Program-made: the position numbers and the translations under genes
Notes under the pieces: model-generated
Told to the model about the DNA's origin: nothing
Database searches by the model: none
The model's input: the letters and a program-made list of their open reading frames with translations, nothing else
In this document: piece after piece, positions 1 to 46,459 of the stretch
How positions within the stretch are numbered: position 1 is the stretch's first letter
Layout: each line of letters begins with the position of its first letter
Assembly: GCA_943354835.1 (NCBI GenBank)
Contig: CALRDH010000001.1
Coordinates: 1 to 46,459, forward strand
Reading direction: 5' to 3'
Origin: a candidate division WWE3 bacterium
GTDB lineage: Bacteria; Patescibacteriota; WWE3; 2-01-FULL-39-13
Length of the DNA: 46,459 bases

Positions 1-121
1 TTAAAGAAATAAATAAAAATAAAATAACATCACGAATAAGCCAAAATATCCAAAGGAAAAAGACACTCAATAAAAAAAGTAGAATTGTTTTAAAAGATAT
101 AACAAAGTTTTTGTCTTCCAT
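1..121 (-). CDS. Partial membrane protein, probable AI-2E family (PerM-like) transporter, N-terminus only
   Basis: The 40 codons before the window edge start with ATG at 121 and stay open. After about ten residues (MEDKNFVISF) they form a strongly hydrophobic helix followed by W-L-I-R-D-V-I-L-F-L-F. A hydrophobic helix followed by an LIRD-type motif and a second hydrophobic stretch resembles the beginning of AI-2E/UPF0118 permeases, multi-pass inner-membrane proteins. The start lies 11 nt after the miaA stop, so it is probably co-transcribed with miaA. Only the N-terminus is visible. The family call rests on this short stretch and is an inference; that it is a membrane protein is clear. Confidence 0.5.
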   Translation of the reverse strand, partial: MEDKNFVISFKTILLFLLSVFFLWIFWLIRDVILFLFISL

Positions 122-132
122 CTTGGCTAATT

Positions 133-1008
133 CTACATTACACTTTCTATGTAATCAAATGCACTTTCACTGCTTGAAAATCTACGAACATTATTCGAGG
201 AATATTTCTTAAACCAAGTCTGTTGGCGTCTGATATATGCATGCAAATCATTTTTTATAAATTGGATTGCGAAATCTTGTACCTTATTATAAATAATACC
301 TTGCATTGGAAAAGAATTCTCATAACCTAAATCAATAAGCTTCCTGGTTTCAATTACAAGTGAATCCCAAATCTCATCAACCCATAAATCAACTCGATTA
401 AATAATTCTTCGCGTGGAAGATCGAGAATTATGATTTGGGGATTTTTATCTTGGGATTCTGATGAGCTGACATTATTCATGTCGGAGTTTTTTTGGACAT
501 ATTCTTGAATTTCAATTTTCCGAATTAATCTTCGTGGATTATTTATATCACTTTGATTCATGGAATCTAAAATTTCTTTCGGAAGCATTAAGCGAAGATC
601 AGAAGGAGATTTATTTTCAAGTTCCATTCGAAGCTTCATATTAGGCTGCACCGGGCTCGGCCTTTTTAATCCCAAAAGATTATCAATATAAAGCCCGGTG
701 CCGCCGACAACAATCTTGTCTTCACCAATTAAATCTTTTGTGTCATTTAAATAATCAGAAACCGTATACAAAGAATTCGCATCACAAACATCATACATAT
801 GAATTTTGACACCATCGATTTTCCAAAACCCGGAGTTTTTCTCAACGGAGACTCCACTAGACTTAACTGGTAGCTTCCCTGTTCCGACATCAAAATGTTT
901 ATAAATTTGACGTGAATCGCTAGATATAATTTCCTTATTAAATTTCTTGCACACTTTAAGTGCTAAAGAAGTTTTTCCAGAAGAAGTTGAACCTACGATG
1001 TATATCAT
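133..1008 (-). CDS. miaA: tRNA dimethylallyltransferase MiaA
   Basis: Transfers the dimethylallyl group from DMAPP to N6 of A37 in tRNAs reading UNN codons. This is the first step towards ms2i6A, which MiaB, encoded nearby, completes. The protein of 291 residues opens with the P-loop GSTSSGKTS, followed by SSDSRQIYKH (family motif DS.QvY) and later VVGGTGLYI and NPRRLIRKIE, all typical of MiaA. The reading frame extends further upstream, but the ATG at 1008 places the P-loop at the normal N-terminal position. A TATAAT box ends exactly 6 nt before this ATG, predicting a leaderless transcript. Its substrate donor DMAPP can be supplied by the IPP isomerase at 12493-12993. Length is normal for the family. 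Confidence 0.95.
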   Translation of the reverse strand: MIYIVGSTSSGKTSLALKVCKKFNKEIISSDSRQIYKHFDVGTGKLPVKSSGVSVEKNSGFWKIDGVKIHMYDVCDANSLYTVSDYLNDTKDLIGEDKIVVGGTGLYIDNLLGLKRPSPVQPNMKLRMELENKSPSDLRLMLPKEILDSMNQSDINNPRRLIRKIEIQEYVQKNSDMNNVSSSESQDKNPQIIILDLPREELFNRVDLWVDEIWDSLVIETRKLIDLGYENSFPMQGIIYNKVQDFAIQFIKNDLHAYIRRQQTWFKKYSSNNVRRFSSSESAFDYIESVM

Positions 1009-1014
1009 CAAGAT

Positions 1015-1027
1015 ATTATAGTATAAT
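1015..1027. promoter_or_regulatory. Back-to-back -10 elements for miaA and the divergent small gene
   Basis: ATTATAGTATAAT is a near palindrome. Read on the minus strand it gives TATAAT at 1020-1015, 6 nt before the miaA ATG. Read on the plus strand it gives TATAAT at 1022-1027, 9 nt before the ATG at 1037. Two divergent genes therefore share a 13-bp core of facing -10 boxes, each implying a leaderless or almost leaderless mRNA. The -35 elements would lie inside the opposite gene and were not clearly recognised. Confidence 0.5.
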
Positions 1028-1036
1028 AATCGCCAA

Positions 1037-1348
1037 ATGAAGACCGAACTCACCGAAAAAGACATTACAGTTGAAATCATCCCAAATGTCATTGCCAAAT
1101 GCACAGTTCACGACTGCTATGCCCCGATACCAAGCGGAGACTTGTATGTAGAGAAATTTGGAGATTTTGGAACAAATATAACTGAACCAGAAAGCCCAAC
1201 TATACCAAACGTAATTGCGAGTTGCAGAGAGCATCATATGAGTTTAGGTGGTTGGCATAACAGATTTCAATTATCTACAAACGGCAAAATAATCGGAACA
1301 GTAAGTGTGAGTTCGGCCTGTAGCTCCGGCGAAGTAAGCTTAGATTAA
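1037..1348 (+). CDS. Hypothetical protein, 103 aa, with an internal IPNVIAxC repeat
   Basis: I do not recognise this protein. It has no signal peptide or membrane helix. Two stretches, IPNVIAKCTVHDC near residue 15 and IPNVIASCREHH near residue 56, share the pattern I-P-N-V-I-A-x-C followed by His and Cys, suggesting a duplicated half or two metal-binding loops. A TATAAT box lies just upstream at 1022-1027. The stop overlaps the miaB stop tail-to-tail by 4 nt. The gene is the only plus-strand reading frame between the minus-strand miaB and miaA, and the space would otherwise be an unusually long gap for this window, which supports it being real. Function is unknown. Confidence 0.5.
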   Translation: MKTELTEKDITVEIIPNVIAKCTVHDCYAPIPSGDLYVEKFGDFGTNITEPESPTIPNVIASCREHHMSLGGWHNRFQLSTNGKIIGTVSVSSACSSGEVSLD

Positions 1349-2520
1349 GATAGAGTTTCTTTCCAAATCTCCGTTAGGTGTTTGTGTCTTCTCTTTTTTT
1401 CTTTTAAAGGCACATCATCTTTTAAGGTTTTTTCAGCGTTTGTTCCAATGCGCGGAGAATATATTGATATAAATGCAACGTTAAATTTCATCCATTTAAA
1501 AAGATTTACTGTGTCCATAAATTGATCTTCTGTTTCGCCAGGAAACCCAACTATAATATCTGTTCCAAATGTAATATCTGGAACTGCTTTTTTTATTTTA
1601 GTTACAAGTTCTTTGAATTCTTCAATTGTGTGCCTTCGATTCATAGCCTTAAGTATTTCGTTGTTTCCACTTTGAACCGCCATGTGTAAATATCTGTCAA
1701 TTTTAGGAAGGCTTAATGTATCAATTAGATCTTGAGTAAAATCAAATGGGTTTGATGATATAAAACTTATTTTTTCGATATCTTTTATTTTATGGACTTC
1801 TCGAAGTAAATTAGCAAATGGAATTTTATGTTCTGATCCTGCACGTAATTTAAATTTAGTTTTTGTATCAAGCCCCCAAGAATTTACGTTCTGTCCGATT
1901 AATAAAACTTTTTTATAACCACGGGAAACCAAATGATTAATTTCGTGCAAAATTTCGTCTTCAGTTCTACTAACTTCTTTTCCTCTTGCATATGGAACAA
2001 CACAAAATGTACAAAAATTATCACAACCGGTTGAAATATGAACATACGCAGTTAAATCATTGTTAGAAATATCTTTTGCAAGAACAACATCTCCTATGGC
2101 TTTTTTTGTCCAATCACTTATCAAGCCTTCTTTAACTAAAATTTCAGGGATTTTATATTCTTCATCTGGTGCAAGCATATAATTTGCCCAAGGCATTTTG
2201 TCTTCAAGTATTTTCATGTCGTATCTTTTTCTGTCTCCTTTAGCGCTTCCCACCATACATCCAGTTACAAAAACTACTTGATTACCTTTTTTTTCATAAA
2301 TTTGAACTTCATGTGCAATTGGGTTTCCAAGCTTTAATCCCCAACCATAAACTTTGTCTTCTGATTTTTGACGAACAGAACATGTATTAATAATAATTAC
2401 ATCAGCCTCTTTAAAATCAGATGTACTAGAAAAGTCCATTGCATCCAAAGTGCCAGACATTATTTGTCCATCTTTTATATTTGCTTGGCAACCGAATGTT
2501 TCAATATAATATTTTTTCAT
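1345..2520 (-). CDS. miaB: tRNA-2-methylthio-N6-dimethylallyladenosine synthase MiaB, lacking TRAM domain
   Basis: Radical SAM methylthiotransferase that adds the 2-methylthio group to i6A37, the product of MiaA. The N-terminal UPF0004 domain has the three cluster cysteines C11 (ETFGC), C47 (NTCSVR) and C88 (VTGCM). The radical SAM cluster is C166/C170/C173 in STGCDNFCTFC. The motif LLIGQNVNSWG is typical of MiaB rather than of MtaB or RimO. The protein ends at residue 391, directly after the radical SAM domain (family motif YSPR.GT), so the usual C-terminal TRAM RNA-binding domain of about 50-60 residues is absent. The start codon overlaps the stop of the upstream tRNA-binding protein as TAATG. 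Confidence 0.95.
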   Translation of the reverse strand: MKKYYIETFGCQANIKDGQIMSGTLDAMDFSSTSDFKEADVIIINTCSVRQKSEDKVYGWGLKLGNPIAHEVQIYEKKGNQVVFVTGCMVGSAKGDRKRYDMKILEDKMPWANYMLAPDEEYKIPEILVKEGLISDWTKKAIGDVVLAKDISNNDLTAYVHISTGCDNFCTFCVVPYARGKEVSRTEDEILHEINHLVSRGYKKVLLIGQNVNSWGLDTKTKFKLRAGSEHKIPFANLLREVHKIKDIEKISFISSNPFDFTQDLIDTLSLPKIDRYLHMAVQSGNNEILKAMNRRHTIEEFKELVTKIKKAVPDITFGTDIIVGFPGETEDQFMDTVNLFKWMKFNVAFISIYSPRIGTNAEKTLKDDVPLKEKKRRHKHLTEIWKETLS

Positions 2521-2846
2521 TAACGGACTATGGATCCACTTGGTACAGTGTCAACTGGATTTAATTGAATTGGTCTTTCGTCACTTACAGCCATTAAAAT
2601 CATTCCCTGACTTTCATTTCCTAAAAATGATTTTGGTTCTAAATTTAGAAGTACAGGAACTTGTTTACCAACTAATTCTTCTGGAACATACCACTTAGCA
2701 ATTCCAGAAATGATCTGTCTGGTTTCCGTTCCGAAATCTATTATAATTTTTAAAAGTTTTTCGGAACCTTCTATATTTTCAACCGATTTAATTGTCCCAA
2801 TTTTTATATCTAATTTTTGAAAATCGGCGAATGATATTGAATCCAT
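2520..2846 (-). CDS. Free-standing tRNA-binding OB-fold protein (Trbp111 / MetRS C-terminal domain type)
   Basis: The 108 residues match the EMAP-II-like tRNA-binding domain found at the C-terminus of bacterial methionyl-tRNA synthetases or as the stand-alone protein Trbp111. Visible hallmarks are the start F-x-K-L-D-I-K-I-G-T-I, the ETRQIISGIAKWY strand, VPVLLNLEPKSFLG and the ending SQGMILMAVSDE. Known members bind tRNA structure rather than sequence. It is translationally coupled to miaB (TAATG overlap) and follows dus closely, so it sits inside a tRNA-modification operon. A role in bringing tRNA to the TRAM-less MiaB is an inference from context. It could alternatively act in trans with a MetRS lacking this domain. 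Confidence 0.87.
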   Translation of the reverse strand: MDSISFADFQKLDIKIGTIKSVENIEGSEKLLKIIIDFGTETRQIISGIAKWYVPEELVGKQVPVLLNLEPKSFLGNESQGMILMAVSDERPIQLNPVDTVPSGSIVR

Positions 2847-2851
2847 AGTAG

Positions 2852-3805
2852 CTAAATTATAGAGGATGTTTTGATCTCATCAAGAACAGAGATTAAATCC
2901 TCTTTCGAATTTATTGTGTGAAGTTTTTGTTTAAATTCTTTAATTTTAGGAATGCCCTTAAAGTACCAGGTTAAGTGTTTTCTAAATGTAAAAACCCCAC
3001 GTTCGCCATATTGTGACATATGCAAATCAAAATGTTCAAGAACAATTTGATTTCTTTCAGAAATACTTGGATTTATTGGAGTTTTGCCATTAATGACATC
3101 TAATATTTGTTTGAAGATCCAAGGATTTCCGAGTGCCCCCCTTGCAATCAAAACGCCGTCACATTTCGTAACATCCAAAGCGCGAAAAGCATCTTCATAT
3201 GTAAAAATATCGCCATTTGCGAGAACTGGAATTTTTACGGATTTTTTTACTTCTGCAATTAATTTCCAATCAGCATTTCCAGAATATCCTTGTTCTTTAG
3301 TTCTTCCATGAACAGAGATAAGCGTTGCCCCAGCATCTTCTATTTGTGGAGCGAACTTTGTAGCTTCTAATGGATCGCTCCACCCTAATCTCATCTTCAC
3401 CGAAACCGGAACTTTTACTGCATCGACCATTTCACGAACTATTTCAGTTGCGGTTTTTGGATCTTTCATTAAAGCACATCCGTTAAAGTTAGACGTTATT
3501 TTATAAACAGGACACCCCATATTTATATCAAAGCCATCAGGATTATCAGATTTTTCAATTATCTTTGCGGCTTCTGCCATGGTTTTGGGATTTGATCCAA
3601 ATATTTGTTGAATTAAAGGTCTTTCAGCTTCATGTATTGCTGTCATTCCCATTGTTTTATCATTTCCACGAACAACAGCTTCAGAAGAAACCATTTCACG
3701 AAAAACAATTGGAAAATCTTTTATACCAGTAACCTTTTTTACAATTTGGCAAAAAGCAGAATCTGTCATGTCTGCCATTGGAGCGAGTGCGATAATAGGT
3801 TTCAC
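2852..3805 (-). CDS. dus: tRNA-dihydrouridine synthase (Dus family)
   Basis: FMN-dependent enzyme reducing uridines in tRNA to dihydrouridine with NADPH. The TIM-barrel signature starts at once (LAPMADMTDSAFC, family LAPM.g.TD..fR). The catalytic cysteine is C98 in DINMGCPVYK, and later FMN-site motifs are SVKMRLGW, SVHGRTKEQGYSG, VLANGDI and DGVLIARGALGNPW. At 317 residues it has normal length. The loop after the catalytic Cys carries NFNGCAL where most relatives have a Gly/Ala-rich segment. It is followed after 5 nt by the tRNA-binding protein gene and is the likely first gene of the dus / tRNA-binding / miaB unit. Confidence 0.95.
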   Translation of the reverse strand: MKPIIALAPMADMTDSAFCQIVKKVTGIKDFPIVFREMVSSEAVVRGNDKTMGMTAIHEAERPLIQQIFGSNPKTMAEAAKIIEKSDNPDGFDINMGCPVYKITSNFNGCALMKDPKTATEIVREMVDAVKVPVSVKMRLGWSDPLEATKFAPQIEDAGATLISVHGRTKEQGYSGNADWKLIAEVKKSVKIPVLANGDIFTYEDAFRALDVTKCDGVLIARGALGNPWIFKQILDVINGKTPINPSISERNQIVLEHFDLHMSQYGERGVFTFRKHLTWYFKGIPKIKEFKQKLHTINSKEDLISVLDEIKTSSII

Positions 3806-3815
3806 AATGGGGTTA

Positions 3816-4211
3816 TTATATCAAGATTAATCCAAGCTTTTTGTAATCTTCCAACTTCGAATCTTGTGACATAAACGTAAAATCATTATAAATAGCTTGA
3901 CATATAAGCATTCTGTCAAATGGATCTTTATTATGTAGCTTTGGGAGTTCATGGAAACTTATTGCCTCAACGGAACGTAAATCTAATAATTCAAATCCTG
4001 TATCCGTAATAGCCTTTAAAATATTTTTGATCGTCACATTCTCTAACTCTAATTTGCCTAAAGAATGTTTTAATGAAATCTCCCAAAGTGAAATAGCACT
4101 AACATAGATTTCGTTTTTGCCATCTTCTAATATCTTCTTTTGAGATACTGTTAGCTTTTGAGGGGAAATAAGCGCCCACAATAAAATATGAGTATCAATG
4201 AGTACTTTCAT
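3816..4211 (-). CDS. PIN-domain toxin (VapC-like ribonuclease)
   Basis: Toxin half of a type II toxin-antitoxin pair; PIN proteins are Mg-dependent RNases, in VapC often cutting tRNA or rRNA. The acidic residues expected for the metal site are present: D6 (VLIDTH), E44 (SLWEISLK), D96/D99 (NKDPFDRML) and D117 (MSQDSKLEDY). The arrangement DTHILLW...NKDPFDR..I fits the COG3744-type PIN toxins that pair with Phd/YefM antitoxins. Its ATG overlaps the antitoxin stop (ATGA, 4208-4211), giving translational coupling. The cell target cannot be read from the sequence. Confidence 0.9.
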   Translation of the reverse strand: MKVLIDTHILLWALISPQKLTVSQKKILEDGKNEIYVSAISLWEISLKHSLGKLELENVTIKNILKAITDTGFELLDLRSVEAISFHELPKLHNKDPFDRMLICQAIYNDFTFMSQDSKLEDYKKLGLILI

Positions 4212-4444
4212 GAATTTAAAAAATCGTCGGCAGTCATTTTAAAATTTTCAGAAAAAGTCACTTTACCTTTATTTGAAAGTAAACCTAATTTTCTATCTTT
4301 AATAGAGTATTCATCAAAAGACATTATTACAGCAACTTTTTCTTTGCTCTTTCCATACGAAACTGCATATTTCTTGCCAGATCTAATCTCTTTAACTACA
4401 GTAGAAAATCCGCTTTTTAAATCTCCAACAGTTAATGTTTTCAT
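4208..4444 (-). CDS. Phd/YefM-type antitoxin
   Basis: A 78-residue protein beginning MKTLTVGDLKSGFSTVVKEI, which matches the N-terminal DNA-binding fold of Phd/YefM antitoxins (v..lK..fs.vl..v..G), followed by the typical strand KVAVIMSFDEY. The C-terminal part (TFSENFKMTADDFLNS) would be the disordered toxin-neutralising tail. It precedes the PIN toxin with an ATGA overlap. The promoter is a TTGACA/TAAACT pair ending 6 nt before the ATG, overlapped by a 13-bp palindrome that is a good candidate for the autoregulatory operator. Confidence 0.85.
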   Translation of the reverse strand: MKTLTVGDLKSGFSTVVKEIRSGKKYAVSYGKSKEKVAVIMSFDEYSIKDRKLGLLSNKGKVTFSENFKMTADDFLNS

Positions 4445-4450
4445 GTTAAA

Positions 4451-4483
4451 AGTTTATTTTAAAACTGCGGTACTTGTCAAGTA
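4451..4483 (-). promoter_or_regulatory. Promoter and palindromic operator of the PIN/Phd toxin-antitoxin operon
   Basis: On the minus strand a perfect -35 TTGACA (4480-4475), an 18-nt spacer and a -10-like TAAACT (4456-4451) stand 6 nt before the antitoxin ATG, so the mRNA should be leaderless. The palindrome TACTTG-A-CAAGTA (4471-4483) covers the -35 hexamer. In Phd/YefM systems the antitoxin represses its own promoter by binding such palindromes, so this is probably the operator. Confidence 0.62.
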
Positions 4484-4484
4484 G

Positions 4485-4790
4485 TCAGGCTTTTTTCTTA
4501 TCTAATTTATCAAGACCTAAACCTTTTACTCCAAAATATACAACGATTGCAATTACTAAAAAGTCTATTAATGCAGATATAAAACTACCAAACATGATTT
4601 CGACTGCTCCGACTTTAAGAGACATTGTGCTTAAGTCGCCCGCAGCGCCAAGAACGATTCCCAAGATAGGATTTATTAAATCTTTAACAAGCGAAGCAAC
4701 AAGTTTTGAAATTGCTCCACCCAAAATAAAACCAACTGCAAGACCTACAACTCCTTGTTCACGTATAAAATCAAAAAAACCTTTTAACAT
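4485..4790 (-). CDS. mscL: Large-conductance mechanosensitive channel MscL
   Basis: Pentameric inner-membrane valve that opens under osmotic downshock. The N-terminus FFDFIREQGVVGLAVGFILG matches the MscL amphipathic helix and TM1 (family F..F..rGnvvdLAvGviiG), and LVKDLINPILG is the pore/periplasmic boundary. TM2 is FISALIDFLVIAIVVYFGV. At 101 residues it is shorter than the roughly 130-150 residues usual for the family: the periplasmic loop and the C-terminal cytoplasmic helix are trimmed. The stop lies next to the -35 region of the toxin-antitoxin promoter. A TAAATT hexamer ends 7 nt before the ATG. Confidence 0.92.
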   Translation of the reverse strand: MLKGFFDFIREQGVVGLAVGFILGGAISKLVASLVKDLINPILGIVLGAAGDLSTMSLKVGAVEIMFGSFISALIDFLVIAIVVYFGVKGLGLDKLDKKKA

Positions 4791-4805
4791 GTGTAATAAT
4801 TTACA

Positions 4806-4830
4806 ACAAAAAGCCTTCTATTCCTAGAAG
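4806..4830 (-). terminator. Probable intrinsic terminator after the small membrane-protein gene
   Basis: On the minus strand CTTCTA-GGAA-TAGAAG forms a 6-bp stem with a GGAA tetraloop (4830-4815), followed by GGCTTTTTG, a short T-run. It lies directly behind the stop of the 77-residue membrane protein and before mscL, where a terminator would be expected. The stem is short and AT-rich, so strength is uncertain. Confidence 0.5.
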
Positions 4831-4835
4831 ATAGA

Positions 4836-5069
4836 TTATTTTTGTGGACCCCAACGCCAACTGAGTTTTTCGCCTTTTATAAAACAAATAACCAATAAGG
4901 AAAATACAGTTATAAGAAGACCGATTATAGCAGCCCCTTGTGATGGAGCATATTCAGAAATCACAAGCAATAAAGAAACAAAAAGCAAGACAACTACCCA
5001 ACCTTGCCACGTCGCAGGAGTCCATCCCAAACCATACATCTTTGATTTAAACCAATATACTTTTGTCAT
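4836..5069 (-). CDS. Small two-helix membrane protein of unknown function
   Basis: A 77-residue protein with two predicted membrane helices, WVVVLLFVSLLLVISEY (about 25-41) and AAIIGLLITVFSLLVICFI (about 46-64). A short N-terminal segment rich in aromatic residues (KSKMYGLGWTPATWQGW) and a tryptophan-containing tail (SWRWGPQK) flank them. The GWGWTP..WQGW-type opening is one I associate with small uncharacterised membrane proteins in CPR genomes; no function is known to me. It is divergent from the Nudix-like gene with only 35 nt between the two start codons, so the promoters must overlap. Confidence 0.72.
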   Translation of the reverse strand: MTKVYWFKSKMYGLGWTPATWQGWVVVLLFVSLLLVISEYAPSQGAAIIGLLITVFSLLVICFIKGEKLSWRWGPQK

Positions 5070-5098
5070 ATGAGACTATTCTAACAGAGTGCTAAAAT
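5070..5098 (+). promoter_or_regulatory. Promoter of the Nudix-like gene in a 35-nt divergent gap
   Basis: TAAAAT at 5093-5098 ends 6 nt before the ATG at 5105. ATGAGA at 5070-5075 is a 4/6 match to TTGACA at 17-nt spacing. On the opposite strand TAGAAT lies 8 nt before the ATG at 5069, so two divergent promoters are packed into the gap and probably interfere with each other. Confidence 0.42.
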
Positions 5099-5104
5099 TA
5101 CAAT

Positions 5105-5701
5105 ATGAATGCTGATCTTTTCTTGAGTAATATTGATGTACTAATTTCAATTTCCACAGTTATTTTTGGTTTTTATGTTTTTCTTCGCGACCCAATTCGA
5201 AGATGGGAGTTTGTTGGATATTTACCAAAGTTAATTGTTGTTCCAATTGATTTAAAAAATAAGGAAATATTATTTGTTAATCCAAATGGTTTTTGGGGAT
5301 TTGTTCAAGGCGGAATTACCGGAACTGATTTAAGATCCGATATTTTGGATGTTGTTCACAGAGATATCGGACTTGATAGTTATCATTACAAATTAATTTG
5401 GACAAAAATAATCGGAACTAAAAAAATTACAAGTAAACGTAGATTAAGAGAAACTCACCTTGGAGGAATTAGATTTTTCAAAAACCCAAAAGGCAAAGGC
5501 TATATCGCAATTTATATTTTGGTAAACAAAGAAGATGTCTTAAAAAATATAAAACTTGGATACGGAATTGAAAAATTTAAATTCATAAAAATAGATAACG
5601 CTTTAAAATTCTTAAAAGAAAATGCCACCGCAGACAAATCAGAAATCTTTGAAAAAACAATTAATAACGTCAAAGAAGCTATGAAATTTATTCCGTTGTA
5701 A
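5105..5701 (+). CDS. Membrane-anchored, degenerate Nudix-fold protein (RppH-like)
   Basis: An N-terminal hydrophobic segment (about residues 8-27) precedes a Nudix-like domain. GFWGFVQGGI corresponds to the W.FPQGGI motif of RppH-type pyrophosphohydrolases, and HLGGIRFF followed by GYIAIYILV and EKFKFIKIDNALKFL matches the later strands and helix of that fold. The Nudix box itself is broken: where the family has REUxEExGU this protein has DVVHRDIGL, with the catalytic glutamates lost and about two residues missing. I infer a non-catalytic or altered Nudix domain held at the membrane. Its 3' end overlaps the cupin gene tail-to-tail by 14 nt. The CDS is secure; the activity is unknown. Confidence 0.75.
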   Translation: MNADLFLSNIDVLISISTVIFGFYVFLRDPIRRWEFVGYLPKLIVVPIDLKNKEILFVNPNGFWGFVQGGITGTDLRSDILDVVHRDIGLDSYHYKLIWTKIIGTKKITSKRRLRETHLGGIRFFKNPKGKGYIAIYILVNKEDVLKNIKLGYGIEKFKFIKIDNALKFLKENATADKSEIFEKTINNVKEAMKFIPL

Positions 5702-6086
5702 TTCCGTCGAATTCTGGACTGTCTTTTTCTGCTTCTTCTTTTGTGGCTCTTATAACTCCATCTTTGTGATGAGCTGGAGAATAGATCGTATACATTTTCA
5801 AATCTTCAGAATTTGAAGTATTTATAATGTTATGCCTTGCACCTTTTGGAATAACGATAGCAACGCCGTCTTTTATATCGTATTCATTTCCATCGATAAT
5901 ACATTTACCAACACCTTTTTCAAATCTGAAAAATTGATCGTTGTCAGAATGAACCTCCGTACCGATGTCTTCCATCGGACGCAGGCTCATCAAAACTAAT
6001 TGGCTATGACTTGATGTATACAAAACCTTCCTAAAGTTTGTATTCTTTATCGTTTCTTCTTCGATATTAATCTTAAATCCGTTCAT
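5688..6086 (-). CDS. Cupin domain protein
   Basis: A 132-residue single-domain cupin. Motif 1 is represented by IGTEVHSDNDQFFRFEKGVG (His, then Gln where many have His, then Glu) and motif 2 by GVAIVIPKGARHNIINTS. This arrangement fits the cupin_2 family of small beta-barrel proteins, whose members are often metal-dependent isomerases, dioxygenases or ligand sensors; the substrate cannot be told. It has its own TTGACA/TACAAT promoter and, unlike most unit-opening genes here, a real leader with the Shine-Dalgarno sequence AGAAGGTGAT about 5 nt before the ATG. Confidence 0.85.
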   Translation of the reverse strand: MNGFKINIEEETIKNTNFRKVLYTSSHSQLVLMSLRPMEDIGTEVHSDNDQFFRFEKGVGKCIIDGNEYDIKDGVAIVIPKGARHNIINTSNSEDLKMYTIYSPAHHKDGVIRATKEEAEKDSPEFDGITTE

Positions 6087-6109
6087 AATAAATCACCTTC
6101 TTTAACTAT

Positions 6110-6137
6110 ATTGTATCTCGGGGTTTAAACTTGTCAA
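6110..6137 (-). promoter_or_regulatory. Promoter of the cupin gene
   Basis: Perfect -35 TTGACA (6137-6132), 16-nt spacer and -10 TACAAT (6115-6110) on the minus strand, starting 5 nt after the encoded CCA end of tRNA-Ser. The predicted start leaves a leader of about 20 nt with a good Shine-Dalgarno sequence, in contrast to the leaderless geometry seen at most other unit starts in the window. Confidence 0.7.
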
Positions 6138-6141
6138 AAAC

Positions 6142-6228
6142 TGGCGGAGGGAGTGGGATTCGAACCCGCGCGTGCTTTCGCACACACGCTTTCCAAGCGT
6201 GCGCCTTAAACCACTCGGCCATCCCTCC
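6142..6228 (-). tRNA. tRNA-Ser(GGA) with encoded CCA
   Basis: Reads 5'-GGAGGGATGGCCGAGTGG and folds as a class II tRNA. The acceptor stem GGAGGGA pairs with TCCCTCC, the discriminator is G, and CCA is encoded. The anticodon loop CTTGGAAA has anticodon GGA. The long variable arm expected for serine (stem GTGTGC/GCACGC with a GAAA loop) is present, and the T-arm contains GGTTCGAATCC. Total length is 87 nt. The gene reads UCC and UCU codons. Confidence 0.95.
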
Positions 6229-6309
6229 GCGTTATTATTGGCATTTTGATGCAATGATTATTGTAACATGCAAGAAAGTTCGACACACGAAATTTTCAAT
6301 CGCACACCA

Positions 6310-6383
6310 AAGGCCCACTCACCGAACACCGAAGGCCCACTCCGGTGGGACTTCAATGGGACATCAATGTGATCTCAATGGGC
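6310..6383. repeat. GC-rich patch with 11-nt direct repeats and a small hairpin
   Basis: AAGGCCCACTC occurs at 6310-6320 and again at 6332-6342, exactly 22 nt apart. It is followed by three degenerate 11-nt units, CTTCAATGGGA, CATCAATGTGA and TCTCAATGGGC, at 6351-6383. CCCAC-TCCG-GTGGG (6336-6349) is a 5-bp hairpin. Base composition is clearly richer in GC than the surroundings. The patch lies in the 217-nt gap between tRNA-Ser and the deaminase promoter and I see no gene in it. Confidence 0.5.
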
Positions 6384-6410
6384 GACAAAAATCGGCTAGG
6401 CGAGAAATTC

Positions 6411-6439
6411 TTTACAAACACCCAAATAAATACCATAAT
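6411..6439 (+). promoter_or_regulatory. Promoter of the deaminase-methyltransferase unit
   Basis: -35 TTTACA (6411-6416, 5/6), 17-nt spacer, -10 CATAAT (6434-6439, 5/6), then 6 nt to the ATG at 6446. The predicted start point coincides with the start codon, so the mRNA should be leaderless. No Shine-Dalgarno sequence is present. Confidence 0.68.
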
Positions 6440-6445
6440 GAATAA

Positions 6446-6901
6446 ATGAACGACAAAGACTTCCTAAAAAAAGCTGTTATGAAGGCGAAAGAATCTCTAA
6501 AAACAGGTGGCTTTCCTGCTGGAGCAATTTTAGTTAAAGACAACAAAATTATTGCGGAAGGAATAGCAATTGGTTATCAATTAAATGATCCGACTTCTCA
6601 TCCAGAAACACAATCAATTCGTGATGCATGCAAAGATCTAAAAACTACAGATTTAACTGGTGCAACTTTATACGCTTCCCTTCAACCATGTTTAATGTGT
6701 TTTAGCGTTTCAAATTGGGCAAATATTTCAAAAATAGTTTATGGATGTAAAAAAACAAATGAAATGACAGAAAAGAATTATTACGAAGGGTTTAACAATA
6801 TTGAAGAAATTAATTCAAAAAATCTTAAACAAATTGAACTAGTTTATATTCCAGATTTCGAAGAAGAAATTTTGCAAATAATAAAAGAATGGCGCAATTA
6901 G
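6446..6901 (+). CDS. Cytidine/guanine deaminase-family nucleoside deaminase
   Basis: A 151-residue zinc deaminase of the CDA superfamily. The catalytic pair is H52 and E54 in SHPETQSI (HPE in place of the commoner HAE), and the zinc cysteines are C82 and C85 in LQPCLMC. The layout (DPTSHPE...AIR-like helix, then SLQPCLMCFSVSNWA and KIVYGCKK) is closest to guanine deaminases and related tRNA/nucleoside deaminases, which hydrolyse an exocyclic amino group. The exact substrate is not decidable here. Its last codons overlap the following methyltransferase by 13 nt in another frame, so the two are co-transcribed. Confidence 0.88.
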   Translation: MNDKDFLKKAVMKAKESLKTGGFPAGAILVKDNKIIAEGIAIGYQLNDPTSHPETQSIRDACKDLKTTDLTGATLYASLQPCLMCFSVSNWANISKIVYGCKKTNEMTEKNYYEGFNNIEEINSKNLKQIELVYIPDFEEEILQIIKEWRN

Positions 6902-7584
6902 ACCTTTGGGAAAAAGAATATGAAGAAAGAAAAGATCTTCCATCTAGTCAGACAATGGTTCCTTCCCGTGCATTAAGAGAATTTTGGGAAAGTGAGGAGA
7001 TCAAGAATTTACATATGGATAGCGCACTAGATATTGGATCAGGTCTCGGAAGAAATTCTATTTACATGGCGGCGCAAAACGGATTCGCACATGTTGTTGG
7101 AGTTGAAATTGTAGACTCCGCAGTCGATAAAGCAAGAGAAACAATAGATGAACTAGGACTTCAAAATAAAATAACATTTGTTAATCAATCAGTCGGAGAT
7201 TCACTACCATTCGAAGATCAATCTTTTGATTTAATCGTCGACATGATGGTAATGCATCTTTTAGACCCCAATGAACGCGCAAAATATTTTGCCGAAATTC
7301 AAAGATTATTAAAGCCAAACGGATTTTTTGTCTTTTATACAATAGCAGCAGACAGCGAAGCGGCAAAGGCGTTATTTGAATCAAGTCCAGGACCAGAAGA
7401 AAATTCTTATATAATCCCACAATCAAGAATGATCGAGAAAGCATTTACTGACGACGAATTAATTAAAGCTTTTCCTGAATTAAATGTTATTAGGCTAAAC
7501 CACAAAACACAATTAACACCAGCCTTCGGTGATGTTTACAAAAGAGAATACATATCAGGAGTCATGAAGAAACCTTTGGCATAG
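6889..7584 (+). CDS. Class I SAM-dependent methyltransferase
   Basis: A 231-residue Rossmann-fold methyltransferase. Motif I is ALDIGSGLGRNSIYMA (about residues 46-61), the acidic residue closing strand 2 is in VVGVEIVDSAVDKARE, and motif IV region is SFDLIVDMMVMHLL, with LLKPNGFFVFYT as strand 5 and its preceding loop. The substrate is unknown; the general layout fits small-molecule or ubiquinone/tellurite-type methyltransferases. It overlaps the deaminase upstream by 13 nt. Its 3' end overlaps the convergent pyroglutamyl-peptidase-like gene by 30 nt. Confidence 0.87.
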   Translation: MAQLDLWEKEYEERKDLPSSQTMVPSRALREFWESEEIKNLHMDSALDIGSGLGRNSIYMAAQNGFAHVVGVEIVDSAVDKARETIDELGLQNKITFVNQSVGDSLPFEDQSFDLIVDMMVMHLLDPNERAKYFAEIQRLLKPNGFFVFYTIAADSEAAKALFESSPGPEENSYIIPQSRMIEKAFTDDELIKAFPELNVIRLNHKTQLTPAFGDVYKREYISGVMKKPLA

Positions 7585-8004
7585 AATTTTTATCTCTCTT
7601 ACAGCAGTTTCGATATCAAAGTTTTTTGGTATGTGTATAAATGCATAGTTTTGATTTTTCGATGCGATTAAGTAGGACAACAAATTGCAGTAGGAGTTCC
7701 CTATACCGCAGGCATTTTTAGACTCAACGCCTGGATTGATTTGTGTCGAAATTAAATATTCAGATTTTCGATTTTCATCTATCAATTTATTTCTAAATTT
7801 ATTTTTGCAGATCGTTTCGATTCTTAACTTATCATTATCTTTTCCGCTATATTGGCCTAGACCCAAGACAAACACATTATTACTTATCTGGAAATTTCGA
7901 ATTTCACTTTCAGTTGAAGGCAAATAATATTTATTCTTTATCGGGAGTAATTTTGCAATTCTTTCGGAGATATTATTTTTAAAAGCTATAACGCAGATTT
8001 CCAT
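7555..8004 (-). CDS. Shortened pyroglutamyl-peptidase I-like (C15 fold) protein
   Basis: A 149-residue protein with what looks like the catalytic triad of pyroglutamyl peptidase I. E63 lies in LRIETICKNK (family R.E..A.N), C106 in NSYCNLLSY (family g.y.CNy..Y), and H124 in YAFIHIPKNF (family FiHvP). The order and spacing follow the family, but typical bacterial Pcp proteins are 200 residues or more; here loops and the N-terminal region are trimmed. Pcp removes N-terminal pyroglutamate from peptides. Whether this small version is active, or has another substrate, is open. It overlaps the glycosyltransferase upstream by 19 nt and is the third gene of the exonuclease unit. Confidence 0.62.
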   Translation of the reverse strand: MEICVIAFKNNISERIAKLLPIKNKYYLPSTESEIRNFQISNNVFVLGLGQYSGKDNDKLRIETICKNKFRNKLIDENRKSEYLISTQINPGVESKNACGIGNSYCNLLSYLIASKNQNYAFIHIPKNFDIETAVREIKILCQRFLHDS

Positions 8005-9095
8005 TTTAACTTTTCTTCCACAAAATTTTTTATATTTTTTTGAAATTTTTCTTTTGTGAATTTTTTGGCGTGTTTTTTGATGAGCTCGTGATCAAATCCA
8101 ATTTTTTGCAACCTTCGTATTGCTCCTAACAAAGACTTTTCGTTTAGATCATCAAAAAACACGCCCGTCTTATCTTCTTCAACTGTCTCCAAATACCCTC
8201 CACTTTTTAATGCGATAACGGGCTTTCCATATGCCATAGGTTCAATTGCTGCAATTCCAAAATCCTCATTTTTCACTGCACAAACTACTGCTTTACAAGT
8301 TTTATACAAATGATCTTTTGTCTCTTCAGAAATTCTTCCTAACATTTTTATCGAACGATATTTTGATACAAGTTCCAAAAGCGTCTCCTCCTCGGAACCC
8401 GTTCCTGCAATTATTAATGGAATATTATTTTTACCAAATACTTTTATTAAAAAATCTATATTCTTATAACTTTCCAAACGTGAAATTACTAAATACGATT
8501 TGCTATCAATACTCAAAGTTTCGTTTTTAATATTTTGAGAATCAACTTGAGCAAATGGATATATTACTTCCGCATCCCTTTTATAAATTCTTTTTATTCG
8601 ATTTTGAACTTCTTTTGAATTGCATAAAAGAAAGTCTGGTCTTTTTGCGAACTCCTGATCTTTGCGTCGCAGGCAAAAATCAATCGGCCAAAGCAAAATT
8701 TTCATATACCAAGCATTTCGATTTTTTGTTGAGGTCTCGTATCCATATAAAAATCTTGGAGGCGTGTGTATATAACTTATATGAATTTGTTTTTCGTTCG
8801 TTTTAACGCCCTTTGCAAAATGCGCTGTAGAAGAAATCACTAAATCGTATTTTGACAAATCAAGATGCTCAAAATAAAAAGGTAAAAACAAAACTAATAA
8901 TTTTTTTGGAATGTATTTTCCCCAATTTGGAAAAAAGATTTTCGCACCTTTAAAAATTCCCAAAGAATCTAAAAGCTGCTTGTTATATGTCGCAGTATAG
9001 ACATCGGCCTCTGGAAAAACTTCAAAAACAGCGTTTGCTAAAACTTCGGCTCCTCCGTATACATCAAGGTAATCATGAACAATTGCAATTTTCAT
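7986..9095 (-). CDS. GT4-family glycosyltransferase
   Basis: A 369-residue GT-B fold glycosyltransferase. The N-terminal domain starts MKIAIVHDYLDVYGGAEVLA, the classic glycine-rich acceptor/UDP loop of GT4 enzymes. The C-terminal domain has SYLVISRLESYKNIDFLI, PLIIAGTGSEE, the E-x7-E-type donor site in EDFGIAAIEPMAYGKPVIA, and GGYLETVEE. It transfers a sugar from a nucleotide donor, probably for surface polysaccharide or lipid-linked glycans; the acceptor is unknown. Its ATG overlaps the exonuclease stop (ATGA), so the two are translationally coupled although functionally unrelated. Confidence 0.9.
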   Translation of the reverse strand: MKIAIVHDYLDVYGGAEVLANAVFEVFPEADVYTATYNKQLLDSLGIFKGAKIFFPNWGKYIPKKLLVLFLPFYFEHLDLSKYDLVISSTAHFAKGVKTNEKQIHISYIHTPPRFLYGYETSTKNRNAWYMKILLWPIDFCLRRKDQEFAKRPDFLLCNSKEVQNRIKRIYKRDAEVIYPFAQVDSQNIKNETLSIDSKSYLVISRLESYKNIDFLIKVFGKNNIPLIIAGTGSEEETLLELVSKYRSIKMLGRISEETKDHLYKTCKAVVCAVKNEDFGIAAIEPMAYGKPVIALKSGGYLETVEEDKTGVFFDDLNEKSLLGAIRRLQKIGFDHELIKKHAKKFTKEKFQKNIKNFVEEKLKWKSAL

Positions 9096-10033
9096 AATAA
9101 TTTAGGAGCAGTTCCTCTAATTTCAATCGACTTCTTTTCAAGCATATCCAACTTTCGATTTAAACTTCGAAATCCAAGCCTGTCAAAAATCCTTTGAACT
9201 TTTGAAACATCAAAATCATGAACTAAACAATCTTTCAAATTAAATTCCATTGGAATATTTGTAATTATAGTCGCAAGTTGCTTGCTCATAAAGGCTTCAT
9301 CTTTATCATCGATTAATTTTTTCTTGACCGAGGCTGACTTAATAGAATCTAAATTATCATAAATATTTTCGAGTGTTCCAAACTGTCCAATTAATTGTTT
9401 TGCCGTGACATCTCCAATTCCCATAACACCTGGAATTCCATCACTTGGATCACCTCGCAAGGCCTTATAATCAATCATCAACTTTGGTTCAAAAGTATAT
9501 TTTTCTTTAAATTTCTCGGAATCAAAAAGCTCGCTTTTAATATATGGAGGCCTTGCGGGCCTGTACACAAAAATCTTGTCATTAATTAATTGCAACAAAT
9601 CTTGATCAGCTGTAGAAATAACAACATCTAAATCTTTTGAAGCAACTGCGGACGCAGTTCCCAAAACATCGTCGCCTTCAAAACCGTTTTGTGTAAGACG
9701 TGGAATATTAAAAGCTTCAATTACTTCGATCACAAGAGGAAGTTGTTCTTTAAAAATATGGTCGTCCTCTGGCTCCATCGAAACACGCGCAAACTGATAA
9801 AGCGGATAAAGTTCCTTTCTAAAAGAAGGCTGATCTTCGCTTTCCCATCCACATGCAATATGTGTTGGATTCAATGTCAAAATCGACTCTAAAAGTGAAG
9901 AAGCAAAACCAAAAACAATATTTGTATGTTCACCAGTTGAAGCAACAAGATCCTTTGGATAAGCATGAAAACTTCGATGCAAAAAATAAAAAGTATCTAA
10001 AAGCAAAAGCTTATCGGAATTAGGCGAAGACAT
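9092..10033 (-). CDS. 5'-3' exonuclease / flap nuclease (PolA N-terminal domain type)
   Basis: A 313-residue stand-alone relative of the 5' nuclease domain of DNA polymerase I. It has LLLLDTFYFLHRSFHA at the start, the acidic metal-site blocks GFEGDDVLGT and ISTADQDLLQL, and the helix-hairpin-helix region LRGDPSDGIPGVMGIGDVTA. It would remove RNA primers and flaps during replication and repair. The reading frame continues upstream into the structured-RNA region, but ATG 10033 is chosen because an extended -10 box ends 6 nt before it and the preceding residues match nothing in the family. No polymerase domain follows. Confidence 0.92.
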   Translation of the reverse strand: MSSPNSDKLLLLDTFYFLHRSFHAYPKDLVASTGEHTNIVFGFASSLLESILTLNPTHIACGWESEDQPSFRKELYPLYQFARVSMEPEDDHIFKEQLPLVIEVIEAFNIPRLTQNGFEGDDVLGTASAVASKDLDVVISTADQDLLQLINDKIFVYRPARPPYIKSELFDSEKFKEKYTFEPKLMIDYKALRGDPSDGIPGVMGIGDVTAKQLIGQFGTLENIYDNLDSIKSASVKKKLIDDKDEAFMSKQLATIITNIPMEFNLKDCLVHDFDVSKVQRIFDRLGFRSLNRKLDMLEKKSIEIRGTAPKLL

Positions 10034-10039
10034 GTAGAA

Positions 10040-10048
10040 AATATAGCA
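10040..10048 (-). promoter_or_regulatory. Extended -10 promoter of the exonuclease unit
   Basis: TGCTATATT on the minus strand (10048-10040) is a TGn-type extended -10 element, ending 6 nt before the ATG at 10033. No good -35 is visible at the usual distance, as expected for extended -10 promoters. A leaderless mRNA is predicted. Confidence 0.48.
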
Positions 10049-10065
10049 TGAAAATGAAAAGGGAA

Positions 10066-10193
10066 CTTCAGACGAAGGGAGGGGGGATAATTGATACGAT
10101 GTCTTGTCGCGTGACAAGAATTTTGTCGATGTTGCCCCCTCCCCGGCTAGTAAGCTCTAGCCAAAAACTGGTACGCCCAGTTTTCTCGTCTGC
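10066..10193 (-). ncRNA. Putative structured RNA of unknown family with its own promoter
   Basis: Between the adenosyltransferase and the exonuclease the minus strand can fold into a closed multi-branch RNA. P1 joins the ends: CAGACGA (10192-10186) with TCGTCTG (10075-10069). P2 is AAAACTGG/CCAGTTTT (8 bp, 5-nt loop, 10184-10164). P3 is GGCTAG/CTAGCC (6 bp, 6-nt loop, 10162-10145). P4 is GGGAGGGGG/CCCCCTCCC (9 bp, 10143-10135 with 10085-10077). P4 encloses a 7-bp hairpin TCTTGTC-ACGC-GACAAGA (10119-10102). The RNA is far richer in GC than its surroundings. A TTGACA-17-TAAAAT promoter places the start at about 10193-10191, exactly at P1. I do not recognise it as tmRNA, RNase P, SRP, 6S or a known riboswitch. 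Helices and promoter are read directly; RNA status is inferred. Confidence 0.6.
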
Positions 10194-10198
10194 GGAAA

Positions 10199-10227
10199 AT
10201 TTTAATATATGAGACATCTAGTGTCAA
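10199..10227 (-). promoter_or_regulatory. Strong sigma70-type promoter for the structured RNA
   Basis: On the minus strand: perfect -35 TTGACA (10227-10222), 17-nt spacer, -10 TAAAAT (10204-10199, 5/6). It lies immediately after the adenosyltransferase stop. The predicted start, about 7 nt downstream, falls on the first bases of the closing helix of the structured RNA, not near any start codon (the next gene begins about 160 nt further on). Confidence 0.7.
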
Positions 10228-10229
10228 TT

Positions 10230-10763
10230 TTATGTTTTCCAAATTGATTCTTCAATTTTTTCCTTGCGGTTTACATATCGTGCCATTACGAATAGCAAGT
10301 CGGAGAGCCGATTTAAATATGGTAAAAATGTTTCGATAGAAGGACTTTTTAATGAAACTGCATATCGTTCGACTTTACGAGCAAATGTCCTTGCATAATG
10401 AATGTGGGAAGAGGCAATACAGCCTCCAGGAAGAATAAAATTAGTAAGCCGAAGTAATAGCTTTTCATAATCATCAATCGTTTTTTCAATGTTTTCCACC
10501 TCTTTAAGCGAATCAAACTTTAACTTTCCGCCTGCACAAATTGCGCCAACAACAAATAAATCTTTTTGTATTTCTTCTAAAACATCTATATCTTGAGAAA
10601 AATCAAAATCCGCCTCATACAAATTACTAACACAAATTCCAACATAAGAATTCAACTCATCCAAAAGCCCAATAAATTCAACAACCTTTGAATCCTTTTG
10701 AACCCTTTGACCATTTGCTAAACCAGTCGTTCCCTTATCACCAGTCCTTGTATAAATAGACAT
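10230..10763 (-). CDS. Cob(I)alamin adenosyltransferase, PduO/MMAB type
   Basis: Transfers the adenosyl group of ATP to cob(I)alamin to make adenosylcobalamin. The N-terminal ATP-binding signature YTRTGDKGTTGLANGQRV is intact. VEFIGLLDELNSYVG and the helical bundle region up to ARTFARKVERYAV and LNRLSDLLFVMARYVN complete the family pattern at normal length (177 residues). In organisms with so reduced a metabolism, the likely consumer of the cofactor is an adenosylcobalamin-dependent (class II) ribonucleotide reductase; that gene is not in this window, so this is an inference. No cobalamin riboswitch is visible upstream. Confidence 0.93.
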   Translation of the reverse strand: MSIYTRTGDKGTTGLANGQRVQKDSKVVEFIGLLDELNSYVGICVSNLYEADFDFSQDIDVLEEIQKDLFVVGAICAGGKLKFDSLKEVENIEKTIDDYEKLLLRLTNFILPGGCIASSHIHYARTFARKVERYAVSLKSPSIETFLPYLNRLSDLLFVMARYVNRKEKIEESIWKT

Positions 10764-10784
10764 ATAGGAAGATTACAGCAAAAA

Positions 10785-11345
10785 TCAAAAAGAATTCAAT
10801 TGGAAATCGATTTCATCCGCCATATCAAATACTTTCGGAGACAATCTTACAACCAAAGAATTTGCAATTGCAGTTTTTGGCTCACTTCGGCAATCAGGGT
10901 CATAAGGTGAAACCTCGGATGAGATTTTAAATAAGTTTGACGGAATATAGAGACGATTTGTTAGAAAATCTATACATCTCTGTTCGTCATTATCACCTTG
11001 CGTCCAAGTTATACGATTTAAAGTATCGTGACGAGACACGCCCCAACATCTTTGAGCTTCAATTATAGTTCTCCACATTAACGCAACACCATAACCATTT
11101 TCCGTAAAACCATCCTCCACCTTTAAATAATATGGAGGACGACCAATCTCAACAACGTTATATCTCAAAAAAGAAAATCCACAAGAACCAACTGACGCCC
11201 CATTTAATCCAATTTTGACGACATGAATCCCATAGCTTTTATCAAATACAGTTTCAGTAGAAATCCCTCGAGTAGAAAGAATCTCAACGATTGGAGAACA
11301 TTCGAATTTACTTCCTCCTTCTATATATGGGTTAATTGGGCTCAC
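10785..11345 (-). CDS. Hypothetical protein with GNAT-like region
   Basis: A 186-residue protein starting with GTG at 11345. The middle part resembles the acetyl-CoA site of GNAT N-acetyltransferases: a strand YYLKVEDGF followed by ENGYGVALMWRTIIEAQ (family pattern ..GiG..Ll...i..a) and then ITWTQGDNDEQRCIDFLTN, which resembles the N..a..fy motif. The N-terminal strands and the C-terminal 50 residues match nothing I recognise. The product is therefore at best a divergent GNAT; substrate unknown. It lies 21 nt upstream of the adenosyltransferase start and could be co-transcribed with it. Confidence 0.6.
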   Translation of the reverse strand: MSPINPYIEGGSKFECSPIVEILSTRGISTETVFDKSYGIHVVKIGLNGASVGSCGFSFLRYNVVEIGRPPYYLKVEDGFTENGYGVALMWRTIIEAQRCWGVSRHDTLNRITWTQGDNDEQRCIDFLTNRLYIPSNLFKISSEVSPYDPDCRSEPKTAIANSLVVRLSPKVFDMADEIDFQLNSF

Positions 11346-11390
11346 GATAATTTATTTCAAGACAGGATACAAAATTCCAGTTATTTTAGT

Positions 11391-11999
11391 TTATTTCTCC
11401 AGACTTTGCCAGAGTGCAATTGAGCCAAAGGTTTTGTAGGGCTCCCATTTTTTAATTATTTCTGTAATTTGAGATGTAGTCGGATTTTTTAATCCATATA
11501 CTTTTTCTATTCCATTTTTGAGTCCTAAGTCTTTGTATGAAAATATGTTTGGCCGTTTTAATGTGAACATAAGAAACATTTCTGCTGTCCATGTTCCAAT
11601 TCCTTTTATTCTTGTGAGTTCTTTTGTAACATCTTCTTCACTTAATTTATCTAGATCATTTAGGAATACTTCGCAATTTTGAACTTTCCCCGCAAGGTCT
11701 TTGATGTATGAAACTTTTGCCCATGACAAACCAACATCTCGAAGGCTTTGATCTGAATACTTGAGGATACTTTCTGGATTAACATTTAATTCGTTGGAAC
11801 TAAAAAGAATTAGGAACTTTTTATATATTGCGGCAGCAGCTTTCGAAGAAAGCTGCTGCCCTACAATATCCCTACACAAAGCTACAAAATATCTATCAGG
11901 CAAAACTTCACCACCAAACCAATTATTAAGATTTACTTTTTTTAAAATTTCAAAAATCAAAGGATCAGAAGACTTAAAATGATTTAATATTTTATCCAT
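11391..11999 (-). CDS. DNA-3-methyladenine glycosylase II (AlkA-like, HhH-GPD)
   Basis: Base-excision repair glycosylase that removes alkylated purines. The helix-hairpin-helix is LTRIKGIGTWTAEMFLMF (about residues 128-145), and the catalytic aspartate is D157 in SYKDLGL, 15-20 residues later as in AlkA/HhH-GPD enzymes. DIVGQQLSSKAA is the typical early helix. At 202 residues it lacks the N-terminal TBP-like domain of E. coli AlkA, as do many AlkA2-type proteins. The ATG at 11999 overlaps the FMN reductase stop (TAATG); a TTG two codons earlier is a weaker alternative. Confidence 0.9.
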   Translation of the reverse strand: MDKILNHFKSSDPLIFEILKKVNLNNWFGGEVLPDRYFVALCRDIVGQQLSSKAAAAIYKKFLILFSSNELNVNPESILKYSDQSLRDVGLSWAKVSYIKDLAGKVQNCEVFLNDLDKLSEEDVTKELTRIKGIGTWTAEMFLMFTLKRPNIFSYKDLGLKNGIEKVYGLKNPTTSQITEIIKKWEPYKTFGSIALWQSLEK

Positions 12000-12496
12000 T
12001 ACCAATCTATACAGTATTTGATATATTCTTCAAGTTTTTCTTTTTCTATTTCGTAAGGAGAAACAATACAATCTTTTGGCAATATAAAAGATTTATTCTT
12101 AAAAAATGCAAAAATCCCCATAAGAACCTGTTCAGTTTGTCTTATCGCTTCAACGCTTTTACCAATTGCAACAAATCCAATTTTTTTCTTATCATATACA
12201 GTGACTTCATTAACAAGATCAAAAAAATTCTTTAATAAACCAGGGATCCCATGATGATATGTTGGCACAACAAAAATCAAAATATCCGCCCATGCCATAT
12301 TCTCTAAATCAATCTTTTGAACTTCATTTGCATTAGAGAAATTAATATAATCGCCTCTAAAAAGCTGATCGAAATTATCAAGAGTTACGATATTCGCATC
12401 GTGCCCAAAATCTTTAACAATTTGTGCAACAGCCTTCGTAGTTTTTATTGAATTGTTACCCAAACGATTAGTTCCGTTAATTAAAGTAAATTTCAT
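11999..12496 (-). CDS. NADPH-dependent FMN reductase / flavodoxin-fold protein
   Basis: A 165-residue flavodoxin-like protein. The FMN phosphate loop is NGTNRLGNNS near the N-terminus. ADILIFVVPTYHHGIPGLLKNFFDLV matches the P.Y..siPg.LKN.iD motif of the NADPH-dependent FMN reductase family, shown here as spaced pattern rather than an exact hit. Members transfer electrons from NAD(P)H to FMN, quinones or azo compounds. It is linked by an ATGA overlap to the IPP isomerase upstream and by TAATG to the glycosylase downstream, so the three are one coupled unit. The physiological substrate is unknown. Confidence 0.87.
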   Translation of the reverse strand: MKFTLINGTNRLGNNSIKTTKAVAQIVKDFGHDANIVTLDNFDQLFRGDYINFSNANEVQKIDLENMAWADILIFVVPTYHHGIPGLLKNFFDLVNEVTVYDKKKIGFVAIGKSVEAIRQTEQVLMGIFAFFKNKSFILPKDCIVSPYEIEKEKLEEYIKYCIDW

Positions 12497-12993
12497 AAAG
12501 TGACCTTAGGGAATGCTATCTTAAACCAATAAGTATATTTATCAGGATTTTCTTTTATATCTAGTAAAACTTCTTCTCTTGTCGCCCATTTCCATTCTTC
12601 TACTTTTTCTGGATTGGAGACAGGATCCTCATTATACTTTCCAACAATTACGTGATCAAATTCATTTTCAGTAATTCCATTATCAAATTCGTGTTTATAT
12701 GAAAAAGTGAATATTTCCTTAACCTCTGTATCAAAACCCATTTCCTCAACTAATCTACGATGAGCGGCAGAAATTGTGTCTTCACCAGGTGCAGGATGAC
12801 TACATACTGTATTTGTCCAAAGTCCACCAGAGTGATATTTTGAAATCGCACGCCTTTGTAATAAAAGCTCATTCTTGTCGTTAAAAATAAAAATGGAAAA
12901 GGCGCGATGTAAAAGCTTCTTTTTATGAGCCTCTAATTTTTCACACGTGCCAATTGGAGTATCTTTTTCATCTACTAAAATTACATCTGCCAT
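12493..12993 (-). CDS. idi: Isopentenyl-diphosphate delta-isomerase, type I
   Basis: Interconverts IPP and DMAPP. Catalytic C64 lies in WTNTVCSHPAPGE and the essential glutamate is E111 in ENEFDHV; the metal site H23, H29, H66, E109 and E111 is complete. The Nudix-derived helix is HRRLVEEMGF. The 166 residues starting at ATG 12993 fit the family; further upstream the frame runs through the tRNA-Pro gene and is not coding. DMAPP made here is the substrate of MiaA (133-1008) and the starter of polyprenyl carriers. No other isoprenoid genes are in the window. Confidence 0.95.
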   Translation of the reverse strand: MADVILVDEKDTPIGTCEKLEAHKKKLLHRAFSIFIFNDKNELLLQRRAISKYHSGGLWTNTVCSHPAPGEDTISAAHRRLVEEMGFDTEVKEIFTFSYKHEFDNGITENEFDHVIVGKYNEDPVSNPEKVEEWKWATREEVLLDIKENPDKYTYWFKIAFPKVTL

Positions 12994-13013
12994 AGGAAGA
13001 ATAATAACATATC

Positions 13014-13090
13014 TGGTCGGGGTGACAGGACTTGAACCTGTGGCCTCAAGACCCCCAGCCTTGCGCGCTAGCCAACTGCGCCACACCCCG
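13014..13090 (-). tRNA. tRNA-Pro(GGG) with encoded CCA
   Basis: Acceptor stem CGGGGTG pairs with CACCCCG, discriminator A, CCA encoded. D-arm GCGC/GCGC, anticodon stem CAAGG/TCTTG with loop CTGGGGG (anticodon GGG), T-arm ACAGG-TTCAAGT-CCTGT. The first base pair C1-G72 is characteristic of bacterial tRNA-Pro. It is 77 nt long, 77 nt downstream of rpsI and 20 nt upstream of the idi start codon, so it may be processed from a longer transcript. Confidence 0.95.
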
Positions 13091-13167
13091 ATGAATACAT
13101 CGGCTGGCAAACTTGTTTCCAACCCGTGGCGAAGTATGACAATCTGATAAAAAGGGTAGCCCCCATA

Positions 13168-13575
13168 TTAACGTTTCGAATATTGTGGTCTTGCTCTTGC
13201 GCCTTTTAAGAATGGTTTCTTTCTTTCTTTTTCTCTTGAATCTCTTGTAACAAGACCTGTAGATCTTAAAATTCCTTTGAATTCAGCATTATAATTAATA
13301 AGTGCACGAGCAATTCCAAGTCTAACAGCTTCTACTTGTCCTACAATTCCTCCACCATAGACTTTTATTGTTGCGCTAAATTTTGCTTGAGGATGAGAAA
13401 CGCCAACTGCATGAAATGGTTTAACCCATTCTAATGTTTCTTCTTGTCCAGAAAAAAACTCTGCGACTGGTTTATCATTTACCATGATTTCGCCCTTCTC
13501 ATCATATAACCAAACACTTGCAACAGATCTTTTTCTTCTTCCAGTTCCTGAAAAGAATTCTAATTTTTTACTCAT
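13168..13575 (-). CDS. rpsI: Ribosomal protein S9 (uS9)
   Basis: 135 residues with the family start FSGTGRRKRSVASVWL, the central VYGGGIVGQVEAVRLGIARAL and the basic tail ending RARPQYSKR, which reaches the P-site tRNA. Last protein gene of the superoperon, overlapping rplM by 8 nt; the rplM-rpsI pair is the usual bacterial arrangement and here it is appended to the alpha operon. Confidence 0.97.
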   Translation of the reverse strand: MSKKLEFFSGTGRRKRSVASVWLYDEKGEIMVNDKPVAEFFSGQEETLEWVKPFHAVGVSHPQAKFSATIKVYGGGIVGQVEAVRLGIARALINYNAEFKGILRSTGLVTRDSREKERKKPFLKGARARPQYSKR

Positions 13576-13999
13576 TTGTTGCTCCCTTCATTTGCGCTGT
13601 GTGAGGATGCTTATCATCTTCATATATATATAAATTGGCTAATCTATCATTTCTTAATCTGTTTTTTGGAAGCATACCTGTTATTGAATCTAATATAATT
13701 CTTTTTGAATTGTGCTCTCTTACCTGGCCTAAATTCTTTGTACGAAGATTTCCAACAGTTCCTGAATGTGAATAATACATTTTATGTAATTCTTTTGTAC
13801 CTGTTACTGCAACTTTTTTTGAATTATAAACAACAACCTTGTCTCCCATATTCAAATATGGAACATAATTAACTTTATTCTTGCCAGTAAGCAGTACACA
13901 AACGCTTGCTGATAATCTTCCTAAAACCTTATTGTCAGCATTTATAAAATGCCAATTGTATTTTTGTTCCGACTTTGTTGTCGCGTGTGTTGAATTCAT
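13568..13999 (-). CDS. rplM: Ribosomal protein L13 (uL13)
   Basis: 143 residues. Recognised by WHFINADNKVLGRLSASV, LLTGKNKVNYVPYLNMGDKV (family GKhK..y.p..d.GD.V) and the motif MYYSHSGTVGNLR, with GMLPKNRLRNDRLANLYIYE towards the end. Binds 23S rRNA early in 50S assembly. Overlaps rplQ by 4 nt upstream and rpsI by 8 nt downstream. A short Ser/Thr-rich N-terminal extension precedes the usual start of the domain. Confidence 0.97.
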   Translation of the reverse strand: MNSTHATTKSEQKYNWHFINADNKVLGRLSASVCVLLTGKNKVNYVPYLNMGDKVVVYNSKKVAVTGTKELHKMYYSHSGTVGNLRTKNLGQVREHNSKRIILDSITGMLPKNRLRNDRLANLYIYEDDKHPHTAQMKGATNE

Positions 14000-14484
14000 T
14001 TTGTAACCTCTACTTTTTCCTTTTTAACTACTTTAGCCTTTGGTTTTGGCTCCGCTTTTGCTATTACTTTTGTTTTTACTTCTTTAACTTTTACGTCTTT
14101 AATAACTTCAGATTTTTCAGCCTTTTTCAAATCTTCAACAAAAGAAATTTCAGCCATTTTTGAAACATCTCCGCTTCTTGGGACCATCTTCAAAATCCTT
14201 GTGTATCCGCCGTTTCTGCCTACAAACATAGGGCCAATCTGCTCTATAAGCTTTGAGACTAATAGTTTATCACCGATTCTACTTATTAAAAGTCTTCGTG
14301 TACTTAAAGTATCAATTCTAGACATAGTAATGATTTTTTCAATTTCTGGTCTCAAAAATTTTGCTTTTGGAAGCGTTGTGCTAATTTTCCCATGTTCAAT
14401 TAAACTTTTCATAAGTCCAATTAGAAGGGCCTTTCTTGACGACGTATTTCTATTAAATTTTTTACCAAGCTTTCTATGCCTCAT
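13996..14484 (-). CDS. rplQ: Ribosomal protein L17 (bL17) with charged C-terminal tail
   Basis: Starts MRHRKLGKKFNRNTSSRKAL, a near-perfect L17 N-terminus, and contains TTLPKAKFLRPEIEKIIT and FVGRNGGYTRILKMVPRSGD. The domain ends near residue 115. The remaining roughly 45 residues are a low-complexity Lys/Glu/Val tail (repeats of the K-V-K-E-V-K type), absent from E. coli L17 but seen in many bacteria. It follows rpoA by 3 nt, the canonical end of the alpha operon. Confidence 0.96.
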   Translation of the reverse strand: MRHRKLGKKFNRNTSSRKALLIGLMKSLIEHGKISTTLPKAKFLRPEIEKIITMSRIDTLSTRRLLISRIGDKLLVSKLIEQIGPMFVGRNGGYTRILKMVPRSGDVSKMAEISFVEDLKKAEKSEVIKDVKVKEVKTKVIAKAEPKPKAKVVKKEKVEVTK

Positions 14485-14487
14485 TTT

Positions 14488-15426
14488 TTACTTTAAACCT
14501 TCTTTTTCTAATAACGATAAAATTTCTCTAATTGATTTTTCACCTAAATTTCGAACTCTTAACAAATCATCTTCGGATCTATCTGCTAGATCTCCTAAAG
14601 TCTTGATTCCAGCCTTTTTAAGAGCATTTATAGTTCTTGTTGGCAAATGTAGCTCTTCAAGAACAACTTCATCAGCTTGAGTCTGTGTTGACATTGAAGA
14701 CTCGGATGAATTTGCTTCTTCTAGCTCTTTTTCATCTGCTTCTGTGAAATCTTCGCCAGTTTCTACTTTATGAAAAAATCCTTTTAACATTTTTGAAGCT
14801 TCTCTGATTGCATCAACTGGATCCATAGTTCCATCTGTCATTACAGTCATAGTCAATTCATCAAAGTTAGTATCTGCTCCAACTCTTGTATCATTAACTT
14901 CCATAACTACATTTACAATAGGTGAAAAGTTTGCATCCATTGCAACATGACCAATTGGCATCGAAACGGCTTCGTTTGCTGGTACATATCCATATCCATC
15001 ATTTACTGTTAGTTTTGCTGTAAGTTTTGATTTCTTGTCTGAAAGAGAAGTTATCATTAATTCTGGATTTACAACTTCGACTCCAGCTACCTTTTCGATA
15101 TCGGAAGCTTTAACATCTTTTGGTCCGACTTCATTTAATTCAAGAACAACTGGACCTTCTATCGACTTTTTAAATCTAACTTGTTTTAAAGCCAATAAAA
15201 TATGAAGGACATCATCTTTTGCACCAGAAATAGTATCGAATTGGTGTGAAATTCCATCAATGCTAACGCTTGTTATTGCAGCACCCTTCATAGAGGAATA
15301 TAAAGATCTTCTTATCGCATTACCTATCGTGAAACCAAATCCTTTGACAAGAGGCGTAATTTTAACGGTAGCTTTATTACCTTTAGACTCTACAATCTTA
15401 AGATTTATCTTTGTTGTGTTGTACAT
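14488..15426 (-). CDS. rpoA: RNA polymerase subunit alpha
   Basis: 312 residues. The N-terminal dimerisation domain has ATVKITPLVKGFGFTIGNAI and RRSLYSSMKGAAITSVSIDG (family GfG.TLGNalRR.LLss..G.AvtsvkIdG). The C-terminal domain has LEELHLPTRTINALKKAGI followed by LADRSEDDLLRVRNLGEKS, the helix-hairpin-helix fold that contacts UP elements and activators. An acidic linker of about 25 residues connects them. The 45-nt gap before it is one of the larger gaps in the alpha region and contains a hairpin. Confidence 0.97.
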   Translation of the reverse strand: MYNTTKINLKIVESKGNKATVKITPLVKGFGFTIGNAIRRSLYSSMKGAAITSVSIDGISHQFDTISGAKDDVLHILLALKQVRFKKSIEGPVVLELNEVGPKDVKASDIEKVAGVEVVNPELMITSLSDKKSKLTAKLTVNDGYGYVPANEAVSMPIGHVAMDANFSPIVNVVMEVNDTRVGADTNFDELTMTVMTDGTMDPVDAIREASKMLKGFFHKVETGEDFTEADEKELEEANSSESSMSTQTQADEVVLEELHLPTRTINALKKAGIKTLGDLADRSEDDLLRVRNLGEKSIREILSLLEKEGLK

Positions 15427-15450
15427 TTATCTTTTTGTTTCGAACCAAAT

Positions 15451-15469
15451 CGAAGACATACTATCTTCG
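15451..15469 (-). other. Hairpin in the rpsD-rpoA gap
   Basis: CGAAGA and TCTTCG form a 6-bp stem with a 7-nt loop in the 45-nt rpsD-rpoA gap; three further A-T pairs follow beyond one mismatch. No T-run follows in the direction of transcription, so it is not an intrinsic terminator. It could be an mRNA processing site or a translational control element for rpoA; that is an inference. Confidence 0.4.
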
Positions 15470-15471
15470 GT

Positions 15472-16071
15472 TTAGCGCGAATAATATTCAACTATTAGCT
15501 GCTCATCAATTTCATAACCAATATCTTCTCTAACGGGCAATCGTAATACCTTTACGCCTTTATTTTTTACATCCCATGCTAACCAAGCTGGAAATTCAGA
15601 TTCTTCCTGCGGTCTTGAATCTGCAACTACATAAGAAATCATATCGTTTGCAGAAACTTGATAAGCTGGAAGATCAACCAGTTTTCCATTCACATTAATT
15701 TTTTTATGTCTAATCAATTGTCTTGCTGCCTGTCTTGAAGATGCAAATCCCGCTGAAAAAACAGCATTATCTAATCTTGATTCAAGCTGTTGAAGGAATA
15801 TATCTCCTGTAACACCTGGAATTTTTGCAGCTTTCTCATAATACGTCTTGAATTGTGCTTCTAAAAGACCATAGATTCTCTTTACTTTTTGTTTTTCTCT
15901 TAAATGCTTTCCGTAATCAGAAACTCTAGATCGACCTCTAAAATGTTGACCTGGAATTTGAGCCCTTTTTGAAAGTGCACACTTTTCAGTTGCGCATCTA
16001 GTACCCTTCAAAAAAAGCTTAACTCCTTCTCTTCTACATAATCTGCATTTTGGTCCTGTATAACGTGCCAT
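15472..16071 (-). CDS. rpsD: Ribosomal protein S4 (uS4), zinc-binding form
   Basis: 199 residues. The N-terminus has four cysteines, C9, C12, C26 and C31 (CRLCRREG...RCATEKC), i.e. the zinc-binding C+ form of S4. The S4 RNA-binding domain is RLDNAVFSAGFASSRQAARQ followed by LIRHKKINVNGKLVDLPAYQV. S4 nucleates 30S assembly and in several bacteria represses its own mRNA. Its start overlaps the rpsK stop by one base. Confidence 0.97.
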   Translation of the reverse strand: MARYTGPKCRLCRREGVKLFLKGTRCATEKCALSKRAQIPGQHFRGRSRVSDYGKHLREKQKVKRIYGLLEAQFKTYYEKAAKIPGVTGDIFLQQLESRLDNAVFSAGFASSRQAARQLIRHKKINVNGKLVDLPAYQVSANDMISYVVADSRPQEESEFPAWLAWDVKNKGVKVLRLPVREDIGYEIDEQLIVEYYSR

Positions 16072-16481
16072 TAGACTCTTCTCCTTTTTTTAGGTCTACA
16101 ACCATTATGTGCAATTGGAGTCACATCAACTATCTTATTAATAATTAGCCCACCATTTCGTAACGCCTTAACGCATTGTGATTTACCACTTCCAACTCCC
16201 TTTATATAAGCACTTACTTCTTTAATTCCTTTTGTAACTGCTTGTCTTGCAGTATTTTGTCCAACTATAGTGGCTGCGTATGGTGTTGATTTTCTTGAAC
16301 CTTTAAAATTATTAGCTCCAGAAGCTCCCCAACAAATAGTATTGCCGTCTAAATCAGTAATTGTAACGATGGTATTGTTGTAGCCTGAAAAGACATATGC
16401 CTTTCCTTGTGGCATAACTTCCTTTTTGGCTGATGTTTTCTTTACTTTTGTTTCTTTTTTTACAATTTCTTTTTTAGCCAT
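16071..16481 (-). CDS. rpsK: Ribosomal protein S11 (uS11)
   Basis: 136 residues with a Lys-rich N-terminal extension of about 22 residues, then the S11 core: SGYNNTIVTITDLDGNTICW, GASGANNFKGSRKSTPYAAT and the C-terminal DVTPIAHNGCRPKKRRRV. It lines the platform near the E and P sites. It lies between rpsM and rpsD, as in the canonical alpha operon. Confidence 0.97.
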   Translation of the reverse strand: MAKKEIVKKETKVKKTSAKKEVMPQGKAYVFSGYNNTIVTITDLDGNTICWGASGANNFKGSRKSTPYAATIVGQNTARQAVTKGIKEVSAYIKGVGSGKSQCVKALRNGGLIINKIVDVTPIAHNGCRPKKRRRV

Positions 16482-16487
16482 AATATT

Positions 16488-16877
16488 TTACGTCTTAGAT
16501 ACTGTTTTTAGATTTGCTCCACCTACGGCAATTCTTTTACCTCTTTTAGTTCTTGCGTTCTTTTGAGTCTTTTGGCCTCTTACAGGAAGATTCTTTGTGT
16601 GCCTATTTCCTCTGTAGCACTGAATATCTTTATACCTTTTAATATTTTGCGAAACGACTCTTTTTAATTCCCCTTCAACCATATATTGAGATTTATCAAT
16701 TACGTTTCTAATCATTGAGATTTGATTCTCATCTAAATCCTTAGCTCTTACATCTTCGCTTACTTTTGCTTTACTCAAAATCTTTTTTGCTGTCGATAGA
16801 CCAATTCCATAAATATATGTTAGTGCTATTACTACTCTTTTACTTTCTGGTATATCTACACCAATAATTCTAGGCAT
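16488..16877 (-). CDS. rpsM: Ribosomal protein S13 (uS13)
   Basis: 129 residues. Recognised by [34 protein letters not shown] and the C-terminal [20 protein letters not shown] followed by a basic tail. Head protein of the 30S subunit contacting P-site tRNA and L5. It follows rpmJ closely (7 nt), which is the standard order. Confidence 0.97.
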
Positions 16878-16884
16878 ATATTAA

Positions 16885-17001
16885 TTATCCTTGTCTCTGC
16901 TTATGCTTTGGATTTGCATCGCAGATAATATATACTACTCCAACTCTTCTGACAACTTTACAACTCCTACAGATTTTTTTAACACTTGCACGTACTTTCA
17001 T
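16885..17001 (-). CDS. rpmJ: Ribosomal protein L36 (bL36)
   Basis: A 38-residue gene between infA and rpsM, found by translating the gap: it begins [19 protein letters not shown] and ends [10 protein letters not shown]. The zinc ligands C11, C14, C27 and H32 are all present, so this is the zinc-binding form. L36 sits in the 50S subunit near the peptidyl-transferase region. ATG at 17001, TAA stop at 16885-16887. Position and sequence leave no doubt about identity. Confidence 0.96.
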
Positions 17002-17030
17002 AGTTTTAATATCAACTGGGCGAGAAAAAT

Positions 17031-17258
17031 TTATTTAAAACGATATACAATACGGCATGTATTATCATCGTACTCACTGAACTCAACCTTTACCATATCA
17101 CCTGCAAGAATCCAAATTTTGAATCTTCGCATTTTACCTGAAAGGTAGCCTGTGACTTCTTTTTCTTCATCCTTAAGTTTAATTACAAATTTACCGTCCG
17201 GTAATGCTTCTAAAACAATTCCTTCTTTTACAATAAAGTCTTTTTTTGCCACTGGCAT
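17031..17258 (-). CDS. infA: Translation initiation factor IF-1
   Basis: 75 residues with a single OB-fold S1-like domain. [20 protein letters not shown] corresponds to the family's ....eG.V.e.Lpn..F.V, followed by [20 protein letters not shown] (family a.iSGKmR...I.I..GD.V), with [17 protein letters not shown] at the end (family ...pYDl.kGrI.yR). Binds the 30S A-site during initiation. Located between map and rpmJ, the usual place in many bacteria. Confidence 0.97.
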
Positions 17259-17274
17259 ATTCTAGCATAAATGC

Positions 17275-18024
17275 TTAGATGGTCAATATTTCAGCGCCAT
17301 TTTCAGTCAAAGCTACCGTATGCTCAAACATTCCACTTAATTTCCCGTCTTTTGTGGAGACTGTCCAACCGTCACTTCCAACTACAATTTTTGGATCTTT
17401 AATAGCATACATCACTTCAATTGCAAAAACCATACCGATTTTGAGCAATTGACCGGCACCTTTTGTCCCATAGCAAGGAATTAAGGGATCTTCATGAGCT
17501 TTAAGACCAACTCCGTGCCCTGTATATTCACGAATTACTGAATAACCTGCATTTTGCACCGTCGTTTGCATCGCATTTGATATATTTCCAACGCGAGAGC
17601 CGGCAACAAAACTTTTTATTGCTAAATTAAGTGCATATTCGCCGGTTTTTAGGAATTTGGATACAGTTGGGTCAACGTCCGTTCCTGGGACTACAACAGT
17701 CCAACAATGATCTACGTAATATTTGCCGTATTTAACGCCCAAATCAATCGATATAACGTCAGAAGCCTTTAAGACATACGAAGAAGGCATTCCGTGTACC
17801 CATCCATCATTTACAGCAATACACGTCGCATATGGATATTTGTCGATTTCTTTAAACCACGGACTTACGCCCAATTTGCGCATTTGTTCTTCTATAGAAT
17901 TGTTGATTTCCAAAGTTGAAACACCTGGGACCGCCATCCTTAAAGCATCATCCATAATTTTAGCGGAAAGCTTGCCTCCCTCTTTTAAATTTTTAATGTC
18001 CTCTTTTGATTTTATATATATCAT
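17275..18024 (-). CDS. map: Methionine aminopeptidase, type I
   Basis: Removes the initiator methionine from nascent proteins. 249 residues. All metal ligands are recognisable: the two aspartates in ISIDLGVKYG and KYYVDHCWT, the histidine in YTGHGVGLKAHEDP, and the glutamates in FAIEVMY and GMFEHTVALTE. The substrate-binding histidine lies in DGWVHGMPS. FAIEVMY replaces the commoner FTIEPM. It follows adk by 6 nt, and adk-map-infA is a conserved order in many bacteria. Confidence 0.96.
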   Translation of the reverse strand: MIYIKSKEDIKNLKEGGKLSAKIMDDALRMAVPGVSTLEINNSIEEQMRKLGVSPWFKEIDKYPYATCIAVNDGWVHGMPSSYVLKASDVISIDLGVKYGKYYVDHCWTVVVPGTDVDPTVSKFLKTGEYALNLAIKSFVAGSRVGNISNAMQTTVQNAGYSVIREYTGHGVGLKAHEDPLIPCYGTKGAGQLLKIGMVFAIEVMYAIKDPKIVVGSDGWTVSTKDGKLSGMFEHTVALTENGAEILTI

Positions 18025-18030
18025 TGGAAT

Positions 18031-18606
18031 TTATACTCCTAAAGCAAATTGGATATTTTGTTGAATTTCCTCTATCGTACGCTCCGCATCTATCTTTTTT
18101 AACACCCCAAGTGAGTTATATTCCGCGACTAAAGGCTCTGTTTCTTCATGATACAAAGATAATCTTTTCTTTACAGATTCAATTGATTCATCAATTCGCA
18201 TTTCAATTTTTGCTCTGTTTGAAATTCTTACTAAACATTCGGCTTCGCTTATTTCTAAATATATAACAGCCCTCAATTCCCAATTATTAATATTTAAATA
18301 GGATAAAAATGTTTTAAGTTGAGAATGATTCCTTGGATACCCATCTATAACAAAACCAGAAGACTCTTCTTTTTCAAATAAAGAAAACATAACATCGTTG
18401 ATAACATCATCTGGAACAAATTCACCACGTTTCCAAAATTCCGAAAGTTTTAAACCAATAGGATTTTCTTCACGTTCCAATTTTCTTAAATACTTACCAG
18501 AGGAAATGAATTTATAGCCTATGTAATCTGCTAGTAAACTTGCTTGAGTTGATTTACCGGAACCTTGTGGTCCCATTACTATTATAAAAGTCTTTCTTTT
18601 TGTCAT
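18031..18606 (-). CDS. adk: Adenylate kinase, short-LID type
   Basis: 191 residues catalysing ATP + AMP = 2 ADP. P-loop GPQGSGKST, AMP-binding SSGKYLR and GFVIDGYPRNHSQ (family GfiLDGfPR...Q), and the C-terminal LSLYHEETEPLVAEYNSLG (family l..Y...t.pli.yY...g). The LID region between about residues 120 and 145 is short (RISNRAKIEMRIDES) and has no zinc cysteines. Overlaps the ybaB start region by 4 nt (ATGA). Its usual neighbour secY is separated from it here by ybaB. Confidence 0.93.
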   Translation of the reverse strand: MTKRKTFIIVMGPQGSGKSTQASLLADYIGYKFISSGKYLRKLEREENPIGLKLSEFWKRGEFVPDDVINDVMFSLFEKEESSGFVIDGYPRNHSQLKTFLSYLNINNWELRAVIYLEISEAECLVRISNRAKIEMRIDESIESVKKRLSLYHEETEPLVAEYNSLGVLKKIDAERTIEEIQQNIQFALGV

Positions 18607-18878
18607 AAACCAGGAATTCCTAAGTCGCCAAGTCTGCCACGCATTTTTTTTGCGACTTTCTTTTGTGATTCTTTTACAGCATTATTAAAAAGATTTTTCA
18701 AATCAGATCTTTCTTCTCCATTCTCTTTAACATACTCGACTGTTTGATCGCCCTTCATTGAGATTTCAAAATCGCCTACAAAAACTTGAACTAATATCTT
18801 TTCCATTTCTTTTTTCATTTGATCTGCTTGCTTTTTTAAAGCATAGAGATCTTTCATTTTTCCGAGTTGGTCAAACAT
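18603..18878 (-). CDS. ybaB: YbaB/EbfC-family nucleoid-associated protein
   Basis: A 91-residue protein matching the YbaB/EbfC family. It has a coiled-coil-like N-terminal helix (KMKDLYALKKQADQMKKEME), a short beta hairpin (VFVGDFEISMKGDQTVEYV) and a C-terminal helical part ending in MRGRLGDLGIPGL. Family members form dimers shaped like tweezers and bind DNA. In most bacteria the gene sits between dnaX and recR; here it lies between secY and adk, overlapping adk by 4 nt, so it is co-expressed with ribosomal proteins. The family call is fairly secure, the location is unusual. Confidence 0.82.
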   Translation of the reverse strand: MFDQLGKMKDLYALKKQADQMKKEMEKILVQVFVGDFEISMKGDQTVEYVKENGEERSDLKNLFNNAVKESQKKVAKKMRGRLGDLGIPGL

Positions 18879-18904
18879 TTTTTAACCTTTCAAAATTCCT
18901 TAAA

Positions 18905-20197
18905 CTATCTTGCAAAAGTCTCGTATTCACGACTAATTACTTGAGATTCAATTTGCTTAACTGTTTCCAATATTACCGAGACAACAATTAAAAGTCCAGT
19001 TCCACCAATGGCTAACGAATTAAGACCTGTAAGACTTTGAACTGTCGATGGCAAAATTGCAATTAAACCCAAAAAAACTCCGCCAGCAAAGGTTTGTCTT
19101 TTAATTATATATTTCAAGAATTCGATTGTTGATCTGCCAGGTCTTACACCAGGTATAAATCCTCCACCCTGTCTTATTTCGTCAGATATTTTTTGTGGGT
19201 TAAACGTAACTGACGTATAAAAATATGTAAAAACAAAAACTAATGAGAAATAAAATAAATTATAAAAAACAGAACTTGCTTGGAAATTAACTGATAGCCA
19301 AAGACCGATCGAGGATATAGCCGGATTTAGAGATCTTTGAAAATATCCTGCTAACGCTGATGGAATAAGGACTAATGATACTGCAAAGATAATTGGAATA
19401 ACTCCAGCTTGATTAATCTTAACTGGTATAAAACTTGAGCCTCCACTAACTGTTTTTCCTCCACGAATTTTGTTTGAATACTGAACTTCGACTTTACGAA
19501 AAGCCTCATTTATAAAAACAACAGAAGCAATAACAATAAAAGATATTAGTGAAAAAACAAGAATATTAAATATGCTCCCAATTTCAGCTATAGATAAAGA
19601 AGTTCCGACAGCACTTGGAATTCCTGCAACAATTCCAGCAAATATCAACACAGACATTCCTTGACCAACGCCATATTCGGTTATAAGTTCTCCGATCCAC
19701 ATTAAAAGGAAAGTCCCTGCTGTCATAATAATAATCATGGCCAAAAGCTTATCCGGTGACAGAGTCGGCAAAATGCTTACGCCTCCTAATGATTGTTTAT
19801 TTAATGTGAAATAAAGTCCATATGCTTGAACGATTGCAAACGGCAAAGTTAGTGCTTGCGTGTATTGATTTATTCTTTGACGTCCAAAATTTCCTTCTTT
19901 TGATAATTCCTCGAGTTGAGGTACGACCATTGTCAAAAGCTGAAGAACAATAGATGCGCTAATGTAAGGTCCAACTCCCATTGCTACAATAGAAAGATTA
20001 CTTAATCCTCCTCCGCTAAAAATATTTAAAAAGCTCAAAACACTACTTGAGCTGAAAAATGATTTAAGAGCTGTAGTATCTACCCCAGGGACTGGTATAT
20101 AAGCTAAAAATCTATATAAAGCTAAAATAATAAGTGTAAAAATTAGTTTTTTTCTAAGATCTGGAATTCGAATCGCTTTAAGCAGATAAGACGTCAT
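18905..20197 (-). CDS. secY: Preprotein translocase subunit SecY
   Basis: 430 residues, ten membrane helices. The N-terminus IRIPDLRKKLIFTLIILALY, RFLAYIPVPGVD, the plug-region segment SGGGLSNLSIVAMGVGPYIS, ASIVLQLL, and the cytoplasmic loop GGFIPGVRPGRSTIEFL are hallmark SecY motifs. It forms the protein-conducting channel of the inner membrane with SecE and SecG, and would export the membrane-anchored proteins encoded at 34592-38656. It follows rplO, the standard order of the spc operon. Confidence 0.97.
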   Translation of the reverse strand: MTSYLLKAIRIPDLRKKLIFTLIILALYRFLAYIPVPGVDTTALKSFFSSSSVLSFLNIFSGGGLSNLSIVAMGVGPYISASIVLQLLTMVVPQLEELSKEGNFGRQRINQYTQALTLPFAIVQAYGLYFTLNKQSLGGVSILPTLSPDKLLAMIIIMTAGTFLLMWIGELITEYGVGQGMSVLIFAGIVAGIPSAVGTSLSIAEIGSIFNILVFSLISFIVIASVVFINEAFRKVEVQYSNKIRGGKTVSGGSSFIPVKINQAGVIPIIFAVSLVLIPSALAGYFQRSLNPAISSIGLWLSVNFQASSVFYNLFYFSLVFVFTYFYTSVTFNPQKISDEIRQGGGFIPGVRPGRSTIEFLKYIIKRQTFAGGVFLGLIAILPSTVQSLTGLNSLAIGGTGLLIVVSVILETVKQIESQVISREYETFAR

Positions 20198-20215
20198 AGT
20201 AAAAGTATTCTACCA

Positions 20216-20674
20216 TTAAGAGGCACTTCCGCCTGAAGCTTTTATTTTTTCGATAGCCTTTTTTGAATATTGGAAATCCTTGAATTCTACTTTATTTGTA
20301 AAAACACCGGTTCCTAAAATTTTCACGAAATCAAATTTAGTCGTTTTTACAAAACCATTTGTCATTAGAACTTCAGGAGTAATAGTTTTTAAAGAATTTA
20401 CTCTATCATTTGCAGAGATTTCACCAAGATTCAATGATACGACAATCTTTTTTGCGTGATTAATAAAACCGCCGCGGTATGGCATTTTATGAACTAAAGG
20501 TGTTTGACCACCTTCAAACCATTGTTTTGTTTGGCCACCATTTCTTGCCTTTTGTCCTTTTGTACCTTTACCAGTTGTATGACCACCTTTTCCCGAGCCA
20601 ATTCCACGTCCAGCTCTTTTTGATGATTTATTATATCCATTTGCTTTTACGAGGTTTGATAAACTAATGTTCAT
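20216..20674 (-). CDS. rplO: Ribosomal protein L15 (uL15)
   Basis: 152 residues. The glycine/arginine-rich N-terminal half is typical: SSKRAGRGIGSGKGGHTTGK followed by GQKARNGG and FEGGQTPLVHKMPYRGGF. The C-terminal globular domain contains LKTITPEVLMTNGFVK. It overlaps rpsE directly by 4 nt; the rpmD (L30) gene that normally stands between rpsE and rplO is missing. Confidence 0.97.
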   Translation of the reverse strand: MNISLSNLVKANGYNKSSKRAGRGIGSGKGGHTTGKGTKGQKARNGGQTKQWFEGGQTPLVHKMPYRGGFINHAKKIVVSLNLGEISANDRVNSLKTITPEVLMTNGFVKTTKFDFVKILGTGVFTNKVEFKDFQYSKKAIEKIKASGGSAS

Positions 20675-21153
20675 TCTGTGACCTCCTTTAGGTCTTGTGG
20701 CTTAGCTTTTATCAACTTTAAAGCCTTAATTATTGTATATGCATTACTAATCTGATTATTTGTTCCCATGATCTTTACTGAAATATTTTTAATACCAGCA
20801 AGCTCAAGAACCTGTCTTACAGTACCACCTGCAATAATTCCAGCTCCTAAAGGTGCTGGTTTCATAAATATAATTGCTGCACCATTTTTAATATAAAGTT
20901 CATGAGGAATGCTGCCGTTTTTTGTTATTGGAACTTCTATCATTGTTCTTCGTGCTTTATCTTTTGATTTTTTAATAGCAGTAAGATTTTCTTTTGATTT
21001 TGCAATCGCAACTCCTATTTTTCCGGCATGATCGCCTGATGCACTTAATGCTGAAAAGTGAAATGAAGATCCACCAGCTCTTTTTGTAGAAACGCGTCTA
21101 ATTTGTAAAACACGATCTTCAATTGTTGCGTGCTTAATTTCTTCTTTTTCCAT
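20671..21153 (-). CDS. rpsE: Ribosomal protein S5 (uS5)
   Basis: 160 residues. The double-stranded RNA-binding domain has RVLQIRRVSTKRAGGSSFHF and SALSASGDHAGKIGVAIAKS. The C-terminal domain has PAPLGAGIIAGGTVRQVLEL and AGIKNISVKIMGTNNQISNA (family P A.eGtGviAGg..R.vlElaGi.dv..K..Gs.N..N). Acts in decoding accuracy and the 30S helicase ring with S3 and S4. Directly overlaps rplO. Confidence 0.97.
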   Translation of the reverse strand: MEKEEIKHATIEDRVLQIRRVSTKRAGGSSFHFSALSASGDHAGKIGVAIAKSKENLTAIKKSKDKARRTMIEVPITKNGSIPHELYIKNGAAIIFMKPAPLGAGIIAGGTVRQVLELAGIKNISVKIMGTNNQISNAYTIIKALKLIKAKPQDLKEVTE

Positions 21154-21158
21154 AATAA

Positions 21159-21509
21159 TTAAAATATAATTCCAGAACTTCTTAAACCTTCGGCAACTTT
21201 GCTAACTCTACCATGATATCTATATGAACCACGATCAAAAACAGCCTTTTCTACACTTAATTTTTTTAATGATTCACCAAGTTTTTTCCCTGCTTCTAGT
21301 GCTAAATTCAATTTCGTTTTTACTTCAACTTCACTTTTTAACATTTTTGATGCACAGCTCGCAATTGTATTTGAAGAAACATCATCAATAGCTTGTGCGT
21401 AAATAAATTTATTAGATCTAAATACACTAATTCTTGGAATAACTGATGTTCCATTTATTTTGCTTCTTACTTTAAATTTTCGTCTTTCTTTTGCGCTTTT
21501 AATTATCAT
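21159..21509 (-). CDS. rplR: Ribosomal protein L18 (uL18)
   Basis: 116 residues with the features RISVFRSNKFIYAQAIDDVS, LGESLKK and VFDRGSYRYHGRVSKVAEGL (family FDRggy.YhGrvkalAea.R). Binds 5S rRNA together with L5. Located between rplF and rpsE as usual. Confidence 0.96.
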   Translation of the reverse strand: MIIKSAKERRKFKVRSKINGTSVIPRISVFRSNKFIYAQAIDDVSSNTIASCASKMLKSEVEVKTKLNLALEAGKKLGESLKKLSVEKAVFDRGSYRYHGRVSKVAEGLRSSGIIF

Positions 21510-21522
21510 TTTAAACTTTCAA

Positions 21523-22065
21523 TTATGCCTTTGAGGCCTTACCTTGCTTACGCTTAATTATTTCACCTCGATATTTAATACCTTTACCTTTGTATGGTTC
21601 TGGCTTTCTTATTGCACGTATATTTGCTGCAGTCTGCCCTACCATATGCTTGCTTGCTCCACTAACCTTAACTACAGTATTACCTTCAATTTCTAATAAA
21701 ATGCCCTCTGGAGCATTAAAATCAACCGAATGTGAATATCCTACAAAAAACCTTAAATTGTTACCAATCTTTTCAACTCTATAACCGACGCCAACAATTT
21801 CTAGAATTTTTGTAAAACCTTCACTAACACCTGTAACTGCATTATTTATTAAAGATCTAACAAGTCCCCAATAAGCGCTACCATTAAATAAATCTTTTGA
21901 TGATAATTCAACAAAGATATTTGAATCTACATTACTAACTAATATTCCAGGAATCTGTGAAACTTCAACAGAACCCTTTACTCCAGTTACTTTAATCAAA
22001 GCATCACTTATTTGTACGTCAACTCCTGCTGGAATTTTTACTGGAACTTTTCCTATTTTGCTCAT
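21523..22065 (-). CDS. rplF: Ribosomal protein L6 (uL6)
   Basis: 180 residues from ATG 22065 (MSKIGKVPVKIPAGVDVQI), the expected L6 start. The frame extends 11 codons further upstream, but that part has no family match. Two similar alpha/beta domains; the C-terminal one carries the signature KPEPYKGKGIKYRGEIIKRK (family PePYKGKGi.Y.gE...rK). Near the sarcin-ricin loop of 23S rRNA. The start lies 4 nt after the rpsH stop. Confidence 0.96.
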   Translation of the reverse strand: MSKIGKVPVKIPAGVDVQISDALIKVTGVKGSVEVSQIPGILVSNVDSNIFVELSSKDLFNGSAYWGLVRSLINNAVTGVSEGFTKILEIVGVGYRVEKIGNNLRFFVGYSHSVDFNAPEGILLEIEGNTVVKVSGASKHMVGQTAANIRAIRKPEPYKGKGIKYRGEIIKRKQGKASKA

Positions 22066-22069
22066 GATA

Positions 22070-22471
22070 TTAATAGAACCTACAAATAACTTCACCACCT
22101 AGGTGTTTTTTTCTTGCTTCATTCGCCGTCATAACACCACGAGAAGTTGAAATAACTTCTACACCTAAACCACCTATAACTGGTTTCAAATCTTTTGCAC
22201 TAAAATATTTTCTCAAACTTGATTTTGAAACTCTTTCTATCTTACTTATAGCTGGTTCCATTAAATCATCGTACTTCAAAGAAATGCTTAAATTTTTAAA
22301 TTTGCTTTCTTTTACTTTGTATACTTTTACATTCAAAGCAAAACCAGACTCAACAATTATTTTTGCGATTTCTTCTTTTAAATTAGAATGTGGCATTTCA
22401 ACAACTTCAGCTTTTCTTGCTTGTCCATTTCTAATTCTTGTTAACATGTCTGATATAGCGTCTGTATTCAT
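22070..22471 (-). CDS. rpsH: Ribosomal protein S8 (uS8)
   Basis: 133 residues: DAISDMLTRIRNGQARKAEV at the start (family DpiadmLTRiRNa), GFALNVKVYK in the middle and the C-terminal signature ISTSRGVMTANEARKKHLGG (family vSTs.GvmtdreAr...vGGEvic.v). In E. coli S8 represses the spc operon at the rplE start; no equivalent site was examined here in detail. Follows rpsN by 9 nt. Confidence 0.97.
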   Translation of the reverse strand: MNTDAISDMLTRIRNGQARKAEVVEMPHSNLKEEIAKIIVESGFALNVKVYKVKESKFKNLSISLKYDDLMEPAISKIERVSKSSLRKYFSAKDLKPVIGGLGVEVISTSRGVMTANEARKKHLGGEVICRFY

Positions 22472-22480
22472 ATTATTTAT

Positions 22481-22666
22481 TTACCAACTTGCCTTTCTTA
22501 CTCCAGGCAAAAAACCTTCATGTGCCAGTTCTCTAAAACAAACACGACATAACTTAAAAGTTTGCATGTATCCTCTTGCACGACCGCACTTAAGACATCT
22601 GTTATATTCTCTTACTTTAAATTTCTTTGCTTTTTTCCATCTTTCGATTAAACCTTTTCGTGACAT
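22481..22666 (-). CDS. rpsN: Ribosomal protein S14 type Z (uS14, zinc form)
   Basis: 61 residues, the short zinc-binding form of S14: two CxxC knuckles, [20 protein letters not shown], and the conserved ending [18 protein letters not shown]. Head protein of the 30S subunit. It lies between rplE and rpsH with 1 nt and 9 nt gaps. Together with zinc forms of S4, L24 and L36 in this window it shows that zinc-binding paralogue forms are the only copies in this cluster. Confidence 0.97.
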
Positions 22667-22667
22667 T

Positions 22668-23210
22668 TTATTTTCCTTCTCTAAACGGCATATTCAAAGC
22701 CGACAACAACTTGAAACCCAACTCATCAGTTTTCGCAGAGGTATTTATTGTGACCTGCAAAGGCTTATTATACACGATTCTATTAGGATCGATCTCGGAA
22801 AAAACAACTTGTTCTGTAATACCCAAACTGTAGTTACCAGCTCCATCAAAAGATTCCTTTGAAACGCCTCTAAAATCTTTAACTCGAGGAAGCGCGATTT
22901 TTACAAATTTTTCATAAAAATCCCACATTCGATTTCCTCTTAGCGTTACTGTTAATCCAGCAATTTGACCTTTTCTAATCTTAAAGTTAGAAATTGAAGC
23001 TTTTGATTTTCTTTCTGATGGCTTTAGTCCACTTATAATTTCAAGCTCTGTTACGGCTTCTTTTAAAAATGCCTTATTGTCTTTATTACTTCCAACTCCC
23101 ATATTTATAATTATTTTTTTAATTTGAGGAACAGCTTCGATAGAGCCAACTCCTAAAGCTTTCTTTAAATCAGGTCTTATTTTATTGTGAAAATCTTCTT
23201 TTAGTGACAT
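22668..23210 (-). CDS. rplE: Ribosomal protein L5 (uL5)
   Basis: 180 residues: [20 protein letters not shown] (family P.iekivvNmGvGea), [20 protein letters not shown] with the following [13 protein letters not shown], and the C-terminal [19 protein letters not shown] (family ysfGi.Eqi.FpEi..d.i). Binds 5S rRNA and contacts S13 of the small subunit. Between rplX and rpsN in canonical order. Confidence 0.97.
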
Positions 23211-23211
23211 T

Positions 23212-23514
23212 TTAAATTACCTCGTTACACTTTTTACAAACTCTGAACTTTTTACCATCAACTAACTTATAACCAACTCGAACCGACTTTGAACATTTCG
23301 GACAAATTACCATTGCGTTTGTAGCATTGATAGGTCGATTTATTTTAACGATACCTCCGGCATTATTTGCGGTTGGTTTCGTGTGTTTGGTTACTATATT
23401 AACATTTTCTACTAAAATCTTGTTCTTATCTTTGAAAACCTTTTGTACTACTGACTGTGTCCCTTTTTGCTTTCCTGATATTATTTTTACTTTATCGCCT
23501 TTATGAATTTTCAT
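23212..23514 (-). CDS. rplX: Ribosomal protein L24 (uL24) with zinc ribbon
   Basis: 100 residues. The KOW motif is at the start (KIHKGDKVKIISGKQKGTQS), followed by VLVENVNIVTKHTKP. The C-terminus carries CPKCSKSVRVGYKLVDGKKF and then RVCKKC, that is two CxxC pairs forming a zinc ribbon absent from E. coli L24 but common in other bacteria. Assembly-initiating protein of the 50S subunit. Confidence 0.96.
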   Translation of the reverse strand: MKIHKGDKVKIISGKQKGTQSVVQKVFKDKNKILVENVNIVTKHTKPTANNAGGIVKINRPINATNAMVICPKCSKSVRVGYKLVDGKKFRVCKKCNEVI

Positions 23515-23519
23515 ACCGT

Positions 23520-23891
23520 TTACCAGACTTCTGGTGCCAAAGAAACTATTTTACTAAAACCTAAATCGCGAAGTTCACGAGCCACTGGGCCAAAAATTCT
23601 CGTTCCACGAGGATTTTTGGCTTTATCTATAATAACACCTGAATTATCATCAAATCTTATGTAGCTTCCATCTGGTCGTCTTATTTCTTTCCTAGTTCTG
23701 ACTATTACAGCACTTACTACTTCATGATCTTTTACATTCGTTCCAACGCCTGTCGTTCCTCTTACGGAGCATGTAACTACATCTCCAACACCAGCAAATC
23801 TTCTAATTGAAAATCCTGGAATTCCAACTACGTTTAAAGCTTTGGCTCCTGAATTATCTGCCGTATTTAACATTGTTCCTATTTGTATCAT
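23520..23891 (-). CDS. rplN: Ribosomal protein L14 (uL14)
   Basis: 123 residues: [20 protein letters not shown] (family MIq..t.L.vaDNSGAk.l.ci), [30 protein letters not shown], and the ending [20 protein letters not shown]. Start ATG 23891 overlaps the rpsQ stop (ATGA) and is preceded by the Shine-Dalgarno sequence AAGGAG within rpsQ. Confidence 0.97.
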
Positions 23892-24151
23892 TTTTTCTCC
23901 TTAGTAATCTTCTTTTCTTCTGGTGTAAAAACAACCCAATTCTTTGTTTTACTTATTGGAGCACATTCCATTATCTGAACTAAGTCACCTTCTTTAAATT
24001 TTGAAACATCTTCACAATGTACTTTGAAATTACTATGAAAAACAAATCTTTTATTGTATCTTTCATGCTTTTTTGAAAATTCAACCTTTACTGTCAAAGT
24101 TTTTGACATTTTAGATGAAACAACATGACCTTTTAAAATTTTTCCGCTCAT
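23888..24151 (-). CDS. rpsQ: Ribosomal protein S17 (uS17)
   Basis: 87 residues with an OB-fold: [20 protein letters not shown] (family l.G.Vvs.Km.KTvvV.ve), then [20 protein letters not shown] and [10 protein letters not shown] (family v.i.EcrPlSKtK.w.lv). Strong Shine-Dalgarno AAAGGAGGTTTTAAA before its start. Overlaps rpmC by 4 nt and rplN by 4 nt, a tightly coupled trio. Confidence 0.96.
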
Positions 24152-24345
24152 TTTAAAACCTCCTTTTCTTTCATTAATGTTTGTAATTTAGCTATATGTT
24201 TTTTTGCTTTTCCAAATAAAGTTGTATCTTTGTCTTTAGTTGATGATCTATTCAATTTTTTATCCATCAACTTTGTACGGGCCTCTGACAATGCCGCTTT
24301 AAGTTTTTCCATATCTAGTTTTCTAAGATCATCAATTTTTTCCAT
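24148..24345 (-). CDS. rpmC: Ribosomal protein L29 (uL29)
   Basis: 65 residues, two helices: LRKLDMEKLKAALSEARTKL in the first and [19 protein letters not shown] in the second (family ..R+..IAri.T.l.er). At the tunnel exit next to L23, the docking site for trigger factor and SRP. Between rplP and rpsQ in the conserved order. Confidence 0.94.
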   Translation of the reverse strand: MEKIDDLRKLDMEKLKAALSEARTKLMDKKLNRSSTKDKDTTLFGKAKKHIAKLQTLMKEKEVLK

Positions 24346-24349
24346 AATA

Positions 24350-24757
24350 TTATTCTTTACTAATAAATTTAGTTTTCATAGGAAGCTTTTCGGCTGCAAG
24401 TCTAAAAGCTTCTTTTGCAATTACTGATTCTAATCCTGAAAGTTCAAATAAAATTTTTCCAGGTTTTATAACAGCAACATAGTGATCAACAGAACCTTTT
24501 CCTTTTCCCATTCTAACTGCCAATGGCTTTACAGTTATTGGCTTAGCTGGAAACATTCTTATCCAAACTTTTCCGCCACGTTTTGTCGCTCCTGCAATTG
24601 CCTTTCTTGCAGATTCAATTTGTCTGCTTGTTAAAAAACCTCGATCCATAGCTTTTAATCCGAATTCACCAAAATCCAAAGTATTACCTCGTTGACTCAA
24701 TCCCCTGTTTTTATCTCGCATCCCTTTTCTATATTTTGTTCGTTTAGGTATCAACAT
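24350..24757 (-). CDS. rplP: Ribosomal protein L16 (uL16)
   Basis: 135 residues: [20 protein letters not shown] (family ML.PkRtKyRk.hkG..rG), ITSRQIE-like [40 protein letters not shown] and [21 protein letters not shown]-site finger region of the 50S subunit. Normal length. Confidence 0.97.
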
Positions 24758-24763
24758 AATCTT

Positions 24764-25405
24764 TTAAGAAACTTTTTCGTTAACTTCTCCCTTGTATATC
24801 CAAACTTTAATTCCAATTGTGCCACCCCTTGTATATGAAATAGCACGTGCAAAGTCGATATCAGCTCTTATTGTTTGAGTTGGAACAGCTCCACGACTAA
24901 CAACTTCTTCAGTAGCAATTGAGTTAGGTCCGTGAATTGTGCCTCTCATTTGTATCTTTACTCCTTTAACTCCTGCATCAAGCGCTTTATCTGCTGCTGT
25001 ATTTATAGCTCTTCTTGCATGAACACGTCGTTCTAATTGCATTGCGATAAATTCAGCTACAATCTTTGCATCAGCCTCTGGCTTTGTAACTTCTTCAACC
25101 TGTAAATCAATATCCGATGATGTAATTTTTTTAATGCCTTCTCTAATTATTGCAAGCCCAGAACCTTTTCTACCAATAACAACACCTGGTTTTGAAACCT
25201 TAATTAACAATTTAACTGCCTTAATCGATCTTTCAATAATCACAGCAGAAAGCCCTGCCGGTCTTAAAGCTTTACCTAAATAGTGTCTGATTTTGTAATC
25301 CTCGATGACACTATCAGCATATCTAGCGCCCTCAGCAAACCAGATTGATTTCCAAGGTTTTGTTACGCCAACTCTTAAGCCTGTAGGATTAATTTTTCGA
25401 CTCAT
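24764..25405 (-). CDS. rpsC: Ribosomal protein S3 (uS3)
   Basis: 213 residues: SRKINPTGLRVGVTKPWKSI at the start (family G.KvnP.g.RlGi...W.S.Wfa), the KH domain PGVVIGRKGSGLAIIREGIK, and the C-terminal domain with GVKIQMRGTI and SRGAVPTQTIRADIDFARAI. Forms the mRNA entry helicase with S4 and S5. Starts within the last codons of rplV (17-nt overlap). Confidence 0.97.
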   Translation of the reverse strand: MSRKINPTGLRVGVTKPWKSIWFAEGARYADSVIEDYKIRHYLGKALRPAGLSAVIIERSIKAVKLLIKVSKPGVVIGRKGSGLAIIREGIKKITSSDIDLQVEEVTKPEADAKIVAEFIAMQLERRVHARRAINTAADKALDAGVKGVKIQMRGTIHGPNSIATEEVVSRGAVPTQTIRADIDFARAISYTRGGTIGIKVWIYKGEVNEKVS

Positions 25406-25751
25406 TTTTTATATCTAATAAAATAGTTACATTGCTAGTTCTTCTTAAGATAGGATTCATGCTACCTTTTCCTCTGTATCTTCTCCACTTTCTTGATCTT
25501 CCTTGACCAACAAGAACATCCTTTATATACAAATCTTGACTATCAAGTTTGAAATTCGATGCGCCGTTAGCAATTGCAGACTTTACAATGTGGTAAATGA
25601 TACCAGAAGCCTTCTTTTGATTAAAGTGCAAAAATGCTAAAGCATCTGAAACTTTCTTCCCTTTAATGTATCTTGCGATAGGCATTATCTTAGTAGATGA
25701 AAGATCTATGCCTGCGTGTTTACTTTTTATTACCATCGGTTTTTCTTGCAT
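25389..25751 (-). CDS. rplV: Ribosomal protein L22 (uL22)
   Basis: 120 residues: LSSTKIMPIARYIKGKKVSD followed by ALAFLHFNQKKASGII (family sp.KarlVad.IRGk.v..Al..L.f..kkaa..i.k.L.SA), SAIANGASNFKLDSQDLYI and RSRKWRRYRGKGSMNPILRR with TSNVTI. Lines the peptide exit tunnel. The exact start is either ATG 25751 or the internal ATG five codons later; the first is used. Confidence 0.95.
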   Translation of the reverse strand: MQEKPMVIKSKHAGIDLSSTKIMPIARYIKGKKVSDALAFLHFNQKKASGIIYHIVKSAIANGASNFKLDSQDLYIKDVLVGQGRSRKWRRYRGKGSMNPILRRTSNVTILLDIKNESKN

Positions 25752-25779
25752 AATTTAATAAAAATATTATTTCCTAATA

Positions 25780-26049
25780 TCAAGCACCTTTCTTCTTTGC
25801 ATGAGCTCTAAATGTTCTTGTTAAAGAAAACTCACCAAGTTTATGACCAACCATAGATTCATTAACAAATACTGGCAAATGTTTTTTACCGTTATGAACA
25901 TCGAATGTCATTCCAACCATTTCAGGAGTAATACTAGATGCTCTTGCCCAAGTCTTTATAGATTTCGTATCTCGTTCATTTTTTGCCTTCATGACTTTTT
26001 TCATAAGTTTTTCATTGACAAATGGACCTTTTTTAGATGACCTAGACAT
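25780..26049 (-). CDS. rpsS: Ribosomal protein S19 (uS19)
   Basis: 89 residues: [20 protein letters not shown] (family mpRSlKKGPFvd.hLlkKv), [20 protein letters not shown] and [20 protein letters not shown]. Head of the 30S subunit, complex with S13. One nt separates it from the rplB stop. Confidence 0.97.
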
Positions 26050-26050
26050 A

Positions 26051-26878
26051 TTACTTCGCAGACCTCCTAGATTTAACTATAAACTTATCTGTATGCTTTC
26101 TATTTCTTGTTTTTCCACCTTTGGCGAGATTGCCCCATTTATCAACAGGTTGTCGTCCTATTCTTCTACTATATGAACCTCCGTGTGGGTGACCATCTGA
26201 ACGAGCTTTACCTCTAGTTTTTGGCCTTTGTCCCATGTGGAACGCTCTTCCAGCCTTACCAATTGAAACCAATTTGTGCTCCTCGTTTCCAACCTGACCT
26301 ATCGTACCATAACAATCGCCTAAAAACTTCTTTATTTCGCCGCTAGGAAGCTTAATATCTACATATTTGCCTTCCTTTGCTGTAACATAAGCAGCAGTTC
26401 CAGCACCACGAATAAATTTTCCACCAGCTTTTGGATACATTTCTAAATTATGAACTGGAACACCAACCGGGATTTGTCTTAATGGTAACGCGTTACCAGT
26501 AAGTATATCCACACTTTCGCCTGATATAACTTTACTTCCAATTTTTAAACCAATTGGCGCCAAAATGTATCTTCTATCACCGTCTACGTATAAAACGAGA
26601 GCGATGTCACATGATCTATTTGGATCATGTTCAAGTGACTCAACAGTTCCTTCAATTCCGTATTTACTTCTTTTAAAATCAATAATTCTATATCTTTTTT
26701 TAGCGCCTCTATGTCTACATTGAACGCTGATTCTTCCGGCTGATCTTCCAACAGGGCCTTTTGACGCAACTGTTAGTTTCTTTCTGACAGCTCTTGATGA
26801 TTTAGTAGATTCATTTCCACTTTTTAAATATGTCTGGGCTCTTCTGCCTGGACTTGTTGGTCTTACTTGTTTGATCAC
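26051..26878 (-). CDS. rplB: Ribosomal protein L2 (uL2)
   Basis: 275 residues. [20 protein letters not shown] (family GRIt.rhrGGGhKr.yR.iDFkR), [20 protein letters not shown], and the C-terminal [20 protein letters not shown] (family RG.aMNPvDHPHGGGegr). The canonical MNPVDHPHGG is SDGHPHGG here; the histidine implicated in peptidyl-transfer function is kept. Overlaps rplW by 4 nt. Confidence 0.97.
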
Positions 26879-27177
26879 TTTGTACCTCCGTCATAAAATT
26901 TCAATACATCTTTAGGATCTAATTGAACTATCGCTTTCTTCGAATCGGCTGTTGTAAATTCTACTCTATTTTTAACCATACTGTGCTTTACTTTTCCCTT
27001 ATTCTTAAGTGTATTTACAGATATAACTTTTACTTTATACAAAGATTCAACAGCATCCTTAACTTGACCCTTTGTAGCTGTATCAGTTACTAAAAAAGTA
27101 TATTTATTACCCTTTTTGACATCGGTTGAACCTTTTTCAGTGATCACAACAGATTTTAATATCTTTGAATAATTCAT
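26875..27177 (-). CDS. rplW: Ribosomal protein L23 (uL23)
   Basis: 100 residues: ILKSVVITEKGSTDVKKGNK (family ii..pviTEKs......n.y.F.V), DTATKGQVKDAVESLYKVKV and ISVNTLKNKGK (family a.K.eIk.AvE..f.VkV..Vnt). Exit-tunnel protein contacting trigger factor and SRP. Overlaps rplD and rplB by 4 nt each. Confidence 0.96.
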   Translation of the reverse strand: MNYSKILKSVVITEKGSTDVKKGNKYTFLVTDTATKGQVKDAVESLYKVKVISVNTLKNKGKVKHSMVKNRVEFTTADSKKAIVQLDPKDVLKFYDGGTK

Positions 27178-27788
27178 GATAATCTCCCATTTAAAGCCTC
27201 TATAGACTTTTCCTCAAACAAAATGCTTTTAGCTTTAAACACATCAAATACGTTTAGATTTTCAATACTTTTGACATCAACGAACGGCAAATTCCTAAAT
27301 GACTTGAACAATATGTCGTCGTTATTATGAACAACTAATATTTGTTTATCATTTCCAGTACTCATTAAAAATTTCATTGAATTTTTTGTGGAAGGTTTTT
27401 TGTCATCATATGAAAAAGCACAAACATCGCCTGCTTTTACTTTTGCATATACGGAATGAAGAAATGCAAGCTTCCTCATTTTCTTTGACATATCAAGAGT
27501 CCAGTCTCTTGGGCTTGGTCCATGAGTAACTCCGCCGCCTCTCCATAAAGGAGATCTATTTGAACCAACTCTTGCACGCCCAGTACCTTTTTGTCTCCAA
27601 GGCTTTTTACCGCCTCCACTAACTTCGCCCTTATTTTTGATTTTTACTGTTCCCTGTCTTTGACTAGAAAGGAACGCTCTTAAATATTGAGAAATCAAAT
27701 CCAAATTTACAACTTTGACTTTATCAATGCTTGCAATCTCAATATCTCCGTTTTCTATTCCGCTATATTTAAAAAGTTTAATTTTCAT
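27174..27788 (-). CDS. rplD: Ribosomal protein L4 (uL4)
   Basis: 204 residues. The extended loop reaching the exit tunnel is GEVSGGGKKPWRQKGTGRAR followed by VGSNRSPLWRGGGVTHGPSP (family G.GkKPwrQKGTGrAR.Gs.rsP.wrGGGv.fGP.PR). MSKKMRKLAFLHSVYAK follows. In E. coli L4 represses the S10 operon. Overlaps rplC by 11 nt. Confidence 0.96.
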   Translation of the reverse strand: MKIKLFKYSGIENGDIEIASIDKVKVVNLDLISQYLRAFLSSQRQGTVKIKNKGEVSGGGKKPWRQKGTGRARVGSNRSPLWRGGGVTHGPSPRDWTLDMSKKMRKLAFLHSVYAKVKAGDVCAFSYDDKKPSTKNSMKFLMSTGNDKQILVVHNNDDILFKSFRNLPFVDVKSIENLNVFDVFKAKSILFEEKSIEALNGRLS

Positions 27789-28275
27789 TTTGTTCTTTCT
27801 TAATCAAATCTAAAGGTAGATAAACTACAACTTTAGAATTTCTACTGCCAGGGACACATCCTTTAACTTTTATCAAACCTAAAGACTCATCGTATCCTAA
27901 ATATTTAGCAACTATTGAATGTATATCGTTTCCATATCGTCCTGGCATTTTCTTTCCAGGAATAACACGCCCTTGACCTTGTGTACCAATTGAACCACCA
28001 GTTCTACTTCTATCTGATTGTCCATGTGTTTTAGGACCTCCATGGAAATTCCATCTCTTCATAACACCTGCAAATCCACGTCCTTTTGTAATACCCGATA
28101 CATCCAATTTCATATTTAATTCACAAGCATCAAATAAAGCCTTATCTTCAGGATTAACGAGTTTTAATCCAGTAAATGGAACAACTCGAGAATCATCAGC
28201 AAACTGCTGAGACATCCCTACTTTTATTAAATTTATTTTTTTATAATTAACGCTATTTAGCTTGATTTGTTTCAT
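27778..28275 (-). CDS. rplC: Ribosomal protein L3 (uL3), shortened
   Basis: 165 residues against about 205-210 in most bacteria. The C-terminal half is clear: VSGITKGRGFAGVMKRWNFH, GGPKTHGQSDRSRTGGSIGT, RVIPGKKMPGRYGND (family G.t.PgrVfKGkkMaGh.G). The start INLIKVGMSQQFADDSRVVP equals the family's iG.K.GMTqiF.edG..vPvTv, but it runs almost directly into VNPEDKALFDACELNMKLDV. About 40 residues of the N-terminal beta-barrel, mainly the middle strands, are therefore missing. The extension reaching the peptidyl-transferase centre is kept. Confidence 0.94.
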   Translation of the reverse strand: MKQIKLNSVNYKKINLIKVGMSQQFADDSRVVPFTGLKLVNPEDKALFDACELNMKLDVSGITKGRGFAGVMKRWNFHGGPKTHGQSDRSRTGGSIGTQGQGRVIPGKKMPGRYGNDIHSIVAKYLGYDESLGLIKVKGCVPGSRNSKVVVYLPLDLIKKEQNEN

Positions 28276-28278
28276 GCC

Positions 28279-28611
28279 TTAACTTTTAATTGTAATTCCA
28301 ACTCCTGTGGGCAGCTTAAGATTCGACAACTCTGCAATTGTATTAGCAGTAGGATCTAAAATATCAATAATTCTGTTGTGAGTGCGTCTTTCAAATTGCT
28401 CAAAAGACCTTTTATCGTTATTTGCGGCTCTTTGGTAGCTAAATATCTCTACTCTTGTTGGCAGTGGAACAGGGCCAGAGATCTTTGCTCCAGTTCGGAT
28501 AGCAACATCGACAATTCTTTGCGTGCTTTGATCAATCGTACCTACATCATACGACTTAAGTTTGACTCTCAATCTGTTATTATTGTTATCTTTCTTATTT
28601 TCTTTAGCCAT
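28279..28611 (-). CDS. rpsJ: Ribosomal protein S10 (uS10)
   Basis: 110 residues from ATG 28611 (MAKENKKDN). The frame extends 12 codons upstream into the spacer next to the GC-rich palindrome but without family similarity. Core motifs are LRVKLKSYDVGTIDQSTQRI (family iRirLkayDh..lD.s...Iv), GAKISGPVPLPTRVEIFSYQ and FEQFERRTHNRIIDILDPTA. First gene of the S10 segment, 69 nt after tuf. Confidence 0.95.
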   Translation of the reverse strand: MAKENKKDNNNNRLRVKLKSYDVGTIDQSTQRIVDVAIRTGAKISGPVPLPTRVEIFSYQRAANNDKRSFEQFERRTHNRIIDILDPTANTIAELSNLKLPTGVGITIKS

Positions 28612-28636
28612 AATGTGCAAACTACATAATACAATT

Positions 28637-28669
28637 GGCGGGGACATGGGGATTCCCCATGTCCCCGCC
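28637..28669 (-). repeat. Perfect 15-bp GC-rich palindrome between tuf and rpsJ
   Basis: GGCGGGGACATGGGG and its exact reverse complement flank a 3-nt centre (ATT), in a region where everything around is AT-rich. In the direction of transcription it begins 11 nt after the tuf stop and ends 25 nt before the rpsJ start. No T-run follows on the minus strand, so it is not a standard intrinsic terminator for tuf. A T-rich stretch follows only on the plus strand. It may attenuate, protect the tuf mRNA 3' end or be a dispersed repeat. Confidence 0.75.
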
Positions 28670-28679
28670 TACTTTTTAC

Positions 28680-29852
28680 TTACTTAATAATCTTTGTTAC
28701 AACTCCAGCTCCTACAGTTTTGCTTCCTTCTCTGATTGCGAATCTTAGACCTTCTTCGACAGCAACTGGAGTTATCAACTCTACTGTAATCTTTATATTA
28801 TCTCCAGGCATAACCATTTCGGTTCCTTCTGGAAGAGTAACGTCACCGGTAACATCTGTTGTTCTAATATAGAATTGTGGTCTATATCCTGGGAAGAATG
28901 GTGTATGTCTTCCACCTTCGTCTTTTGTAAGAACGTATATTTCTGCCTCAAATTTTGTATGAGGTGTAATACTTCCAGGTATAGCTAAAACTTGTCCTCT
29001 TTCTATATCATCACGTTCAACTCCTCTTAGTAAAATACCTACGTTATCGCCGGCTAAACCTTGATCAAGAGATTTATTGAACATTTCAACGCCTGTTACA
29101 ACGCTCTTTCTTGTTGCTTTTATACCAACAATTTCGATTTCGTCGTTGACGTTAATTTTTCCTCTTTCTATACGACCTGTTGCAACAGTTCCTCTACCTT
29201 TGATAGAGAAAACGTCTTCTACAGGAAGAAGGAATGGCTTTTCTAGATCTCTTACTGGAGTTGGAATCCATGAATCGACTGCATCCATTAATTCTTCAAT
29301 GGTCTTGAGATATTTCTCATCACCTTCTAAAGCTTTTAATGCAGATCCAACTATCATTGGAGTATCAGCTTCGTATTCATACTTAACCAAAAGTTCTTTG
29401 AGCTCTTCTTTTACAAGCTCTACTAAACTTTCATCTTCAACAGCATCAGCTTTATTCAAAAATACAACCAATTTTGGAACTCCAACTTGTCTTGCCAATA
29501 GAATGTGTTCTCTTGTTTGAGGCATTGGTCCGTCCGCTGCTGATACAACCAAGATTGCGCCGTCCATTTGAGCTGCACCTGTAATCATGTTTTTGATATA
29601 GTCAGCATGACCTGGGGCATCAATGTGAGCGTAGTGTCTCTTTGCTGTACTGTACTCTACGTGGGTAACATTGATGGTAATTCCACGTGCTCTTTCTTCA
29701 GGAGCATTATCAATATTTTCAAATGCTCTATACTCTGCTAATCCTTTACCTGCTAGCATTTTTGTAATAGCTGCTGTTAGGGTTGTTTTTCCATGATCAA
29801 CATGACCGATGGTTCCGATGTTGACGTGTGGTTTACTTCTGTCAAATACCAT
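28680..29852 (-). CDS. tuf: Elongation factor Tu
   Basis: 390 residues delivering aminoacyl-tRNA to the ribosome. GTPase motifs are G1 [11 protein letters not shown], the switch I region [15 protein letters not shown]3 [21 protein letters not shown]4 VFLNKAD and G5 VGSALKAL. Domain II has [14 protein letters not shown], domain [23 protein letters not shown]. Slightly shorter than the 393-397 residues usual in bacteria. It is flanked by two strong hairpins (29868-29902 upstream, 28637-28669 downstream), which could set off its mRNA from the neighbouring cistrons. Confidence 0.98.
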
Positions 29853-29867
29853 TTTTTGTGTTTTTTA

Positions 29868-29902
29868 GGAATACACCAAAAACTAAATTTTTGGCATATC
29901 CC
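29868..29902 (-). promoter_or_regulatory. Long hairpin in the tuf leader
   Basis: On the minus strand GGGATATGCCAAAAA and TTTTTGGTGTATTCC pair over 15 positions (12 Watson-Crick, 3 G-U) around a 5-nt loop TTTAG, ending 15 nt before the tuf ATG. It is followed by an A-rich stretch, not a T-run, so it is not a terminator for fusA. A role in tuf mRNA processing, stability or start-site exposure is an inference. The rest of the 134-nt fusA-tuf gap is AT-rich with no clear promoter. Confidence 0.55.
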
Positions 29903-29986
29903 GAGAAAATAAACTATCTACTAAAATCGCTGTACGCAATTTTAACAATATAACACTAAATATTCAACACCAATAACAAAATTCGT

Positions 29987-32083
29987 TTATGCCAGTTTTA
30001 ACTTCTCTGCAATATTAGTTGGAACAACGTCATAATGGCTTGGTTCCATGCTAAATGAAGCCCTTCCTTGTGACATTCCACGCAAGTTAGTTATATATCC
30101 AAACATTTCAGAAAGCGGGACCTGTGCTTTTATAACCTGTGCACCACTTATCTGTGTCGTACCTTCAACAAGGGCTCTCTTTGAAGAAAGGTCTCCAATT
30201 ACATCTCCCATGAACTCATCCGGGGTAACAACTTCGATTGCCATAATTGGCTCTAATAAATTCATGCCTGCTTTTTTTGCGCCTTCTTGCAAAGCTGTGC
30301 TTGCTGCAATATGGAAAGCCATTTCAGACGAATCAACGTCATGATACGAACCATCATAGACAGCAACTTCAATATCAACAAGAGGATATCCCCACTGGAC
30401 GCCTTTTGTTAAAGCATCTTTTACACCTTTTTCAATTGCCGGAATATATTCTCTTGGAATTGAACCACCGACAACTTCATTTAAGAAAATGAATCCTTCG
30501 CCTCTTTCTCTTGGTTTAAGTCTTAAGAAAACGTGACCATATTGACCGCGTCCTCCGGATTGTCTTATATATTTACCTTCGATTTTGACTTCAGATTTTA
30601 TTGTTTCTCTAAATGCAACCTGTGGAGCACCTACAGTAACATCAACACCGTGGTCTCTTTTTAGAAGATCTACTTTAATTTCTAATTGGAATTCACCAAC
30701 TCCAGAAATCAAAGTTTGTCCTGAATCAGGATCATTTGATATATGAAATGTAGGATCTTCATCAGAAAGTTTCTTTAAAGCAAGACCCATCTTTTCTTGA
30801 TCGGATTTTGTTTTTGGCTCAATAGCCATAGAAATGACTGCCTCTTGGAATGTTATTTTTTCAAGTAATATTGGCTTATCTTCGTCACAAAGTGTATCTC
30901 CTGTTCCAGTTTCTTTAAGACCTACGACTGCTGCAATCTCTCCTGCGCGAACAACTTTTACTTCTTCGCGATCATTTGCATGCATCAAAACTATACGACC
31001 AGCTCTTTCTTTATTATCTTTTGTTGAGTTATAAATATAAGAACCAGCTTCGACTGAACCAGAATAAACTCTAAAATAAACCAAACGTCCAACATATGGG
31101 TCTGTTACGACTTTAAATGCTAGTGCTGAAAAATCCTCGTTAGCATCTGGCTTACAAATAACTGTTTCGTTTGTTTTTAAATTTATACCTTCTGCTGGAA
31201 CTACTTCTAAAGGTGATGGTAAATAATCAGTAACTGCATCAAGAATTAGCTTTACAGCAATGCCCCTGAAATCTCCGCCAACGACCGGATAAAAATGTGT
31301 ATCAAAATCAATAACGCTTGTTCTTATAGCTGATTTTATTTCTGCAATCGTGAGTTCTGTGCCAGCCAAATATTTCTCCATTAATTTTTCATCTGACTCG
31401 ACAGCTTTTTCAATAAGCTCTGTTCTGTATTTTTCGATCTGATCTTTCATGTTTTCTGGAATTTCAGTTTCCACAACATCCTTGTCAGAATAATCGCTAT
31501 ATTTGTAGCCTTTTTGCTCTACAAGATCGACCCATCCATTAATTTCTTTTTCAAATCCAATCGGTAGAATAATTGGAAAAGCATTTGGGGTTAATCTATT
31601 TTTTATAGATGCCAATGTCTTATCAAAATCTCCACCAATTTGATTTATTTTATTTATCGCAAAAATCCTTGGAACTTTATATTTATTAGCCTGTCTCCAA
31701 ACAGTTTCCGTTTGAGCTTCAACTCCCATTTTTCCATCAAGTACGACTACCGCGCCATCAAGAACGCGTAAAGACCTTTCAACTTCAGCAGTGAAATCAA
31801 CATGTCCTGGTGTGTCGATAAGATTTATACGAAAGTCTTTCCAAAATGAGGTTATTGCAGCAGATACGATAGTAACGCCACGTTCTTTTTCTTGTATCAT
31901 CCAATCTGTTGTAGTATCAGCACTACCATGGACAACACCGATTTTGTGTTTTAAACCAGTTAGATACAAAATTGCTTCAGTTGTTGTGGTTTTTCCAGCA
32001 TCAATATGAGCAATAATGCCTATATTTCTAATCTTATTAATTGGATATTTTTGTGCCTTATCGGCAACATGAACATCAGCCAT
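29987..32083 (-). CDS. fusA: Elongation factor G
   Basis: 698-residue translocase. NIGIIAHIDAGKTTTTEAIL (G1), ERGVTIVSAAITSFWKDFRI (switch I/G2), NLIDTPGHVDFTAEVERSLR (G3), FAINKINQIGGDF (G4 is NKIN rather than the common NKMD), and the domain IV/V motifs GGRGQYGHVFLRLKPRERGE and LRGMSQGRASFSMEPSHYD. First gene of the tuf side of the split str operon, 52 nt after the exoribonuclease gene. Confidence 0.98.
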   Translation of the reverse strand: MADVHVADKAQKYPINKIRNIGIIAHIDAGKTTTTEAILYLTGLKHKIGVVHGSADTTTDWMIQEKERGVTIVSAAITSFWKDFRINLIDTPGHVDFTAEVERSLRVLDGAVVVLDGKMGVEAQTETVWRQANKYKVPRIFAINKINQIGGDFDKTLASIKNRLTPNAFPIILPIGFEKEINGWVDLVEQKGYKYSDYSDKDVVETEIPENMKDQIEKYRTELIEKAVESDEKLMEKYLAGTELTIAEIKSAIRTSVIDFDTHFYPVVGGDFRGIAVKLILDAVTDYLPSPLEVVPAEGINLKTNETVICKPDANEDFSALAFKVVTDPYVGRLVYFRVYSGSVEAGSYIYNSTKDNKERAGRIVLMHANDREEVKVVRAGEIAAVVGLKETGTGDTLCDEDKPILLEKITFQEAVISMAIEPKTKSDQEKMGLALKKLSDEDPTFHISNDPDSGQTLISGVGEFQLEIKVDLLKRDHGVDVTVGAPQVAFRETIKSEVKIEGKYIRQSGGRGQYGHVFLRLKPRERGEGFIFLNEVVGGSIPREYIPAIEKGVKDALTKGVQWGYPLVDIEVAVYDGSYHDVDSSEMAFHIAASTALQEGAKKAGMNLLEPIMAIEVVTPDEFMGDVIGDLSSKRALVEGTTQISGAQVIKAQVPLSEMFGYITNLRGMSQGRASFSMEPSHYDVVPTNIAEKLKLA

Positions 32084-32135
32084 ACGACGGATATTTAAAC
32101 ATATAAACTATAACTATGCAATGATAAAAGCTTAT

Positions 32136-33089
32136 TTAGCTACCTTTGTACAGACTTCTACCAAGTTGCTTATGATAATCAGTAAAATCATCTTCTGTAT
32201 CGACTTGTTTTTCAATGTGTTTTGTTGCTTGATTCATATCAGCACTATTACTATCCACCATGCTTAAAATCATAGCTTCTACCATCATTGGTTTTACTGG
32301 ACTTCCATATTCAAGATGACCTTGATGGCTTAAAATAAGATGAAATAGTTTGCTTTTTAGGTCAGTTGGAAAATCTGGAACTTGGTCTATTAATGACTGA
32401 ACTTTTAAAACACCTTGTGCGATATGACCATTTAATGACCCTTCCGTTGTCATTACGATTGTTGCTCCAACGATATTTAATTCTTCAAGTTTTCCTACAT
32501 CGTGGAAAAATAAACCTGTAAAATAAAGATCCTTGTCTAAATTTGCATAAATATTCAAAAATGGCTGGCTTAATTGCCACATTTCCCAAACGTGTTCTAA
32601 AAGTCCACCTACATAACCATGGTGGACATACATTCCAGCCGGAAAATTCACATAGCTATCACGATTTGAATCAGTTTTCCAGAATAAATCGATTATTTGT
32701 TTTAAATATGGATTTGAGACAGCGTTCATAGCGGATTCAAGATCTTCCTGCATTTTTGAACGATCACGTGATGTAACTGGAAGGAATTCTTCTGGTGCCA
32801 TATTTGTAACAATGTTTATTTTCTCAACAATTATTTGAGGCTTGCCAGCATATTCCTGAATAAAGCCTGAAATCGAAACAATTTCACCAGCAGTCAAAGA
32901 TTCTAAGGATGAATCAACATTTTCACTCCAAAGTTTTCCACGAATTTCTCCGGTTTTATCACCAAGCAAAATATTGTAATAATATTTTCCTTGTCTGCTT
33001 ACTTTTTTCTCAAATTCCTTAAGCGAAAAAGCTTCATCTTGTAGTCTTTGATCGACTCTTAACTCTGATATTGTGACTGTTTTTGCCAT
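32136..33089 (-). CDS. YhaM-type 3'-5' exoribonuclease (OB + HD domains)
   Basis: 317 residues. An N-terminal OB-fold (about 1-95: YYYNILLGDKTGEIRGKLW, GEIVSISGFIQEYAGKPQII) is followed by an HD phosphohydrolase domain: GMYVHHGYVGGLLEHVWEM, FTGLFFHDVGKLEEL (the HD pair) and LILSHQGHLEYGSPVKPMMV. This order and these motifs are those of YhaM, an RNA/ssDNA 3' exonuclease of Firmicutes. ATG 33089 is preferred to a TTG two codons upstream. It follows radC by 21 nt and precedes fusA, a probable accessory gene within the split str operon. Confidence 0.9.
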   Translation of the reverse strand: MAKTVTISELRVDQRLQDEAFSLKEFEKKVSRQGKYYYNILLGDKTGEIRGKLWSENVDSSLESLTAGEIVSISGFIQEYAGKPQIIVEKINIVTNMAPEEFLPVTSRDRSKMQEDLESAMNAVSNPYLKQIIDLFWKTDSNRDSYVNFPAGMYVHHGYVGGLLEHVWEMWQLSQPFLNIYANLDKDLYFTGLFFHDVGKLEELNIVGATIVMTTEGSLNGHIAQGVLKVQSLIDQVPDFPTDLKSKLFHLILSHQGHLEYGSPVKPMMVEAMILSMVDSNSADMNQATKHIEKQVDTEDDFTDYHKQLGRSLYKGS

Positions 33090-33110
33090 TATCAATATAT
33101 TATCACATAG

Positions 33111-33869
33111 CTACGTTAAGTATTCCTCATGCTTAAATGATGTATAACCTGAATCAGAAACAATTAAGTGATCGAGTATAGGAATTCCAATCGTCTGCGA
33201 GACTGCTACAAGTCGATGCGTAACAGCGAGGTCCTCGGAGCTTGGACTTGTATCCCCCGATGGATGATTATGGGCTATAACAATAAATGATGCCCTGCGA
33301 TTAATCGCGACCTTAAAGACTTCGCGCGGATGAACAATACTTTGACTTATTGTTCCGACAGATATATTATCAACCGCGATTAATCGCCTTCTTGAATCTA
33401 AAGCTATTACTAAAAAATGTTCGCGATCTTTATTCAACAACTGCGGCCTGACTAAATTGTAAATACTTTTAGACGAAGAATATATTTGCGACTTTAAAAC
33501 CGGTGAGCCTGACAACCTTCGCGATATTTCAGCAACCGCCATTATTTGGCAAGCTTTTGCTAAACCGACTCCGTTAAATGCTAAAAGTTCTGTGGCTGAA
33601 ACTTTGCTAAGAGAATTCAAATCTCCAAATGCGGAAATAATTTTTTGTGAAAGCATAAGAGCTGAAATTCCAGGAGCGCCCTTTCCTATAACAATTGCCA
33701 AAAGTTCACTTGTCGACAACGCCGATGGACCTTTTAAAAGCAACCGTTCCCGAGGGCGCTCCTCTTCCGGCAGATTTTTTATTGCAAAATCACCTGATAA
33801 TTTATTACTCCCCATTAAAATATCTATGTTTTTGGAGGAGCTTTCAGTGAATAACATTTGTTCTGCCAT
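33111..33869 (-). CDS. radC: RadC-family protein (JAB/MPN domain)
   Basis: 252 residues. The N-terminal helix-hairpin-helix region is RPRERLLLKGPSALSTSELL and LLAFNGVGLAKACQIMAVAE. The C-terminal JAB metallo-domain has SIVHPREVFKVAINRRASFI and the zinc motif HNHPSGDTSPSSED (H-x-H...D). RadC is common near mobile or repair loci; its biochemical role is not settled. A TAATAT box ends 6 nt before ATG 33869, which excludes the TTG two codons upstream from the transcript and supports this start. Probably the first gene of a radC-yhaM unit. Confidence 0.94.
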   Translation of the reverse strand: MAEQMLFTESSSKNIDILMGSNKLSGDFAIKNLPEEERPRERLLLKGPSALSTSELLAIVIGKGAPGISALMLSQKIISAFGDLNSLSKVSATELLAFNGVGLAKACQIMAVAEISRRLSGSPVLKSQIYSSSKSIYNLVRPQLLNKDREHFLVIALDSRRRLIAVDNISVGTISQSIVHPREVFKVAINRRASFIVIAHNHPSGDTSPSSEDLAVTHRLVAVSQTIGIPILDHLIVSDSGYTSFKHEEYLT

Positions 33870-33875
33870 AAACAA

Positions 33876-33881
33876 ATATTA
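33876..33881 (-). promoter_or_regulatory. -10 element of radC
   Basis: TAATAT (33881-33876) ends 6 nt before the radC ATG; no convincing -35 is visible upstream. A start at the ATG (leaderless) is predicted. The 90-nt gap between radC and hepT holds nothing else I recognise. Confidence 0.4.
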
Positions 33882-33959
33882 ATAAACGAGTGTGAACAAA
33901 TAATGACAAGAAAATGAAAAATCTAAAAATGGGAAATTAACGAAAGCAAAATAGCGATA

Positions 33960-34292
33960 TCAATTCAATATCTTCTCACAAATAATTTTTAAACTTGGTA
34001 TATCAGTTTGAATTGTTTCCCAAACAATCTCAAAATCAACAAAGTCATAACCATGTATCAATTTATTTCTCATTGTAACAGCATCTCTCACCGGAAACTC
34101 TGGATACCTTTTCGAAAAATCGTCATCGAGTCGGTTTGCTGCTTCTCCCAATATTTCAATATTTCTAACTACTGCATCTTTTACCAAGTCATCAGTTAAA
34201 AAGTGACCATGCGATAGATCACTCGTATATAAGAGTATTTTATTACAGGAATTCAAAATATCCTCAACGTAGACTAAATTATCTTTCTGCAT
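33960..34292 (-). CDS. hepT: HepT-like ribonuclease toxin (DUF86)
   Basis: 110 residues, all-helical HEPN domain. The active-site motif RX4-6H is R75...H80 and continues to Y82, giving RNKLIHGY, the full RX4HXY signature in which the tyrosine is the AMPylation site in characterised MntA/HepT pairs. NIEILGEAANRL and FPVRDAVTMRNKLIHGYDF are typical of DUF86. It overlaps the MntA gene by 14 nt and is translated from the same mRNA. Confidence 0.92.
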   Translation of the reverse strand: MQKDNLVYVEDILNSCNKILLYTSDLSHGHFLTDDLVKDAVVRNIEILGEAANRLDDDFSKRYPEFPVRDAVTMRNKLIHGYDFVDFEIVWETIQTDIPSLKIICEKILN

Positions 34293-34569
34293 ATAAAGTA
34301 ACTAAATCATTAATTATATAAGGCCTTATTCTTGGTTTTATGTTACTTTCAAACACTAGGTCAACAGGCTTCATAAACAAATCTGCCAATGTGTTTTGAA
34401 CGTTAGCATGTGACAACAAGCCAACAGGCATTTTGTACTTTACAAGTAAATCAATATCACTTTGGGAATTGTTGTCTCCCCTTGCGTAAGATCCAAAAAG
34501 CACAAGTGACGATATGCCTTTTTCTTCACAAATCTTATTCAATTTTTTCTTATCGTATTCTAAATTCAT
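34279..34569 (-). CDS. mntA: MntA-like nucleotidyltransferase antitoxin
   Basis: 96 residues with the minimal nucleotidyltransferase signature GS-x10-D-x-D: G26 S27 ... D38 and D40 in FGSYARGDNNSQSDIDLLV. In known pairs MntA inactivates HepT by attaching AMP residues to the tyrosine of the RX4HXY motif, so both required motifs are intact here. TATACT ends 6 nt before the ATG. Antitoxin gene precedes toxin gene and the reading frames overlap by 14 nt. Confidence 0.92.
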   Translation of the reverse strand: MNLEYDKKKLNKICEEKGISSLVLFGSYARGDNNSQSDIDLLVKYKMPVGLLSHANVQNTLADLFMKPVDLVFESNIKPRIRPYIINDLVTLYAER

Positions 34570-34575
34570 ACGATG

Positions 34576-34581
34576 AGTATA
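34576..34581 (-). promoter_or_regulatory. -10 element of the mntA-hepT operon
   Basis: TATACT (34581-34576, 5/6 to TATAAT) stands exactly 6 nt before the mntA ATG, predicting a leaderless mRNA. No clear -35 is recognisable at 16-18 nt. Confidence 0.42.
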
Positions 34582-34591
34582 TCAAAAAATA

Positions 34592-35746
34592 TTAATCCAC
34601 AAACCTAATCGTGTCCTGCCAGACGCCACCAGCGTTGTCAGACGGTATTGAATATTGGCCAATTGACACGAATCCGTATTTATCAGGATTTTCAGTGTCG
34701 TATATAAAGTAAGAAATTCCATTGCTCTGCGTATATGGCGACGGACATTTGTCGAGTAATTTAAATAATTCCTCAACATCACTATGTTCTTTGGATACCT
34801 CAATGTTTCCGAATTTAATATTATCTGGATATTTCGCACTATTACCAACAGTCAAAAAGTTTACTGTGACTTTGCAATTCTCCTTATGTTCTGCTGTTGT
34901 TAAAAATCTTTTTGTTAAAGCTTCATCAAAGGACATATTGGCATCCTTACTAAAAACTTCGATGTATTGCCCAGATTCTGGCGCAAGTAAAGAATCGTAA
35001 ATATATATTTTATTCCCAATTTCTTTTACTTTAACTGTGCTTGGGTACATATATTCTAAATATATAAATTCAACACCAAGTTTTGCGGATATGTATCTCT
35101 TTTGCCCTTCTTTTAATTCTTGTCTTGCTTCTGGATTTAGTCTTGAATCATTAAATTCAATTGATGAAATAATTTTATCGAAAGTGGAGGAATCTGTAGA
35201 CGAAGCTTTTTGTGAATATACGAAGTTAACAGTCTTTGAATTCAGCTTAAAATTCACAGTAGTCATTTTCCAATCATCATTTTCACAAAGATCCTTTGTA
35301 GCTTTAAGCTCCCCAACAAGAATATTTTCTAATGAAAGTCTTTTAGAACATTCAAATCCAGACGGAGTATTAACAATCACAGACAAGGATTCACTTTGAT
35401 CTGGGGAGGTAAACATTCTCCCATTTTGCTTCCACGAACTTGGATATTTAAATGAAAACCCAGCATCATTTGTATACAACGTCCAATTTTCAAACGGGTC
35501 CTTAGAAATTCCAGTTGATTCATTATTAATGCTTCCATATTGGCCATTCTGTTTTACTGAAACAGACGGCACAGCCGGCGAACCAATTTGCTGAACATCA
35601 GGATCCGCAAGAGCATTTAAAAGATACGAAATATAAGCCAAAGAAATTCCCAGCAAAATAATTATCGTAAACAAAACAATAATAAACTTCTTCCCAATAT
35701 AATCGGGCTTAGAAGTTGAAATTAAATTAGAAATATCCTTTGGCAT
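34592..35746 (-). CDS. Membrane-anchored surface protein, paralogue 1 of 4
   Basis: 384 residues. One N-terminal membrane helix (IIVLFTIIILLGISLAYISY, about 22-41) is followed by an outer part containing the array's shared segment G-I-x-K-D-P-x-x-x-W-x-x-Y-T-N and GFSFKYPSSWK, a pattern seen in PsbP-like or lipoprotein-like extracytoplasmic domains. The topology (short cytoplasmic N-terminus, long outside domain) is inferred. It has no lipobox or sortase motif. TAGAAT lies 5 nt before the ATG, hinting at a separate promoter. The function is unknown; it is the longest second-domain variant and the last member of the array in transcription order. Confidence 0.75.
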   Translation of the reverse strand: MPKDISNLISTSKPDYIGKKFIIVLFTIIILLGISLAYISYLLNALADPDVQQIGSPAVPSVSVKQNGQYGSINNESTGISKDPFENWTLYTNDAGFSFKYPSSWKQNGRMFTSPDQSESLSVIVNTPSGFECSKRLSLENILVGELKATKDLCENDDWKMTTVNFKLNSKTVNFVYSQKASSTDSSTFDKIISSIEFNDSRLNPEARQELKEGQKRYISAKLGVEFIYLEYMYPSTVKVKEIGNKIYIYDSLLAPESGQYIEVFSKDANMSFDEALTKRFLTTAEHKENCKVTVNFLTVGNSAKYPDNIKFGNIEVSKEHSDVEELFKLLDKCPSPYTQSNGISYFIYDTENPDKYGFVSIGQYSIPSDNAGGVWQDTIRFVD

Positions 35747-35771
35747 TTTTTATTCTATTTAAACGAAGAAA

Positions 35772-37019
35772 TTATTTTAATTCCTCAACTGAAATCGCTA
35801 GGTTTTCTACTATACCATCACACAATTTTACTTTTGAAATATCTTTCGTGTTGCAGGTAATCTCGTATCCACCGATTTTATTGAAACCAGCATTACTCAT
35901 GTGACATGCTAATGGCAAAGGATCCCAATGACTACATCCGTTAGCACCTTCACCATACCCAGTAACATATGAGTAATTTGAAACACCAAGAATCCTAAAA
36001 ATTTCTTCAACAAAATTTGGGTTAGAAATTTTTTTCACATTTGGTTTACCATCAACAGCATTATATGAAACACTACTGCCTTCAAAAGCAGGCTTTATAT
36101 TTAAATCCACACCATTATTCAATTTGATCGAAATGCCTGAAACATTTGAAGATCCATCTGATAACATATCAACCGATGAGACATCTTTTGTAGGATATTT
36201 AAAAGTATATCTACTGACTGATTGTTTACTCACATCAACATCAGAAAAAAGGTTCCTAATAACAACATCAAAAGCTTCAAAATCAGACGTCTCATCAGCA
36301 TTTATAAACCTAAAAGTTGAGAGGATCTGCTCAAAATATTTTGATTCTAAAGACGTTTCACCGGTCCACTTACCTAGGCTTATCTGCAAAGTAGATTCTA
36401 ATTGAGGTACTAAGATCAAATCAACCGAATCCGGGATTGGAGCCGGTTCATTGTTACTCCGAGTTCCGCTATATTTTACAGAAGATACCGTGCCGACTAA
36501 AAATCCAGACGTACTTTTGACATCATAATCAACGTAATAATAGCTAGGAAGTTTATAATTTTTCGCGTGTTTAGTTATTGTAAAACTTCCACCAGAAGAT
36601 GCACATGGATCAAAGTGACGTTTTTCTTCAGATGGAACTATAAATGTTGTATCTACAGACCCTCTTGGACAATCAATAACTTCTAAATCAGTTTCAGGAT
36701 ATTTGAATGAGTAACCTAACTTTTCATTCGTATACGTCTTCCAATCTTTGGTCGGGTCTTCTTTTATTCCTTCTGATTCGGATGTCTCAATCGTGGTTGC
36801 TTTATTTTCTACAGGATTATCTTTAACAACTTCTTTATTATTTCCTAAAAAAAGGTACGAAAGATATGTTAATGCAATTCCAAGCAACACAATAATGGAA
36901 ACCAAAAACCACACAGTCTTTTTGCTAACAGTCTGAACTGGAGCTGCAGGAACAACCGGATTATTTGAATCTTTGACTACTCTGTTTTCAACCTCTTGTA
37001 TTGCACCTTCCTTTTTCAT
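35772..37019 (-). CDS. Membrane-anchored surface protein, paralogue 2 of 4
   Basis: 415 residues from ATG 37019 (MKKEGAIQEVENRVV); the frame continues nine codons upstream. A Pro/Val-rich cytoplasmic start precedes a membrane helix (VWFLVSIIVLLGIALTYLSY, about 37-56). The shared segment is SEGIKEDPTKDWKTYTN then LGYSFKYPETD. After it come two cysteines (VIDCPRGS and FDPCASSGGSFTITKHAKNY) in the same places as in paralogue 4, suggesting a conserved disulphide. A second domain follows with five further cysteines near the C-terminus (GANGCSHWDPLPLACH, YEITCN and VKLCDGIV regions). The function is unknown. Confidence 0.75.
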   Translation of the reverse strand: MKKEGAIQEVENRVVKDSNNPVVPAAPVQTVSKKTVWFLVSIIVLLGIALTYLSYLFLGNNKEVVKDNPVENKATTIETSESEGIKEDPTKDWKTYTNEKLGYSFKYPETDLEVIDCPRGSVDTTFIVPSEEKRHFDPCASSGGSFTITKHAKNYKLPSYYYVDYDVKSTSGFLVGTVSSVKYSGTRSNNEPAPIPDSVDLILVPQLESTLQISLGKWTGETSLESKYFEQILSTFRFINADETSDFEAFDVVIRNLFSDVDVSKQSVSRYTFKYPTKDVSSVDMLSDGSSNVSGISIKLNNGVDLNIKPAFEGSSVSYNAVDGKPNVKKISNPNFVEEIFRILGVSNYSYVTGYGEGANGCSHWDPLPLACHMSNAGFNKIGGYEITCNTKDISKVKLCDGIVENLAISVEELK

Positions 37020-37082
37020 AATTTTTATTAAAACTAAACAAACCAAAAATCAAATTAGAAATATCCTTTGGCCTTTATATTT

Positions 37083-37991
37083 TTAATCATCAACAAATTT
37101 AATATAGTAATTCTTGTTGCCATATAGTGTGTATTTGCCAGAATCTTCACCAACGTAAGCCTCAACTTTTCTCCCAACGCTATCAGCATTTAAAAGACCA
37201 GTTGACGTAATCCCTTGATATCCACGCGCTAAACTAATTTCAGGTGAAGGATCGCCACCAAGGTCAACTATTATAGACCTACCATCGACCTGTATTTCAC
37301 AAACACCATCAAAATTACAGTCATTTTTAATTGACGTAATTGTGCCGTTGATCTTCATCCCAACGTCAACAAACTCAAACGTAGAGAAGATTTGATCAAC
37401 AAGCTTGTAGTCATCTAACCTATTTATCGAATAATATCCATCAAGGTTCCAAAGCTCGTTAGATTTTAGAATAGTAATATTACGACCTAATTCTGTCCTC
37501 CCAGTAGCTTTTGCATCTACAATAAGTGAATCATCATTAAACTTAACAGCCGAATAACCTTGGTGTTTGTAGAATACTGGATCAACAGCTGCCATAAATG
37601 AGTCTTCTACTTTTAAGATTGGCGTTCCCCAAAAGTTTTTTGGATCAATTCGTAATTGGACATATATTTTTAATCCATATTTGCTCTCAAGCGTAACTTC
37701 AGGACTCAACTCGTATTTCGGCAAAGAAGAAACCTCAATGCCTTCTGGGTATTTAATTGAAAATCTAGAATCTGGATCCGTATACGTCTTCCAGTCCTTC
37801 ATCTGATCTTCTTTTATCCCCTCCGATTCAGGACCTCTTAATTTAGGATCTGTTGATCCGCCGTTGTTTGACACGATTACGACTTTGTTTTTTTGAGTTG
37901 TCGATATGTAGGTTAGTACAGTTCCAAGGATTACAACTAAAAGTAATAAGAATAAACTTACTGCTTTGTTTTTTGGATTATTTAATTGCAT
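37083..37991 (-). CDS. Membrane-anchored surface protein, paralogue 3 of 4
   Basis: 302 residues. N-terminal helix VSLFLLLLVVILGTVLTYIS, then ESEGIKEDQMKDWKTYTDPD and FSIKYPEGIEV, the shared segment of the array. It lacks the first cysteine pair of paralogues 2 and 4. Its C-terminal 90 residues differ from the others and look like a small beta domain (INGTITSIKNDCNFDGVCEI ... KVEAYVGEDSGKYTLYG, ending NYYIKF), a type of secreted OB-like module I associate with CPR genomes. The function is unknown. Confidence 0.72.
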   Translation of the reverse strand: MQLNNPKNKAVSLFLLLLVVILGTVLTYISTTQKNKVVIVSNNGGSTDPKLRGPESEGIKEDQMKDWKTYTDPDSRFSIKYPEGIEVSSLPKYELSPEVTLESKYGLKIYVQLRIDPKNFWGTPILKVEDSFMAAVDPVFYKHQGYSAVKFNDDSLIVDAKATGRTELGRNITILKSNELWNLDGYYSINRLDDYKLVDQIFSTFEFVDVGMKINGTITSIKNDCNFDGVCEIQVDGRSIIVDLGGDPSPEISLARGYQGITSTGLLNADSVGRKVEAYVGEDSGKYTLYGNKNYYIKFVDD

Positions 37992-38017
37992 GTATTTTCA
38001 GTCTACTTAATATAGAT

Positions 38018-38656
38018 TTAGAAATCAAATATAAAGGTATTTATGATTTGTTCAAACACATCAAGGTCACTTGAATTTTCATCTCCATAAATATTTATAG
38101 TCGCTTCTAATACATAATCTGCTTTTGGAATTAAAACAGTTATAAACAAGCTAGGAGACGTTGCCAATATACTTGAAGAAGTAGTCGATACAGCACCACT
38201 ATCATTACTAGCTTTTAGGCCAAGGTGTTTTTCGGAAACTATATTTCCAATCGTAATTGTCGACTTATGAATAACATAACCACTAGAATTTTCTTTTGAA
38301 AAAATAAAATTCTTCGACAATTTAGAAATCTTTAAACTACTATTTGAAGAAGCACAAAAATTTACATCAAAAATTTTAGGCGATCTATAAATTGTGGAAA
38401 CATATCCAGGACAATCAACAACTTTGTAATCATTACTTGGATATCTTAACGTTAATCCAAGATCCATGACATTATACTTTTCCCAATCAGAAGTCGGATC
38501 TTTAGCAATTCCTTCAGACTCAATGACACCGTCCACCTTAACAACATTATTGCTCTGGCTAGAATTTACAACGCGTGAAAGATAAAACAAAAATGAGCCG
38601 ATAAGAACCGTCATCGAAACAATAATAATTGGGAGAAATTTCCTAAAAGTTCTCAT
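38018..38656 (-). CDS. Membrane-anchored surface protein, paralogue 4 of 4
   Basis: 212 residues, the shortest member, with only the first domain. Membrane helix FLPIIIVSMTVLIGSFLFYL near the start, shared segment IESEGIAKDPTSDWEKYN then LGLTLRYPSND, and the cysteine pair VVDCPGYV and VNFCASSNSSLKISKLSKNF that matches paralogue 2 almost position by position. It begins 9 nt after the rpsG stop, so it is probably read through from rpsL-rpsG. The function is unknown. Confidence 0.75.
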   Translation of the reverse strand: MRTFRKFLPIIIVSMTVLIGSFLFYLSRVVNSSQSNNVVKVDGVIESEGIAKDPTSDWEKYNVMDLGLTLRYPSNDYKVVDCPGYVSTIYRSPKIFDVNFCASSNSSLKISKLSKNFIFSKENSSGYVIHKSTITIGNIVSEKHLGLKASNDSGAVSTTSSSILATSPSLFITVLIPKADYVLEATINIYGDENSSDLDVFEQIINTFIFDF

Positions 38657-38665
38657 GCTATCACT

Positions 38666-39136
38666 TTACCACTTGAAGTGTGCGAAGGCTTTGTTTGCCT
38701 CTGCCATTTTGTGAGTCTCTTGTTTCTTTTTGATTGCCATGCCTTCTTCTTTATATGCAGCTTTTACTTCGCTTGTAAGACTTATAGAAATTGGTGCACC
38801 TTTTTGCTTTTTAGCTGAATCAAGAATCCATCTCATTGCAACTGTTTCAGCTCTATCGTGCTTTACTGGAACTGGTACTTGATAATTAGCTCCACCAACC
38901 CTCCTCGTTCTTACTTCGACTTCTGGCATTACATTTTTAATAGCTTCTTCAAAATATCTGCGAGCTTCTTTAACATCTTCGGCATCGATTGTTTCAAGCA
39001 TATCGTAAACAATTTTTCGAGCTGTAGATTTTTTACCACCAAGCATTACCATATTTATAAATTTAGCAACTACTCTTGATTTATATTTTGTATCTGGTTC
39101 TTTTGGTTCTCTTGGTGCAATTTTTCCACGTGACAT
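38666..39136 (-). CDS. rpsG: Ribosomal protein S7 (uS7)
   Basis: 156 residues: MSRGKIAPREPKEPDTKYKS, VVAKFINMVMLGGKKSTARK (family v..finklM.dGKKs.A..IvY.al), VEVRTRRVGGANYQVPVPVK and RAETVAMRWILDSAKK. Nucleates the 30S head. Shine-Dalgarno AAAGGAGC inside the rpsL end. In most bacteria fusA follows; here the surface-protein array does. Confidence 0.97.
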   Translation of the reverse strand: MSRGKIAPREPKEPDTKYKSRVVAKFINMVMLGGKKSTARKIVYDMLETIDAEDVKEARRYFEEAIKNVMPEVEVRTRRVGGANYQVPVPVKHDRAETVAMRWILDSAKKQKGAPISISLTSEVKAAYKEEGMAIKKKQETHKMAEANKAFAHFKW

Positions 39137-39137
39137 A

Positions 39138-39563
39138 TTATTCTGCTCCTTTCTTCTTTGGCTTTTTTACGCCATAAATCGATCTACCATTCATTCTATT
39201 CGCGACTCCAAGTAAATCATAAGTTCCACGAACAATCGTATATCTAACTCCTGGGAGATCTTTAACTCTTCCTCCACGAATCATGACAACAGAGTGTTCT
39301 TGTAGATTATGGCCTTCTCCAGGAATATAAGCAGTAACTTCTCTTCTATTTGATAATCTAACTCTTGCGACTTTTCTTAAAGCAGAGTTTGGTTTTTTAG
39401 GCGTTGTTGTTCTAACGCTAACACAAACACCTCTTTTAAAAGATGAATACGTTTTTATATAAGCTCTTTTTTTCGTGTTATACATTACAGAAAGAGCTGG
39501 CGTCTTTATTTTTGATCTTCTGCTTTTTCTATTATTTCTTACTAACTGGTTTATTGTTGGCAT
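39138..39563 (-). CDS. rpsL: Ribosomal protein S12 (uS12)
   Basis: 141 residues: [20 protein letters not shown] at the start, then [20 protein letters not shown], and [20 protein letters not shown] with [10 protein letters not shown]. The lysines of PKKPNS and GRVKDLPG that carry streptomycin-resistance mutations in other species are the usual residues. Before [11 protein letters not shown] there is an insertion of about 14 residues relative to E. coli, as in Gram-positive S12. 12 nt after rpoC. Confidence 0.97.
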
Positions 39564-39575
39564 AATTCTAACTTT

Positions 39576-42500
39576 TTAACTTAAACTATCAATTCTTGCA
39601 GCCTCACCGACTGGAATCCTGCGACCAATTATAACATTTTCTTTAAGTCCGATAAGATGATCTATCTTACCAGAAATTGCGCTTTCCGTAAGTACCCCAG
39701 AAGTCTCCTCGAACGAAGCGGCATCAAGCCAGCTTTCTGACATTCTAGAAGCCTTTGAAATACCAAGAAGTACAGGTTTTCCTTCGGCAGGCGTTCCACC
39801 TTTTGCTTTTACTGCTGCATTTTCAGAGATTAATTTGAAAACACTCACAATATCTCCTGGCAAAAGTACAGTATCGCCTTGTTTCTTAATTCTTACTCTA
39901 TTAAACATTTGTCTAATAATTACTTCAACGTGCTTATCATTAATAGCAACCCCTTGTGATCCATAAACTTGTTGAACTTCTTCTAAAGCATAAAGTTGAA
40001 CAGGCATAGATCCTAAAGCCTCATACATGTCTTGCAAGTTCAAGGCTCCTTCTGTCAATTTTGTTCCAGGAACAACGAGATCACCATCAGAAACGATAAT
40101 CTCCATTGATTTCTCTATTACAAATGATTCTTCTTCCTCATCTTTTTTGGTAGGAATAATTGAAATCTTTGTAACATCACCCTGATCAATAACAACTTTC
40201 CCTGAAATCGATGCCATAACAGCTTGAGCTTTTGGCTTTCTAGCTTCAAATATTTCTTCAATTCTTGGAAGACCTTGTGTAATATTTTTAGCTGCAATTC
40301 CTCCGCTATGGAAAGTTCTCATTGTAAGCTGTGTACCCGGCTCTCCGATTGATTGAGCAGCGATAATACCAACTGCCGCACCAACAAGAACATCTTTATT
40401 TGTAGAAAGGTCTGTTCCATAACATTTTGAACACACACCATACATTGCATCACATGTTAAAGCTGACCTTATCTTAACGCTGTCTACTTTTGATTTATTA
40501 ATTTCTTCAGCAATTTCTTTTGTAATAATTGCATTTCTTTTAACAATAACTTTTGATCCATCTTTTACATCTTCTGCACAGTATCTTCCGATTAATCGTA
40601 AATACCATTGATGCAAAGGAATATCCTGGCCACGTCTTATGGTCCTAAATGATTTTGTTTTACAATCTTCAGTTCGAACCATTACATCTTGAGCTATATT
40701 AACAAGTCTTCTTGTTAAATAACCGGCGTCGGCTGTTCCTAAACCTTTATCCATGTAGTTTCTTCTTGTACCACGTCCTGCCAAGAAATAATCAAAGCTC
40801 GACATACCAACAGCATGGTTTCCGAGAACTGGCATATCAATAAGTCTTCCAGACGGATCAGCAATCAAACCCTTTATAGCTGAAATTTGTCTCATCTGTG
40901 CAGGTGAAGCTTTTCCAGCTCCTGCAGCAATAATTATCTTAACCGGATTTTCATCATCCATTGCGCCAATAATTGTTTCATCAAAATGATCTGTTACACC
41001 TTGCCAAATCTTATGACTCATTTTGCTCATTTCACCTTGAGTTATCAAACCCATATGATAATTTTGTTCTACTTGATCAATCTCCAAGTGAGCTGCTTTC
41101 AAAACATCATCCATATCGACAGGTCTCTCACAATCAAAGATTGATAAAGAAATACCTGAAAGTGTAGAGAATCTAAATCCGTAATACTTCAAATCATCAA
41201 TTAATTTAACGGTTGTTGCGATTCCTGTTAAATCTAGTGAATCTTGTATAAGATTTTTTACACCTGATTTTCCAAGAGCCTTATTAAAATAGCCGAATTC
41301 AGAAGGAATTACCTTATTCAAAATAACAAGCCCAGCTGTAGTCTCGACTTCTTTTCCAGAAATCATAACTTTAATTTTTTGTCTTAGATTAACTTTTTTA
41401 CTTCCATATGCACGTAGAACTTCTTCTTTATCTGCAAATATAATCTTGGATTCTGGAAGTCCTTTATCAACAGTTGTCATGTAATAAAGTCCCAAAACCA
41501 TTTCTTTTGATGGAATAGTTACAACAGAACCATCAGCTGGCTTTAACAAATTATTACTTGCAAGCATTAGTTCAATTGCTTCATTAACAGCTCTTTCCGA
41601 TAAAGGAAGATGAACAGCCATTTGGTCTCCATCAAAGTCTGCGTTAAAACCTGCACAAACGACAGGATGTAGCTGTATAGCTTTTCCATCTGTCAACTTT
41701 GGCCAAAATGCCTGAATACTTAATCTGTGTAATGTAGGTGCACGATTTAATAGAACTGGTCTTTTTGCGACAAGCTCTTCTAGTATCGAATATACTTCTG
41801 CTGGTTTTTCATCTAAAACTGATTTAGCAGTCTTCATGTTAGGAGCAAAACCTCTTTCCATTATTTCTCTAATCAAAAACGGCTTGAATAATTCTAAAGC
41901 CATTTCTGTTGGCAAACCGCACTGATCAAGTTCTAGGTTAGGACCAGAAACAATAACTGCACGGCCTGAATAGTCAACGCGTTTTCCAAGTAAGTTTGAT
42001 CTAAAATGACCTTGTTTTCCTTTAATAGAATCGGCTAATGATCTATATGTTTTTCTATCTCTTGTTCTTGATTTTCTTACCTTTGAAGCATCAATCAATG
42101 CATCAACGGCTTCTTGTAACATTCTTTTTTCATTTCTAACAATAATTTCAGGTGCACCAAGCTCCATTAATCTTTTCAACCTATTATTTCGGTTAATAAT
42201 TCTTCTATATAAGTCATTTAAATCAGAAGTCGCAAATCTTCCACCTTCGAGTTGAACCATAGGTCTAAGATCTGGTGGTATAACTGGCAAAACTCTTATT
42301 ATTGTTGAGTATGGATTAACTCCACCTTTTATAAAACTATCAATAGTCTTCAATCTTTTTTTAATTTTCTCAGCTTTTGTTGATTTAGCATGTGCAAGCT
42401 CTTCTCTTAAATCAGTAGCAACTTTCTGTATATCAAATTCTGCTAATATTTTTTGAATGGCTTCAGCACCAATTGAAACCTCACAGAATTCATCAAGATA

Positions 42501-43274
42501 TTCTTCTAAGGAAATGAACTCTTTATCAGTCATTACTGTATGTAGTTCGACTTCGTGTAATTTCTTTTCTATCTTTTTAAGCTCAAGTTCAGCTTTCTCT
42601 TGTTCCACTAATTCTTGATCTCTTGCTTCAGCTGCTTTTTCATTTGCTTTTTGTCTTATTTTTAAAGCTTTATCAACAAGTGATTTTTCCCATTGATCTT
42701 GAGGTCTTGCGTCAAGTGATAAAACCTTACCTTCGGCTTCGTCTAAAATAGCCTTGATTTTCAATTCGACTTCTTCGTGTACTAAATTTCTGGCTTCTAT
42801 GATTTTATCTTCAAATTGTTCAAAAACACCTTCTTTAGATTCAAGGTCAATAGCTGTAACAATAAAAGATGAGAAATATATAACAAGCTCCAAGCTCCTT
42901 GGAGCAATTCCTAAAACATTAGCTAAAACGGACGGAATATTTTTAAAAAACCAAACGTGAGCAACAGGTGAAGCCAAATTTATATGCCCCATTCTTTCTC
43001 TTCTTACCTTTGATGTAGTTACCTGAACTCCACATCTATCACAGACAACACCTTTATATCTTATTCTTTTATATTTTCCGCAATAACATTCATAATCTTT
43101 AACTGGACCAAATATTTTTTCACAGAACAAACCATCTTTTTCTGGTTTAAAAGTACGATAGTTTATAGTTTCTGGCTTTGTAACTTCGCCATATGACCAA
43201 GACAATACATCATCCGAAGATGCCAATGTAATTTTTAATGCGTCAATATCTCTTAGTTTATTTAAATCTTCCAT
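39576..43274 (-). CDS. rpoC: RNA polymerase subunit beta-prime
   Basis: 1232 residues. Catalytic NADFDGDQMAVHLPLS (Mg2+-binding aspartates), N-terminal zinc site CYCGKYKRIRYKGVVCDRCG, bridge/trigger region GIIAAQSIGEPGTQLTMRTF followed by HSGG, and the second zinc site CDAMYGVCSKCYGTDL. The segment between about residues 145 and 300 is rich in Lys/Glu and looks coiled-coil (clamp helices region). Start 9 nt after the rpoB stop. The C-terminus KASRMSESWLDAASFEETSG is the usual one. Confidence 0.98.
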   Translation of the reverse strand: MEDLNKLRDIDALKITLASSDDVLSWSYGEVTKPETINYRTFKPEKDGLFCEKIFGPVKDYECYCGKYKRIRYKGVVCDRCGVQVTTSKVRRERMGHINLASPVAHVWFFKNIPSVLANVLGIAPRSLELVIYFSSFIVTAIDLESKEGVFEQFEDKIIEARNLVHEEVELKIKAILDEAEGKVLSLDARPQDQWEKSLVDKALKIRQKANEKAAEARDQELVEQEKAELELKKIEKKLHEVELHTVMTDKEFISLEEYLDEFCEVSIGAEAIQKILAEFDIQKVATDLREELAHAKSTKAEKIKKRLKTIDSFIKGGVNPYSTIIRVLPVIPPDLRPMVQLEGGRFATSDLNDLYRRIINRNNRLKRLMELGAPEIIVRNEKRMLQEAVDALIDASKVRKSRTRDRKTYRSLADSIKGKQGHFRSNLLGKRVDYSGRAVIVSGPNLELDQCGLPTEMALELFKPFLIREIMERGFAPNMKTAKSVLDEKPAEVYSILEELVAKRPVLLNRAPTLHRLSIQAFWPKLTDGKAIQLHPVVCAGFNADFDGDQMAVHLPLSERAVNEAIELMLASNNLLKPADGSVVTIPSKEMVLGLYYMTTVDKGLPESKIIFADKEEVLRAYGSKKVNLRQKIKVMISGKEVETTAGLVILNKVIPSEFGYFNKALGKSGVKNLIQDSLDLTGIATTVKLIDDLKYYGFRFSTLSGISLSIFDCERPVDMDDVLKAAHLEIDQVEQNYHMGLITQGEMSKMSHKIWQGVTDHFDETIIGAMDDENPVKIIIAAGAGKASPAQMRQISAIKGLIADPSGRLIDMPVLGNHAVGMSSFDYFLAGRGTRRNYMDKGLGTADAGYLTRRLVNIAQDVMVRTEDCKTKSFRTIRRGQDIPLHQWYLRLIGRYCAEDVKDGSKVIVKRNAIITKEIAEEINKSKVDSVKIRSALTCDAMYGVCSKCYGTDLSTNKDVLVGAAVGIIAAQSIGEPGTQLTMRTFHSGGIAAKNITQGLPRIEEIFEARKPKAQAVMASISGKVVIDQGDVTKISIIPTKKDEEEESFVIEKSMEIIVSDGDLVVPGTKLTEGALNLQDMYEALGSMPVQLYALEEVQQVYGSQGVAINDKHVEVIIRQMFNRVRIKKQGDTVLLPGDIVSVFKLISENAAVKAKGGTPAEGKPVLLGISKASRMSESWLDAASFEETSGVLTESAISGKIDHLIGLKENVIIGRRIPVGEAARIDSLS

Positions 43275-43283
43275 AATAATTTA

Positions 43284-46200
43284 TTATTCTTTTGAACTAT
43301 CAACTTCTACTATATCTTCTGCTGTAGGTTCAGGAATGTCGTCTAATTCAGAATCGCTATCATCTTTCAAGTCGTCTTCGCTAAGCTTATCTAAATCATC
43401 AAGCTCTTCTGGATCAATAACAATTGGCTTTTCATCTTCTTCCTCGACTATGGAAGCTGATCTACCAATTGGTGTTATAGCCATCATCAAACCATTAAGC
43501 TGTCTAACTAGAAGCTTAAATGACTCTGGAACATGAGAATCTGGTATCGGCATTCCTTTAATAATTGATTGGAATGCTACATATCTTCCCTTAATGTCGT
43601 CTGATTTAATAGTCAACATTTCATGTAAAAGATTGGAAGCGCCATAACCTTCTAATGCCCAAACTTCCATTTCCCCAAATCTTTGACCTCCAAATTGAGC
43701 CTTTCCACCAAGTGGTTGTTGAGTTATCAAAGAATATGGACCAGTTGACCTTGCATGGATCTTTTCTTCAGCCATGTGGTGCAACTTGTAGATATAAATC
43801 GATCCAACAGTCACATCATGATCAAATGGTTCTCCAGTTGTTCCGTCAAATAATTTTGTCTTTCCAGATTCTGGAAGACCCGCAGCTTTAAGCTCTTCAG
43901 CAATTTTTTCAACCTGCACTTTTCTAAATGGAGGCATTGCATATTTATTTCCGGTTTTATATCCGACCCATCCTAAATGGGATTCAAGAATATTTCCAAT
44001 ATTCATACGGCCAAGAATAGAAGCTGGCGAGATAATTACGTCTATTGTTGTACCATCTGCCAAATATGGCATATCAGCTTCTGGAACTATCTTTGCGATA
44101 ACTCCTTTTTGACCGTGTCTATTCGAAAGTTTGTCTCCAATTGTAATTTTTCTAAATTCAGCAACCTTAACATTTACTTCTCTTAAAACACCCTTTGCCA
44201 TTTGTTCTTTATCACGAGGTGTCATGACTTTTACATCTATAACAACGCCTGATCTTCCATGTGGCAATCTTAATGAGTTATCTTTAACTTCTTTTACTCT
44301 TTCGCCGAAAACTGCTCTTAAAAGTCTTTCTTCTGCAGAAAGTTCTGCCTGACCTTTTGGAGCAATCTTACCGACCAAAATGTCGCCAGATTTAACTTGA
44401 GATCCGATAACAACGATACCGTCTGTGTCTAAGTTTCGTAAAGAATCTTCAGAAACATTAGGAATATCATTTGTTAATTCTTCTGGACCAAGCTTCGTAT
44501 CCATTACCTGAATTGTGTAATCAGAGATATTTATCGATGATAAAATGTCATCTTTTATTACACGGTCAGATAAGATAAAAGCGTCTTCGTAGTTAAATCC
44601 GTGATAACTCATGTAAGCAACTCTAAGATTTGTACCAAGTGCTAATTCTCCATTATTTGATGATGGACCTTCGGCCAATAAATCGCCTTTTTTAACTTTT
44701 GTCCCTACATTAACTACTGGATTTTGAGAATAACTCGAATCCATATTTGATTGAGAAAATTTTACTAATTTATATTCATTTGATTTACGACCATCTTTAA
44801 CAATGACCTTGCTTGAATCAACATATTCAACAATACCGGAATCTAAAGAACGGACTGTAAGACCTGCTTGATCAGCAATGTAGCCTTCGAGTCCTGTTCC
44901 GATAATTGGCTCTTCTGCTTTAACCAAAGGAACTGCTTGAGATGATTGTTGAGCTGTAATCAAAGCACGAGCAACGTCATTATTTCCTATGAAAGGAATA
45001 AGACCTGTAGAAACTCCTAAAATTTGCTCCGGAGCAACTTCAATATATTCACAATCAGAAGCAAAACCTATAAAGAATTCTAAACCACGTCTAATAGGAA
45101 CTCTTTTTTCAGAAATAAATCCTTTTTCGTCTACTATTACATCGCCACCCATTATATTTGTGTGCTCTTCATCATATGCAGCAAGATAATCGACTTGTGA
45201 AGTCACCTTCATTTTGCCCGATTTATCTTTTTCTAATTTTGCATATGGTGTTTCTAAAAATCCGTATTTGTTTACTTTTGCATAAAGAGCTAAGTAAGTT
45301 ACAAGACCAATGTTTTGACCTTCAGGACTTCGAATAGCGTCGATTTTTCCGTAATGAGTTGGATGAGCATCTCGAACAGCATAGCTTGCTCTTTCTTTTG
45401 TAAGTCCACCTTTACCCATAACGCTAAGTCTTCTCTTGTGATCTAGTGAATCTAAAGGATTATATTCCCCGAGTAGCTGTGATAGCTGACCTGATGACAA
45501 GAATGAAACGATTCTTGCTGAAACTGGTCTTGGAGAAATAAGTGTAGCTGGATCTGGCAAAACTTCTCTTGGTTGAAGCGCCATTTTTTCACGAGCTAAT
45601 CTTTCTAATTGATAAAAACCATATCTCATTTCTGATTGGATCAATTCCCCAACAGATCTTAATCTTCTATTTGAAAGACTATCAATATCATCTTCGACAT
45701 ATCCTTGGTCATTTTTAGAAAGATGAATTAAGTATTTTATTATTTCGACAATGTCTGATTGTTGTAATCCAAAATATTTTTCTTCGTTTGGTGTATCTAG
45801 CTTAAGCTTCATGTTTAGCTTAAATCTTCCAACATCACCAAGGCTGTATCTTCTTAAATTGAAGAACATATTATCTACTAATGATTTTGCACCTTCTAAG
45901 ACAACTGGCTCGCCAGGTCTCATCTTTTTATAAATTTCAAGTGCTGCTTCTTCGTAGTTAGTTGCAATATCCTTTTCAAGAGTCTTTGTTATATATGAGC
46001 CGATTGGTTCTTTTACATATTCACTAAATGCATTAAGAATGTCTTTATCGGTATCTAAACCAAAAACTCTTAACAACGTTGTTGCTGCTATTTTTCTTTT
46101 TCTATCAATTCTTACGTACATGACACCATACTTGCTAGTTTCGAAATCAATCCATACTCCTGTTTTTGGAAGTATTTTTGCATTTGGAAGTCTTAACCCT

Positions 46201-46459
46201 GTGATAGGATCAATATCGACACCAAAGAATACTCCTTGTGATCTTGCAAGTTGGTTAATTATTACTTTTGACACACCGTTGGAAACAAAAACTCCATCAT
46301 CAGTCATTATTGGGAAATCTCCCATATAAATTTCTTTTCTTTTTTCTTGTTTTGTTCCTATTTTTGAAATGGTTGCTGTGATGTACCAAGGGGCATCATA
46401 TGAAAGTCCCATTGATTTAGCTTCTTCTGGAGTTCTGTTTGGTTTATCGATTCTTGGAT
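43284..46459 (-). CDS. rpoB: RNA polymerase subunit beta, N-terminus beyond window
   Basis: The frame stays open to the window edge; an ATG at 46412 is internal, because the preceding codons (RIDKPNRTPEEAKS) match the RpoB region before the ..YdaPl..t motif. Seen are GDFPIMTDDGVFVSNGVSKV, the rifampicin region FLSSGQLSQLLGEYNPLDSL with HKRRLSVMGKGGLT, MSYHGFNYEDAFILSDR, and the C-terminal FGGQRFGEMEVWALEGYGAS. At the rifampicin site the usual S-Q-L-S-Q-F-M-D-Q-x-N-P is S-G-Q-L-S-Q-L-L-G-E-Y-N-P. A strongly acidic tail of about 60 residues (DEE/DDL-rich) extends the C-terminus. Roughly the first 90-100 residues are missing. Confidence 0.97.
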   Translation of the reverse strand, partial: PRIDKPNRTPEEAKSMGLSYDAPWYITATISKIGTKQEKRKEIYMGDFPIMTDDGVFVSNGVSKVIINQLARSQGVFFGVDIDPITGLRLPNAKILPKTGVWIDFETSKYGVMYVRIDRKRKIAATTLLRVFGLDTDKDILNAFSEYVKEPIGSYITKTLEKDIATNYEEAALEIYKKMRPGEPVVLEGAKSLVDNMFFNLRRYSLGDVGRFKLNMKLKLDTPNEEKYFGLQQSDIVEIIKYLIHLSKNDQGYVEDDIDSLSNRRLRSVGELIQSEMRYGFYQLERLAREKMALQPREVLPDPATLISPRPVSARIVSFLSSGQLSQLLGEYNPLDSLDHKRRLSVMGKGGLTKERASYAVRDAHPTHYGKIDAIRSPEGQNIGLVTYLALYAKVNKYGFLETPYAKLEKDKSGKMKVTSQVDYLAAYDEEHTNIMGGDVIVDEKGFISEKRVPIRRGLEFFIGFASDCEYIEVAPEQILGVSTGLIPFIGNNDVARALITAQQSSQAVPLVKAEEPIIGTGLEGYIADQAGLTVRSLDSGIVEYVDSSKVIVKDGRKSNEYKLVKFSQSNMDSSYSQNPVVNVGTKVKKGDLLAEGPSSNNGELALGTNLRVAYMSYHGFNYEDAFILSDRVIKDDILSSINISDYTIQVMDTKLGPEELTNDIPNVSEDSLRNLDTDGIVVIGSQVKSGDILVGKIAPKGQAELSAEERLLRAVFGERVKEVKDNSLRLPHGRSGVVIDVKVMTPRDKEQMAKGVLREVNVKVAEFRKITIGDKLSNRHGQKGVIAKIVPEADMPYLADGTTIDVIISPASILGRMNIGNILESHLGWVGYKTGNKYAMPPFRKVQVEKIAEELKAAGLPESGKTKLFDGTTGEPFDHDVTVGSIYIYKLHHMAEEKIHARSTGPYSLITQQPLGGKAQFGGQRFGEMEVWALEGYGASNLLHEMLTIKSDDIKGRYVAFQSIIKGMPIPDSHVPESFKLLVRQLNGLMMAITPIGRSASIVEEEDEKPIVIDPEELDDLDKLSEDDLKDDSDSELDDIPEPTAEDIVEVDSSKE

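What the first reader, a model, noticed from the sequence alone, without database searches (positions are those of the whole stretch)
10066..10227. Promoter-driven structured RNA of unrecognised family between the adenosyltransferase and exonuclease genes
The minus strand carries a TTGACA-17-TAAAAT promoter whose predicted start falls on the first bases of a closed multi-helix fold. The end-closing helix is CAGACGA/TCGTCTG, followed by an 8-bp hairpin, a 6-bp hairpin and a 9-bp G/C-rich helix enclosing a further 7-bp hairpin. All helices are Watson-Crick and the segment is GC-rich in an AT-rich genome. There is no coding frame with family similarity. Direct observation: helices and promoter. 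Inference: it is a stable ncRNA, or a structured leader for the downstream exonuclease-glycosyltransferase unit. It does not show the signatures of tmRNA, RNase P, SRP, 6S or a cobalamin riboswitch, despite the adenosyltransferase next door.
Basis: partly seen in the sequence, partly recalled or inferred. Interest (0 to 1): 0.8.

Follow-up and report, generated by a model that had tools for sequence, protein, structure and literature searches.

The report
Orphan promoter-driven structured RNA gene
In one uncultivated bacterium, a short stretch between two ordinary genes looks like a small gene for a tightly folded RNA, with its own strong start signal and no relatives found; it is probably a young, species-specific RNA, but no transcript has been seen.

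Summary
Minus strand 10192-10069 folds into a closed four-way junction (z -7.5; 0 of 200 shuffles as stable), the most stable of 17,667 windows of 140 nt in this genome. It starts at the predicted +1 of a TTGACA-17-TAAAAT promoter, a grade found 42 times in 1.77 Mb of strand. Rfam gives no match.

The 'leader of the exonuclease gene' reading is weakened: the exonuclease ATG has its own -10-like box 6 nt upstream, as in relatives (6-7 nt). In three relatives with the same gene order the spacer is 31-50 nt and lacks the element; here it is 196 nt. It is lineage-specific, single copy, with no covariance-model hit elsewhere, so compensatory changes could not be tested.

The genome's 6S-like locus has the same layout, so I favour an independent orphan small RNA gene (0.5).

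The main rival is a functionless palindrome cluster (0.3). This genus carries a large excess of perfect palindromes, mostly inside genes, not seen in genes in the examined parts of two more distant relatives; five windows of the sister genome fold even more stably. That side observation may be more interesting than the finding.

The parts
10222..10227 (-). -35 hexamer TTGACA
10199..10204 (-). -10 hexamer TAAAAT, 17-nt spacer
   Evidence: 42 sites of at least 11/12 in 1,768,510 strand positions, masked stretches included
10069..10192 (-). proposed structured RNA, about 124 nt, predicted start about 10192; 3' end not defined by any terminator found
10186..10192 (-). closing helix, 5' arm CAGACGA
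10069..10075 (-). closing helix, 3' arm TCGTCTG
10164..10184 (-). 8-bp hairpin, 5-nt loop
10145..10162 (-). 6-bp hairpin, 6-nt loop
10077..10143 (-). long arm: 9-bp G/C helix, internal loop (largely paired, with three G-U, on the + strand), inner 7-bp hairpin
10040..10048 (-). separate exonuclease promoter element, extended -10-like TGCTATATT, 6 nt before the ATG
   Evidence: read by eye; relatives' spacers
9092..10033 (-). 5'-3' exonuclease gene (PF02739, PF01367), downstream neighbour, not part of the RNA
10230..10763 (-). cobalamin adenosyltransferase gene (PF01923), upstream neighbour

Best explanation
A lineage-specific small RNA gene. A near-consensus sigma-70 promoter directly behind the adenosyltransferase stop codon starts a minus-strand transcript at about 10192. 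Its first seven bases pair with bases about 118-124, closing a four-way junction of two short hairpins and one long arm. Sealing the 5' end in a helix would protect the RNA. No U-tract terminator was found, so I infer that the 3' end is set by processing next to the closing helix, while the exonuclease is made from its own promoter downstream. The exposed loops or the A-rich internal loop of the long arm would be the contact sites of a trans-acting regulator. Shown: promoter match, predicted fold, placement, absence in three relatives, the exonuclease's own -10-like box. Inferred: transcription, 3' processing, regulatory role.
For: Fold z -7.46, 0 of 200 shuffles; lowest MFE of 17,667 genome windows; lowest of 672 promoter-anchored 150-nt folds in G000 plus the held part of G002, with the closing helix beginning at +1; lowest 140-nt fold of the 42 strong-promoter sites, -56.6 against -43.6 for the next. 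Promoter grade seen 42 times in 1,768,510 strand positions, so chance placement of its +1 within a few bases of the helix start is of order 1e-4 (my arithmetic). Of 6 other such sites that face no ORF of 80 aa and lie in none, 2 score as known RNAs when searched with a relaxed threshold: 6S (E 3.8e-6, 36.9 bits, gathering 46.4) and T-box (E 9.9e-15, 69.4 bits, gathering 93). The 6S-like locus has the same layout: TTGACA promoter, RNA, no terminator found, then an ORF that reads like ribosomal protein L33 (recalled) with TAGAAT 6 nt before its ATG. Helices are joined by zero or one base.
Against: No transcript data. No homologue in any genome searched: 1 of 45 (class), 1 of 379 (phylum), 0 of 353 and 0 of 392, the single hits being the window itself, so no covariation. 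The sister species lacks it. No terminator on the minus strand. The plus strand folds better, and all three wobble positions are G-U on the plus strand. The genus makes many palindromes of no evident function, and 5 of 12,125 windows of G002 fold more stably than this one. Of the 6 other non-ORF strong promoters, 4 had no Rfam match at gathering (not searched relaxed), and one of them, C2:165912, appears to lead into a short ORF. The 6S-like locus itself had no BLAST hit in the held part of G002.
Confidence: 0.5

Rival explanations
1. A DNA-level palindrome cluster without RNA function. Replication template switching, unusually active or poorly repaired in this genus, builds perfect GC-rich inverted repeats; several accumulated in this spacer, and the promoter is a coincidence or serves the exonuclease gene.
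For: Perfect inverted repeats (arm 12 or more, loop 3-12) inside CDS: 31 in G000 (five synonymous-codon shuffles: 0-2) and 38 in the held part of G002 (shuffles: 0), against 0 in the parts examined of G001 (331 kb; shuffles 0-2) and G028 (400 kb; shuffles 0). One G000 case (C1:261321, pgk by my reading) has one arm identical to G002 and nine changes in the other, as template switching would give. The sister's spacer at the same place holds a different palindrome. The listed helices are Watson-Crick, so both strands fold. Template switching making RNA stems is described in PMC8794818 (abstract and opening text read).
Against: The palindromes counted are single hairpins with arms of 12-21 bp; this one is a closed junction of 6-9 bp helices. 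The promoter's +1 falls on the closing helix.
Confidence: 0.3
2. A structured 5' leader: transcripts from 10192 run through into the exonuclease gene, and the fold governs their stability or translation.
For: No minus-strand terminator found between 10192 and the exonuclease start; same strand; the exonuclease frame is open upstream to a TTG at 10117.
Against: The exonuclease has its own -10-like box 6 nt before the ATG and no Shine-Dalgarno; such boxes sit 6-7 nt before the ATG in G002, G001 and G004, which lack the element.
Confidence: 0.13
3. A non-autonomous mobile element (REP/REPIN or MITE) in one copy, with CAGACGA as terminal repeats.
For: Absent from relatives at the same site; a REP-type tyrosine transposase (Y1_Tnp, 37.4 bits, cut-off 23) lies elsewhere in the genome with palindromes beside it.
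Against: Single copy by BLAST and covariance model; no 11-mer shared with the transposase region; no clear target-site duplication.
Confidence: 0.05

Closest known systems
6S RNA (RF00013), the candidate locus of this same genome
   Same: Near-consensus TTGACA promoter, structured RNA of 120-160 nt, no terminator found, next ORF with a -10-like box 6 nt before its ATG
   Different: 6S is one long hairpin with a central bubble (recalled); this is a four-way junction, and Rfam gives no 6S match
Retron msr-msd RNA
   Same: Short helix joining the two ends, two short hairpins, then one long hairpin (architecture recalled)
   Different: No reverse transcriptase match in the genome (0 of 1 at E up to 10; about 72 kb masked)
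REP/REPIN palindromes with RAYT transposases (PMC3733652, abstract read)
   Same: GC-rich palindromic insertion in a spacer; the genome has such a transposase
   Different: Not repeated, larger than the 20-40 bp of REPs, no 11-mer shared with the region of the transposase
Coding palindromes of Nematomorpha mitochondria (PMC6649704, abstract read)
   Same: Many perfect inverted repeats in a lineage, as seen around this element
   Different: That concerns protein-coding mitochondrial genes; the element here is intergenic with a promoter

Membership tests
Any Rfam 15 family (tmRNA, RNase P, SRP, 6S, cobalamin riboswitch and others) | Match to the family covariance model | tested here: not met
   Only two tRNAs at gathering threshold in the window; only mir-335 at E 0.32, 17.3 bits against 64, in 9980-10300
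Retron | Reverse transcriptase beside the RNA | tested here: not met
   No PF00078 match in the genome at E up to 10; the search rings in 4 of 14 control genomes. About 72 kb of the genome is masked
Retron | Terminal helix, short hairpins, long hairpin | tested here: met
   the family description is recalled
REP/REPIN | Many dispersed copies | tested here: not met
   Single copy
MITE | Terminal inverted repeats with target-site duplication, several copies | tested here: not met
   7-bp terminal repeats, no clear duplication by eye, single copy
Cis-regulatory leader of the exonuclease gene | Lies in the gene's mRNA and is kept in relatives | tested here: not met
   Element absent in three relatives with the same gene order; exonuclease has its own -10-like box. 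Whether it lies in an mRNA could not be tested; readthrough not excluded
Stand-alone structured small RNA | Own promoter and stable fold | tested here: met
   by sequence and prediction only:
Stand-alone structured small RNA | Discrete transcript | not testable with these tools
   no RNA data
Stand-alone structured small RNA | Covariation among homologues | tested here: inconclusive
   no homologue found
IS110-type bridge RNA | Adjacent IS110 recombinase | not tested
   no search for IS110 was made; the two adjacent genes are a cobalamin adenosyltransferase and an exonuclease

The most novel reading that the evidence does not exclude
A newly born RNA gene: in a genus whose replication makes perfect palindromes at an unusual rate, template switching built a multi-helix junction beside a promoter, giving a folded RNA gene that its sister species does not have. 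That would be a natural case of de novo origin of a structured RNA by template switching.
Probability: 0.15. Interest if true: 0.8.

Novelty: new member of a known kind. Interest (0 to 1): 0.42.

Why it matters
If transcribed, it is a species-specific structured RNA gene in WWE3, a lineage for which one literature search for WWE3 together with noncoding RNA returned no paper. It also sits in a genus whose genomes are rich in perfect palindromes, which would make the birth of structured RNAs by template switching open to direct comparison between sister species.

Tried and rejected
Rfam at gathering and relaxed thresholds: no RNA family. BLAST against phages and plasmids: nothing. Two exact patterns in viral contigs: 13 stretches for one, none for the other; the 13 gave no model match and were dropped. 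BLAST hits in G002 and G004 (E 0.09-0.96) are 14-17 nt matches that I take for chance; the G002 one lies just after an ORF in unrelated sequence. One search folded the wrong flank for minus-strand loci and was redone. Retron reading rejected for want of a reverse transcriptase. REP reading rejected for want of copies and of shared sequence. A single-sequence covariance model finds only fairly close homologues, so its empty results are weak; the four searches over more than 40 genomes also used stricter filters. In one search one of the ORFs listed as holding a palindrome (24,160 aa) is an artefact of masked bases; the later counts leave out frames with masked bases. Only the 6S-like and T-box sites were searched at a relaxed Rfam threshold, chosen for their look; the other four non-ORF promoter sites were searched at gathering only.

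Papers: PMC6649704 and PMC3733652 abstracts and section lists, PMC8794818 abstract and opening text; all others seen only as search listings. Two searches returned no paper.

Mended: counts of the control promoters, the stricter-filter searches, the windows of G002 that fold more stably, helix linkers, and the extent of the relatives examined. 

Full report
Setting. The window lies at G000:C1:1-46459 of an 884,255-base genome in 8 contigs, rated 100% complete, of which 72,000 bases are masked. The neighbours are a cobalamin adenosyltransferase upstream and a 5'-3' exonuclease followed by a glycosyltransferase downstream, all on the minus strand.

The observation. The minus strand folds at -61.1 kcal/mol against a shuffled mean of -35.35 (z -7.46; 0 of 200 as stable); the plus strand at -72.2 (z -8.52; 0 of 200). 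On 17,667 windows of 140 nt over the genome (plus strand, step 50, masked bases included) the element has the lowest energy, -63.2, and ranks second after GC adjustment. In the held 610 kb of G002, 5 of 12,125 windows are lower, down to -76.5; those I could read consist of palindromes, some beside tRNAs. Promoters of 11/12 or better occur 42 times in 1,768,510 strand positions. Among 672 sites of at least 10/12 in G000 and the held part of G002, the element has the lowest promoter-anchored fold, and its closing helix starts at +1.

Not a leader in the usual sense. The gene pair adenosyltransferase-exonuclease stands in G002 (same genus), G001 and G004 (same family). Their spacers are 50, 31 and 43 nt, against 196 nt here. 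In all four the exonuclease ATG follows 6-7 nt after a -10-like box (TATATT, TATATT, TACAAT, TATAAT for G000, G002, G001, G004; read by eye). No Shine-Dalgarno tetramer stands in the last 20 nt in three of the four; G001 has AGGA, one base before the ATG and so too near. This fits leaderless transcription (inference). The element is therefore an extra unit put between a stop codon and an existing promoter. G002 has an unrelated palindrome in the same place.

Homologues. One copy in the genome. With a covariance model made from the single sequence: 1 of 45 genomes of the class, 1 of 379 of the phylum (both the window itself), 0 of 353 and 0 of 392 of two further classes. The model is specific but not sensitive, so distant relatives may be missed. 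Covariation could not be tested.

Controls inside the genome. Of the 42 strong promoters, 6 others face no ORF of 80 aa or tRNA within 300 nt and lie in no long ORF. Two of these, searched at a relaxed threshold, score as 6S RNA (E 3.8e-6) and a T-box (E 9.9e-15), both below the gathering scores. The other four gave no Rfam match at gathering, and one appears to lead into a short ORF. So the promoter is a hint and not proof. The T-box region is 84% identical in G002; the 6S-like region had no BLAST hit in the held part of G002. The 6S-like locus copies the layout seen here: no terminator is found after it, and the next ORF has TAGAAT 6 nt before its ATG.

The competing reading. The genus carries a great excess of perfect inverted repeats. 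In CDS of 150 aa or more, arms of at least 12 with loops of 3-12 number 31 in G000 (596 CDS; five synonymous-codon shuffles give 0-2) and 38 in the held part of G002 (444 CDS; shuffles give 0). The examined part of G001 has 0 in 231 CDS (shuffles 0-2) and that of G028 0 in 283 (shuffles 0). Of the 38 such repeats in G000 as a whole, 25 aligned fully with G002, 11 had no hit and 2 were not covered. Of the 25, 10 keep every pair in G002, 3 lose one pair and 12 lose two or more. One pair of orthologues (C1:200766) keeps 14 of 14 pairs through changes on both sides, and one (C1:261321) has all nine arm changes in a single arm. Template switching explains such patterns (PMC8794818, abstract and opening text read). 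So this structure may be a by-product of the same process. Against that, its design is different: a closed junction of 6-9 bp helices with zero or one base between them, with the promoter's +1 on the first base of the closing helix.

Strand. The promoter points to the minus strand; no promoter-like site of 9/12 was found on the plus strand in 9900-10400. The long arm pairs better on the plus strand, where three positions are G-U; three positions are too few to decide.

Verdict. An orphan small RNA gene at 0.5, palindrome by-product at 0.3, leader at 0.13, mobile element at 0.05; the remainder is unassigned.

Noticed in passing
Genus-wide (G000, G002); in the window 11832-11860: Large excess of perfect GC-rich palindromes inside protein-coding genes: 31 and 38 in CDS against 0-2 and 0 in synonymous shuffles, and none in CDS of the examined parts of two more distant relatives. 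In 9 of 25 aligned cases both arms are unchanged between the two species while the flanks differ by 9-23%. REPs inside genes are reported for several species (PMC3733652, abstract), but the arms listed look mostly unlike one another. Assembly artefact was not excluded.
   Followed up: partly
G000:C1:261321-261361 and C1:200766-200797: A palindrome whose one arm equals the sister's sequence while the other carries nine changes, and another that keeps 14 of 14 pairs through changes on both arms.
   Followed up: partly
G000:C2:35613-36260: A Y1_Tnp (RAYT-like) transposase gene with GGGCCAGGCCC-type palindromes on both sides, one overlapping the gene's end; a similar palindrome stands at C1:230549. 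G002 has three Y1_Tnp matches and a recurring GGGTAGCCC palindrome.
   Followed up: partly
L101 10911-11061 (G000:C7): Probable 6S RNA below Rfam's gathering score (36.9 of 46.4 bits), upstream of an ORF that reads like ribosomal protein L33.
   Followed up: partly
L053 1620-1916 (G000:C1:281620-281916): Probable T-box leader below the gathering score (69.4 of 93 bits), the region 84% identical in G002.
   Followed up: partly
L140 2949-3068 (G002:C26): A LOOT RNA (RF03000, E 2.9e-13) in the sister species.
   Followed up: no
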